From contig JAERRW010000005.1 of NCBI GenBank assembly GCA_016735235.1, positions 1 to 48,072 on the forward strand: a stretch of 48,072 nt of DNA. The letters are read 5' to 3'. This DNA comes from Sulfurospirillum sp. GTDB taxonomy: Bacteria; Campylobacterota; Campylobacteria; Campylobacterales; Sulfurospirillaceae. Made by a program: the position numbers and the translations under genes. The notes under the pieces are model-generated. The model searched no databases. It worked only from the letters and a program-made list of their open reading frames with translations, and was not told the origin of the DNA. Shown piece by piece: positions 1 to 48,072 of this stretch; the first letter of the stretch is position 1; every line of letters starts with the position of its first letter.

Positions 1-1
1 T

Positions 2-112
2 AAAAAATATAAATACGGCACACTCGATGAGTATAGAGTATTTGCAAAAAAGAAATACATTTCTGATATTATTTTAATAGTTATTACCATGGGATTAGTG
101 TATGCAATTTAA
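2..112 (+). CDS. C-terminal end of an unidentified, probably membrane-anchored protein (cut by window edge)
   Basis: An open frame enters from the left edge and stops at 110-112. It gives 36 residues: a lysine- and tyrosine-rich stretch followed by a hydrophobic tail (ISDIILIVITMGLVYAI), which looks like a C-terminal membrane segment. The 51-codon ORF begins 17 bases downstream with its own ribosome site. I do not recognise the family and cannot tell whether this belongs to the neighbouring restriction system or to the chromosomal flank. It could be a chance open frame, since only 111 bases are visible. Confidence 0.35.
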   Translation, partial: KKYKYGTLDEYRVFAKKKYISDIILIVITMGLVYAI

Positions 113-129
113 ATTTATAAGGTTCTTTT

Positions 130-285
130 ATGCAAACAAAACAAGATTTAAATAAATCAACAATATTTAAATGCATAAATAGTCAGCTAGAAATATGGCC
201 AAGCACTGAATATATAGACAATAATAAACAAATAAATGCCAAATTTATAGAAGATATTTTTATGTATTTACTGGAAGTTAATTAA
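130..285 (+). CDS. Small hypothetical protein (51 aa) upstream of the restriction gene
   Basis: The ORF runs from ATG 130 to TAA 283-285. A Shine-Dalgarno-like AAGG at 119-122 lies 7 bases before the start, which supports real translation. The protein is polar, starts MQTKQDLNKSTIFKC and ends in a more hydrophobic KFIEDIFMYLLEVN. I see no helix-turn-helix, so it is not an obvious restriction-modification controller protein. The stop lies one base before the endonuclease ATG at 287, so the two are probably translated together. It could be a small partner of the endonuclease or the remnant of a larger gene; the sequence does not decide between these. Confidence 0.45.
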   Translation: MQTKQDLNKSTIFKCINSQLEIWPSTEYIDNNKQINAKFIEDIFMYLLEVN

Positions 286-286
286 T

Positions 287-1075
287 ATGAGCACTTTAAC
301 AAAAACACAATATTTTAAAAAATATAGAAAAGAATTAGGATTTACAAATCAAGGTGATGTAAAAAAGTTTTTTGCAGGTAAAGATATAACTCCTACTATT
401 GATTACAACTATATAAAACTCCTAAATACTAGACTTATAGAAATAATTAAAAAAATAAACTCTTTAGTTTCACAAGATATTAAAATAATTAAAATAGATG
501 AATTTTGTACTAATAATGTAGAATTGGTTTTTAATAAATTAAAAGATAATAATATTATACAAAGATTAAACAACCAAGGAAGAGGACCAGAGCAAGTATA
601 TTTTTCGTGGATGAGAGGATATATTATTTCAAATTATTTTCTTAAAGCATTGAGTAAGATATTTGAAGTTAGCCTTGAAGATATATCATTGATTGGAGAT
701 GATGATTTAGTAAATATAGAATCATTCAAAAGAACACCAACAGCAGATTTGGAAATTGCTTTAAAAGATGGTAACAAATTAAGAATTGAAGTACAATCTG
801 GATTTGTTGGTGTAAATGATATTAAGCAACATAAAGTTTTAGAAGCAAAAAGAATTTTTGAAACAGACGGTATATCTTCTTTAGCAATCCATTTTGATCT
901 GTTTAATGGACAAGTGGCATTTATTAAATTAGATGAAATAGAAGATGATAGTGTAAACTGGATTACAAGACAACAGATGGAAGGTCAAACTGTTTTTAAT
1001 ATAGAGCAAAATTATTTTACATGGAAATTAACTGAAACTCCGCCTTCATTAAATAAAATATTTGCAGATAAATGA
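287..1075 (+). CDS. Type II restriction endonuclease, PD-(D/E)XK-like with an E-V-Q active site
   Basis: This 262-residue protein sits directly upstream of a C5-cytosine DNA methyltransferase, the standard arrangement of a type II restriction-modification pair. The likely catalytic core is D154-L-E followed by E168-V-Q170 (TADLEIALKDGNKLRIEVQ), a D-x(n)-E-x-Q form of the PD-(D/E)XK nuclease motif. The lysine is replaced by glutamine, as known for BglII. A basic stretch, KQHKVLEAKR (180-189), follows. The N-terminus (LTKTQYFKKYRKELGF) looks complete, so I keep ATG 287; GGAAG at 273-277 may serve as its ribosome site. The TGA stop abuts the methyltransferase ATG. By family knowledge it should cut unmethylated copies of the partner's site in incoming DNA. 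The recognition sequence cannot be read from the protein by eye. The assignment rests on the motif plus context. Confidence 0.8.
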   Translation: MSTLTKTQYFKKYRKELGFTNQGDVKKFFAGKDITPTIDYNYIKLLNTRLIEIIKKINSLVSQDIKIIKIDEFCTNNVELVFNKLKDNNIIQRLNNQGRGPEQVYFSWMRGYIISNYFLKALSKIFEVSLEDISLIGDDDLVNIESFKRTPTADLEIALKDGNKLRIEVQSGFVGVNDIKQHKVLEAKRIFETDGISSLAIHFDLFNGQVAFIKLDEIEDDSVNWITRQQMEGQTVFNIEQNYFTWKLTETPPSLNKIFADK

Positions 1076-2212
1076 ATGACTAATAAAAAATTTAAAGTTT
1101 TAGATCTATTTGCAGGAGTTGGTGGGCTTAGTTATGGTTTTGCTCATGATGATAATTTTGAAGTTGTAGCAGGAAATGAACTTTTACCTGATATGGCTAA
1201 AGCATACTCATTGAATCACCCTACTGTAAAAATGTATAATCGAGATATAAAAGATTTTGGACTTAAAAATCTTACTGAAGATTTACAAATTAAAAAAGGT
1301 GATATTGATTTAATTATTGGTGGTCCACCTTGTCAAGCATTTTCAACTGTTGGAAAAAGATTAATTGATGACCCAAGAGGTCAATTATTTCAAGAGTATT
1401 GTAGAGTTTTAGAAGAGTTAAATCCTAAACTGTTTTTATTTGAAAATGTTAAAGGACTTTTATCTATGCAAAAAGGAGAGTTGTTAAAAACAATTTTATC
1501 TCTTTTTCAATCATTAGGATATAGAGTTAAATATAAAGTTTTAAATTCAGCAGATTATGGTGTACCACAAATTAGAGAAAGAGTAATCATAGTAGGCACA
1601 AAATTAAATCAAGATTTTGAATATCCAAATAAAACCCATTATAATTTAGATAATAATAATATTTTTAACCAAAATTTAAAACCATATTTATCGTTATCAG
1701 AAGCTATAAGTGATTTACCATTTATTAAAAGCAATGAAGAGAGTTTTAAATATAATAGCAAGTCAAATAATAATTTTCAAAAGCTAATGAGAATTCAAGC
1801 ACCTAAAAAGCTAATGGATCATAATGCACCAAAAAATAATGATAAATTAGTAGAACTTATGAAATGCTTACCTGATGGTGGCACACCACAAGATGCACCT
1901 AAAGAACTAAGACCTAAATCTGGATTTAAAAATACTTATTGTAGATTATGGTGGAAAAGACCAACTCCAACAATTACAAGAAATTTGAGTACTCCATCAT
2001 CTTCACGGTGTATTCATCCAAAAGCACCTCGCCCATTAACAACTAGAGAAGGTGCAAGAATACAATGTTTTCCAGATAATTATATTTTTTATGGCTCAAG
2101 AAGTTCAAAAAATTTACAGATAGGAAATGCAGTACCTACCTTTCTATCAATAGCTTTAAAAGATTCAATTAAACAGAGTTTAGAAGCTAATCACAAATTG
2201 GTTATGGCATGA
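1076..2212 (+). CDS. DNA (cytosine-5-)-methyltransferase of a type II restriction-modification system
   Basis: The 378-residue protein has the ordered C5-methyltransferase motifs. Motif I is DLFAGVGG (10-17, AdoMet binding). Motif IV is PPCQAFS with the catalytic C86. Motif VI is ENV (123-125), motif VIII is QIRER (165-169), and motif X is QIGNAVP (348-354). The variable region between about 180 and 290 would be the target recognition domain, and CRLWWKRPTPTITR lies at its end near motif IX. It transfers a methyl group to carbon 5 of cytosine in the site cut by the partner endonuclease and so protects the host chromosome. The ATG follows the endonuclease TGA with no gap, so the two genes are probably translationally coupled. 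The family is certain; the sequence specificity is unknown. Confidence 0.96.
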   Translation: MTNKKFKVLDLFAGVGGLSYGFAHDDNFEVVAGNELLPDMAKAYSLNHPTVKMYNRDIKDFGLKNLTEDLQIKKGDIDLIIGGPPCQAFSTVGKRLIDDPRGQLFQEYCRVLEELNPKLFLFENVKGLLSMQKGELLKTILSLFQSLGYRVKYKVLNSADYGVPQIRERVIIVGTKLNQDFEYPNKTHYNLDNNNIFNQNLKPYLSLSEAISDLPFIKSNEESFKYNSKSNNNFQKLMRIQAPKKLMDHNAPKNNDKLVELMKCLPDGGTPQDAPKELRPKSGFKNTYCRLWWKRPTPTITRNLSTPSSSRCIHPKAPRPLTTREGARIQCFPDNYIFYGSRSSKNLQIGNAVPTFLSIALKDSIKQSLEANHKLVMA

Positions 2213-2260
2213 ATTTCTTCAAACAACCTAAATTTAATACTATCTAAAGTCTATTTCAGC

Positions 2261-2266
2261 TATAAT
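2261..2266 (+). promoter_or_regulatory. Candidate -10 box (TATAAT) for rpmE
   Basis: A perfect TATAAT lies in the 97-base gap between the methyltransferase and rpmE, 43 bases before the rpmE ATG, with AT-rich DNA and no clear -35 box upstream, as is usual in Campylobacterota. A Shine-Dalgarno-like AGGAAAG at 2299-2305 precedes rpmE. The site suggests that the core run starting with rpmE is transcribed independently of the restriction genes. Confidence 0.5.
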
Positions 2267-2309
2267 TTTAGATTAAGTTTGGGTTAATAATTAATTTTAG
2301 GAAAGTTAA

Positions 2310-2510
2310 ATGAAAAAAGATATACATCCAGAATACATTACATGTAATGTTAGTTGTGCTTGTGGAAATAGTTTTGAGACTATGTCAACTAAAACAGAAA
2401 TGAAAATAGATATTTGTAGCGAGTGTCATCCATTTTTTACGGGAAGTGAAAAGATTCTCGATGCCGCAGGTAGAGTTGAGAAATTTAACAAAAGATACAA
2501 TCTAAAGTAA
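2310..2510 (+). CDS. rpmE: 50S ribosomal protein L31, zinc-binding form
   Basis: This 66-residue protein matches the L31 family in length and pattern. It begins MKKDIHPEY, and cysteines 12, 16, 18, 36 and 39 include the C-x-C (16, 18) and C-x-x-C (36, 39) pairs that hold zinc in the C+ type of L31. HPFFTG and the basic end [12 protein letters not shown] are typical of the family. It binds the large ribosomal subunit near the central protuberance. The ribosome site AGGAAAG lies a few bases before the ATG, and rsmI follows 12 bases after the stop, so the two are probably one transcript. As a C+ form it would not need a zinc-independent paralogue in zinc-replete cells. Confidence 0.97.
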
Positions 2511-2522
2511 TTTAGTAATAAT

Positions 2523-3338
2523 TTGATCTATTTTATTCCTACACCAATAGGAAATTTAGATGATATTTCACATAGAAGTCTAAAACTTCTTTGTGAATGT
2601 CATACCCTTTTTTGTGAAGATACAAGAGTTACAAAAAAACTTCTCTCACTTTTAAGTAAGAAATTTAATTTAACTTTTAGTATAGAAAATTTTATATCAC
2701 TTCATTCTCATAATGAAAAACATGTTTTAGATAATATATCTATCTCTACATTTGATAAAACAGTAGCTTATCTTAGTGATGCAGGAATGCCTGGCATTAG
2801 TGATCCTGGCAGTTACTTTGTGCAATTTGCTCAAAAAAATAGACTCTCTTATGAAGTTTTACCAGGTGCTAATGCGGCTCTTTTGGCTTATGTTTCAAGC
2901 GGATTTTCAAATCCTAAGTTTACTTTTTTTGGATTTTTGCCTCATAAAGGATCAAAGAGAGATGAGGGTTTGGAATCTATAAGAGACTCTTGTATTCCAA
3001 TTGTACTATACGAATCACCTCATCGTATTGAGAAGCTTTCAAATGAGTTGTCATCGCTTATGCCAAATAGAAAAGTAATTTTTATTAAAGAGGCAACAAA
3101 AAAATTTCAAAAACAATTTATATCGACTTGCATGAATATAAACGAGCAGTTAAAAGGTATAAATTTAAAAGGTGAATGGGTCGTGGTAATTGATGGTAAG
3201 TCTGCACATAAAGGTAGCTCCATAACAAAAGAAGATATAATAAAACTTAAACTTCCTCCAAAGCAAAAAGCTAAACTTTTAGCTAAAATTACAGGAGATA
3301 GCACAAAAGAGTGGTACTCTAAATTATTATACAAATAA
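2523..3338 (+). CDS. rsmI: 16S rRNA (cytidine-1402-2'-O)-methyltransferase
   Basis: RsmI adds the 2'-O-methyl group to C1402 in the decoding centre of 16S rRNA. The 271-residue product shows the family's hallmark stretches: PTPIGNL (6-12), FCEDTRVTKKLL (30-41), SDAGMPGISDPG (85-96), PGAN (114-117) and ESPHRIEKL further on. These form the tetrapyrrole-methylase-type AdoMet fold. The start is TTG 2523, because the conserved IYFIPTPIGN follows at once and there is no upstream ATG before the rpmE stop. It lies between rpmE and rlmB, as in Campylobacter jejuni. Length is slightly short of the usual 280-290 residues, with a compressed C-terminal end. Confidence 0.95.
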   Translation: MIYFIPTPIGNLDDISHRSLKLLCECHTLFCEDTRVTKKLLSLLSKKFNLTFSIENFISLHSHNEKHVLDNISISTFDKTVAYLSDAGMPGISDPGSYFVQFAQKNRLSYEVLPGANAALLAYVSSGFSNPKFTFFGFLPHKGSKRDEGLESIRDSCIPIVLYESPHRIEKLSNELSSLMPNRKVIFIKEATKKFQKQFISTCMNINEQLKGINLKGEWVVVIDGKSAHKGSSITKEDIIKLKLPPKQKAKLLAKITGDSTKEWYSKLLYK

Positions 3339-3362
3339 CTATTTATTTTAAGCCTTTTTAGA

Positions 3363-3368
3363 TATAAT
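3363..3368 (+). promoter_or_regulatory. -10 box (TATAAT) immediately before the rlmB start codon
   Basis: A perfect TATAAT sits only 2 bases before ATG 3371 and 5 before ATG 3374, behind a T-rich upstream stretch. Transcription starting the usual 6-7 bases downstream would begin at or next to the start codon and give a leaderless or nearly leaderless rlmB message. No Shine-Dalgarno sequence is visible before either ATG. The 32-base gap also allows simple readthrough from rsmI. Confidence 0.45.
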
Positions 3369-3370
3369 TA

Positions 3371-4060
3371 ATGATGATTATATATGGAAAACAGTTATTT
3401 TTACATGTGCTTAGAAACTATTCGACTAGATTAAAAATGGTCTATTTATCAAAAAAATGCGACAATAAACTTTTTTTAGCTATCGCACATGCTACAAATA
3501 ACAAAATAGTGAGAGTAGACAATCAAAAAGCTCAATCACTTGCTCGTGGTGGTAATCACCAAGGATTTATTGCTGAAATTGAACCATTAAAATATAGTGA
3601 ATTTTCTATAGTAAAAAATGGAAATTTTTTAGTTGTGCTTAATGAGCTTACAGATGTAGGAAATATAGGAGCAATAGTAAGAACAGCATACGCCTTTGGA
3701 GCCGATGGGCTTATTGTTAGTGGCATAAAAACACTTAATCTTGAAGCGATAATACGAACTAGTAGTGGTGCTATATTTGAGTTACCAGTAGTTTTATACC
3801 CAAATGCACTAGATATGGCTCATGAGTTAAGACAAATAGGCTTCTCTTTATATGGGGCCGACATGCATGGGGAGAGTATAACTAAAATAAAATTTGATAA
3901 AAAACTAGCTTTAGTTGTTGGAAGTGAAGGCGAAGGAATAAATAAAAATTTGAAAATAAAGTTAGACAAGATAATATCTATAAAAATGGCGAGAGTTTTT
4001 GACTCTTTAAATGTAAATGCAGCAACAGCTATAATATGTAATAGGATTGCTAATGGATAA
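3371..4060 (+). CDS. rlmB: TrmH/RlmB family rRNA 2'-O-ribose methyltransferase (SPOUT)
   Basis: The protein (229 residues) begins with the short substrate-binding domain of the RlmB group (IIYGKQLFLHVL) and continues into a SPOUT methyltransferase domain. Visible motifs are DVGNIGAIVRTA (95-106), VVGSEGEGI (182-190) and SLNVNAATA (212-220), which form the trefoil knot and AdoMet site. By family it methylates the ribose of a guanosine in 23S rRNA (G2251 for E. coli RlmB), though the tRNA-modifying TrmH relatives look similar. ATG 3374 is an equally good start. The 3' end overlaps the next gene by 8 bases. Its place after rsmI is conserved in Campylobacter. Confidence 0.88.
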   Translation: MMIIYGKQLFLHVLRNYSTRLKMVYLSKKCDNKLFLAIAHATNNKIVRVDNQKAQSLARGGNHQGFIAEIEPLKYSEFSIVKNGNFLVVLNELTDVGNIGAIVRTAYAFGADGLIVSGIKTLNLEAIIRTSSGAIFELPVVLYPNALDMAHELRQIGFSLYGADMHGESITKIKFDKKLALVVGSEGEGINKNLKIKLDKIISIKMARVFDSLNVNAATAIICNRIANG

Positions 4061-4880
4061 TATGAAAATACTTGAAGAAGTAGGGTTAAAGAGGGTTTGT
4101 GAAGAGACTCATATAGAAGAAAAATACTTGCAACATATGGTAAATAGAGATTTTGATAAGCTAGACTATATTAATACGCAAGGGTTTATTAAAATACTTT
4201 CACGTGAGTATAAATTAGATTTAAGTGAGTGGAGTGAAGAGTTTAAAAAATATTGGGAAGAAAATCGTAAAAATAATAATAATAATAAACATTACGTACC
4301 AATTGATGATGAAAAAAATAGTAAAAAATTATTAATTTTTACAATAATAATTATTATTTCTACTATTGCCATACTATTTTTTATTTTTAAAGATAAAATT
4401 AATTTTTCAAATTATAATAGCAGTGATAAAGTAACATATGAGCAAGCATCTGTAATTGAAGAAGCACAAAAATCGCTAGATGAGCTTAATGACTCTCTTG
4501 AAGAGATTGGTGTCAATAAAGAGTTAAATATTAGTGCTGAAAGCATAAAACAAGAGATACAAATAGATGAATTAACCGAAACAGTAAGCTCAACATTTCC
4601 ACAAGAAGCTATTATAACCCCAAGCTCGCAACTATGGCTTGGTATTATATACCTTGATACTAAAGAGAGAAGATCTTTTTTAGGTGATGGCAATATTTCT
4701 ATAGATATCTCACGCGAACAAATAATAACAACAGGTCATGGAAATTTTTATTTAACAATAGATAATAAAAAAAGTGTTTTTAAAAACAAAGAGCCTTTAC
4801 GTTTCTTAGTGAAAGATTTAAACATAACACAGATAAGCTGGAGTAAATTTAAAGCATTAAATGAGGGAAAATATTGGTAA
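4053..4880 (+). CDS. RodZ-like bitopic membrane protein (N-terminal helix-turn-helix, one membrane helix, periplasmic domain)
   Basis: From ATG 4053 the product has 275 residues. I chose this start over TTG 4047 because TAGGA at 4042-4046 lies 6 bases upstream. Residues 1-60 resemble a helix-turn-helix domain (ILEEVGLKRVCEETHIEEKY), then comes an asparagine-rich linker, a strong membrane helix at about 93-112, and a periplasmic part ending in a beta-rich domain (LWLGIIYLDTKERRSFLGDG). This is the architecture of RodZ, which links MreB filaments to the cell wall machinery. mreB and mreC lie elsewhere in the window on the other strand. It overlaps rlmB by 8 bases and the next gene by 7. The RodZ role is inferred from architecture and weak similarity, so function is likely but unproven. 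Confidence 0.65.
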   Translation: MDNMKILEEVGLKRVCEETHIEEKYLQHMVNRDFDKLDYINTQGFIKILSREYKLDLSEWSEEFKKYWEENRKNNNNNKHYVPIDDEKNSKKLLIFTIIIIISTIAILFFIFKDKINFSNYNSSDKVTYEQASVIEEAQKSLDELNDSLEEIGVNKELNISAESIKQEIQIDELTETVSSTFPQEAIITPSSQLWLGIIYLDTKERRSFLGDGNISIDISREQIITTGHGNFYLTIDNKKSVFKNKEPLRFLVKDLNITQISWSKFKALNEGKYW

Positions 4881-5695
4881 AATTTGTTGTAGTTTTTCTT
4901 TTTTTAACATCATCTCTTTGGTCAACTCTTTTAGAAGATAAGATAGAAAATTTCATAGGAGAGGAAGAGTATAAAACACAGAAAAATCTACTTCATGTTC
5001 TATTTAAAAATGAGAAATTATTTTTACATGATGACAATAGAGTAAATGATATAAAAGTTTTAGACCAACTAAAAGAGAGTGGTCTTTTGAAGCTTTTTTA
5101 TAAAAAACCCCAAGAGTTGCATTTATCATTTCAAACAAAAAAAAATTCATTGATTTTTATGAGAGTCATTAATAGATCACTCACTTCTATGGGATATAAC
5201 TATTATTTAACAAAGAGAGTATTGAAAAATTCAGATAATTTTATATGGGAAATTGTTATCTCTACAGAACATGTAGTAGACCCTTTAATATTTGCTCAAA
5301 GACTGGAGGAGAGAGGCTGTTTTATGGAGTCAGTAGAGAGAGTAGAAGAGCATAAATGGCTATATAAAATTAACTCCGACAACATTACAAAAGAAGCACA
5401 AAAAATAGAGACAAACATAGTATATGATTTAAAAAAACCGATAAAACCATACTGGATAAACGTAAATGGTATAAAAAGCATATCGTTTGTTTCTAGATTA
5501 GTAGATAGATGGCATCCGAGTATAATTTTTTATGATGATAAATTGCATATTACAAGGGATTATAAAAAAGATAGTATAACCAATAAATTAAAACTAGAAA
5601 TACCAATAGATACAAAGTATATTAAGGTAACAGATTTATATACATTAGATAATATAAAACGTGGCATATCTGTTTATTTAGTAAAAAGAAATTAA
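4874..5695 (+). CDS. Hypothetical secreted/periplasmic protein
   Basis: This 273-residue protein begins with a short basic residue and a hydrophobic run (FVVVFLFLTSSLWS) that reads as a signal peptide with cleavage near residue 17. The rest is polar with mixed alpha/beta character and no motif I recognise. The start is TTG 4874, preceded by GAGGGA at 4862-4867, and it overlaps the end of the RodZ-like gene by 7 bases, so translation is probably coupled. A periplasmic protein occupies the same place between the membrane protein and the aminotransferase in Campylobacter jejuni, so it is a conserved gene of unknown role. A part in envelope assembly with the RodZ-like neighbour is only an inference. 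Confidence 0.75.
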   Translation: MVKFVVVFLFLTSSLWSTLLEDKIENFIGEEEYKTQKNLLHVLFKNEKLFLHDDNRVNDIKVLDQLKESGLLKLFYKKPQELHLSFQTKKNSLIFMRVINRSLTSMGYNYYLTKRVLKNSDNFIWEIVISTEHVVDPLIFAQRLEERGCFMESVERVEEHKWLYKINSDNITKEAQKIETNIVYDLKKPIKPYWINVNGIKSISFVSRLVDRWHPSIIFYDDKLHITRDYKKDSITNKLKLEIPIDTKYIKVTDLYTLDNIKRGISVYLVKRN

Positions 5696-5698
5696 AAT

Positions 5699-6910
5699 AT
5701 GTTCGATGAAATACGGTTTAATACAATAGAGAGACTACCAAATTATGTCTTTACAGAGATAAATGAAATTAAGTTAAATGCAAGAAGAGCTGGTGAAGAT
5801 ATTATTGATTTTTCTATGGGAAATCCAGATGGAAGAACCTCTCAACATGTAGTAGACAAATTGATAGAATCTGTAAATAAAGATAAAACCCATGGATATA
5901 GTGCAAGTAAAGGAATCTATAAACTTCGTTTGTCAATTTCTAAATGGTATAGTAAAAAGTATAAAATTGATATTGATCCAAATTATGAAGCTGTAGTAAC
6001 TTTAGGGAGTAAAGAGGGTTATCTTCATTTAGTTCAAGCTATCACAAATCCAGGTGATGTTGCTATTGTTCCAGATCCCGCATACCCAATACATTCACAT
6101 GCTTTTATTATTGCTGGCGGTAATGTACATAAAATTGGTTTAGAGTGGAATGAGAAGTATGAGCTAGATACAAAAGTTTTTTTTAAAAATCTTAAAAAAG
6201 CTTTTGCCGAATCTGTACCTAAACCTAAATTTGTAGTAGTAAACTTTCCGCATAACCCAACAACAGTAACTGTTGAGAAAAGTTTTTATCAAGATCTAGT
6301 CAATTATGCAAAAAAAGAGAGATTTTATATTATTAGTGATATAGCTTATGCTGATTTAACATTTGATGGTTATAAAACCCCATCTATACTAGAAATTGAA
6401 GGTGCAAAAGATGTAGCAGTTGAGAGTTATACACTCTCAAAAAGTTATAATATGGCAGGTTGGAGAGTTGGTTTTATAGTTGGCAATAAAAAGCTTATAA
6501 ATGCGCTACAAAAAATAAAGTCTTGGTTTGATTATGGCATCTTTACTCCAATTCAGGTTGCTTCTATTGCGGCACTTGACGGTCCTCAAGAGTGTGTAGA
6601 TGAGATTAGAGATACATACAAAAAAAGAAGAGATACATTGCTGGAATGCTTTGAAAATGCTGGTTGGAAGATAGATAAACCAAATGCAAGTATGTTTATT
6701 TGGGCAAAAATTCCAGATGTTGCTATACATTTGGGTAGTATAAATTTTGCTAAAGAGTTGCTCATTAAAGCAAAAATTGCAATAAGTCCTGGAATGGGTT
6801 TTGGTGAAGCTGGAGAAGGGTATGTTAGAATTGCTCTTATTGAGAACGAAAATAGAATTCGCCAAGCGGCTAAAAATTTAAAAAAATATTTAAAGAGTCT
6901 AAAAAAATGA
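5699..6910 (+). CDS. Class I/II PLP-dependent aminotransferase (alanine/aspartate type)
   Basis: The product (403 residues) is a fold-type I aminotransferase. The PLP lysine is K248 in TLSKSYNMAGWRVG. NFPHNPTT (182-189) and SDIAYADL (213-220) carry the cofactor-binding Asn, Asp and Tyr, and R378 or so in the C-terminal EGYVRIAL stretch should bind the substrate carboxylate. The nearest familiar families are AlaC-type alanine transaminases and LL-diaminopimelate or aspartate aminotransferases; substrate cannot be settled by eye. It starts 3 bases after the preceding stop and overlaps hom by 4 bases (ATGA), so supply of an amino group for aspartate-family synthesis is plausible. Confidence 0.9.
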   Translation: MFDEIRFNTIERLPNYVFTEINEIKLNARRAGEDIIDFSMGNPDGRTSQHVVDKLIESVNKDKTHGYSASKGIYKLRLSISKWYSKKYKIDIDPNYEAVVTLGSKEGYLHLVQAITNPGDVAIVPDPAYPIHSHAFIIAGGNVHKIGLEWNEKYELDTKVFFKNLKKAFAESVPKPKFVVVNFPHNPTTVTVEKSFYQDLVNYAKKERFYIISDIAYADLTFDGYKTPSILEIEGAKDVAVESYTLSKSYNMAGWRVGFIVGNKKLINALQKIKSWFDYGIFTPIQVASIAALDGPQECVDEIRDTYKKRRDTLLECFENAGWKIDKPNASMFIWAKIPDVAIHLGSINFAKELLIKAKIAISPGMGFGEAGEGYVRIALIENENRIRQAAKNLKKYLKSLKK

Positions 6911-8181
6911 TAAAAGTAGGAATAATAGGTGTAGGAACAGTAGGGGCAAGTGTAGTAAAAATTTTAAAAGATAATAGTGATATTATAGAAGCAAGAAGTG
7001 GCAAAAAGATAGTTCCTGTAGTTGGAATAGTTAGAAATATTAGTCGTAATAGAGGAGTAAGTATTCCTCTTAGCACTAATGTAGATGATGTTTTAAAAAA
7101 TGATGATATAGATGTAGTCATAGAGCTTATGGGTGGTGTAAATGAGCCATTAAAAGTAATTAAAAATGCTTTGGAAAATGGAAAATCGGTAGTAACTGCA
7201 AATAAAGCTCTTTTAGCTTATCATCGTTATGCATTGCAAGATATTGCAGGAGAGCGAGCATTGGGATTTGAAGCGAGTGTTGCTGGTGGAATTCCTATCA
7301 TAAAGGCTTTAAGAGAAGGATTGAGTGCAAATCATATAGAGTCTATTAAGGGCATAATGAATGGAACATGTAACTTTATTTTAACAAAAATGATGAATGA
7401 GAAAGTAGAATTTAAAGATGTCTTAGAAGAAGCACAAAAACTTGGTTATGCAGAAGCTGATCCAGTATTTGATGTTGGTGGTTTTGATGCGGCACATAAA
7501 CTTCTTATACTTGCAAGTATTGCTTATGGGATTCATGCTAATCCAGAAGATATACTAATTGAAGGCATTGAGCAGATCAATAGTGAAGATATATTTTTTG
7601 CAAAAGAGTTTGGATATAGCATTAAGCACCTAACAATAGCAAAAAAATGCGATAATAAAAAAATAGAATTAAGAGTTCACCCTGCACTTGTTCCTACTTC
7701 ACAAATGATAGCTAAAGTAGATGGGGTTATGAATGGTATTAGTGTTATTGGTGATAGAGTTGGTGAAACTATGTATTATGGGCCGGGAGCTGGAGGAGAT
7801 GCAACTGCTAGTGCCGTGATAGCAGATCTTGTTGATATTGTTAGAGTAGGACAGAGTTCTCCTATGCTTGGGTTTAAAAGAGATTTAGAGGGCGGAGGAT
7901 TTACACTTTTAAATTCTGATGAGATTGAGACAAAATACTATATGCGAATAAAAGCTGCAGATGAGATAGGAGTTTTAACTAAAATAACTTCAGTACTTGG
8001 AGATTTTGGTATTTCGGTGGATAGTTTTTTGCAAAAACAAGATAAGCAAGATAAAAAAATTGCAACACTTCTTTTCTCTACACACACATGCAAAGAGTTA
8101 AATATACAAAAGGCCATGAAAGAGTTAGAAAAACTCCCTACATGTAAAGAGAAACCTGTTATGATTAGGATTGAAGATTAA
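6907..8181 (+). CDS. hom: Homoserine dehydrogenase with C-terminal ACT domain
   Basis: It reduces aspartate semialdehyde to homoserine with NAD(P)H, the branch toward threonine and methionine. The 424-residue protein has the nucleotide-binding GVGTVG near residues 7-12, catalytic-domain signatures MNGTCNFIL and GYAEADPVFDVGGFDA, and PGAGGDATASAV. From about residue 345 an ACT domain follows (KAADEIGVLTKITSVLGDFG), the usual site of threonine feedback control. The ATG overlaps the aminotransferase stop. In Campylobacter jejuni the next gene is yraN; here about 2 kb of other DNA intervenes, and the following reading frame starts inside the last codons of hom. Confidence 0.97.
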   Translation: MIKVGIIGVGTVGASVVKILKDNSDIIEARSGKKIVPVVGIVRNISRNRGVSIPLSTNVDDVLKNDDIDVVIELMGGVNEPLKVIKNALENGKSVVTANKALLAYHRYALQDIAGERALGFEASVAGGIPIIKALREGLSANHIESIKGIMNGTCNFILTKMMNEKVEFKDVLEEAQKLGYAEADPVFDVGGFDAAHKLLILASIAYGIHANPEDILIEGIEQINSEDIFFAKEFGYSIKHLTIAKKCDNKKIELRVHPALVPTSQMIAKVDGVMNGISVIGDRVGETMYYGPGAGGDATASAVIADLVDIVRVGQSSPMLGFKRDLEGGGFTLLNSDEIETKYYMRIKAADEIGVLTKITSVLGDFGISVDSFLQKQDKQDKKIATLLFSTHTCKELNIQKAMKELEKLPTCKEKPVMIRIED

Positions 8182-8290
8182 AAAGCAAAGAAAATATCGT
8201 CTATTTGTAAAATGGGCAGGTGGCAAAAGAGGTGTAGTAACTCAACTGTTAGGAAAATTTCCTAAAAAATTTGAAGATTTAATAAGTAAA
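8171..8290 (+). pseudogene. Amino-terminal relic of a D12-class (Dam-type) adenine DNA methyltransferase
   Basis: The TTG-started frame overlapping the end of hom reads KYRLFVKWAGGKRGVV then TQLLGKFPKKFED. This is the start of D12-class N6-adenine methyltransferases: E. coli Dam begins FLKWAGGK and then a leucine-rich stretch ending in a proline (HLPK). In a real enzyme the next residues would lead to the EPFVGAG AdoMet motif. Here the similarity stops at about codon 36 (position ~8278) and the frame runs on into a KAP NTPase. I read this as the scar of a former methyltransferase gene that lay directly after hom and was lost or replaced, with the join falling in frame. The relic is too short to have activity. 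Confidence 0.7.
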
Positions 8291-10123
8291 ATGAAAGAAG
8301 CAATTATAAAACTAAATGGGCTAAAAGGCGACGAGTTGCATGAATTAGAAAAGAAATATGAAAGTACAGAAATAGAATATTTAATAAAAAATCTTGATAA
8401 TTTACTTAATTTGAAAAATAAAGATGGTATTGTGGTAAGCATTAAAGGCCCTTGGGGCATAGGGAAGACTTTTTTTTGGAATCATTATATTGAGAGAAAC
8501 GTAGATAATAATAAGTTTGTAAATATCTCTTTATTTGGCATCCATGCACTAGAAGATATAAAAAAGAAAATCATATTAAAAATTTACGATAGTAACAAAA
8601 TAGCAAATTTTATCAAAAATAATCCTATCATAGATATGATTATCGACAAAAAATTGGGACTAGATGCTTCGGTGATAGCAGGAAGTTTCGAGAAAAAAGA
8701 TTTTGATAATATAGTTATATGTTTTGATGATTTTGAAAGAATATCACCAAATTTGAGCTTATCAGAAGTGCTTGGATTTATATCTGAGTTAAAAGAGAAA
8801 AATCATTGCAAAATAGTACTCATTAGCAATAATGATATGCTTAAAAGTCAAGATCACTTAAATCATAAAAAATTTATACGAAAAGATAAAGATGATAAAC
8901 TTGTAGAGAGGTTTTTTCAAACTCAAACAAATAATCAAGAGATATTTAACAAATATAGTGAAAAAATTATTGATTTAGAATTGGTTTATAATCCTCATTT
9001 AAAAGATATTATATCATTTTTAAAGCAGAATTATAATAATGAAAATTTTATAGATTGGAGTTTATTAGAAAAACTATTCAGTTTAGTAACGGATAAAAAT
9101 AAAAAGTTCAATATAAGACTAATAACAAAAGTTATTTTAAAACTGACATTATTTAAAAAAATATTACTAGACAATGATATTGTTGATAGCATCAAAAATG
9201 CTATTTTAATTAGGCTCTTTAAGGGGATTGTTGATGATAAAAAAATAAAATATACATATTTTAATGTTGAGCATACCATGCCACATAATACAAAAGGTAT
9301 ATTTAGAGATGTTATTGAAAAGCATTATTTGAAAATTGATAATTTTGAGAGTACATTGCGCCAGTTTAATAATGCTATTAAGACAGACACTACAAATCAA
9401 GCACTCAAAGATAATATAAATAAAACTTTTGAACGGTATTTGTATGACTTGCAGTATGATGATAAAACTTTTGTAGATGATTTCTATAATTTGTTAAATA
9501 GTGATGGTATAGACATTAGTAAACTTATTGGTTTATCTAATTTTGAAGCATATATTAGTAATTATTTAATGAAATTAGACGAAATAAATAGTGAAAAATA
9601 TAAAAATATGTTTTTGAATAAAGCAAAATTATATATTAAAAATAATCTAGAGCATATCTCCAGTTTAGATATGCTTGATAGAAATGGTTTCAATGAAATA
9701 TTAAATGATTATGGTGAGCTAAATACTTTTTATGAAGATAAAAAGAAAGAAAATATCGAAAAAGATATAACTTCTGAAGCAGACATTATAAGTATATTAA
9801 AAAAATTTAAAAAAGATGGTAGAACTATTAGTAATGAAGGCAGATTAGCAAATATAAATATCGCTAATCATGCTAAATTTATGATAGAGAATAGAGAGTA
9901 TTTTAAACTTACAATTGATTTTATGGATAGGGCGAATGGGTTCGCAGGTGATAAACCTTATAAAGCATTTTACGATTTAACTATCGAGACATATAAGAAA
10001 CTTAAAGTTTCTGATGATAATAAGTATAAATTTAAAATTGAACTTTTATTGGAACATTTAAAAGTAGGTTTTGAATTAAAAGAAGATATAATTAAACATC
10101 AACATAACTGTAAAGCTACTTGA
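8171..10123 (+). CDS. KAP-type P-loop NTPase, candidate anti-phage protein, fused in frame to a methyltransferase relic
   Basis: The frame encodes 650 residues; from the internal ATG 8291 it would be 610. After the methyltransferase-like first 36 residues comes a P-loop NTPase domain. Walker A is GPWGIGKT (93-100), Walker B is IVICFDDFER (181-190), and a sensor-like IVLISNND lies at 215-222. The GxWGxGKT form and the DD-F/L-E/D-R Walker B are typical of KAP NTPases, a family that includes the phage-exclusion protein PifA. I see no membrane helices. Residues ~260-650 are polar, helical and unrecognised. The native start is probably ATG 8291, although it lacks a clear ribosome site; the TTG could work by coupling to hom translation. 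A defence role is inferred from family and insertion context only. Confidence 0.8.
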   Translation: MKIKKQRKYRLFVKWAGGKRGVVTQLLGKFPKKFEDLISKMKEAIIKLNGLKGDELHELEKKYESTEIEYLIKNLDNLLNLKNKDGIVVSIKGPWGIGKTFFWNHYIERNVDNNKFVNISLFGIHALEDIKKKIILKIYDSNKIANFIKNNPIIDMIIDKKLGLDASVIAGSFEKKDFDNIVICFDDFERISPNLSLSEVLGFISELKEKNHCKIVLISNNDMLKSQDHLNHKKFIRKDKDDKLVERFFQTQTNNQEIFNKYSEKIIDLELVYNPHLKDIISFLKQNYNNENFIDWSLLEKLFSLVTDKNKKFNIRLITKVILKLTLFKKILLDNDIVDSIKNAILIRLFKGIVDDKKIKYTYFNVEHTMPHNTKGIFRDVIEKHYLKIDNFESTLRQFNNAIKTDTTNQALKDNINKTFERYLYDLQYDDKTFVDDFYNLLNSDGIDISKLIGLSNFEAYISNYLMKLDEINSEKYKNMFLNKAKLYIKNNLEHISSLDMLDRNGFNEILNDYGELNTFYEDKKKENIEKDITSEADIISILKKFKKDGRTISNEGRLANINIANHAKFMIENREYFKLTIDFMDRANGFAGDKPYKAFYDLTIETYKKLKVSDDNKYKFKIELLLEHLKVGFELKEDIIKHQHNCKAT

Positions 10124-10161
10124 TTTTGGGTGAATAAATCAAAAGATTATAACTTTTTACT

Positions 10162-10167
10162 TATAAT
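10162..10167 (+). promoter_or_regulatory. Candidate -10 box (TATAAT) for yraN
   Basis: A TATAAT hexamer lies in the 99-base gap after the KAP gene, preceded by a T-rich run, and 56 bases before the yraN start. It would let yraN and the genes after it be transcribed apart from the inserted gene. The rest of this gap holds no recognisable gene and no trace that I can see of the missing methyltransferase C-terminus. Confidence 0.4.
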
Positions 10168-10222
10168 GCATGAATACTTGTTTGTTTTTAGAAAATAAAT
10201 ACCGTATAAAAGGAAATTAATT

Positions 10223-10549
10223 TTGAGCTTAGCGGTAGGATTGAAGGCAGAGAAGAGAGCAGTAGAGTACTTGCAAGGCACTGGATACTCTATTTTTGAA
10301 AGAAATTTTCATTCTCGTTTTGGTGAGATTGATATAATTGCTTTGAAAGAAGATATTTTGCACTTTATTGAGGTGAAATACTCAAAAGATTATGATGCTC
10401 TTACAAGAATTACACCATCAAAATTAAAAAAAATTATTAAAACTATAGACTACTACATGTGTGTAAAAAACATAGATATTGATTATCAGTTAGATGCGCT
10501 TATTATAAACAATAAGTCAATAGAGATTATAGAAAATATCACTTATTAA
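10223..10549 (+). CDS. yraN: YraN/UPF0102 family protein (endonuclease-like fold)
   Basis: This 108-residue protein has the conserved UPF0102 pattern: an N-terminal GLKAEKRAVEYL helix, RFGEIDIIA (32-40) with D37, and HFIEVKY (47-53) with E50 and K52, which together form a PD-(D/E)XK-like constellation. No biochemical role is firmly established for the family, though a nuclease link to recombination or DNA handling is often assumed. The start is TTG 10223, supported by AGGAA at 10211-10215 seven bases upstream. In Campylobacter jejuni yraN directly follows hom and precedes trxA, so its separation from hom here marks an insertion. Confidence 0.92.
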   Translation: MSLAVGLKAEKRAVEYLQGTGYSIFERNFHSRFGEIDIIALKEDILHFIEVKYSKDYDALTRITPSKLKKIIKTIDYYMCVKNIDIDYQLDALIINNKSIEIIENITY

Positions 10550-10591
10550 TAAAAATACTACTTTCTATGGAAGGTTTAAAGTTATAAAATG

Positions 10592-10616
10592 TATAATTAC
10601 ATATTAATATTATACT
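10592..10616 (+). promoter_or_regulatory. Candidate promoter region for trxA
   Basis: The 106-base gap before trxA holds TATAAT at 10592-10597 and TATACT at 10611-10616, both suitable -10 boxes in AT-rich DNA. A strong Shine-Dalgarno AGGAGA follows at 10645-10650, 5 bases before the trxA ATG. trxA is probably expressed from its own promoter at a high level. Confidence 0.45.
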
Positions 10617-10655
10617 GTAAAAAGTTATCAAAAAACCTAAAGACAGGAGATTGAA

Positions 10656-10970
10656 ATGGGAAAATATTTGGATTTAAAGGCATCAAATTTTGACGAGTCG
10701 ATAAAAGAGGGAATATCTTTAGTAGACTTTTGGGCTCCATGGTGTGGACCTTGTCGCATGTTAGCACCAGTTATAGAGGAGTTAGCTGAAGATTTTGATG
10801 GGAAAGCTAAAATCTGTAAAGTTAATACGGATGAGGAGCAAGACATTGCAGTAAAGTATGGAATTAGATCAATTCCTACAATTTTGTTTTTTAAAGATGG
10901 TGAGTTAGTAGATCAAATGGTTGGAGCTTCTTCAAAGCAAGCTTTAGCAGATAAGATTAATTCACTTTAA
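10656..10970 (+). CDS. trxA: Thioredoxin
   Basis: A standard-length thioredoxin of 104 residues. The active site is W-C-G-P-C at 29-33 within DFWAPWCGPC, and the cis-proline is P74 in RSIPT. It reduces protein disulfides in the cytoplasm and is itself reduced by the thioredoxin reductase encoded at 11447, with one small membrane protein gene between them. The strong ribosome site (AGGAGA, 10645-10650) and its own candidate promoter suggest high expression. The gene order trxA then trxB is conserved in Campylobacter. Confidence 0.98.
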   Translation: MGKYLDLKASNFDESIKEGISLVDFWAPWCGPCRMLAPVIEELAEDFDGKAKICKVNTDEEQDIAVKYGIRSIPTILFFKDGELVDQMVGASSKQALADKINSL

Positions 10971-10972
10971 AT

Positions 10973-11413
10973 ATGAATAAAGGACGAGGGCAAATATCTC
11001 TCGTTTTTGCCTCTTTTTTTGGTGCAGCTTTGATTGCTGCTGCATTTGCATATTCAAATTATCGTTTTTCAGAGTATAAATTTATAGATTTTTCAAAATG
11101 GATATTTTATACAAAAAAAGATATTTTTATACCCGAGCATGATACATATACAGTAGTTATTTATAGTTCAAACATGCAAGATTTTGATACTATTTTAGAC
11201 AAAGTATCTAAAAATAACCCACTGCTTGTTATCGATATTTTTCAACAAAAAAGAGGCAAAGAGGGTGATGTTCTATTTATTTGGTCTGGAATGAATACAC
11301 TTCTTCAAGTAATTCAAAGATTTAATATATATGAACTTCCTAGTGCTTTTAAAATTAAAAAAAATAAAAATAAAAATTTTAAACAAGATAGTTTAGTTGA
11401 GATTATAGATTAA
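10973..11413 (+). CDS. Membrane-anchored protein of unknown function with a possible degenerate thioredoxin-like fold
   Basis: The protein has 146 residues and lies 2 bases after trxA, upstream of trxB. A hydrophobic segment at about 7-28 (ISLVFASFFGAALIAAAF) anchors it, and the rest should lie outside the cytoplasm. The soluble part shows a strand (TYTVVIYSS, 58-66), a second strand (LLVIDIF, 84-90) and RFNIYELPSAF (116-126), where P123 sits where a thioredoxin would have its cis-proline. No C-x-x-C is present. Lys-rich repeats follow near the end (IKKNKNKNFK). The thioredoxin-like reading is my inference from pattern and context; the function is unknown. Confidence 0.75.
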   Translation: MNKGRGQISLVFASFFGAALIAAAFAYSNYRFSEYKFIDFSKWIFYTKKDIFIPEHDTYTVVIYSSNMQDFDTILDKVSKNNPLLVIDIFQQKRGKEGDVLFIWSGMNTLLQVIQRFNIYELPSAFKIKKNKNKNFKQDSLVEIID

Positions 11414-11446
11414 TTTTAATTAAACTATAAAAAACAGGAGAACACA

Positions 11447-12376
11447 ATGCTGGACTTAGCAATTATTGGTGGAGGTCCTGCTGGACTTACAGCAGGACTT
11501 TATGCAACTCGTGGAGGATTAAAAAATGTTGTTATGTTTGAAAAAGGACTCCTAGGAGGTCAAATAACAGGAAGTAGTGAGATAGAGAATTATCCCGGTA
11601 TTGCACATGCGGTTACTGGCATGGAGCTTATGGAGCCATGGCCTAAACAGTGTATGAAATTTGGCATGAAACATCGCATGGACGAAGTAAGTCTTGTTAG
11701 TAAAGATGGCAATATTTTTAAAGTAGCACTTCTTGGTGGAGAAGTGGTAGATGCTAAAAGTGTTTTTATTGCAACGGGAAGTACCCCAAGACGAGCAGGC
11801 ATTAAGGGTGAAGATAAATTTTTTGGAAAAGGTGTTAGTACATGTGCTACTTGTGATGGTTTTTTTTATAAAGATAAAAATGTTGCAGTTTTAGGTGGTG
11901 GGAATACAGCACTTGAGGAAGCACTTCATCTTGCAAATATATGCTCAAAAGTCTACTTAATTCACAGACGAGACTCTTTTAGAGCATCACCTATTACAGT
12001 AAAAAAAGTAAGAAATAGAGAGAATATAGAGTTAATCTTAAATACTAATGTAAAAGAGATTATTGGCGACATGATGGGAGTTACTGATGTAATTATTGTC
12101 GATAAACAAAACATAGAAAAAACTTTAAATGTGCCAGGAATTTTTGTTTTTGTTGGCATGAATGTAAATAACAAGATTTTAAAACAAAAAGACGGAACGA
12201 ACCTTTGTAATTTAGATAAAAATGGAAATATTATAGTAGATTTGAATATGAAGACCTCACTTAAAGGACTATTTGCAGGTGGAGATATTCGTATTGATGC
12301 ACCCAAGCAAGTAGTTTGTGCGGCAGGTGATGGTGCTATTGTGGGAATTCAAGCTTTGGAATATGTTAATAATTAA
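11447..12376 (+). CDS. trxB: Thioredoxin reductase (NADPH)
   Basis: It transfers electrons from NADPH through FAD and a redox-active disulfide to thioredoxin. The product (309 residues) starts with the FAD-binding GGGPAGLTAG (8-17). The catalytic disulfide is C133-A-T-C136, the NADPH-binding motif is GGGNTALEEA after it, and a C-terminal FAD motif appears in GLFAGGDIR. Length is normal for the low-molecular-weight type. The ribosome site AGGAG precedes ATG 11447. Its position two genes after trxA makes a complete cytoplasmic thioredoxin system in one run. Confidence 0.98.
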   Translation: MLDLAIIGGGPAGLTAGLYATRGGLKNVVMFEKGLLGGQITGSSEIENYPGIAHAVTGMELMEPWPKQCMKFGMKHRMDEVSLVSKDGNIFKVALLGGEVVDAKSVFIATGSTPRRAGIKGEDKFFGKGVSTCATCDGFFYKDKNVAVLGGGNTALEEALHLANICSKVYLIHRRDSFRASPITVKKVRNRENIELILNTNVKEIIGDMMGVTDVIIVDKQNIEKTLNVPGIFVFVGMNVNNKILKQKDGTNLCNLDKNGNIIVDLNMKTSLKGLFAGGDIRIDAPKQVVCAAGDGAIVGIQALEYVNN

Positions 12377-12385
12377 GGAATATTT

Positions 12386-13162
12386 ATGACAAATGTTGGA
12401 ATTTATGGTTCAACTGGTAGAGTTGGAAAACTTTTAATAGATCATTTAAAAAAAGAGAAAGAATTACGACCATACATGTTACATGCTATAGAAAAATTTG
12501 ATTTTACACTTTCTAAAGATATTGAAGTTACAAATGATACAAAAACTCTTTTGAAAAATAGTGATGTTGTTATAGATTTTACTATTGCATCTGGAACTCA
12601 AACTCTTTTAGAAACGGCATTAACTAATCCGACACCTTTAGTCATAGGAACAACAGGACTAAATGAGCATCAATTAAATCTTTTAAAAGAGGCAAGCAGT
12701 AAAATGCCAATTTTATACTCTACTAACATGTCGTTTGGTGTAGCAGTTATGAATCATCTTGTAGAATTAGCTTCAAAAAGTCTTAATGATTTTGATATTG
12801 AAATAGTTGAACAACACCATAGATACAAAAAAGATGCTCCTAGTGGAACGGCTATTACCTTTGGAGAGTATGCTGCTAGTGGTCGTGGATTGGAACTTAA
12901 CAGTGTAAGAGTTAGTGGAAGAAATGGGCTTATTGGCGAAAGAGATAAAGATGAAATTGCTATTATGTCTTTAAGGGGCGGTGATGTGGTCGGTCGTCAT
13001 ACTGTTGGTTTTTATAATGATGGTGAATTTATAGAGTTAAATCATACCGCAACAAGTAGAGATACTTTTGCAAAAGGTGCTTTACGAGCAACAAAATGGA
13101 TAATTAATCAAGAAAATGGTCTATTCCATATTAGTGATTGTTTAATTTCATCTAAAATATAG
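12386..13162 (+). CDS. dapB: 4-hydroxy-tetrahydrodipicolinate reductase
   Basis: DapB catalyses the NAD(P)H-dependent reduction step of the lysine/diaminopimelate pathway, needed for peptidoglycan as well as lysine. The 258-residue protein shows the nucleotide-binding GSTGRVG (8-14), IGTTGL (88-93), and the catalytic region EQHHRYKKDAPSGTA with H144/H145 and K149. The start ATG 12386 lies 9 bases after trxB. It precedes purF by 16 bases, as dapB and purF neighbour each other in Campylobacter jejuni. The product feeds the pathway that ends with lysA, also in this window. Confidence 0.97.
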   Translation: MTNVGIYGSTGRVGKLLIDHLKKEKELRPYMLHAIEKFDFTLSKDIEVTNDTKTLLKNSDVVIDFTIASGTQTLLETALTNPTPLVIGTTGLNEHQLNLLKEASSKMPILYSTNMSFGVAVMNHLVELASKSLNDFDIEIVEQHHRYKKDAPSGTAITFGEYAASGRGLELNSVRVSGRNGLIGERDKDEIAIMSLRGGDVVGRHTVGFYNDGEFIELNHTATSRDTFAKGALRATKWIINQENGLFHISDCLISSKI

Positions 13163-13178
13163 ATAAGGCTAGTAAAAT

Positions 13179-14516
13179 ATGTGTGCAATAGTTGGAGTTT
13201 TTGGAAATAGTGAGGCATCAAAAATAGCATATTATGCTCTCTTTGCGATGCAACATCGTGGACAAGAAGCGACAGGAATAAGCTCAAGCAATGGTGAGAA
13301 AATAACTACTGTTAAAAAAAGAGGTTTAGTAACTGATGTGTTTGATAAAAAAGCACTCACTAAATTAAAAGGCAACATGGCAGTAGGTCATAATAGATAC
13401 TCAACAGCAGGGAAAGAGTCAATTTGGGATACACAACCAGTATATGCATCTTATCAATTAGGAAAGATATCTATTGTTCACAATGGAAACTTAGTAAATA
13501 AAAATGAAGTAAGGGCCTCTCTAATAGAGCAAGGTGCAATTTTTCAATCTTCAATGGATACTGAAAATATTATTCATCTTATAGCAAAAAGTCAAAAAAA
13601 AGATTTGAAAAATAGAATTATTGAAGCACTAGATAAAATAAAAGGAGTCTACTGCCTTTGCATACAGAGTAAAACAAAAATGTTTGCCATAAGAGATAGA
13701 TACGGAATTCGCCCTTTTAGTTTAGGTCGCCTAAAAAGTGGTGGATACATAGTCTCAAGTGAAACTTGTGCTTTTGATTTAGTTGAAGCTGAATTTATTC
13801 GAGATATTAAACCCGGTGAAATGATTATATTTAAGCAGGGTTGCCATGAGTACGAATCTATCCAAATTTTTGAACCAGATCCGCATATTTGTGCATTTGA
13901 ATATATCTACCTTGCAAGACCTGACAGTAATATAGAGGGTAAAAATGTCTACTTAGCTAGAAAAGAGATGGGGAGAGCATTGGCACGAGAAAAAAAAGTA
14001 GATGCAGATTTAGTTATACCTGTTCCTGATAGTGGAGTTAGTGCGGCTTTAGGATATGCACAAGAGAGTGGTATTCCTTTTGATATGGGTATTGTAAGAA
14101 ATCACTACATAGGAAGAACTTTCATAGAGCCGACTCAAGAGAAACGAGATATAAAAGTAAAATTAAAACTTTCACCTATAAATTCATTATTAAAAAATAA
14201 AAAAATAGTAGTTATAGATGATAGTATAGTAAGAGGAACAACTGCAAAAAGAATTATAAAAATTTTAAAAGAAGCAGGGGCTAGTGAAGTACATATGCGT
14301 ATAGCATCTCCTGCTATAAAGCACCCTTGTAGGTATGGAATAGACACCCCAAGCTACAAAGAGCTTATAAGTGCAAACTATAGTACAGAAGAGATTAAAG
14401 AGCAAATAAAAGCAGATTCTTTAGATTTTTTAAGCATAGATGCCCTAAAAACAAGTCTTGGTAATGATACAAACTACTCATTAGCTAGTTTTGATGGAAA
14501 CTATTTTATAAAATAA
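13179..14516 (+). CDS. purF: Amidophosphoribosyltransferase
   Basis: PurF makes phosphoribosylamine from PRPP and glutamine, the first step of purine synthesis. The protein (445 residues) starts MCAIVGVFG, so removal of Met exposes C2, the N-terminal nucleophile of the glutaminase domain. The phosphoribosyltransferase domain carries the PRPP loop VVIDDSIVRGTT at about 344-355. HRGQEATGI and GHNRYSTAG are typical glutaminase-domain stretches. No long propeptide precedes C2, so this is the E. coli type of N-terminus. No clear own promoter is visible; it probably belongs to the dapB transcript. Confidence 0.98.
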   Translation: MCAIVGVFGNSEASKIAYYALFAMQHRGQEATGISSSNGEKITTVKKRGLVTDVFDKKALTKLKGNMAVGHNRYSTAGKESIWDTQPVYASYQLGKISIVHNGNLVNKNEVRASLIEQGAIFQSSMDTENIIHLIAKSQKKDLKNRIIEALDKIKGVYCLCIQSKTKMFAIRDRYGIRPFSLGRLKSGGYIVSSETCAFDLVEAEFIRDIKPGEMIIFKQGCHEYESIQIFEPDPHICAFEYIYLARPDSNIEGKNVYLARKEMGRALAREKKVDADLVIPVPDSGVSAALGYAQESGIPFDMGIVRNHYIGRTFIEPTQEKRDIKVKLKLSPINSLLKNKKIVVIDDSIVRGTTAKRIIKILKEAGASEVHMRIASPAIKHPCRYGIDTPSYKELISANYSTEEIKEQIKADSLDFLSIDALKTSLGNDTNYSLASFDGNYFIK

Positions 14517-14520
14517 TGAC

Positions 14521-15477
14521 ATGCAAGATATTTTAACAGCAGGAAGATATTTTAGAAAAAAATATAGTGTAAATGTATATAAAACTCCTATCTCTATATC
14601 GGGGTTTACATGTCCAAATATAGATGGAAGTAAAGCTCATGGTGGTTGTATATTTTGTGAAAACGACTCTTTTAGTCCACATGTAGGAGTACAAAAACTA
14701 AAGGGTCTATTTTTAAATATAAACTCTACTAAGAATCCTTTTTTGTCTTCTCAAATAACTCAATTAGAGTTCCAATTTAATCAAAGCAAATTAAAGCTTT
14801 CCAAAAAGTTTAATGCAAAAAAATTTTTAGTCTATTTTCAATCATTTACAAACACTTATGCTCCATATGATACACTTACAACTCTATATGACAAAGCATT
14901 TAAACTTGATAATGTAATTGGTATAAGCATAGGCACAAGAGCAGATTGTGTAGAAAATAGACTTTTGGAGTATCTAAGCGAGAAATCTAAAAAGAAAGAG
15001 GTTTGGATAGAGTATGGCATTCAATCGACTAACAATAAGACACTAGAAAATATCAATAGAGCAGAAAAAGTAGAAGATGTAATAGAGCAAATAAAAAAGA
15101 CAAAAACTTATGGTATAAAAGTCTGTATTCATCTTATTTTTGGCTTGCCCGAAGAGACTCAAGAGATGATGTTAAATAGTGTACAAGCTGCCATAGATTT
15201 AAATGTTGAATCTTTAAAAATACACCCTTTGTATGTTGTGAAAAAAACCGCTCTTGCCAATGAATTTAAAAAAGGAAAATTTACTCCTATAAGCGAAGAG
15301 TTATATATAGATACTTTAGTAAAAACTGTAAAAATGATTCCTAGCAGTATGATAATTCAACGCATTAGTGCTGGTGTAAGTGATGATAGTTTAATTTCTC
15401 CACAGTGGTGTAATAATAAACATAAACAGATGTATAATATAAAAAAGGTATTAGAAAAAGAGGGGTATAGATACTAG
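14521..15477 (+). CDS. Radical SAM protein, YhcC/TIGR01212 family
   Basis: The 318-residue protein has the unusual radical SAM cysteine spacing of the YhcC family: C31, C43 and C46 in TCPNIDGSKAHGGCIFC, which should hold a [4Fe-4S] cluster. HLIFGLPEET and HPLYVVKKT are further conserved stretches. The family's reaction is not established; a role in RNA or cofactor modification is usually supposed. ATG 14521 follows the purF stop by 4 bases, so the two are cotranscribed. It is the last gene of this plus-strand run and converges with the DUF2393 gene. Confidence 0.88.
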   Translation: MQDILTAGRYFRKKYSVNVYKTPISISGFTCPNIDGSKAHGGCIFCENDSFSPHVGVQKLKGLFLNINSTKNPFLSSQITQLEFQFNQSKLKLSKKFNAKKFLVYFQSFTNTYAPYDTLTTLYDKAFKLDNVIGISIGTRADCVENRLLEYLSEKSKKKEVWIEYGIQSTNNKTLENINRAEKVEDVIEQIKKTKTYGIKVCIHLIFGLPEETQEMMLNSVQAAIDLNVESLKIHPLYVVKKTALANEFKKGKFTPISEELYIDTLVKTVKMIPSSMIIQRISAGVSDDSLISPQWCNNKHKQMYNIKKVLEKEGYRY

Positions 15478-15509
15478 CAGGGGGTGAGGGAAAATTTTCA
15501 ATTTCTGCT
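15478..15509. other. Short convergent junction with a 10-base palindrome
   Basis: The 32 bases between two convergent genes hold a perfect palindrome GAAAATTTTC (15490-15499), framed by AGCAG (15476-15480) and CTGCT (15505-15509). Together they could form a weak hairpin acting as a two-way terminator. The stem is AT-rich and short, so this is tentative. Confidence 0.25.
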
Positions 15510-16046
15510 TTAGTAACATGCTAATTTAATGGAGATATCGATCTCTTTTGAGTATACATAGTTATCAAAAACTACTCTAAACTCTTTAGTTTCATTTACT
15601 ACTATAAGATCTTTAATGAACATAGATTTTGTCTTAAATGGTTTTAATTTGTTAAAAATATTTTTTATTTCACTGCTACTATTTTTTAATACATTAACAT
15701 TAACATTACATATTGTAAAATTGTTTTTAGATATATTTTTAACACTTCCTGTAACTATAAGAGAGTTTGAAAATATTAGTTTTTCAACTTCTAATGTTTT
15801 AGTTATTAAAGGTCGAATAGATTTATCAAGATACTTTTTTAAGGCAAATGGTCCCATAAAAAATAGTAAAAGAGAGAGTAGAAGAAAAATCATAGAAAAC
15901 AGAGTACTTCTTTTTGCCAATAAAATAGATACTAAAATAGTCACAAAAAATAGAATCAGTAGCCATGCATAAGCCACATAATCGTAAACAGTAAAATTGA
16001 TTATGTAGTTTAAAATAGAAGCTTTTAATGTATATACTTCTGTCAT
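15510..16046 (-). CDS. DUF2393 family membrane protein
   Basis: From ATG 16046 the product has 178 residues. I prefer this over GTG 16052 because AGGAG lies 9 bases upstream of the ATG but only 3 before the GTG. Two membrane helices (YVAYAWLLILFFVTILVSIL at ~22-42 and SMIFLLLSLLLFFMGPFAL soon after) precede a soluble, beta-rich domain containing SLIVTGSVKNIS, which resembles the FxxLTG-type domain of DUF2393 proteins common in Campylobacterota. Function is unknown. It is the last gene of the minus-strand run, 5 bases after the hisIE stop. Confidence 0.75.
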   Translation of the reverse strand: MTEVYTLKASILNYIINFTVYDYVAYAWLLILFFVTILVSILLAKRSTLFSMIFLLLSLLLFFMGPFALKKYLDKSIRPLITKTLEVEKLIFSNSLIVTGSVKNISKNNFTICNVNVNVLKNSSSEIKNIFNKLKPFKTKSMFIKDLIVVNETKEFRVVFDNYVYSKEIDISIKLACY

Positions 16047-16051
16047 GTACA

Positions 16052-16738
16052 CTATCTCCTATTTTGTCTTGAATCTTTCTCTTCTACTCCACTATATCCA
16101 AATCTTTTTAACAGTTCTTGCTTTACTAAATCTGGATTTATATTTTTATGAGCAAGTGCAACAAGAGTATGAAAAACCAAATCTGCTGCTTCATATATTA
16201 TCTCTTTTTCATTTCCATCTTTAATTGCAAAACAAAACTCTCCAGCTTCTTCAACTACTTTTTTAAGTATACTATTATCGCCTTTTGCAAAAAGTGAAGC
16301 TGTGTAAGATGTTTTTGCATGAGAGTGTTTTCTCTCTTGAATTGTATGATAGAGTCTATCAATAACACTATATGAGTCTATAGTAGAAATAGGTTTACTT
16401 GGTTTTTCATTAGCATCTATTTTATTAAAAAAACAAGATTCACGCCCGGTATGACATGCACATGCACCTACTTGAACTACTTTTAATAGAACTGTATCTA
16501 AATCACAATCAAGATATATCTCTTTTACATGTTGAAAATTTTTACTTACTTCACCTTTTTTCCATATTTTCTTTCTACTTCTTGAGTAAAAATGGGCAAA
16601 ATTTGTTTTGTATGTTAATTGCAAGGCTTCCTCATTCATATAAGCAAGCATTAAAACTCTATTTGAGTTTGATTCCTGCACTACTGCGGGAATCAAACTA
16701 TTTTTTGTCCAATCAATATCAAAAAGCAAATTATCCAT
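16052..16738 (-). CDS. hisI: Bifunctional phosphoribosyl-AMP cyclohydrolase / phosphoribosyl-ATP pyrophosphatase
   Basis: This 228-residue fusion carries out histidine biosynthesis steps 2 and 3. The N-terminal cyclohydrolase half includes VLMLAYMNEEAL, FYSRSRKKIWKKGE and the zinc-binding C-x-C of GACACHTG. The C-terminal pyrophosphohydrolase half, from about residue 125, has the VVEEAGE metal-binding helix and EAADLVFH. The organisation is the HisIE type. Its first base overlaps the stop of the SPFH gene by one base. The other histidine gene in the window, hisC, lies 25 kb away, so histidine genes are scattered in this genome. Confidence 0.96.
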   Translation of the reverse strand: MDNLLFDIDWTKNSLIPAVVQESNSNRVLMLAYMNEEALQLTYKTNFAHFYSRSRKKIWKKGEVSKNFQHVKEIYLDCDLDTVLLKVVQVGACACHTGRESCFFNKIDANEKPSKPISTIDSYSVIDRLYHTIQERKHSHAKTSYTASLFAKGDNSILKKVVEEAGEFCFAIKDGNEKEIIYEAADLVFHTLVALAHKNINPDLVKQELLKRFGYSGVEEKDSRQNRR

Positions 16739-17835
16739 TATTTAGTAACAGCTACTGTCTCTTGAGTCCTTTGAGTATTTTTAGTATCAACCCAGATATT
16801 TGGAACCGCGCCACCAGGTGTTAAAAATATTTTAGCATCTTTATTTACACTAAGAGCTTCATTAAATTTACCTTGTATCTCTATCTGTTTGAGTTCTAAA
16901 AGTTTTTTAGTTATACTTTTACTTATCTCTCTATTTGAATAAGCGCTAGCATCAGCTTCTATTTTTACCGCTTTTGCTTGACCTGTAGCTTCTATCTCTC
17001 TTGCTTGTGCAGCACCTTTAGCGACAGCGGCTACTTTAAGTGCTTCTTGCTTAGCTCTTTCAACTTCATATTTTGTTCTTTCTGCTTCTTGTTTAGCTAC
17101 TTGAACTTTCTCTATCTGGTCTTTGATTTTTACTGGTAGTATAATCTCTCTCATTTGAACAGTTAGAAGTTCTACAGGCTGACCCGGTTGTGCTTCTATG
17201 TCGGATCTAATGCCTTCTTCTATTTTAGCTGCTATTTCGTTTCTCATTTGTGGAAGTTTTTCTGCTGTATATTTACCTACAACACTTCTTACAACATCTC
17301 TTACAACAGGGCTGATTATTTTATCTTCCCATGCTAAGCCCCAAGTAGCTATTGTTTGAGGTGCTGAAGTGGATTCTAATTTGTATTGTACAGTTAAATC
17401 AAGTGAAACAGGAAGACCACGGTTATCTAAAACAGAAATTGCATTATTTGATTGAATACCTGACCCTCTTTTATTGAAAGATGATACATCTTCACTTGAT
17501 GTAAAATTCATAATTCTAACTTTTGTATCTACTACAAATACTTTTTGCACAAAAGGCATAAAAAAGTGAAAACCAGGTGCCATAGGAATTGGCTCGAATT
17601 TACCAGTAGTAGCCTTTATGCCAACTTCACCAGAATTGATAACAGTAAAAGGCTTTGCAATGATTAAAAAGATAATTATACCAATTATTGCATAAATTAC
17701 TCCAGCTTTTTTACCTAAGTTTTTTAAAAACTCTGGAGGTTCAATATTTAAATTTACAGGACGCTTATTTCCACCATCTCCGCCACCACTGCCACCATTT
17801 TTCTTTTTGAAGTAATCATTCAAGTCTGCAGGCAT
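16738..17835 (-). CDS. SPFH/prohibitin-type membrane protein
   Basis: The protein (365 residues) starts with a glycine-rich cytoplasmic tail (GGSGGGDGG), has one membrane helix at about 44-62, and then an SPFH domain (INSGEVGIKATTGKF, then APGFHFFMPFVQKV). A long charged helix rich in A, E and K follows (VAKQEAERTKYEVERAKQEA). This is the layout of prohibitins and HflK/HflC, which form large membrane rings; in bacteria such rings often surround the FtsH protease. A pairing with FtsH here is inference. Prohibitin-like genes are common in Campylobacterota. It overlaps hisIE by one base. Confidence 0.9.
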   Translation of the reverse strand: MPADLNDYFKKKNGGSGGGDGGNKRPVNLNIEPPEFLKNLGKKAGVIYAIIGIIIFLIIAKPFTVINSGEVGIKATTGKFEPIPMAPGFHFFMPFVQKVFVVDTKVRIMNFTSSEDVSSFNKRGSGIQSNNAISVLDNRGLPVSLDLTVQYKLESTSAPQTIATWGLAWEDKIISPVVRDVVRSVVGKYTAEKLPQMRNEIAAKIEEGIRSDIEAQPGQPVELLTVQMREIILPVKIKDQIEKVQVAKQEAERTKYEVERAKQEALKVAAVAKGAAQAREIEATGQAKAVKIEADASAYSNREISKSITKKLLELKQIEIQGKFNEALSVNKDAKIFLTPGGAVPNIWVDTKNTQRTQETVAVTK

Positions 17836-17869
17836 AATTTTCCTTATTATTTTTATTTTATCTATTATA

Positions 17870-18784
17870 CTAAATAAAGGTTAATAAATGTTTATATTGT
17901 TTGTTTTTTCCATAAACTACATCAAAATAGGCAGTTTGTAACTTAGTTGTTATTTCGCCTCTTTTACCATTTCCAATAACTCTATTATCTATATCTTTGA
18001 TTGGAGTAACTTCTGCTGCTGTTCCTGTAAAAAATGCTTCGTCAGCTATATATGTCTCATCTCTTGTTACTCTTCTTCTCTCAACTGGAATATTCATATC
18101 ACTTGCAAGACTAAGAACCATGCCTTGTGTTATACTCTCTAATGAGTTGTCATTTGGAGGAGATATTAACACACCGTCTCTTACAATAAAAAAGCACTCT
18201 CCGCTACCTTCGGCAATAAACCCCTCATTATCAAGCAAAAGAGCCTCTTCGTATCCAGCTTCAACAGCCTCGTACTTTGCCATTTGTGAATTCAAGTAGT
18301 TAGCTACTGTTTTTGATTTTCCCATGGTAGAACCCACAGAGTTTCTCGAAAATGATGAGATTTTAACTCTAATGCCATTTTGTAAGCCTTCATCACCAAG
18401 ATAAGCTCCCCACTCCCATGCAGCAATAGCAGTATGAACGGGAGCTTTTACATGATGAAGTCCCATTACACCAGAACCTAAATAAATAAGAGGCCTTAAA
18501 TATACATTTGTTTTAAACTCATTATTTTTTAAAAGATCTATTTGTGCTTTTTCTAACTCTTTTTGTGTAAAATTTGCCTTAATCATAGTAATTTTTGCTG
18601 AATTTAGAAGTCTTTTTGTATGCTCTTTTAATTTAAATATTGCCAAACCATCACTAGTCATATAAGCCCTTGTGCCTTCGAATACACCATTACCATAATG
18701 AAGTGTATGAGACAAAATATGAACTTGTGCTGTATCCCAAGTTTTAAGCTCACCATCCATCCATATATATTTAGCTTTTTTCAT
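17870..18784 (-). CDS. ilvE: Branched-chain amino acid aminotransferase
   Basis: IlvE transfers the amino group for the last step of isoleucine, valine and leucine synthesis. The 304-residue product is a fold-type IV PLP enzyme. The PLP lysine is K158 in MGKSKTVANYLNS, the GNGVFEGTRAY stretch (31-41) is the family start signature, and GFIAEGSGECFF carries the glutamate that binds the pyridine nitrogen. AAAGGCAG lies just before ATG 18784. A 72-base AT-rich gap upstream separates it from the next gene and may hold its promoter, although no box stands out. Confidence 0.96.
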   Translation of the reverse strand: MKKAKYIWMDGELKTWDTAQVHILSHTLHYGNGVFEGTRAYMTSDGLAIFKLKEHTKRLLNSAKITMIKANFTQKELEKAQIDLLKNNEFKTNVYLRPLIYLGSGVMGLHHVKAPVHTAIAAWEWGAYLGDEGLQNGIRVKISSFSRNSVGSTMGKSKTVANYLNSQMAKYEAVEAGYEEALLLDNEGFIAEGSGECFFIVRDGVLISPPNDNSLESITQGMVLSLASDMNIPVERRRVTRDETYIADEAFFTGTAAEVTPIKDIDNRVIGNGKRGEITTKLQTAYFDVVYGKNKQYKHLLTFI

Positions 18785-18856
18785 TTTACTGCCTTTTATT
18801 ATAAATATTTATAATAATAGTATCGAAACTTTGTTTAAATCTATTTCAATAATACT

Positions 18857-19315
18857 CTATTTAATTGTTATATTTTTAACCTCGGCTATAGGTAACTTTA
18901 TGGTTTTTTCTAACTCTTTTCTATAAATATAGATATTGTTCCTTCCTGTATATAATATTGCTCCATTAAAAGCTGTTGAGCCAAATAGAAATTGCTGATT
19001 TTTTTTTAGAAAAATTGACTCACCTAATTTTTTACCAACTGGTTCATAAAGTGCACCCATAAAGAGTAAGATTACTAAAATATAAATTTTCATAAAAAAT
19101 TTTGCTGCAAAACTATAGATTAATATATACCCAACTACAAAAGACAAAGGAGCTAAAAGGTAAAAATTTTGGTTATCATAAAAAAGCACATTGAAGTAAA
19201 TATCAATTTTATAAAAATTAAAATAGTTAAGTTTTAAACCTATAAAATATAAAAAATCCAAAATACTAATAAATAAAGCACCTATAAAAAAAGATCCCGC
19301 AATTCTATTTATCAT
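18857..19315 (-). CDS. Hypothetical membrane protein
   Basis: This 152-residue protein has about three membrane segments: residues ~4-26 (GSFFIGALFISILDFLYFIG), ~52-70 (FYLLAPLSFVVGYILIY) and ~74-90 (FFMKIYILVILLFMGAL). A C-terminal soluble tail with beta character follows, including ILYTGRNNIYIYRKEL. I recognise no family. It overlaps the end of the TsaC-like gene by 4 bases (ATGA), so translation is probably coupled. Neighbourhood suggests nothing about its role. Confidence 0.7.
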   Translation of the reverse strand: MINRIAGSFFIGALFISILDFLYFIGLKLNYFNFYKIDIYFNVLFYDNQNFYLLAPLSFVVGYILIYSFAAKFFMKIYILVILLFMGALYEPVGKKLGESIFLKKNQQFLFGSTAFNGAILYTGRNNIYIYRKELEKTIKLPIAEVKNITIK

Positions 19316-19752
19316 CTTAATCTCCTTGCTTTTTTGCTATTTATCATTATTATACTAGAAGGAGTGCTTTCAAAAAAACCTCTACTATTTTCTACTATTA
19401 TATCAGCTTTTTGTTTTGCACAATTTTCTTCAAATTTTTTTAAAGTAAGGTTTGCAGATGAGGAGTATGCCCATTTTAATTTTTTAATAAATTTTAAGTG
19501 TATTGAGTCATTAATAACACGAAAAGCTTTGCCTTTAGGGTATATGAAAGTAGTTTTTTTTGACCGTCTTACTATGTTTTTAAACCTCTTTGGAACTCTT
19601 GTAAACTTTTTTAACATAGTAAAAGAGTCTACACATGTAATAAAAGGTTGATTTTTATTTCTCTGTTTTGAGGTAGATAATTTCTCTCTATTTTGAGATA
19701 AAAAACCAACAGTTGTCTCTGTTTGAACAAGATACACTAACTGTGGATTCAT
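19312..19752 (-). CDS. Short TsaC/Sua5-YrdC-like protein
   Basis: At 146 residues it is clearly shorter than the ~185-205 usual for TsaC, which makes threonylcarbamoyl-AMP for the t6A modification of tRNA. Family traces are visible: YLVQTETTVGFLS (7-19) for the PTDTVYGLG strand, K29-Q-R31 with NQPF for the KxRxxxxPL ligand motif, SSSANLT (97-103) for the TSAN motif, and PSSIIMI for the PSTIV strand. So the core of the fold is present with compressed loops. Whether it is active is uncertain. It begins 4 bases after carB and overlaps the following membrane protein gene. Confidence 0.7.
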   Translation of the reverse strand: MNPQLVYLVQTETTVGFLSQNREKLSTSKQRNKNQPFITCVDSFTMLKKFTRVPKRFKNIVRRSKKTTFIYPKGKAFRVINDSIHLKFIKKLKWAYSSSANLTLKKFEENCAKQKADIIVENSRGFFESTPSSIIMINSKKARRLR

Positions 19753-19756
19753 AAAT

Positions 19757-22700
19757 TTACTCTAAATAATCTTGTAGTGCTTTAGGCTCTAATGCACCTC
19801 CATCTTTAACATGTTCTATAGATTTAGTTGCCGCACGAGCTGCTGCAATAGTTGTTAAATAAGGAATGTTAAATCTAAGAACAGATTGACGGATTTTTTT
19901 TGCATCATCTTTGCTAGACTTTGCATTACTTGTATTTATTACTAAATCAACATTGCCATTTTTCAATTTATCTTCTATGTTTGGTCTGCCTTCACTTATC
20001 TTATAGACAAATTCTGATTCTATATTTGCCTCTACTAAAGCATTGTGAGTTCCGCTTGTTGCTAAGACTTTAAAGCCTAGTTTAGTAAACTCATGCCCTA
20101 TATCTTTAGCAAATGTTTTATCTTCATCACTCAAAGACAAAAAAACAGTTCCACTTTTTGGTATCATGTTATTTGATGCTATTTGTGATTTAGCAAAAGA
20201 TGTAGCAAATGAGTCGCTTATGCCCATGACTTCACCGGTGCTTTTCATTTCTGGACCCAATATCAAATCTGCACCAGCTAATTTATTAAATGGAAAAACT
20301 GCTTCTTTTATAGATACATGTCCTTTTAATTTTGGTTTTAAAATACCATCAACTTCTTCTACAATACTATATTTGTCATAAAATTTTAGTGCTTCTCTCA
20401 AATTGCCTTGATACATAACACGAGTTGCTACTTTTGCTAAAGGAACTCCAGTTGCTTTACTAACAAATGGCACAGTTCTGCTAGCTCTTGGATTCACTTC
20501 AATCATGTAGATAGAATCTTTATAAATAGCATATTGAATATTCATAAGCCCTACTACACCAAGATTTAATGCAATTTTTTTTGTTTGGTTTTCTATATCT
20601 TTTATCAATCTATTATTTAAACTAATAGTTGGAAGGGAGCAAGCACTATCGCCACTATGAATTCCAGCTTCTTCAATATGTTGCATAACTCCACCAATAT
20701 AAACATCTTTTCCATCACATACTGCATCAACATCTAACTCTATCGCACGATCTAAAAACTGGTCTAGTAAAACTGGTGAGTTATTTGAAATATTAACCGC
20801 CTCTTGCATGTACTCTTTTAACTCATCTTCATTATATACCGTTCTCATTCCACGACCGCCAAGAACATAAGATGGGCGAACAAGAATAGGATAGCCTATT
20901 GTTTTTGAGTGTTTTATAGCCTCTTCTTTACTTGAAGCTGTTGCATTAATTGGTTGGTTTATGTCATTATTTTTTAAAAAATTTGAAAATTTTTCTCTAT
21001 CTTCTGCTTCATCAATTACTCTTGCCGTTGTGCCTATAATTTTGCCACCTATTACGGTTAATCTTTTTGCTAGCTTAAGAGGAGTTTGCCCACCAAAGTG
21101 GACTATAATTCCATCTGGATTTTCTCTCTCGACTACACTTCTCACATGTTCAAAATCAATAGGCTCAAAATAGAGTATATCGCTTGTATCGTAGTCGGTA
21201 GAGACTGTTTCTGGATTACAGTTATACATAATTGTTGTTACTCCTAAATCTCGAAGAGCATATGCCGCATGAACACAACAGTAATCAAACTCAATTCCTT
21301 GACCAATTCTGTTTGGTCCACCGCCTATAATCATAACTTTTTTATTATTAGATTTTTTTTCAACATGTTCTGGTAGTTTTGTTATATTTGTTGTTGAATA
21401 GAGATACGGAGTTAATGCTTTAAATTCACCCGCACAAGTATCTACTTCGTTATATTGTAACTTAATTCCAAGTTTTACACGAGCTGCATAAATGTCATTT
21501 TGGGTTAACTCTAGATTATCGTACTTATTAATAAGCCATGCTATTTTTTTATCTGAAAAACCATAAGTTTTTGCAACTCTTAAAAGCTTTTCATCATTAA
21601 GAGCAAACATGTCTAATTTTTTCTCAAGTTCCAATATATCTTTAAACTCATTTAAGAACCACTTGTCTATCTTGCAAAGCTCATAAAGTTTATCAATACT
21701 CATGCCACGACCCAAAGCTTCCATAACACAAAGTACTCTTATCTCATTTGGTCGTCTTATCTCCGATTTAAGTTTTTCATCACTATAAGTTATCTCATCA
21801 AAACCACTAAGTCCAGTCTCTAGCGAACACAGAGCTTTTTGAAAGGACTCTTTAAAAGTTTGTCCTATTGCCATTACTTCTCCAACACTCTTCATACTTG
21901 TTGTTAAAGTTGAATTTGCCATAGGAAATTTTTCAAATGTAAAGCGAGGAATCTTTGTTACTATATAATCGATGACAGGCTCAAATGATGCAGAAGTTCC
22001 TGTTATATCATTTGTAATTTCATCAAGTGTAAAACCAACCGCTAGAAGTGTTGCAACTTTAGCTATAGGATAGCCTGTTGCTTTACTTGCTAATGCAGAA
22101 GAGCGACTAACTCTTGGATTCATCTCAATAACCGTCATTCGTCCTGTTTTTGGGCAGACTGAAAATTGAACATTACTTCCACCAGTATCAACACCTATCT
22201 CACGCAAAATTGCAAAAGAGGCATTTCTCATTTTTTGATACTCTTTATCACTCAAAGTAAGAGCTGGAGCTATAGTTATACTATCGCCTGTATGAACTCC
22301 CATAGGATCAAAATTTTCTATAGAACATACAATGATACAGTTATCTGCACTATCACGAATAACTTCCATCTCATACTCTTTCCAGCCTAAAAGAGACTCT
22401 TCTATAAGTATCTCTGTAATTGGACTAATTTCTAGTCCAGTTTCAACTAACTCTTTATACTCATCTATGTTATAAGCTACCCCGCTACCACCACCTGCAA
22501 GAGTGTAAGAAGCACGAATTATAAGTGGAAAACCTATGGTTTGTGCTGCTTTTAATGCATCATCCATGTTGTAAGCATATCTACTTATAGGTAGATCCAT
22601 GCCTATTTTTATCATCGCTTCTTTAAAAGCTCGTCTATCTTCACCTTTTTTGATAGCTTCTGGTTTTGCTCCAAGGAATTTAATACCATCAAGCATATTT

Positions 22701-23014
22701 TTTTCATACATGCTCATAGCAATATTTAATGCAGTTTGTCCGCCCATAGTAGGAAGTATCGCATCAACACTCTCTTTTTTAATAATTTTTGAAATAATCT
22801 TTTCATTAATAGGTTCTATATAGGTTCTGTCCGCAAATTCCGGGTCTGTCATAATAGTAGCTGGATTTGAGTTTATTAAAATAACTCTATATCCTAACTC
22901 TTTAAGAGTTTTTATACTTTGTGTTCCAGAGTAGTCAAACTCACATGCTTGCCCTATTATAATAGGACCTGACCCTATCAATAAGATTGTTTTTATGTCA
23001 TCTCTTTTTGGCAT
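19757..23014 (-). CDS. carB: Carbamoyl-phosphate synthase large subunit
   Basis: CarB makes carbamoyl phosphate for arginine and pyrimidine synthesis from bicarbonate, ATP and ammonia channelled from CarA. At 1085 residues it is full length. It opens with [18 protein letters not shown] and has two homologous ATP-grasp halves: GGSGVAYN and [20 protein letters not shown] in the first, [14 protein letters not shown] at the start of the second and [18 protein letters not shown] later. The C-terminal ~140 residues (FLSLSDEDK, then [12 protein letters not shown]) form the methylglyoxal-synthase-like allosteric domain. carA is not in the window. It follows mreC with a 30-base gap. Confidence 0.99.
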
Positions 23015-23044
23015 TATAATTTTTCCTTGAAAATATATAAAAGA

Positions 23045-23791
23045 TTAATTTTTTTCTATGATGTGATAATATGAAGGGATATTAATTTTACTGTAAGGCT
23101 CAATAATCGCAGTTTTTGACAACTCTTCTTTTATCACTTTTGTAACAACTCCAACTCCAACTCCTCTAAAAAATATATCGTCTAATCCACTAGTTACAAC
23201 TTTATCACCCTTTTTTGGATTCAGCCATGATGGTATATATTTTACATGTACCTCATTTTTTTTACCCATAGCAATTCCTGGAATCTTATTGCTACCAATA
23301 AAAACAGAAAATATTGATTTTGGATCACCTAAGAGTAGAGCCATTGGATTTCCATTTTTCTCTATTACAATTCCAGCACAATTTCCTTTATTTAAAAGAC
23401 CATATATACGCGAAGAGTTAAAATCTTTATAATTTATCCATACTTTGTAGTAGTCATTTAAATTTACATATGCAATTGAACTAACCAGTTTTACTTTTGG
23501 CTCATACTTCTCTATATCTTCAGCTTTTAATATATCATTTAATTTTGATGCAAATGCGCTTAATGTTTTTATTGAACTATCTAAATTTTCATTAATAGCT
23601 TCAAGTTCTCTTATTTTTTCAATTTGATCAAAATGTTCGCTAATACTCTCTTTAGTAGTTTCTTTTAATTCTAAATATGCTACGAGGGTACTATTGGTAT
23701 ATTTTAAAAAAAATCCTCTTACATTAGACCCATATTTTAAAGACACAATAACAAAAAGCAGTATAAAAAATATAAACTTTATTTTATTCAT
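23045..23791 (-). CDS. mreC: Rod shape-determining protein MreC
   Basis: The product has 248 residues. Its N-terminal membrane helix is [15 protein letters not shown] (3-17), followed by a coiled-coil region (roughly 42-75, [16 protein letters not shown]) and the beta-barrel periplasmic domain with [25 protein letters not shown] and [10 protein letters not shown]. MreC organises the elongation machinery between MreB and the penicillin-binding proteins. The ATG overlaps the end of mreB by 8 bases. mreD is not present next to it, as in Campylobacter. Length is somewhat shorter than in enterobacteria. Confidence 0.93.
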
Positions 23792-24818
23792 TTGATAATT
23801 GTTGTAATAATCCTATCTCTTCGAGTGCTTTTCCAGTCCCTTTAGCAACTGCTGAAAGGGGATCATCAGCAACAAATATTGGTAGTTTAACAATATCAGA
23901 AAGATACTTATCAATTCCACGAATTAAAGCTCCGCCGCCAGTAAGAACTACTCCATTTTCAACAATATCGCCAGCAAGATCTGGGGGCATAACCTCAAGA
24001 ACATCTTTAAGTGCATCTGCTATTTCACGAAGTGGCTCTTTCATAGCATCTCTAACATCTTCATTTGTAAGTTCTATTCTACTTAATAACCCACTTACTT
24101 GATCACGACCTTTTACCATCATACTTAATGGCTCATCTACAGAGACTGCAGTTCCTATCTCTACTTTAATATCTTCACCGGTTCTTTCACCAATAAGTAG
24201 ATTGTATTTTCTCTTAACATATTCGACTATTGCCAAATCAATTTTATCGCCAGCGGTTCTTATTGATTTTGAAATCACAAGTCCACCGAGTGAAATAACA
24301 CCAATCTCAGTTGTACCGCCACCAATATCGACCACTAAACTGCCTTTTGGGTCACGAATTGGAAGACCAGCACCAATAGCTGCGGCCATTGGCTCCTCTA
24401 TTAAAAATACTTCTCTCGCACCTGCACTCATAGCTGATTCACGAACTGCTTTTCTCTCTACTTGAGTTAGTCCATAAGGAACACAAATAATTATGCGAGG
24501 TCTTAAAAAACTTTTTCTTTTATGAGCGGTTTCAATAAAATATCTTATCATTTTTTCAGTCATATCAAAATCTGCAATTACCCCATCTCTCATAGGACGA
24601 ATTGCTTCTATATTGCCTGGAGTTTTACCAACCATATTTTTAGCTTTTCTACCAACAGCTAAAATCTTTTGTCTACCATATTTGTCTCTTTGAACTGCAA
24701 CAACGGATGGCTCATTAATAATTATGCCCTTACCTTTTAGCAAGACTAGAGTATTTGCAGTTCCAAGGTCAATACTCATATCGTTTGAGAAAAAACCAAT
24801 TATATTGTCAAGAATCAT
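23784..24818 (-). CDS. mreB: Rod shape-determining protein MreB (actin homologue)
   Basis: At 344 residues the protein has normal MreB length and the actin-fold nucleotide motifs: phosphate 1 near [11 protein letters not shown] (16-26), [16 protein letters not shown] in the middle, and [10 protein letters not shown] near the end. [13 protein letters not shown] is also diagnostic. It forms membrane-bound filaments that guide side-wall synthesis. It lies between clpX (9-base gap) and mreC (8-base overlap). The RodZ-like protein at 4053 is its probable membrane partner. Confidence 0.98.
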
Positions 24819-24827
24819 TTTTTACCT

Positions 24828-26054
24828 TTATGCGCTTTGTCTATTTTTTTTAATATACAGTGGCTTTTCGCCATTAACTACTACATCTTTTGTTATCATA
24901 ATTTCATAGCCATCAAGTTCTGGAAGTTCATACATAACATCAATCATAATCTCTTCCATAATTGTTCTTAGCCCTCTAGCCCCTGTTTTTCTCTTAATCG
25001 CTAATGTTGCAATCTCTTTTAATGCTTCATCTTCAAAATTCAACTCTACATTATCTATAGCAAACAATTTTTTATACTGTTTTAATATAGCATTTTGAGG
25101 TTCTACTAAAATTCTAACCATCTCATCTTCACTAATTTCATCAAGGGTTGCTAGAATATGCAGACGACCAATTAGCTCAGGAATTAGACCATAATGAACC
25201 AAGTCATCAGGTTCAACAGTTTTAAGAAGTTTAATATCGTTACTTTTTGCTCTTTTTTCTTGATCAAAACCGAGTACATTTTGACCAACTCTTCTTTTGA
25301 TTATGTCTTCAAGTCCATCAAAAGCACCACCGCAAATAAAAAGTATATTTACAGTATTTATTTGTAAAAAATCTTGGTTAGGATGTTTTCTTCCACCTTT
25401 TGGCGGAATATTTACTACACTTCCTTCTATAATTTTTAAAAGAGCTTGCTGGACTCCCTCTCCACTTACATCTCTTGTGATAGAGCGGTTTTCACTCATT
25501 CGTGCTACTTTATCTACCTCATCTATGAAAACTATGCCTTGTTCTGCTTTTTTTATATCCCAATTAGCTACTTGAAGAAGTTTTGTAAGAATATTTTCAA
25601 CATCTTCACCAACATATCCAGCTTCTGTTAAACTGGTCGCATCGCATATAGCGATAGGAACATCTAAAAACTTTGCCATTGTTTGAGCCATCAGTGTTTT
25701 TCCACTTCCAGTGGGACCAACAAGAAGTATATTTGATTTTGCTATCTCTGTACTGTCTTCAACATCTGTTTGTTTGAAAATTCTTTTATAGTGATTATAG
25801 ATACCAACAGAGAAAACTTTTTTTGCTCTTTCTTGACCTATTACAAACTTGTCCAATATGGTTTTTAACTGTTTAGGAGTTAAGAGTTCTTGCTCTATTG
25901 GCTCGCTACTTTTCTCTTCTTCTTCAGTATCTCCAAAAAATATTTTGTATGCTGAAATTACACAGTGTTCGCATATAAAAACTCTCTCTCCAGCTATTAG
26001 TCTTGTGTCGACTCCCTCTTTGGAAGCACAAAAACTACACTCCTTATTTGCCAT
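24828..26054 (-). CDS. clpX: ATP-dependent Clp protease ATP-binding subunit ClpX
   Basis: ClpX unfolds substrates and feeds them to ClpP. The 408-residue product has the N-terminal zinc domain with C6, C9, C28 and C31, Walker A GPTGSGKT (113-120), Walker [11 protein letters not shown], and sensor and ClpP-contact features of the family ([10 protein letters not shown] near the IGF-type loop region). [21 protein letters not shown] closes the AAA+ domain. The ATG is clear and lpxA lies 27 bases upstream. The clpX-mreB-mreC order matches Campylobacter. Confidence 0.98.
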
Positions 26055-26081
26055 TTATCTATTCCTTTATTTTATACTCAT

Positions 26082-26867
26082 CTATTTTTTTCTTTTGTAA
26101 GGTATGCCTCGTTTTGTAGATTTAATAAAACTACACATTTTCAATACTTTTTTATTATTTTGACTACTCATAAGTTCATCAACTACATCTTTAAGAGCTT
26201 TTTTACTCCTAAAGAGTTCTTTGAATGCAACTCTAAGTGCATGTATATCTTCATTTTGAAATCTTCTTTTTAACCCTATTATGTTTAAACCTTTTATGCT
26301 TGCACGGTTACCCTCGGCCAGACAAAATGGAGGTATATCTTGGCTAACAGCACTTCCTCCGCCTATCATACAGCCCTCACCAATCTTTACAAATTGATGA
26401 ACTGGGGTCATTCCACCAATAACTGCAAATTTTCCTATCTCTACATGTCCTGCTAAAATTGCATTATTTGCCATTGTAACATTATTGCCGATTTGACAAT
26501 CATGTGCAATATGACAGTAAACCATAATGAGACAATTATTGCCAATGCGAGTTATGCCCCCGCCATTAGAAGTACCCTCATTTATGGTAACAAATTCACG
26601 AATAATAGAGTTCTTCCCAATTATGACTTTTACATTATCTTCTTTTGTGAGGTCTCTAGCTTGTGGAGCTATTCCTATTACTGCATATGGATAAATCTTT
26701 GTATTTTCTCCAATTGTAGTATCTCCATAAATTTGAGCGCCATGCATCACTTCAACTCCACTTTTTAAAATAGCTTTTTTTGAGATAAATGTAAAAGCAC
26801 CAATTTTTACATTATCGGCTATATTTGCTCTATTTTCTATAATTGCACTTGGATGAATATTTGTCAT
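26082..26867 (-). CDS. lpxA: UDP-N-acetylglucosamine acyltransferase
   Basis: LpxA adds the 3-O-acyl chain to UDP-GlcNAc, the first step of lipid A synthesis. The 261-residue protein is built of hexapeptide repeats forming a left-handed beta-helix, starting IHPSAIIENRANI. The catalytic histidine lies in CHIAHDCQIGN, and GLKRRFQNEDIHALRVAFKELF forms the C-terminal helical part. It overlaps fabZ by one base, the same arrangement as in many Gram-negatives, coupling lipid A and fatty acid supply. lpxB is in the opposite-strand run at 30069. Confidence 0.98.
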   Translation of the reverse strand: MTNIHPSAIIENRANIADNVKIGAFTFISKKAILKSGVEVMHGAQIYGDTTIGENTKIYPYAVIGIAPQARDLTKEDNVKVIIGKNSIIREFVTINEGTSNGGGITRIGNNCLIMVYCHIAHDCQIGNNVTMANNAILAGHVEIGKFAVIGGMTPVHQFVKIGEGCMIGGGSAVSQDIPPFCLAEGNRASIKGLNIIGLKRRFQNEDIHALRVAFKELFRSKKALKDVVDELMSSQNNKKVLKMCSFIKSTKRGIPYKRKK

Positions 26868-27319
26868 TATTTATCTACTACCATCGCTTTAAGTTCTGCT
26901 TCACAAGTTATATTACCATCAACATAAGCTTTTGCGTCTAGTACCCAAATATTTCCTCTGCGTTTAATAATATTTACTTTATAGATCAATCTATCTCCGG
27001 GAGTTACTGGTATTCTAAATTTACACTTGTCAATACTCATAAAATATATTATTTTATTGTTTACATCTTCTTGCTCTTCTTTACCGTAACTTTGATATGC
27101 TAATAATCCACCAACTTGAGCCATTCCTTCAACAATCATTACACCGGGGTAAATTGGATGATTTGGAAAATGCCCTTGAAATATATGTTCGCCAATAGTT
27201 ACATTTTTAAAACCTTCAATAAATTCACCCTCTTTTAAGTCTGTAACTCTATCTACTAATAAAAATGGAAATCTATGAGGTAAAATTTTTTGTATCTCTA
27301 CAACATCAATATTTATCAA
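26867..27319 (-). CDS. fabZ: 3-hydroxyacyl-ACP dehydratase FabZ
   Basis: FabZ removes water from 3-hydroxyacyl-ACP in fatty acid elongation and competes with LpxA for its substrate. The 150-residue hot-dog-fold protein shows catalytic H50 in QGHFPNHPIYPGV and E64 in MIVEGMAQ. The start is TTG 27319, with AAAGG about 9 bases upstream; the conserved VEIQKILPHRFPFL stretch follows the start closely, so an upstream start is unlikely. It is followed at once by lpxA. Confidence 0.97.
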   Translation of the reverse strand: MINIDVVEIQKILPHRFPFLLVDRVTDLKEGEFIEGFKNVTIGEHIFQGHFPNHPIYPGVMIVEGMAQVGGLLAYQSYGKEEQEDVNNKIIYFMSIDKCKFRIPVTPGDRLIYKVNIIKRRGNIWVLDAKAYVDGNITCEAELKAMVVDK

Positions 27320-27358
27320 GCTAAAACCTTTTATGAGTAATTTTATAAAAACTTAAAT

Positions 27359-28453
27359 TCATATTACCCAATTTTTAATTAAAATTTCCCTAATATCTAT
27401 ATAAGTTTTTGATTTTATTAAAATTTCATAATTATCTTGCTCTAATTCATCAATAACTATTATTGAGTTTTGACTTATCATTTTTGAATAACTTAACTTT
27501 TCTCTTACTTGTAACTCTTCGTCAATTTTAAGAGGTTTTTTCATTAAATCTGATATATTATTATAGTTCTTATTAGATAATGAATTTAGTTTTTTTAGAT
27601 CTATAAAAAGCACCTCTTCACGATTAAAATAACCTATACCATTTTTTATAGATTCTATTTTTCCTCTAATAAACTCTTTTTTCATACTTGAATAGAATAG
27701 AATATAGCTTGGAATTATTTTCTCTTTTCCTTTTCTTACAAAAGCTCTTAAAAGCCTATAATTTAAAAACTTTTCTCGCTTAAGAGTAAATTTTCTCTTT
27801 TTTCTTTCAAATTTTTCTATTTTTTTAAAAAGGGTTACTCTCTCTTGTATAGATGAAGGTAAAACTTGTAGAGTTATGGGGCTCATTAACTCATCTTTTA
27901 ACCTATTTTGTGAATCTCTCTGTCTCTCTAAGGCAAAAATACATCCACAATAATTTTGATGATAAAGCATGTTTTTTTTACTCATGTTAGCTTGCTCTTG
28001 TGTTCCTCCATTAACTCTAAAATTAGGAGTAACTACATGTAAAGGGTATCTTGTCTCTATGTTTAAAGCATGTACTTTTAATTGAGTAATAGATTTTTTT
28101 GGGCTTGTAAAAAGAGTAGTTGTTATCTCTTTTATGCCTAACTCTATAGCTTTTTTGGCTGTTACTTCAAGTCTACAATAGAAACAGACGCTACATCGGT
28201 CTCCTTTTTCAGGCTCATTTTCTAAGCCTTTTGTAGCTTTAAGCCATCTCTTATAATCATATTCACCCTCTATAACTTTTATGCCAAATTTTTTAGAACT
28301 TCTTTTAACATCTAAAAGGCGAAGTTGATACTCTTTTGGTGGATGTATGTTTGGATTATAAAAAAAACCAATCAATACTTTATTTGGATAAAGAAGTCGT
28401 AGTTTTTGTAAAAAAAAGTGACTATCTACAGAACAACAAATATGCACTAACAA
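27359..28453 (-). CDS. queH: Epoxyqueuosine reductase QueH with a long C-terminal extension
   Basis: QueH (formerly DUF208) reduces epoxyqueuosine to queuosine in tRNA. The N-terminal half of this 364-residue protein has the family cysteines: C6-C7 in HICCS, C87/C90/C93 in RCSVCFYC, and C169/C171 in NYCGC. These bind the iron-sulfur cluster and a second metal. It is about twice the length of the short QueH form. Residues ~180-364 are basic, then mixed alpha/beta (IPSYILFYSS, ISQNSIIVIDEL), with no fold I recognise. The start is TTG 28453 with AAGGA upstream. It lies next to fabZ, as I recall from Campylobacter. Confidence 0.9.
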   Translation of the reverse strand: MLVHICCSVDSHFFLQKLRLLYPNKVLIGFFYNPNIHPPKEYQLRLLDVKRSSKKFGIKVIEGEYDYKRWLKATKGLENEPEKGDRCSVCFYCRLEVTAKKAIELGIKEITTTLFTSPKKSITQLKVHALNIETRYPLHVVTPNFRVNGGTQEQANMSKKNMLYHQNYCGCIFALERQRDSQNRLKDELMSPITLQVLPSSIQERVTLFKKIEKFERKKRKFTLKREKFLNYRLLRAFVRKGKEKIIPSYILFYSSMKKEFIRGKIESIKNGIGYFNREEVLFIDLKKLNSLSNKNYNNISDLMKKPLKIDEELQVREKLSYSKMISQNSIIVIDELEQDNYEILIKSKTYIDIREILIKNWVI

Positions 28454-28496
28454 ATTTAAATCCTTTTAAGCATAAGTTACAAAACTTACAAATTTA

Positions 28497-29135
28497 TTAA
28501 ATAAGTATTTTTTTTATTGCTAGAGATGATAGAGTTAATCCAAAACTTCCTGTAACTCCTACAAAACTTCCTAAAGGTTTACAGTTTGGTAGTTCACTTG
28601 AAAAGACTGTATCAAATTTTTTGTTAAAACCTATCTTTTTTAACTCACTTCTAAATTTTTTAGCTAAACCGTCATTATATGTCTTCCAGATATCTGCTAT
28701 CTCTATTTTTGTTGGGTCAAATCTTTTTGCTCCACCCATAGAACTAATAAGCTTATGAGAAACCTTTTTTGCAAGAGAAACTTTTATAGGTATGTCATCT
28801 ACTGCATCTATTATTAAATCAAATGGCTCAAAGTCAAATTTTTCTACCCAAAGAGAAGTTATTTTCAAATTATAGCCATCTATTTTAGGATAAATCTCTT
28901 TCATTCTATCTACTTTTAATGCTCCTATGTCTTCACTTCCTATCTGTCTATTTTGATTTGTTATTTCAAATCTATCAAAATCTACTATAGTTATAGAGCC
29001 GACACCTGTGCGATATAGTGAATCTAAACAAAAACCACCAATGCCACCAACTCCTAAAAGAAGTATTTTTTTTGATTGTAATTTTTCAAAATCATCTCCA
29101 AAGAGTAGCTTAACTCTTGAAAATCTACTGTTCAC
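28497..29135 (-). CDS. tcdA: ThiF/E1-like protein, probable tRNA threonylcarbamoyladenosine dehydratase
   Basis: The protein (212 residues) has the E1-like adenylation fold: nucleotide-binding LLLGVGGIGGFCLDSL (25-40), VDFDRFEITNQNRQIG, and DLIIDAVDDIPIKVSL. This matches TcdA (YgdL/CsdL), which cyclises t6A in tRNA to ct6A. It is shorter than E. coli TcdA (268 residues), chiefly at the C-terminus, where PNCKPLGSF may provide the catalytic cysteine. The start is GTG 29135, inside the end of surE (11-base overlap). With queH and the TsaC-like gene nearby this strand carries three tRNA-modification genes. Confidence 0.82.
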   Translation of the reverse strand: MNSRFSRVKLLFGDDFEKLQSKKILLLGVGGIGGFCLDSLYRTGVGSITIVDFDRFEITNQNRQIGSEDIGALKVDRMKEIYPKIDGYNLKITSLWVEKFDFEPFDLIIDAVDDIPIKVSLAKKVSHKLISSMGGAKRFDPTKIEIADIWKTYNDGLAKKFRSELKKIGFNKKFDTVFSSELPNCKPLGSFVGVTGSFGLTLSSLAIKKILI

Positions 29136-29916
29136 CTATCCAACTTTTAAGTTTTTCAATATCTTCATATGCACTCATATTTAGTTTTATTGGGCTTATT
29201 GAGACATAATTATCTTCTATTGCACTAAAATCACAAGTTCTCTTAGGGGTCAATTGCCACTTTAGTCTATGAGCTCCTATCCAGTAGTGTTCTTCACCTC
29301 TTGGATTTGTATGAAGTTGCGCACTATGTCCATACTCTTTGTATCCTGCGTGAGTTATTTTAATGCCTTTGCAATCACTTTTTTTTATTGGAGGAATATT
29401 TACATTAAGAAATTTTCTTTTTTCAAGAGGAAATCCACCATCTAAAACTTTTTTTGCTATTATTTGGGCATACTGTTTTGCTAATTCATAACCATTGTCT
29501 TTTATATAAATTGAACTATTTTTATAGACTTGTGAAAAAGAGATAGCTGGAATACCTTGAAGAACCGCTTCCATAGCAGCACTCGCCGTTCCGCTATAGG
29601 TAATATCTTCGCCCATGTTAGAGCCTTTATTTATACCACTCACCACCAAATCAGGAAGTTTATTTTTCTTAAACAGTGCATGAAGTGATAGATAAATACA
29701 ATCACTAGGAGTTCCATTATCGAGTTTAAAAAAATCATCTTCAATTTTAACAAATCTTAAAGGACTAGTAAGAGTCAAAGAGTGTCCACAAGCAGATTTT
29801 TCTGTAGCTGGAGCTGTAACTGTAACATGTCCCAAAGGTCTCATAGCCTCAACAAGAGCCTTTAGTCCCTCACTCTCAAACCCATCATCATTTGTAATTA
29901 AAATATGTTTTTGCAT
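29125..29916 (-). CDS. surE: 5'/3'-nucleotidase SurE
   Basis: SurE is a metal-dependent nucleotide phosphatase linked to stationary-phase survival. The 263-residue product begins with the diagnostic ILITNDDGFESEGL (5-18), in which D10 and D11 bind the metal. VSGINKGSNMGEDITYSGTASAAMEA is the second hallmark region. The ATG lies 152 bases from divergently transcribed lpxB, and it is the first gene of the long minus-strand run. It overlaps tcdA by 11 bases. Confidence 0.97.
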   Translation of the reverse strand: MQKHILITNDDGFESEGLKALVEAMRPLGHVTVTAPATEKSACGHSLTLTSPLRFVKIEDDFFKLDNGTPSDCIYLSLHALFKKNKLPDLVVSGINKGSNMGEDITYSGTASAAMEAVLQGIPAISFSQVYKNSSIYIKDNGYELAKQYAQIIAKKVLDGGFPLEKRKFLNVNIPPIKKSDCKGIKITHAGYKEYGHSAQLHTNPRGEEHYWIGAHRLKWQLTPKRTCDFSAIEDNYVSISPIKLNMSAYEDIEKLKSWIGEQ

Positions 29917-30068
29917 GTGTTGTATCTCTTTTTTTTAAAGAATTATAGCAAGTTTTATAAATAAATTTTTTAACAAGTTACTTATTTGTATTTTATTGAT
30001 CTAATAAAAGAGTAAAATAAAGGTTTTTTTAGTAAACTATGTAAAATATAATTTAATTAGGATAAATC
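29917..30068. promoter_or_regulatory. Divergent promoter region between surE and lpxB
   Basis: The 152-base AT-rich gap separates two runs on opposite strands. TATAAT at 30047-30052 on the plus strand lies 16 bases before the lpxB TTG, and AGGA at 30059-30062 is its ribosome site. On the minus strand TATAAT at 29947-29942 lies 25 bases before the surE ATG. No tRNA or small RNA gene is visible in the gap. Confidence 0.5.
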
Positions 30069-31097
30069 TTGAAACTACTTATTTCTGCTCTTGAACCTTC
30101 GGCTAATTTGCATCTGAAACCTATTCTTGAATCTTTAAAGGATTATAAACTTTTTGGTATTTTTGATGAGTGTTTTGGAGATCCACTTTTGCCAAGTCGT
30201 CTATTTTCTGTTATGGGGTTTATAGATGTTATTCCAAAAATAAGATTAGCACAACGCTCTATCAAAGAGATGGCACAGTTGAGTCTTAAAGTTGATAAAG
30301 TTATACTTATAGATTCTCCTGCATTTAATCTTCCTTTAGCAAAAGCTATAAAAGAGATAAATAAAGATGTTAAAATTATCTACTATATACTTCCACAAGT
30401 TTGGGCTTGGAAAGAGAAAAGAGTTGCAAAAGTAGAAAAATATTGTGATGTATTGGCATCTATTTTACCATTTGAACAGAAGTTTTATAATAATGCTAAG
30501 TATGTAGGTCATCCACTTCTCGATGAGATTACACAGTGTAAAAAAAGATACGAAAGTACAGGATATATAGCATATTTACCAGGGAGTCGCAAAAGTGAAA
30601 TAAAAAAACTTTTACCCATTTACAAAGAGGTAGCTAAAAAAATAAAGAAAAACAATATACTTGTTATTCCTCCACATTTTACTCCAAAAGAGATAAAAAA
30701 TATATATGGAGACACTAAAGAGTTTGATATATCTCGTAATGCAAATGGAGCATTTCTAAAAAGTGAATTTGCTTTTATCTGTTCGGGAACGGCTACACTT
30801 GAAGCTTCGCTTATTGGAACACCTTTAATTATGTCATATAAAGCAAAAATGCTTGATGCCTTTTTAATTAGAATATTTGTTAAATTAAAACATGTAGGTT
30901 TGGCAAATATTATTTTTGATTTTGCTAAAATTTCGCCTTTACATGTAGAGCTTTTGCAAAATGAAGTAACCGCTGAAAATTTACTAGAAGAGTACAATCA
31001 CATGGATAGAGAGCTATTTTTTAAAAATTCTAAAAAACTTCATAAAATTTTAAAACATGGTAGTAAAGATAAGATGATAAAGTTAATTAAGATATAA
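30069..31097 (+). CDS. lpxB: Lipid-A-disaccharide synthase
   Basis: LpxB joins UDP-diacylglucosamine and lipid X to form the lipid A disaccharide. The 342-residue protein is shorter than E. coli LpxB (382) but keeps the fold: SALEPSANLHLKPIL at the start (SAGEASGD in E. coli), FSVMGFIDVIPKI, IDSPAFNLPLAKAIK, YYILPQVWAWKEKR, YLPGSRKSEIKKLLP, and CSGTATLEASLIGTP. The start is TTG 30069, with AGGA 6 bases upstream; no ATG lies before the conserved LISALEPSA. The compact length seems normal for Campylobacterota. Confidence 0.95.
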   Translation: MKLLISALEPSANLHLKPILESLKDYKLFGIFDECFGDPLLPSRLFSVMGFIDVIPKIRLAQRSIKEMAQLSLKVDKVILIDSPAFNLPLAKAIKEINKDVKIIYYILPQVWAWKEKRVAKVEKYCDVLASILPFEQKFYNNAKYVGHPLLDEITQCKKRYESTGYIAYLPGSRKSEIKKLLPIYKEVAKKIKKNNILVIPPHFTPKEIKNIYGDTKEFDISRNANGAFLKSEFAFICSGTATLEASLIGTPLIMSYKAKMLDAFLIRIFVKLKHVGLANIIFDFAKISPLHVELLQNEVTAENLLEEYNHMDRELFFKNSKKLHKILKHGSKDKMIKLIKI

Positions 31098-31138
31098 TAA
31101 TCAAAGTTTAAGATAAAACAGCTAAAAAAATAATTCGA

Positions 31139-31144
31139 TATAAA
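31139..31144 (+). promoter_or_regulatory. Candidate -10 box (TATAAA) for greA
   Basis: TATAAA lies in the gap between lpxB and greA, 38 bases before the chosen greA ATG, in AT-rich DNA. It is a modest match and lacks a -35 box. The strong AAAGGAGA at 31169-31175 is the ribosome site that fixes the greA start. Confidence 0.3.
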
Positions 31145-31182
31145 TAGATGAAATTTACATGTTCAATAAAAGGAGAATGTTA

Positions 31183-31677
31183 ATGATTAAAGAACCTATG
31201 ACAGAATATGGTCATACAAAATTAAAAAATGAGTTAATTAATTTAAAAAAAATAGAGCGACCAAACACAATAGAAGAGATAGATATAGCTAGAAGCCACG
31301 GTGATTTAAAAGAGAATGCAGAGTACCATGCCGCTAGAGAGAAATTAAGATTTATTGAGAGACGCATAGGTGAATTAGGGGAACTGCTTGCAAACTCTCA
31401 ATTGGTTGACCCTTCAACTTACTCGCATGAGAGAGTTAGATTTGGCTCAACAGTAGTACTAGAAGATTTAGAAACAAAAAAGAGATTAACCTATATAATA
31501 GTGGGTAAAACGGAAAGTAATCCAAATCGTGGCTTTATCTCATTTCATACTCCATTAGCCTTGGGGCTTATGGGAAAAGAGGAGGGTGATGAAGCAGAAA
31601 TTACTCTTCCTGTTGGAAAAAAAGAGTTTGAGATATTGAGTGTAGAGTACAAAACTATAGAGTTTAAAGATGACTAG
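31183..31677 (+). CDS. greA: Transcription elongation factor GreA
   Basis: GreA rescues backtracked RNA polymerase by stimulating transcript cleavage. From ATG 31183 the protein has 164 residues. I chose this over ATG 31159 because AGGAG at 31171-31175 lies 7 bases before it and downstream of the earlier ATG. The N-terminal coiled coil (KLKNELINLKKIERP then DIARSHGDLKENAEYHAARE) carries the acidic D/E tip residues, and the C-terminal FKBP-like domain has VGKTESNP and SFHTPLALGLMGKEEGDE. It overlaps argC by 8 bases. Confidence 0.97.
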   Translation: MIKEPMTEYGHTKLKNELINLKKIERPNTIEEIDIARSHGDLKENAEYHAAREKLRFIERRIGELGELLANSQLVDPSTYSHERVRFGSTVVLEDLETKKRLTYIIVGKTESNPNRGFISFHTPLALGLMGKEEGDEAEITLPVGKKEFEILSVEYKTIEFKDD

Positions 31678-32677
31678 AGTCGCTATTATTGGAGCAAGTG
31701 GCTACACTGGTCTGGAGTTAATTAAAATACTCTATTCTCATCCAAAATTTAAAATAACTTACATAGGAACAAGTAAAGGTGGAGAAAAACTAAGCGAACT
31801 TCACCCAAGCTTGAAAGATATAGTTAAACTTGATGTTTCTAAAAGCGATGCAAAAATGGTTGCAAAAATGGCAGATTTGGTATTTTTAGCACTTCCTCAT
31901 AAAACTGCTATGGGTTTTGCTAAAGAGTTAATATCTCTACATGTAAGAGTTGTGGATCTGTCTGCTGATTATCGTTTAAAGATTGAAACTTATGAAAAGT
32001 TTTATTGTCCACATGATGATAAGGAAAACTTATCTAGTTTTGTTTATGGTCTCCCTGAAATCTACAGAGATCAGATAAAAAATACTCTTTTAGTAGCAAA
32101 TCCGGGGTGTTATCCGACTGCATCACTTTTAGGACTTTTGCCTTTTGTGAACCATATAGATGAAAAATATCCTATTTTTATAGATGCAAAAAGTGGAGTT
32201 AGTGGAGCTGGAAAAAAAGCTGGTGATGCAAATGATTTTGTAAAGATAGATGAAAATATGTCTTCATACAATCCTCTAAAACATAGACATTCTCCAGAGA
32301 TAAAAGAGAAGTTAAGGCTACTTACATGTAAAGATTTTGAGGTTAATTTTGTGCCTCATAAAGTGCCTTTGATTCGTGGTATGCTTGTTAGTATTTATTT
32401 GAAACTGACTAGAGATATGGATGCATCAACTATGCTTAAAGAGTTCTACAAGAGTGAAGAGCTTGTACGAGTCAGAGAGAGACCAACGGACATTAAATCA
32501 ACAGCAGGAACAAATTTTTGTGATATTTTTGTAGCACAAAATGGAACATCATTATTTATATCTTCAAGCATAGATAATCTTCTTCGAGGGGCATCTTCTC
32601 AAGCAGTTGTTAATGCAAACCTAATGTGTGGATATGAAGAGAACTTGGGAGTTCCAATTTTTGCTTATGTACCCTAA
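31670..32677 (+). CDS. argC: N-acetyl-gamma-glutamyl-phosphate reductase
   Basis: ArgC reduces N-acetylglutamyl phosphate to the semialdehyde in arginine synthesis. The 335-residue protein has the nucleotide-binding IIGASGYTGLEL (6-17) and catalytic C147 in NPGCYPTA, followed by SGVSGAGK. The HSPEI and FVPHKVPLIRGM stretches are also family marks. The ATG lies inside the end of greA. At the 3' end it overlaps the start of the metallophosphatase gene by 11 bases, so the three genes are tightly linked. Confidence 0.98.
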   Translation: MTRVAIIGASGYTGLELIKILYSHPKFKITYIGTSKGGEKLSELHPSLKDIVKLDVSKSDAKMVAKMADLVFLALPHKTAMGFAKELISLHVRVVDLSADYRLKIETYEKFYCPHDDKENLSSFVYGLPEIYRDQIKNTLLVANPGCYPTASLLGLLPFVNHIDEKYPIFIDAKSGVSGAGKKAGDANDFVKIDENMSSYNPLKHRHSPEIKEKLRLLTCKDFEVNFVPHKVPLIRGMLVSIYLKLTRDMDASTMLKEFYKSEELVRVRERPTDIKSTAGTNFCDIFVAQNGTSLFISSSIDNLLRGASSQAVVNANLMCGYEENLGVPIFAYVP

Positions 32678-33401
32678 GATTCAAAATGGAGCTATTTTAA
32701 TAGCTGATACTCATGAAGACGACAAAAGAGATGGTTTTTATAGTTTTTTACAAAAAATAGAGTCAAACAAAATAGTTACTACACAGCTTTTTCTTATGGG
32801 AGATATGTTTGATCTTTTTATAGGTAAAATCGAGTATAGTGTGCAAAAGTACCAAAAATATATAGACATGTTAGAAAAAATAGCTTTAAATATTGAGGTA
32901 TTTTATTTTGAAGGCAATCATGATTTTTCTTTGTCAAATCTTTTTAAAAATGTAAAAACTGTGCCTATACAACTTCAACCAAAAAAGTTTATTTTAAAAG
33001 ACAATACTTTAATCTATCTCTCTCATGGCGATAAATATTGTGGTTTTATATATAATAATTACACTAAAATTATTCGCTTGAGTATAGTTTTGAAGATATT
33101 AAATATAGTAGATAAAATGTGTAATAATTTTATTTCAAAAAAGATAAAAAGTAATCAATCTAAAAAAAAATTATGTATTAAAATTAAAGATTTTGAAAAG
33201 ATAATAAGACTTAAAATTCTACAATACAATATAGAACAAAAAAGCTGGATTATAGAGGGGCATTATCATCAAAACAGTAGATTTAAGATCAATAAAGTAA
33301 ATTATATTAATTTGCCATCTTTTGCATGTGGTGGAAGTTATTTTATTGTAGAGTGCTTAAATTATAAAAAAGAGTTTTTTAAACAGTTAGGATATAAATG
33401 A
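32667..33401 (+). CDS. Calcineurin-like phosphoesterase, probable UDP-2,3-diacylglucosamine pyrophosphatase (LpxH/LpxJ type)
   Basis: From ATG 32667 the protein has 244 residues; an upstream start at 32628 would add 13 residues lying wholly in argC and lacks support. The metal-binding motifs of the calcineurin-like family are complete: D14-T-H16, G45-D46-x-x-D49, G-N84-H85-D86, and GHYH near residue 206. LpxH makes lipid X for LpxB by this chemistry, and LpxJ is the distant version known from Campylobacterota. With lpxA, lpxB and lptG in the window, a lipid A role is likely, but the substrate is inferred. It overlaps serB by 4 bases. Confidence 0.78.
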   Translation: MYPKIQNGAILIADTHEDDKRDGFYSFLQKIESNKIVTTQLFLMGDMFDLFIGKIEYSVQKYQKYIDMLEKIALNIEVFYFEGNHDFSLSNLFKNVKTVPIQLQPKKFILKDNTLIYLSHGDKYCGFIYNNYTKIIRLSIVLKILNIVDKMCNNFISKKIKSNQSKKKLCIKIKDFEKIIRLKILQYNIEQKSWIIEGHYHQNSRFKINKVNYINLPSFACGGSYFIVECLNYKKEFFKQLGYK

Positions 33402-34018
33402 AACTTTGTGTATTTGATTTTGATTCAACACTTATGGACGGCGAAACAATAGATTTTTTTGCTAAAAAAATTGGTGTTGAAGATGAAGTCTCTAAAATTA
33501 CAAAACTCGCTATGCAGGGCGAGCTAGATTTTTTTGAAAGCTTAACTACTAGAGTAAAACTTTTAGAAGGACTTGATGAAAAAGAGGTTAACGATGTATG
33601 TAAAAACCTACCTTACATGTATGGTGCAAAAGAGACAATTATTAAATTGAAATCAAAAGGATACAAAGTAGTTGTTCTTAGTGGCGGTTTTAGAAATGCG
33701 ACTAGCTATGCAAAAGATATTTTAGGTTATGATATTGATTTTTCAAATGTTTTACATGTTAAGCATGGGAAGTTGACAGGATTAGTTGGCGGAGAGATGA
33801 TGTTTAATTTTTCAAAAGGCGATATGATTCAAAGACTTCAACAATTTTTAGGAGTTAGCAGAGCAAATACAGTTGTAGTTGGTGATGGAGCTAATGATCT
33901 ATCTATGTTTGCTCATGCTAATCTAAGAGTAGCATTTTGTGCAAAAGAGGTATTAAAACAGCAGGCAAATGCAATAATAGATGTTAAAGATATGAGAAAA
34001 TTGTTGGAGTTAATTTAA
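33398..34018 (+). CDS. serB: Phosphoserine phosphatase
   Basis: SerB removes phosphate from phosphoserine, the last step of serine synthesis. The 206-residue HAD protein has motif I DFDSTLMDGE with nucleophile D7 and acid D9, motif II VVLSGGF, a motif III lysine in FSKGD, and motif IV VGDGANDLSMF. This set, especially DGANDLSM, is the SerB pattern. It lacks the N-terminal ACT-like extension of E. coli SerB, so it is the short form. It overlaps the phosphatase gene by ATGA and neighbours tal, an adjacency also found in Campylobacter jejuni. Confidence 0.94.
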   Translation: MKLCVFDFDSTLMDGETIDFFAKKIGVEDEVSKITKLAMQGELDFFESLTTRVKLLEGLDEKEVNDVCKNLPYMYGAKETIIKLKSKGYKVVVLSGGFRNATSYAKDILGYDIDFSNVLHVKHGKLTGLVGGEMMFNFSKGDMIQRLQQFLGVSRANTVVVGDGANDLSMFAHANLRVAFCAKEVLKQQANAIIDVKDMRKLLELI

Positions 34019-34062
34019 AGTATTTATATGAAATACAGTCTTTTTATAAAAGGAGTTATTAG

Positions 34063-35043
34063 ATGCATAAAATAAAAGATTTTTCATTATGGTGTGATTT
34101 TATTGAGAGAGATTTTTTAAAAGGTGAATTTATAAAGCTATTAGAGAGAAAAACATTTAATGGAGTTACGACTAATCCATCTATTTTTAAATTAGCTTTT
34201 TTAACATCAGAGGCCTACAAGAAAGAGAGAGATAATCTAAAAAATACAGATACAAAAAATATATATGAAAAACTTGCAATTGAAGATATAAAAATAGCCG
34301 CAACTACTATGCAAAAACTATATAAAAACGATAATGATGGATTTGTGTCAATTGAAGTTGATCCAAATATATGTGATGATGAAAAAGCAACAATAAAAGA
34401 GAGTAAAAGACTTTTTAATGAGATTGGCTTTGAAAATGTTATGATAAAAATACCAGCAACTAAAGCTGGTTACAAAGCCATGGAGGAGTTAATGTTTGAT
34501 GGAATACATGTTAATGCTACTCTTGTTTTCTCACCAAATCAAGCTAAGAGTTGTATTGAGGCATTTCAAAGAGCAAAAGAGAGACTAAAGGGAGATAAAA
34601 AACTTCCAAAAGGTGTTATAAGTGTGTTTGTAAGTAGGTTTGATAGCAAACTTGACAACAAATTAAAAAATATTAATCTTGAAGTAAGTAAAACTGGTAT
34701 TTTTAATGCGATGAAAATATATGACCTTATAGAGACTTATAAATTACCAAATATTAGAACTTTATTTGCTAGTACTGGCGTAAAAAATGATAGTTTAGAA
34801 AAAGATTACTATATAAAAAGTCTTTTATTTAAAAATTCAATAAATACTGCACCATTAGAAGCTATTAAATCTTTTATAAAATCTGGTGATTGGGTAGAAA
34901 TAACTCCATCAAAAGAGTATATAAAATATTTTCAAAAACTAGATAAGCATGGAATTGATATGCAAAATGTTTATGATGAACTTTTTCAAGATGCTCTAAA
35001 AGCATTTAAAGATGCTTTCAAAGAGATATTAAATGAACTCTAA
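34063..35043 (+). CDS. tal: Transaldolase
   Basis: Transaldolase exchanges three-carbon units in the non-oxidative pentose phosphate pathway. The 326-residue product has the N-terminal family signature GVTTNPSIF, the Schiff-base lysine K129 in MIKIPATKAG, and INATL-like VNATLVFS. Strong AAAGGAG at about 34049-34055 precedes ATG 34063. Its 3' end overlaps the PilT-like gene by 11 bases. Confidence 0.96.
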   Translation: MHKIKDFSLWCDFIERDFLKGEFIKLLERKTFNGVTTNPSIFKLAFLTSEAYKKERDNLKNTDTKNIYEKLAIEDIKIAATTMQKLYKNDNDGFVSIEVDPNICDDEKATIKESKRLFNEIGFENVMIKIPATKAGYKAMEELMFDGIHVNATLVFSPNQAKSCIEAFQRAKERLKGDKKLPKGVISVFVSRFDSKLDNKLKNINLEVSKTGIFNAMKIYDLIETYKLPNIRTLFASTGVKNDSLEKDYYIKSLLFKNSINTAPLEAIKSFIKSGDWVEITPSKEYIKYFQKLDKHGIDMQNVYDELFQDALKAFKDAFKEILNEL

Positions 35044-36235
35044 AGACTCTAATGCATCAACAAATATAGATGTAAAGTCATTAACTTTTGAGATGATTAA
35101 AAGACTTAAATTATATTTAAATAAGCTAATAAGTCTTAGTGGAAGTGATTTGCATATAAAAAGCGGGACATGTATAAAAGGTCGCATAAATGGCGAAATA
35201 GTTTCAATATCAAAAGATATATTTACACATGAAGATGGCATAACTCTTGCTAAAGAGCTTTTAAAAGGGCGGTTTATAGAGTTGGTTGAGAAAAAAAACC
35301 TTGACTTTACTTTTAAACTAAATGATGAGTATAGATTTCGTGTAAATCTTTTTTTTCAAATAGATGGTGTATCTGGTGTTTTTCGTACAATTCCAGCAAC
35401 AATACCATCAATAGAATCTTTAGAGTTACCTAAAATACTAAATAACTTTTGTAAAATTACTCGTGGTCTTATTTTGGTAACTGGTCCTACTGGAAGTGGT
35501 AAAACAACAACATTGGCATCATTAATAAATAAGATAAATTTAACACAAAAAAAACATATTATTACCATAGAAGATCCAGTTGAGTTTGTCTATAAAGATG
35601 CTTTAAGCATTGTAAACCAAAGAGCAATTGGTCAAGATGCTATTAGTTTTAGTGACTCTCTAAGAGCGGCACTTCGTGAAGATCCCGATGTTATATTGGT
35701 GGGTGAAATGAGAGATTTAGAAACAGTGGAGACCGCTATACATGCAGCAGAAACTGGACATTTAGTTTTTTCAACTCTTCATACAATTGATGCGAAAGAG
35801 ACTATAGGTCGCATAGTTGGTATGTTTCCAGGAGATGAACAAAATAGAATAAAAATGTCACTCTCTTCGGTTTTGCAAGGAGTTATATCTCAAAGACTTG
35901 CAAAAACTGTTGATGGCGGTAGAGTAGCCGCTGTTGAAGTGTTAATAAAAAATAGTAGAGTAGAAAACCTTATATTAGAAGGTCGTGAAACAGAAATTAC
36001 AGATGCTTTAAAAGATGGCAGAGATATATATAAATCACAAACATTTGATCAATCTCTTTTAGATCTCTATTTGAGTGAAAAAATTTTGCAAGAAGAGGCT
36101 TTAAGGTTAGCTACAAGTAGAAATGATCTACTAATTGCATTAGATTTTCATAAAGCACAAAAGGCAGTATCGCAAAAAGTAAAAGTAGACTCTTGTGCTA
36201 AAAAGGACAAAGATATAATAGGATTAAAACAGTAG
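35033..36235 (+). CDS. PilT/PilU-type pilus retraction ATPase
   Basis: The product has 400 residues and is a secretion-type hexameric ATPase of the PilT branch. It has an N-terminal PAS-like domain (ISLSGSDLHIKSGTCIKG), Walker [11 protein letters not shown] (151-160), the Asp box around ITIEDPVEFV, Walker B region DPDVILVGEMRD, and the His box HTIDAKETIGRIVGMFP. It would drive pilus retraction for twitching or DNA uptake. No other pilus genes are in the window, so the partner apparatus must be elsewhere or the protein has another job. ATG 35033 overlaps tal by 11 bases. Confidence 0.88.
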   Translation: MNSKDSNASTNIDVKSLTFEMIKRLKLYLNKLISLSGSDLHIKSGTCIKGRINGEIVSISKDIFTHEDGITLAKELLKGRFIELVEKKNLDFTFKLNDEYRFRVNLFFQIDGVSGVFRTIPATIPSIESLELPKILNNFCKITRGLILVTGPTGSGKTTTLASLINKINLTQKKHIITIEDPVEFVYKDALSIVNQRAIGQDAISFSDSLRAALREDPDVILVGEMRDLETVETAIHAAETGHLVFSTLHTIDAKETIGRIVGMFPGDEQNRIKMSLSSVLQGVISQRLAKTVDGGRVAAVEVLIKNSRVENLILEGRETEITDALKDGRDIYKSQTFDQSLLDLYLSEKILQEEALRLATSRNDLLIALDFHKAQKAVSQKVKVDSCAKKDKDIIGLKQ

Positions 36236-36254
36236 ATTTTAAGTTTTATTTCAG

Positions 36255-36260
36255 TATAGT
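36255..36260 (+). promoter_or_regulatory. Candidate -10 box (TATAGT) for rplY
   Basis: TATAGT lies in the 55-base gap before rplY, 30 bases before its ATG, and AAGGACAG just upstream of the start is the ribosome site. A promoter here would start the long rplY-dxs run, in which I see no other clear promoter apart from the small gap before lysA. Confidence 0.4.
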
Positions 36261-36290
36261 TATTACTAAAAAAATTTAATAAGGACAGAG

Positions 36291-36827
36291 ATGTTAGAAG
36301 GTATAATTAGAGAGAGTATTGACAAAAAAGCTACTAAAGCTTTAAGAAAAGATGGTTTTCTAATCGCTAATATTTATGGAAAAGGTGTTGATAATGTCAA
36401 TGCTGCATTTAAGTCGAATGACTTCATAAGAGCCATGAAAAGCAAAAAATCTTTATCTTTTTTAGTTAAAGTTGCAAAGATAGAGTATAAAGTAGTTGTT
36501 CAGGATTATCAAAAAGATCCAGTAACAAGTATACTTTTACATGTAGATTTGCGTATTGTTTTAGATGGGGTACTTTCAAAATATTTGATTCCTGTTAAGA
36601 CAAAAGGGACTCCTATTGGGCTAAAAAATAGAGGCATTTTAATTAACTCTAAAAAACGTCTTTTAGTTAAGTGTTTGGGTGAAAATTTACCAGATTGTTT
36701 TACACTTGATGTTAGTCACTTAGATGTTGATGATTCTATTTTGATTCGTGACATGGATGTTCCAGCTAATGTAAAGATTATGGAAGAAGATAGAGTTTCT
36801 ATAACTGGAGTTATAAAAGCTAAGTAG
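36291..36827 (+). CDS. rplY: 50S ribosomal protein L25 (CTC/TL5 long form)
   Basis: The 178-residue protein is the long type of L25 with an N-terminal 5S rRNA-binding domain ([46 protein letters not shown]) and a C-terminal beta domain ([18 protein letters not shown] then [15 protein letters not shown]-like stretch). Long forms are known as CTC or TL5. It stands next to pth, a very common gene pair, here 2 bases apart. Ribosome site AAGGA precedes the ATG. Confidence 0.95.
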
Positions 36828-36829
36828 TA

Positions 36830-37378
36830 ATGACTCTTATTGTAGGGCTTGGTAATCCAGATTTAAAATATAAAAATAATCGGCATAATGTTGGTTTTAT
36901 GGTTATTGATAAATTGATTAAAAAGTATAGCTATACTTGCATAAACAAGTCCTCTTTTAAAGGTGAACTATACAAATCGAAAGATATACTTTTCTTAAAA
37001 CCACAGACCTACATGAACCTTTCAGGTTTGAGTGTAAAATCTGTAAATGACTATTATAAACCAGATCAAATTATAGTTATTCACGATGATTTAGATCTAC
37101 CTTTTGGAGCTTTGCGTTTTAAAATAGCTGGAAGTAGTGGCGGACACAATGGATTAAACTCTATTGATACATGTATTGGCAAAAAGTATACAAGAGTAAG
37201 AATAGGCATTGGTAGACCTAAAGATAGAGATCAAGTAGCTAATTTTGTTTTATCGAATTTTTTAGATAGCGAAGATCTAAAAAATATTTTAGATACAGCT
37301 CTAAAAGCAATTATAGAACTTATAAATGAAGAGTTAAGTACAATATCTTCAAAGTACACACTGAAAGCAATAAAATGA
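36830..37378 (+). CDS. pth: Peptidyl-tRNA hydrolase
   Basis: Pth releases peptides from tRNAs dropped by stalled ribosomes. The 182-residue protein has VGLGNPDLKYKNNRHNVGF (5-23) with catalytic H19, FLKPQTYMNLSG, HDDLDLPFG with the catalytic aspartate near 90, and GGHNGLNSI. It follows rplY by 2 bases and overlaps lptG by 4 bases (ATGA). Length is normal. Confidence 0.98.
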   Translation: MTLIVGLGNPDLKYKNNRHNVGFMVIDKLIKKYSYTCINKSSFKGELYKSKDILFLKPQTYMNLSGLSVKSVNDYYKPDQIIVIHDDLDLPFGALRFKIAGSSGGHNGLNSIDTCIGKKYTRVRIGIGRPKDRDQVANFVLSNFLDSEDLKNILDTALKAIIELINEELSTISSKYTLKAIK

Positions 37379-38436
37379 AATTGTTTCAACGATATATAGT
37401 ATTTAATTATTTTAAAAATTTTTTCATTATATTTTTTTCATTGGAGTTTTTTTATGTAAGTATTGATATTCTTTCAAACTATACAGATTTTCCAGATTCT
37501 GCAAACTTGCAACTTCTCTACATAGTCTTTAAAATACTTGATGCAGTCAATTATTCTGTTCCTTTGTCCACTGTATTTGCCATGATAGTGACTAAATTTG
37601 GAATGATAAAATCTAATGAGTTAGTTACTTTATATGCAATAGGTATCAATAGAAAATCAGTCGTTAAACCACTATTTTTATCGGCTTTGAGTATATCGCT
37701 TATCTATATAAGTCTTAATTTTACACCTTTTGTTTATGCCTATGAGTATAGTAGAAATCTTTTAAGATATAGTGCAATTGCTACTAATTCAAAATCTCTA
37801 TTTTTTAAAAACGATGATCAATATATCTATTTTAAAAAGCTAAATCCTATAAAACGACAAGCTGTAGGAGTAGAAATTTTTACTATTAAAGATAATGATC
37901 TTAGTAAAATTATATCTGCAAAAAATGGTTATTTTAATAACAATAGTTGGCATTTAAACGATGTTATCATTAAAACAAAACCAAAAATAGACTCAATAAA
38001 AAATAGAGGCATTACACAAGTGGAACAAAAAAATTATACCACTTTAGAAGATTTTAGACCAAAGATGATAGAAAATGTCCATAAAGGTGAATATAGCATG
38101 TCAATTATTGATGCTATAGATGCCTTAACTTTTTTTACTTCAGAAGATATAAATCTTGATCGCATAAAAACACTTCTATATTCACATATTTTCATCCCTC
38201 TTTTTCCTTGTTTTTTAGTAGTCATTCTTTTCTATAAACTTCCTATTACTAGTAGATTTTTTAATGCAGCATTTCTTAGTTTTATTTTTATATTTGTAAC
38301 TCTTTCGACTTGGGGAATTTTATTTATATTTACAAAACTCTCCTTTACTTCTATAATTTTTCCAGAATTAGGTATTATTTTACCTGTATTTTTATTGGGA
38401 TTTTATGCTTTAAGAGAGCATAATAAAGAAAATTAA
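37375..38436 (+). CDS. lptG: LptF/LptG (YjgP/YjgQ) family LPS export permease
   Basis: This 353-residue inner-membrane protein has membrane helices near the N-terminus (FKNFFIIFFSLEFFYVSID), around 55-120, and a C-terminal group (IPLFPCFLVVILFYKLP, FLSFIFIFVTLSTWGIL, PELGIILPVFLLGFY). A periplasmic beta-jellyroll region lies between. This is the layout of LptF/LptG, which with LptB extract LPS and pass it to LptC-LptA. Only one of the pair is here. LptG fits the C-terminal pattern better, but I cannot exclude LptF. It overlaps pth by 4 bases. Confidence 0.82.
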   Translation: MKLFQRYIVFNYFKNFFIIFFSLEFFYVSIDILSNYTDFPDSANLQLLYIVFKILDAVNYSVPLSTVFAMIVTKFGMIKSNELVTLYAIGINRKSVVKPLFLSALSISLIYISLNFTPFVYAYEYSRNLLRYSAIATNSKSLFFKNDDQYIYFKKLNPIKRQAVGVEIFTIKDNDLSKIISAKNGYFNNNSWHLNDVIIKTKPKIDSIKNRGITQVEQKNYTTLEDFRPKMIENVHKGEYSMSIIDAIDALTFFTSEDINLDRIKTLLYSHIFIPLFPCFLVVILFYKLPITSRFFNAAFLSFIFIFVTLSTWGILFIFTKLSFTSIIFPELGIILPVFLLGFYALREHNKEN

Positions 38437-38484
38437 TCTATTTTTAGATAAAATAATATATTTTATTAATATACAAGGTTATTG

Positions 38485-39684
38485 ATGAACTATAGAGAGT
38501 TAGCAAACAAATATGGCACTCCGCTTTATGTATATGATTTTAATCATATAAAAGAGCAATTTAATGAGTTTAAAAATGCTTTTAAAGCAAAAAAATCTCT
38601 TATCTGTTATGCAGTCAAGGCAAATTCAAATTTATCAGTTTTAAAGTATTTAAAAGAGATGGGCGCTGGTTGTGATTGTGTCTCTATTGGTGAAGTTAAT
38701 CGTGCTTTAAAAGTAGGTGTTCCAAAGTATAAAATAATTTATTCAGGTGTTGGTAAAAGAGATGACGAAATAAGAGACGCACTAAAAAACGATATATTAA
38801 TGATAAACATAGAGAGTGAAGAGGAAGCACAAAGAGTAGAGTTTATTGCTAAAGAGCTTGGAGTAAAGGCGAGAATAAGCATAAGAATAAATCCAAATAT
38901 AGACGCAAAAACTCACTCTTATATTTCAACGGGACTTTATGAAAATAAGTTTGGTGTAGATGTTGAAAGTGCAAAAAAAATGTACATTAAAGCACAAAAA
39001 TCTAAATACCTTACTCCAATTGGAATACACTTTCATATAGGAAGTCAAATAACTAATATTGAACCATTTTGTGAAGCGGTAAAAGTAGTCTCTAGTTTTG
39101 TAAGAAGCTTGAAATCTTTAAAAATTGATATTAAATTTTTTAATGTAGGTGGCGGAGTTGGAATAGATTATAGAGGGGAAGAGACAATAAATATTTATGA
39201 TTACTCTAAAGTTATATTTGAAAATTTAACAGGACTTGATGTAACTATCACATGTGAGCCGGGAAGATTTTTAGTAGGAAATAGTGGAAAATTTTTAACA
39301 AAAGTACTTTATGAAAAAAGAAGTAGTAAAAAAAGATTTATAATTACTGATGGTGCTATGAATGACTTAGGTCGTCCTAGTCTTTATAGTGCTTATCATG
39401 ATATTGAAGTTATTGGAAGTCAAGCCGATGTAAGTAAAGCCGATGTAGTAGGACCAGTTTGTGAGAGTTCTGATTTTTTTGCAAAAGATAGAGAACTTCC
39501 TAAAACAAAACATAATGATCTTTTAGTTATAAAAAGTGCAGGAGCATACTGTTTTACAATGAGTAGCAATTACAATACGAGAGCCAAAGTGGCAGAAGTT
39601 GCACTAATAAATGGTAAAGATAAGCTTATTCGTAAGCGTGATAATTTTAATGATATGATACAAAATGAGATTACATGTATTTAA
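38485..39684 (+). CDS. lysA: Diaminopimelate decarboxylase
   Basis: LysA decarboxylates meso-diaminopimelate to lysine. From ATG 38485 it has 399 residues; AAGG at 38474-38477 lies 7 bases before this ATG, so I prefer it to TTG 38482. The PLP lysine is K45 in CYAVKANSN. HFHIGSQI, GGGVGIDY, EPGRFLVGNSG and the C-terminal GPVCESSDFF with its catalytic cysteine are all present. It completes the pathway that includes dapB at 12386. It overlaps the HAD gene by 10 bases. Confidence 0.98.
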   Translation: MNYRELANKYGTPLYVYDFNHIKEQFNEFKNAFKAKKSLICYAVKANSNLSVLKYLKEMGAGCDCVSIGEVNRALKVGVPKYKIIYSGVGKRDDEIRDALKNDILMINIESEEEAQRVEFIAKELGVKARISIRINPNIDAKTHSYISTGLYENKFGVDVESAKKMYIKAQKSKYLTPIGIHFHIGSQITNIEPFCEAVKVVSSFVRSLKSLKIDIKFFNVGGGVGIDYRGEETINIYDYSKVIFENLTGLDVTITCEPGRFLVGNSGKFLTKVLYEKRSSKKRFIITDGAMNDLGRPSLYSAYHDIEVIGSQADVSKADVVGPVCESSDFFAKDRELPKTKHNDLLVIKSAGAYCFTMSSNYNTRAKVAEVALINGKDKLIRKRDNFNDMIQNEITCI

Positions 39685-40445
39685 TAGATGTTCAAGGAAC
39701 TCTCATAGATGATATTAACAAGTTACCTATTAGCGGGGCAATAGAGTTTATAGAGAGTTTGAATTCTCAATTAATACCTTATGCAATAGTAACAAATAAC
39801 AGTAAAAAACCAAGCGAAGAGTTTTATAATTACTTAAAAAAATTAGGATTCAATATACCTAAATCTAGCTATTTAGATCCCTTAATGGTTTTAAAACACT
39901 CTTTACATGTAAAAAAAGTTTGTTGTTTTGGAACAAGTGAATTTGTGAAAGTTATAGAGTCTTTAGGTTATGAAAATACATTTACAAATCCAGAAGCTAT
40001 TTTATTGACAAGTAGCAAAGAGTTTAATTCCGATATTTTTTCAAACATGATAGAGATGGTTTTAAGTGGAGCAAAACTCATAGGCATGCATGGAACTAGC
40101 ATATATTCAAAAAATGGTAGACGATATGCTGGAGTTGGAGCAATTTTAAAAATGATTTCACATGCAACTAATAGCAGTTATGAAGTGATAGGAAAACCAA
40201 GCCCAATTTTCTATAGAGAGGCTTTAAAAATTCTACATGTTACAAATTTTAAAAACATTGAGATGATAAGCGACGATGCAGTTGGTGATTTAGTTGGCAT
40301 AAAAGAGCTTGGAGCAAAAACAACTTTAGTGTTAAGCGGTAAATGTAAAAATAAAGAAGAGATTGTACATGTAAAAAACAAAATAGATAGAGTTGCAAAC
40401 AGCATAAAAGAGTTAGTAGATAACTCGCATCAAAAATTGAGTTAA
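39675..40445 (+). CDS. HAD superfamily (subfamily IIA, NagD-like) protein with an altered motif I
   Basis: The protein has 256 residues and the NagD-type HAD layout: motif I at the N-terminus, motif II VTNNSKKPSEEF, a large cap in the middle, the lysine of motif III in GKPSPIFY, and acidic motif IV ISDDAVGDLVG. Motif I reads D5-V-Q7-G-T9, so the second aspartate of the usual D-x-D-G-T, the general acid/base, is glutamine. The enzyme may be slow, use another residue, or act differently. The gene lies between lysA and pheA as in Campylobacter jejuni; substrate is unknown. Confidence 0.85.
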   Translation: MYLIDVQGTLIDDINKLPISGAIEFIESLNSQLIPYAIVTNNSKKPSEEFYNYLKKLGFNIPKSSYLDPLMVLKHSLHVKKVCCFGTSEFVKVIESLGYENTFTNPEAILLTSSKEFNSDIFSNMIEMVLSGAKLIGMHGTSIYSKNGRRYAGVGAILKMISHATNSSYEVIGKPSPIFYREALKILHVTNFKNIEMISDDAVGDLVGIKELGAKTTLVLSGKCKNKEEIVHVKNKIDRVANSIKELVDNSHQKLS

Positions 40446-40447
40446 AT

Positions 40448-41530
40448 ATGGAAAATTTAAATGAACACAGAAAAAAGATAGACGATATTGATAATCAAAT
40501 TTTGAAACTCTTAAATAGAAGAATGAAATCTGTTGAAGAGATAGGAAAAGCAAAGCAGACTACAGGCACTTCTATATATAGACCAGAGAGAGAGAAAGAG
40601 ATATTAGATAGATTAAAGAGTTTAAACAGTGGCAAATTAAATACTAAAGCTATAGATGCAATATTTTTAGAAATTTTTGCAGTAAGTAGAAATTTAGAGA
40701 TGCCCGAAAAAATAGTCTTTTTAGGACCCGATAGAAGTTATACACATCAAGTTGCACAGAGTCGTTTTGGAGCGATGGGTAACTACATTGCATTAAACTC
40801 TATTGAAGCGGTATTTAAAGTTTTAAAAAATGGTGAGGCTAAATATGGCGTTGTTCCTATAGAAAATAACACCGAAGGTGCAATAGGTATTACACTTGAT
40901 TGTCTTGGTAAATTTGATTCACTTATTGTGTCTGAAATATACATGGACATTCATCACTCATTTGCAACAACTTGTGAGAGTTTAAAAAATATTAAAAAAA
41001 TATATTCTCACACTCAAGGCTATAATCAGTGCAGAAAATTTTTAGAAGAGCACATGTTGCTAGATATTGAGTTTATTCCAACAAAATCAACAGCATCTTC
41101 GGCAAAATTAGCATCAAATGAGCCTCATAGTGGAGCTATTTGTTCTCATATAGCTGCAAAATTTTACAATGTACCAATTCTGTTTGATAAAATAGAGGAT
41201 AATTCAACAAATAAAACAAAATTTATTATTTTAAGTAATTTTAAAAATAGACCAAGTATTCAAAATAAAACCTCTATATTGGCAAAAACAGAAAATAGAT
41301 CTGGAGGACTTGTAAATTTTTTAAAAAGTTTTGAAAATGAGAAAGTTAATATAACTAAAATTGAGTCTCGCCCAACAGAGAAAAACAAATCACATGCAGT
41401 TTTTTATATTGATTTTGAGGGACACATAGACGATAAAAATGTACAAAGAGTATTAAAATCCAATAGAGATATCAATGAAATTAAGTGGCTAGGAAGTTAT
41501 GTAAAAGCAGGAGAAGAGAGTGATATTTAA
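40448..41530 (+). CDS. pheA: Bifunctional chorismate mutase / prephenate dehydratase
   Basis: PheA carries chorismate to phenylpyruvate for phenylalanine synthesis. The 360-residue protein has three parts. The chorismate mutase helix bundle spans 1-90 (EHRKKIDDIDNQILKLLNRR, then YRPEREKEIL). The prephenate dehydratase domain has FLGPDRSYTHQVA, VPIENNTEGAIG and KSTASSAKLA. The C-terminal ACT domain has ENRSGGLVNFLKSF and the phenylalanine-binding ESRP. It begins 2 bases after the HAD gene and overlaps hisC by 11 bases. Confidence 0.97.
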   Translation: MENLNEHRKKIDDIDNQILKLLNRRMKSVEEIGKAKQTTGTSIYRPEREKEILDRLKSLNSGKLNTKAIDAIFLEIFAVSRNLEMPEKIVFLGPDRSYTHQVAQSRFGAMGNYIALNSIEAVFKVLKNGEAKYGVVPIENNTEGAIGITLDCLGKFDSLIVSEIYMDIHHSFATTCESLKNIKKIYSHTQGYNQCRKFLEEHMLLDIEFIPTKSTASSAKLASNEPHSGAICSHIAAKFYNVPILFDKIEDNSTNKTKFIILSNFKNRPSIQNKTSILAKTENRSGGLVNFLKSFENEKVNITKIESRPTEKNKSHAVFYIDFEGHIDDKNVQRVLKSNRDINEIKWLGSYVKAGEESDI

Positions 41531-42602
41531 TAAAACATTAGATAACTTAAAAACATATACTCCCGGCAAGCCAATAGAGTTAGTCGTAAGAGAGTATGGA
41601 TTAGATACAAAAGATATCATCAAACTTGCTAGTAATGAAAATCCAAGAGGTTGTAGCCCAAGAGTTATTGAGGTTTTAAAAGAGAGTATGAAAAAAATAA
41701 ATTTATACCCTGATGACAGCATGTATGAACTAAAAGATAGTTTAGCAAACAAATTTAAAGTAGAAAAAGAGAATATTATTATTGGAGCGGGAAGTGATCA
41801 AATTATATCGTTAGCACTTCAAGCTAAAGCAAATACTCACTCATCTGTATTGATGGCTGGAGTTACATTTGCTATGTATGAAATATATAGTAAACAAGTA
41901 GGAGCAAAGATACTAAAAACTAAATCTAGCTCCCATAATTTAGATCAATTCTTAGACATGTGCCATAAAAACAGTGATGTATCTGTGCTGTTTTTATGTC
42001 TACCAAATAATCCACTTGGTGAGTGTTTAGATATAGAAGATGTATATAGTTTTTTAAAAAAAATTGATAGCAATATTTTAGTGGTAATTGATGGAGCATA
42101 TCAAGAGTATGCAAAAGTAAAGGATAAAAATAAAAAAATAACCCCTAAGAATTTAATTGAAAAATTTCCAAATGTTCTTTATCTTGGAACTTTTTCTAAA
42201 GTATATGGACTTGCAGGTATGAGATGTGGGTATGGAGTAGCTAATAAAAAAATCATAAAAGCCTTGAATAAAATACGTTCGCCTTTTAATGTTACAACAC
42301 TCTCGCTAAAAGCATGTGTTGAGGCACTTAAAGATGAGGAGTTTGTTTCAAAAAGTGTAGAAGAAAATTTTTTGGAGATGTCTCGCTATGAAGATTTTAT
42401 TTCTCAAAATGGATTTGATTCAATAACAAGCTATGCAAATTTTATCATTATAAAATATGACAAAAATAAAAAATCAAAAGTCATTGCACACAATCTACTC
42501 AAAAAAGGTATAATTGTAAGAGATTTAGGAGCATACAATATGAATGCAATTAGAGTAACAATAGGTACTCCCAAACAAAATAGTAAATTTTTTAACAGAT
42601 AG
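41520..42602 (+). CDS. hisC: Histidinol-phosphate aminotransferase
   Basis: HisC transfers the amino group to imidazole acetol phosphate in histidine synthesis; such enzymes also act on aromatic keto acids, which suits its place after pheA. The 360-residue product is a fold-type I aminotransferase with K227 in TFSKVYGLAGMRCGY as PLP lysine and LPNNPLG (161-167). The start is GTG 41520, with AGGAG at 41509-41513 six bases upstream, inside the end of pheA. It lies 7 bases before fliF. Confidence 0.95.
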   Translation: MIFNKTLDNLKTYTPGKPIELVVREYGLDTKDIIKLASNENPRGCSPRVIEVLKESMKKINLYPDDSMYELKDSLANKFKVEKENIIIGAGSDQIISLALQAKANTHSSVLMAGVTFAMYEIYSKQVGAKILKTKSSSHNLDQFLDMCHKNSDVSVLFLCLPNNPLGECLDIEDVYSFLKKIDSNILVVIDGAYQEYAKVKDKNKKITPKNLIEKFPNVLYLGTFSKVYGLAGMRCGYGVANKKIIKALNKIRSPFNVTTLSLKACVEALKDEEFVSKSVEENFLEMSRYEDFISQNGFDSITSYANFIIIKYDKNKKSKVIAHNLLKKGIIVRDLGAYNMNAIRVTIGTPKQNSKFFNR

Positions 42603-42609
42603 GGCATAA

Positions 42610-44340
42610 ATGGATTTTAAAACACTTTTAGATCAAATAGTAGCACTTTTTCAAAACTTTACAAAAAAGCAAAAAATAGTAGCATCAGTTTCTGTTCTTG
42701 TTGTAATCGGTTTTATTGTAGCTTTGCTGCTTTTTAGAACAAAAGACAGCATGGTTGGCAGTGGCTATAGTATACTTTTTGATAAGACAAATGCTGGTGA
42801 TTCTGCACTTATTATTCAACATTTAGATACAGAGGGAGTACCATATAAAATTGTCAATGAGGGAACTATTGCAGTCCCTTCAAGTGCAGTTTATAAGCAA
42901 AGAATCTCTATTGCAGCACTAGGTATTCCAAAAGATAGTAAAGTTGGATTTGAAATATTTGATAAAAATGAGTTTGGAGCAACGGACTTTGAGCAAAAGA
43001 TTAAATATTTAAGAGCCTTAGAGGGGGAACTTGCTCGCACCATTGAGGGACTTCAGCCAATAAATAGTGCTAGTGTCCATATCGCAATTCCAGAAGAGAC
43101 AGTTTTTGCTCAATCAAAAACTCCTACAACTGCCTCAATAGTTTTATCTATGGATAGAGGAAAAAAACTTTCACTAAAACAGATAATTGGTATAAAAAAT
43201 TTAGTCTCTTCCTCTGTTGCTAATTTAATTCCTAGTGATGTCTCTATTGTTGACCAAGATGGTATACCTTTAGGAAATGAAGATGGCGATGCCTTTGAAG
43301 GTGAATTAGTAAGATCTCAAGTTAAGTATAAAAAAGAGTTCGAGAGAGATATTGAAGATAAAATTCTCAATGTTTTAGCTCCAGTTTTAGGAGGGGTTGA
43401 TAAAGTAGTTGCAAAAGTAACTATTGATTTTGATTTTGCTAAAATTGATAGTGTTAGCGAGGCATATGACCCAAATTCTGTTCCAAGAAGTGAGCAAACA
43501 GTAGAAGAAAATAGAGAGGGAAGTGATCCTCAAGATGTTGGAGGAGTCCCAGGAGCCGTTAGTAATATAGGGCCGGTGCAAGGCTTACAGAGTGATCAAG
43601 CACGAGATAAATATGAAAAAAGTTCTTCAACTATTAATTATGAAATTTCAAAAAAAATAACTAATGTAAAAGGTGAGTTTGCTACTATAAGAAGGCTTAG
43701 TACAGCTGTAGTGGTAGATGGCTACTATGAGTTAGTTACAGATGAACAAAGAGAAGATATAGGAAAACTAGAGTATATAGCACTTAGTGTTGCTCAAATG
43801 AACTCTATAAATGATATAGTAAAACAGACAGTTGGTTTTAATGAAACTAGAGGAGACGAAGTAACTGTAAGTAACTTTGAATTTAAACCTCTACAAAAGA
43901 GTGATAAAAAAGCACCTACTCAAAGTATAATAGATGAATTTTCATTCTATAGTGCGCCTTTAGTCCCAATATTAAAATATATAATAGCTGGATTGCTACT
44001 CTTTGCTTTTTACAAAAAAGTGATAAAACCATTTACTGAAAAGATGGTTGAAGAAAATCTCAAAGAGAATAAAAAAGATGATTTAGAACTAGAAGCAGAG
44101 GGCGAGGATAGTGCAGAAGATACTTTAGAAAAATTTAGAAGAGCTCGTAAAAGAGTGGAGCAGCAGTTAGGTATTGGTGATGAGATTAATGAAGAGGAGC
44201 TTAGATACGATATTCTTTTAGAGAAGCTAAAAGCACTATGTGAAGGAAAAAGTGAAGATGTAGCATCTGTTCTCCAGATGATGATAAAAAATGAAAATGA
44301 TTATAATTTTAAAAGTAGAAATGCAGGAGCTATACGATGA
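42610..44340 (+). CDS. fliF: Flagellar MS-ring protein FliF
   Basis: FliF forms the MS ring, the membrane base of the flagellar motor. The 576-residue protein has an N-terminal membrane helix (~23-43), the ring-building region (SGYSILFDKTNAGD, VGFEIFDKNEFGATDFEQKIKY, ALEGELARTI), a low-complexity spacer (EENREGSDPQDVGGVPG), a second helix at about 449-467 (PLVPILKYIIAGLLLFAFY) and a C-terminal FliG-binding tail. The stop overlaps fliG by 4 bases. The run hisC-fliF is the same in Campylobacter jejuni. Confidence 0.98.
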   Translation: MDFKTLLDQIVALFQNFTKKQKIVASVSVLVVIGFIVALLLFRTKDSMVGSGYSILFDKTNAGDSALIIQHLDTEGVPYKIVNEGTIAVPSSAVYKQRISIAALGIPKDSKVGFEIFDKNEFGATDFEQKIKYLRALEGELARTIEGLQPINSASVHIAIPEETVFAQSKTPTTASIVLSMDRGKKLSLKQIIGIKNLVSSSVANLIPSDVSIVDQDGIPLGNEDGDAFEGELVRSQVKYKKEFERDIEDKILNVLAPVLGGVDKVVAKVTIDFDFAKIDSVSEAYDPNSVPRSEQTVEENREGSDPQDVGGVPGAVSNIGPVQGLQSDQARDKYEKSSSTINYEISKKITNVKGEFATIRRLSTAVVVDGYYELVTDEQREDIGKLEYIALSVAQMNSINDIVKQTVGFNETRGDEVTVSNFEFKPLQKSDKKAPTQSIIDEFSFYSAPLVPILKYIIAGLLLFAFYKKVIKPFTEKMVEENLKENKKDDLELEAEGEDSAEDTLEKFRRARKRVEQQLGIGDEINEEELRYDILLEKLKALCEGKSEDVASVLQMMIKNENDYNFKSRNAGAIR

Positions 44341-45362
44341 AACTTTCTAGTGAACAAAAAAGCCAATATGATGAATTAAGTATGTCCGAAAAAGTTGCTA
44401 TTTTACTTATACAACTAGGAGAAGATATAACCACTAACCTTTTTTCAAGCATGGAAATAGATGTGGTAACAAATATTTCAAAATATATAGCTAGTTTGAA
44501 AAATATAGATAAAAGTGTAGCAAATGCAGTTTTAGAGGAGTTTCATGCGATACTTCAATCAAATCAGTATATTAGAAGTGGTGGAATTGAGTATGCAAAA
44601 GAGATACTTCATCGTACTTTTGGTAGTGAAATAGCTCAAAAAATTTTAGATAAACTCTCAAAAAGCATGGAGGGTATACAAAATTTTGGTTATCTTTCTC
44701 AAATAAAACCTCAACAGATTGCAGATTTTATTATTACAGAACACCCTCAAACAGTCGCTCTTATACTCTCTCATATGGATTCAACAGGTGCTGCTGAAAC
44801 AATATCGTTTTTTCCAGATGAACTAAAGAGTGAAGTGACTATTCGTATGGCAAATTTGGGTGATATTTCTCCAGCGGTTGTCAAAAGAGTATCAGCAGTT
44901 TTAGAGAATAAATTAGAAGCTCTAACTTCTTATAAAGTAGAGGTTGGTGGGCCACGAGCTGTGGCTGAAATTCTTAATCGTCTTGGTCAAAAAGCTTCAA
45001 AATCTACTATCACTTATATTGAAAAGGCTGATGAAGATTTAGCAAAAGTTATTAAAGATATGATGTTTACTTTTGAAGATATTATAAAGTTAGATTCTAC
45101 AGGAATACGAGAGATATTAAAAGTTGTAGATAAAAAAGATCTTATGGTTGCTCTAAAAGGTTCTCCAGATGAACATCGTGATAAATTCCTAGAAAATATG
45201 TCGCAACGAGCTCAAGATGCATTTTTGGAAGAGACAAGTTTCTTAGGGGCTGTAAGAGTCAAAGATGTTGAGGAGACACAAAGACGCATAGTTGATGAAG
45301 TCCGAAGACTAGCAGAACAAAATATTATTCAAATAGGTGAAGTTGAAGAGATGATAACTTAA
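44337..45362 (+). CDS. fliG: Flagellar motor switch protein FliG
   Basis: FliG sits on the MS ring and transmits torque from the stator. At 341 residues it has normal length. The N-terminal domain (SMSEKVAILLIQLGEDI) binds FliF, the middle domain carries the EHPQTVALILSHM motif and VKRVSAVLENKL, and the C-terminal domain has the charged torque helix region (KDMMFTFEDIIKLDSTGIREIL). It overlaps fliF by 4 bases and fliH by one, so the three flagellar genes are translationally linked. Confidence 0.98.
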   Translation: MKLSSEQKSQYDELSMSEKVAILLIQLGEDITTNLFSSMEIDVVTNISKYIASLKNIDKSVANAVLEEFHAILQSNQYIRSGGIEYAKEILHRTFGSEIAQKILDKLSKSMEGIQNFGYLSQIKPQQIADFIITEHPQTVALILSHMDSTGAAETISFFPDELKSEVTIRMANLGDISPAVVKRVSAVLENKLEALTSYKVEVGGPRAVAEILNRLGQKASKSTITYIEKADEDLAKVIKDMMFTFEDIIKLDSTGIREILKVVDKKDLMVALKGSPDEHRDKFLENMSQRAQDAFLEETSFLGAVRVKDVEETQRRIVDEVRRLAEQNIIQIGEVEEMIT

Positions 45363-46156
45363 TGAGAAATGTTATAGCAAATCAACATATTAATAATCAT
45401 ACTATTAAATCATATAATCTCAAAGCACTTAGTGGAGCTAGTAATATACATAAGTCAAAAGATATAAAGAGTGCTAAAGATGAAGAGAGTAAAATAGTTC
45501 CAGAAAACGAAAAAGCAATACCAAAAAGTGAGCCTATAGTTCAAATAGATGAACAGCAAAATAAATTTATAGAGGAGTTACTAAAAAAAAGTGATGAACT
45601 CTCTTCTAATATTATTAAACTACAGATGCAAATAGAGAAGCAAGAGAGTGATTTTAACAGTAGACTTCAAAATGAAATTAAAAGAGAATCGGAAAATGCG
45701 TATGAAAAAGGTTATCAAAAATCAAAAGAAGATCTAGAAGTAGAGATAAAAGAGTTAAAAGAGAAGTATCTAAACTCAATTAACATTCTTGAAAAAGAAG
45801 CAGGGAAAAAAACTGATTTTTTAAAAAAAATTGAGCGTGATCTCTCTACTACAGCAGTAGAGATAGCTCGTGAAGTTATTTTAAAAGAGGTTGCACACTC
45901 TAGTAATGAGATAGCAATAAAACTTTCAAAAAATTTAATAAAAGAGTTAAAAGATGCAAAAAAAATTAAAATAAAAGTAAATCCGGTAGATTATAAATCA
46001 TTAAATGAAATCTATTCATCTATTGAAAATATAATAGTAGATAGTGATAGCTCTATTACTAAAGGTGGGGTAGTTATTTTGAGTGATACTGAAAATTTAG
46101 ATGGAAATATATCTACCAGATTAGAAAAAGCAAAGAATTTGATAGAAAATGAATAA
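45362..46156 (+). CDS. fliH: Flagellar export regulator FliH
   Basis: FliH holds the export ATPase FliI and regulates it. The 264-residue protein has a polar N-terminus, a long charged coiled coil (~60-150, with ENAYEKGYQKSKEDLEVEI showing the FliH G-Y-x-x-G-like spacing) and a C-terminal domain with EIAREVILKEV and IKVNPVDYKSL, the usual FliH/YscL end. The ATG overlaps the fliG stop by one base and the 3' end overlaps dxs by 8. fliI is not next to it, as in Campylobacter. Confidence 0.9.
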   Translation: MRNVIANQHINNHTIKSYNLKALSGASNIHKSKDIKSAKDEESKIVPENEKAIPKSEPIVQIDEQQNKFIEELLKKSDELSSNIIKLQMQIEKQESDFNSRLQNEIKRESENAYEKGYQKSKEDLEVEIKELKEKYLNSINILEKEAGKKTDFLKKIERDLSTTAVEIAREVILKEVAHSSNEIAIKLSKNLIKELKDAKKIKIKVNPVDYKSLNEIYSSIENIIVDSDSSITKGGVVILSDTENLDGNISTRLEKAKNLIENE

Positions 46157-48005
46157 AACAGTAGATATTAAAACAAAATCAATAGAAGAGTTAAAAAAAA
46201 TAAGTAGCTCATTGCGTAAAAAAATAATTCAAACTGTTAGTACAAATGGTGGACACCTTAGTAGTAATTTAGGTGCAGTTGAGCTAATTGTAGCCATGCA
46301 TTATGTCTTTAATTCAAAACAAGACCCATTTATTTTTGATGTTTCGCATCAATCATATACACACAAGTTACTTACTGGTAGGTGGGATGCATTTTCTACA
46401 CTAAGAGAGTATAACGGCATTAGTGGATACACAAAGCCTAGTGAATCTAAATATGACTATTTTATTGCTGGACATAGCTCTACATCTATATCGCTAGCAT
46501 TGGGTGCGGCAAAAGCTATAGCTCTTAAAAATGAGCAAGAGATAAGAGTTCCTGTTGTGCTTATTGGTGATGGTGCCATGACTGCGGGAATTGCATATGA
46601 AGCATTAAATGAGTTAGGAGATATAAAACTACCTGTTATTATAATACTCAATGACAATAAAATGAGTATAGCAAAACCAATTGGAGCTATAAGTAAGTTT
46701 TTATCACATGCAATGGCGGGTGATTTGTTTCAAAAGATTAAGAAAAAGATGGAGCATTTTTTACAATATTTACCGCAAAGTGCTACTTATATGGCAAAGA
46801 AGTTTGAAGAGAGTTTGAAACTTATAACTCCCGGTATACTTTTTGAAGAGTTAGGCATAGATTATATTGGTCCAGTTGATGGTCATAGCATAGAGGAGCT
46901 TATAAGGGCTTATAGGTTAGCTAAAAAGTTAAAAAAACCGGTGATAATACATGCTCAAACTCTTAAAGGCAAAGGGTATGAAATAGCAGAAGGATATGAA
47001 GAGAATTGGCATGGTGTTGGTCCATTCGATATTGATAGTGGCAAGTCAGTTAAAAATGATAAAAGTAAAAATAGTGCTACATCTACCTATAGTAATGCTC
47101 TTTGTAGCCTTGCAAAAAAATATAAAAATGTAGTTGGTGTAACCGCTGCTATGCCTACGGGTACAGGAATAAACAGATTAATAGAAAAGTATCCGAGTCG
47201 TTTTTGGGATGTTGCTATTGCCGAACAACATGCGGTTACCTCAATGTCTGCTATGGCAAAAGAGGGGTTTAAGCCTTTTATAACTATATATTCTACATTT
47301 TTACAACGAGCATATGATCAAGTTATTCATGATGCATGTATTATGAATTTAAATGTTATTTTTGCATTAGATCGTGCTGGTATTGTTGGAGAAGATGGCG
47401 AAACTCATCAAGGAGTTTTTGATATTTCATATTTAAACGCTATTCCAAATATGACTATTTTTGCACCAAGAGATGATGAAAGCATGTATCGCGCTGTGGA
47501 GTATGCTTATAGACATGAGGGGCCATGCTCTTTTAGGTACCCAAGAGGTTCATTTTTAGATTGCAATAATGCTAAAAATCTGCCTTTTGAGTTAGGGAAA
47601 TCACAACTTCTAAAAGATGGTATTAACAAAACTCTTCTTATAGGCTATGGTAATGGTGTAGGAAAAGCAGTTAAAGTAGCAAAACTTTTAAAAAAAGATG
47701 GATTAGATTGTGCTATTTTAGATTTAAGATTTGTTAAACCAATTGATGTAGACATGTTAAAAAAACTCTCTTGTAAATATAGAGATTGGTTTATTATAAG
47801 TGATAGTAGCAAAGTTGGTGGGGTCGGGTCAATATTAACTAGTCTTAAAAATAGTTTTGGCTGGGATAGTGTAAAAGTTACAAGTTTTGAATATGAAGAT
47901 AAGTTCATAAAACATGGTAGCTCAAAATTAGTTGAAGAGTATTTAGAAATTTTACCAGAGCAGATAAAAAAGAGAATTATAGAGATCTTAAACCCAACCA
48001 GATAA
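46149..48005 (+). CDS. dxs: 1-deoxy-D-xylulose-5-phosphate synthase
   Basis: DXS condenses pyruvate and glyceraldehyde 3-phosphate to begin isoprenoid, thiamine and pyridoxal synthesis. The 618-residue transketolase-like enzyme has the N-terminal HLSSNLGAVEL-type stretch, DVSHQSYTHKLLTGR, the TPP motif GDGAMTAGIAYEALN with the ND following, the mid-domain AEQHAVT with the catalytic glutamate, and the C-terminal domain DLRFVKPID. It overlaps fliH by 8 bases; the fliH-dxs order is also that of Campylobacter jejuni. Confidence 0.98.
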   Translation: MNKTVDIKTKSIEELKKISSSLRKKIIQTVSTNGGHLSSNLGAVELIVAMHYVFNSKQDPFIFDVSHQSYTHKLLTGRWDAFSTLREYNGISGYTKPSESKYDYFIAGHSSTSISLALGAAKAIALKNEQEIRVPVVLIGDGAMTAGIAYEALNELGDIKLPVIIILNDNKMSIAKPIGAISKFLSHAMAGDLFQKIKKKMEHFLQYLPQSATYMAKKFEESLKLITPGILFEELGIDYIGPVDGHSIEELIRAYRLAKKLKKPVIIHAQTLKGKGYEIAEGYEENWHGVGPFDIDSGKSVKNDKSKNSATSTYSNALCSLAKKYKNVVGVTAAMPTGTGINRLIEKYPSRFWDVAIAEQHAVTSMSAMAKEGFKPFITIYSTFLQRAYDQVIHDACIMNLNVIFALDRAGIVGEDGETHQGVFDISYLNAIPNMTIFAPRDDESMYRAVEYAYRHEGPCSFRYPRGSFLDCNNAKNLPFELGKSQLLKDGINKTLLIGYGNGVGKAVKVAKLLKKDGLDCAILDLRFVKPIDVDMLKKLSCKYRDWFIISDSSKVGGVGSILTSLKNSFGWDSVKVTSFEYEDKFIKHGSSKLVEEYLEILPEQIKKRIIEILNPTR

Positions 48006-48039
48006 AAAATATACAACCCAAATTCAGAAGAAGATTTGA

Positions 48040-48072
48040 ATGATAGAAGAGTTTTTGGTGGAAATCCTCATG
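48040..48072 (+). CDS. Possible start of the next gene (cut by window edge)
   Basis: After dxs a 34-base gap leads to ATG 48040, whose frame stays open to the window end (MIEEFLVEILM). A weak purine-rich AGAAGAAGA at 48026-48034 precedes it. Eleven codons are too few to assign a family or to be sure that it is a real gene. Confidence 0.3.
   Translation, partial: MIEEFLVEILM

Follow-up and report, generated by a model that had tools for sequence, protein, structure and literature searches.

Layout of the locus

The window (the whole stretch of DNA analysed, 48,072 nucleotides) lies on a 48-kb contig (JAERRW010000005.1; C7 in our numbering of this genome, G000) of a 1.5-Mb, 106-contig draft genome of Sulfurospirillum sp. 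(GCA_016735235.1). An insert of about 2.04 kb lies between hom and yraN (Table 1). It carries a chimeric open reading frame (ORF; 8171 to 10123, TTG start, 650 amino acids, N-terminus MKIKKQRKYRLFVKWAGGKRGVVTQLLGKFPKKFED) that overlaps the stop codon of hom. In four relatives from the genus, hom (74 to 86% identical) directly abuts yraN. Pieces of three restriction-modification (R-M) genes stand in the order of their parent operon, with a KAP NTPase gene among them: the 5′ end of a D12 methyltransferase gene, (the D12 3′ end), the 5′ end of a restriction gene (R), KAP, and the 3′ end of a second methyltransferase gene (M2).

Table 1. Features of the insert and its flanks (positions in the window)
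Feature	Position	Strand	Basis
hom (homoserine dehydrogenase), left flank	6907..8181	+	ORF; stop codon 8179-8181 overlaps start of D12 remnant
D12/Dam-class adenine methyltransferase, 5′ remnant (codons 1-35, TTG start)	8171..8275	+	D12 HMMs and DNA alignment
D12 last codons, (E)DLISK, tentative	8276..8290	+	GAAGATTTAATAAG here, GAAGTTTTAATAAGG at the D12 3′ end of L141
MutH-like restriction endonuclease, 5′ remnant (MKEAIIKLNGLKGDELHELEKKYE; ATG 8291, about 23 codons)	8291..8362	+	purpose-built HMM
KAP-family P-loop NTPase, almost complete (runs from about codon 2 and ends a few codons short of the native stop)	8354..10057	+	PF07693, PDC-S49, homologues
M2 (N6_N4-type methyltransferase), 3′ remnant before the nonsense codon (LKVGFELKEDIIKHQHNCKAT)	10056..10120	+	protein and DNA alignment
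TGA stop of the chimeric ORF, a nonsense-mutated codon of a conserved M2 glycine	10121..10123	+	alignments
M2 remnant, continued in the same frame (FWVNKSKDYNFLLIMHEYLFVFRK, then stop)	10124..10198	+	PADLOC PDLC03376 MTase_II
Short spacer with ribosome-binding-like AAAAGGA ahead of the relocated yraN start	10199..10222	+	sequence; missing from relatives, whose hom and yraN overlap
yraN (UPF0102), right flank	10223..10549	+	60-75% identical yraN in four genus relatives

In the relatives (L006 to L009), yraN starts within the hom stop with TTG, one of them (L008) being without a standard start codon; through the insert, yraN acquired an AAAAGGA site of its own, and its new start is a TTG at the equivalent codon. 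A promoter scan gave no excess over shuffles, and a plasmid search with the junction DNA gave no match.

Methyltransferase and nuclease remnants

An earlier note on this DNA, made from its letters, had read the head of the ORF as the start of a lost D12-class methyltransferase that begins at the TTG overlapping the end of hom and is fused in frame to a KAP NTPase. This reading held. Residues 1 to 45, scored on their own because so short a stub goes undetected in a long protein, matched TIGR00571 (positions 3 to 30, E = 8e-4) and, in PADLOC, oMTase (E = 1.1e-5) and MTase_II (E = 2.1e-5; positions 3 to 33), so that the D12 match on which the earlier note had made its reading of residues 1 to 40 depend was found; the full-length ORF gave no D12 match in Pfam or NCBIfam. 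The stub begins with the K-W-x-G-G-K of the D12/Dam class and is 57 to 61% identical, over 30 to 31 residues, to D12 genes of its own genome and of other genomes of the family. Its DNA aligns with two intact D12 genes (L091 and L029) as far as TTTGAA, position 8275. The EPFxGxG S-adenosylmethionine (SAM) motif, whose absence the earlier note had pointed out, and the DPPY catalytic motif are both missing and homology stops at codon 35; the D12 piece is therefore a remnant, not an enzyme. A PDB sequence search with the stub placed DNA adenine methylases at the top with a nonsignificant E of 0.4. The own genome also retains an intact D12 gene (L041, contig C75), followed by a DndB-like gene and a 201-amino-acid ORF, and three further D12-family genes (contigs C34, C3, and C37).

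Since KAP homologues start at the equivalent of residues 62 to 65 (see below), residues 37 to 63 are neither D12 N-terminus nor KAP. This segment scored 68 (BLOSUM62) against the nuclease start of L030, compared with 54 for the best of 5,000 shuffles. A hidden Markov model (HMM) built from the N-termini of three D12-linked MutH-like R proteins (L078, L030, and L141/L157) was run on 9,840 six-frame peptides of the window and of the other loci retrieved; its top match was the window ORF (E = 3.8e-5; next, 2.7), with 28.2 bits for the segment against at most 14.1 among 20,000 shuffles; this purpose-built model alone detected the stub, and PADLOC, Pfam, and PDB gave no match. By these scores, residues 41 to 63 are the start of a MutH-like restriction gene, a short stub of about 23 codons. 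The 15 nucleotides ahead of it are probably, if tentatively, the last D12 codons, which an internal deletion of about 260 codons would have joined in frame to the D12 start; our confidence in this piece is lower because it is short (about 14 nt). The join keeps the frame, as the earlier note had it, and is more complex than the single fusion it placed at 8278 to 8290, with a MutH-like stub lying between. The note's start of KAP at residue 41 has to be moved to about residue 62 to 65, residues 41 to 63 being the MutH-like start.

The 3′ scar, missed in the earlier note, lies at the other end of the ORF, where LKVGFELKEDIIKHQHNCKAT is followed by TGA; the M2 proteins of relatives (PF01555) end in HNCKATGFWVNKSKDYNFLLIMHEHLFVFRK. 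The protein sequence before the nonsense codon is identical or nearly so to the C-termini of these M2 proteins, and its DNA aligns with L030 and L029. Directly after the ORF stop, and in the same frame, FWVNKSKDYNFLLIMHEYLFVFRK matched PADLOC PDLC03376 MTase_II up to the end of the profile (positions 226 to 249 of 249, E = 6.2e-6); 50 residues read across the TGA matched positions 206 to 249 (E = 3.9e-17). A conserved M2 glycine codon, GGA in L029 and GGT in L030, is TGA here (GGA to TGA), and the M2 frame runs past it to a TAA at 10196 to 10198. On these matches, residues from about 630 to 650 together with the in-frame stretch to 10198 are identified as the C-terminus of M2, about 45 codons. 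When the whole ORF was run against 44 family genomes, it returned KAP genes and two sets of short matches, residues 6 to 36 to D12 genes and residues from about 598 to 650 to the C-termini of proteins of about 250 amino acids; D12-type and M2-type matches were 2 to 3.3 kb apart on one contig in four of these genomes. What was lost is hence larger than the earlier note supposed: the gene replacement that it proposed is supported, and it removed a cassette of three genes (D12, MutH-like nuclease, and M2) rather than a single methyltransferase.

The KAP NTPase gene

Between the scars, the frame becomes that of a KAP NTPase, as the earlier note had also read it. The ORF matched KAP_NTPase PF07693 at 31.9 bits (Pfam gathering cut-off, 20) and PADLOC PDC-S49 at E = 1.9e-21 to 3.8e-21, the latter with partial coverage (residues 74 to 473 against positions 12 to 429 of a 624-position profile); a match to PifA was confined to Walker A. 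Walker A (GPWGIGKT, 8447 to 8470) and Walker B (IVICFDD, 8711 to 8731) are present, and G93, G96, G98, K99, T100, D186, and D187 are invariant in an alignment of six KAP sequences. The closest homologue is 54% identical and belongs to a Sulfurimonas sp. metagenome-assembled genome (L112); Arcobacter vandammei was among the genomes searched (G317, locus L114). The domain looks intact and probably acts as a single-gene anti-phage NTPase of the PDC-S49/PifA class, a defence role suggested by its family.

The nearest homologues (L112 to L115) start at MKYxSxE, which corresponds to residues 62 to 65 of the window ORF, and the two joins cost KAP roughly its start codon and last few codons. In an AlphaFold model, pLDDT was mostly 70 to 92 for residues 61 to 633 and below 50 for residues 1 to 35, 49 to 60, and 634 to 650, in an alignment of KAP homologues and the window protein only, which had little depth at the ends. 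These drops in confidence match the remnant boundaries independently. In a Foldseek search against PDB, the model had weak AAA+ matches only, with none reaching E ≤ 0.001. Annotation of the protein should leave the first 62 or so and the last 21 or so residues out of its functional portion.

The KWAGGK leader might instead be a native N-terminal domain of the NTPase that resembles D12 by chance or through an ancient fusion, and the ORF is indeed open from the TTG at 8171 through KAP. This idea, which the earlier note had named among those that would refute its reading, is refuted by the survey of KAP homologues: of 40 KAP loci in the order, not one has KWxGGK upstream, and it is likewise missing from the four nearest homologues in the collection of genomes, whose starts correspond to about residue 62 to 65. 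Two more pieces of the same operon also follow in the expected order, and AlphaFold confidence for the leader is low. We regard a native leader as extremely improbable. D12, R, M2, or DpnI stubs were found beside none of the other KAP genes (40 loci of the order and 28 of the collection).

Parent operon and empty site

Operons of the parent type occur in relatives and consist of D12, a variable restriction gene (DpnII family PF04556, DUF6996/6997, or MutH family PF02976), sometimes an ORF of about 95 amino acids, and an N6_N4 methyltransferase gene, M2 (PF01555). Three other Campylobacterales genomes hold an intact D12-MutH-M2 operon in the gene order of the remnants (L078, L030, and L157; the contig of L157 begins within D12). 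At hom-yraN itself, where the earlier note had suggested looking for an intact methyltransferase, none was found among the 42 informative genomes of the family; the junction was empty in 41 of them. The window allele was seen in one genome only, in a public search that covered one genome per species, and neither an intact cassette at hom/yraN nor intermediate steps were seen.

The empty junctions indicate that a cassette entered hom/yraN and was then gutted and refilled; together with KAP homologues that have no KWAGGK, they point to insertion of a whole R-M cassette whose interior KAP later replaced. Taking the identities and order of the remnants, the empty site, the intact KAP motifs, and the parent-type operons together, we consider it highly probable that the hom-yraN insert is a fossil GATC-type R-M cassette (D12, MutH-like endonuclease, and M2) whose interior was replaced by a KAP NTPase gene. 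The ancestral cassette at hom/yraN is itself reconstructed from the remnants. As we picture the order of events, a whole GATC R-M cassette would have inserted between hom and yraN, and a KAP gene would then have taken over its interior, with the frame left open at both joins.

Because the upstream joins hold one frame, we infer that KAP is translated as a chimera. Translation would begin at the TTG at 8171, probably coupled to termination of hom, or at the former nuclease ATG at 8291, and would end at the nonsense codon inside M2; coupling of the chimera to hom is plausible from the overlap. The methyltransferase ends would supply start signals, not enzyme activity.

The unique allele and the draft state of the assembly (106 contigs) could also be explained if an R-M cassette had been joined in assembly to a KAP gene of another organism in the sample. 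The joins, however, lie within coding sequence and keep the frame, one remnant carries a nonsense mutation, and the rest of the assembly contains neither the KAP nor the M2 piece. Similar scarred loci are, moreover, present in at least ten other genomes. An assembly chimera is accordingly very improbable in our judgement.

Scarred loci in other Campylobacterales

DpnI cuts methylated GATC and is incompatible with an active GATC methyltransferase. Full-length DpnI genes (PF06044) were found at 22 loci in a 399-genome sample of the order, and nine of the 22 are preceded by a D12 5′ stub, followed by an M2 3′ stub, or both, with correct order and strand (genomes G010, G044, G085, G091, G119, G155, G230, G287, and G367; loci L086, L088, L089, L090, L094, L098, L107/L108, L042, and L076). 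In G287, the M2 stub sits at the start of another contig. The count of nine is a lower bound, because it depends on the tblastn threshold (E ≤ 0.01) and on contig ends. The D12 breakpoints at these loci range from codon 31 to codon 171, so the events were mostly independent, or the stubs have eroded to different lengths.

Two further loci show other outcomes. In G077 (contig C19; L149/L087), decayed 3′ remnants of D12 and M2 surround a gene resembling NsnA/PD-T4-2_A (E = 9e-68 and 2e-53) and, in the same slot, a 150-amino-acid ORF that has no PADLOC match. In G054 (contig C128; L154, 95 to 622), the 5′ end of R is fused in frame to the 3′ end of M2 with no payload, a kind of deletion that could precede an allele like that of the window. 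The KAP gene of the window is one of several defence payloads that lie between the ends of this cassette, and similar wreckage next to other defence genes of related bacteria suggests that defences are swapped in this way repeatedly.

How much of this pattern reflects selection can be argued in two directions. On one reading, the cassette was deleted piecemeal and KAP landed by chance, its frame being coincidental and the scars without function. The varying D12 breakpoints are as expected for independent illegitimate events; G054 shows an in-frame R::M2 deletion without a payload; and frameshifted D12 pseudogenes adjoin fragments of a DpnII-type or DUF6997-type restriction gene at L109 and L110, which are other decaying cassettes of this kind. 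Yet defence genes recur exactly between the scars (DpnI, the PD-T4-2/NsnA-like gene, and KAP), which suggests replacement in place. We put random decay not far short of an even chance.

The other reading extends our best explanation and shares its origin: the D12 stub would have been kept under selection as an upstream-coupled start that drives the payload, and the scars would serve as leaders, perhaps also as recombination arms, of a defence slot with exchangeable contents. Every upstream join in the window keeps the frame. Of the eight loci with a D12 stub and DpnI, six have a stub frame that stays open over 42 to 259 codons and terminates at the start codon of DpnI (TAATG or ATGA); at 11 DpnI starts with no detected D12 stub, no more than 23 codons are open in that phase. 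Intact operons show the same arrangement, a TAATG overlap of D12 stop and R start (L078 and L141). Against this, the G155 stub is broken by stops and that of G085 ends early, and recent truncations are open anyway. Six of eight by phase alone has a probability of about 0.02 (binomial estimate), which is suggestive, and no proof, of selection for translational coupling. We hold this reading tentatively, as a possibility clearly short of even.

A still wider generalization would make the Campylobacterales GATC R-M cassette a general-purpose defence slot, in which the methyltransferase ends are kept as translation leader and recombination arms, the interior is exchanged among restriction nucleases, DpnI, the PD-T4-2/NsnA-like gene, and KAP NTPases, and a cell could leave R-M in one step without the usual killing. 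This we offer as speculation, on the doubtful side. The in-frame fusions and stop-start overlaps do turn the role of the stubs as translation leaders into a testable claim. For studies of the loss of addictive R-M systems and of defence-gene turnover at fixed sites, the pair of D12 5′ and M2 3′ scars is a searchable signature; such sequence remnants, beyond the presence or absence of genes, reveal both the replacement in place of one defence by another and the type of the parent operon.

Relation to known systems

In pneumococci, DpnI and DpnII are alternative cassettes at one site. Strains carry one or the other of these two GATC systems (PMC3573125), and in some strains of Neisseria a DpnI-like nuclease gene, drg (dam replacing gene), lies inside dam at the leuS/dam locus and truncates it (PMC4269198). 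These precedents mean that it is not new in kind for another defence gene to take the place of a GATC methyltransferase.

The window resembles drg in that a truncated dam-type methyltransferase flanks the payload in both. It differs in that drg is a Gm6ATC nuclease of the DpnI family whereas the payload here is a KAP NTPase (no PF06044 match was found in the own genome), and in that the window retains remnants of three R-M operon genes in frame with the payload. The pneumococcal dpnC and dpnM-dpnA loci are alike in that DpnII, too, has two methyltransferases, but in Campylobacterales cassettes have been replaced at many genomic sites, by genes set between fragments of both methyltransferases. 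Minimal mobile elements are alternative gene cassettes set between conserved genes of transformable bacteria, and the drg/leuS locus has been likened to them (PMC4269198); the window shares the setting of a small defence cassette flanked by conserved housekeeping genes, but its exchanged segment is flanked by pieces of the previous occupant, and homologous exchange is only a possibility. PDC-S49 and other KAP proteins share its intact Walker motifs but not its chimeric, R-M-derived ends. A limited search of the open-access literature found no KAP payload, three-gene in-frame fossil, or recurring D12 5′/M2 3′ scars in Campylobacterales, and within that search the KAP payload and the multigene in-frame fossil appear undescribed.

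GATC is rarer than expected in the window as a whole (71 sites, against 114 expected from dinucleotide shuffles; standard deviation, 10.6), as it would be if the lineage had lived with GATC restriction.
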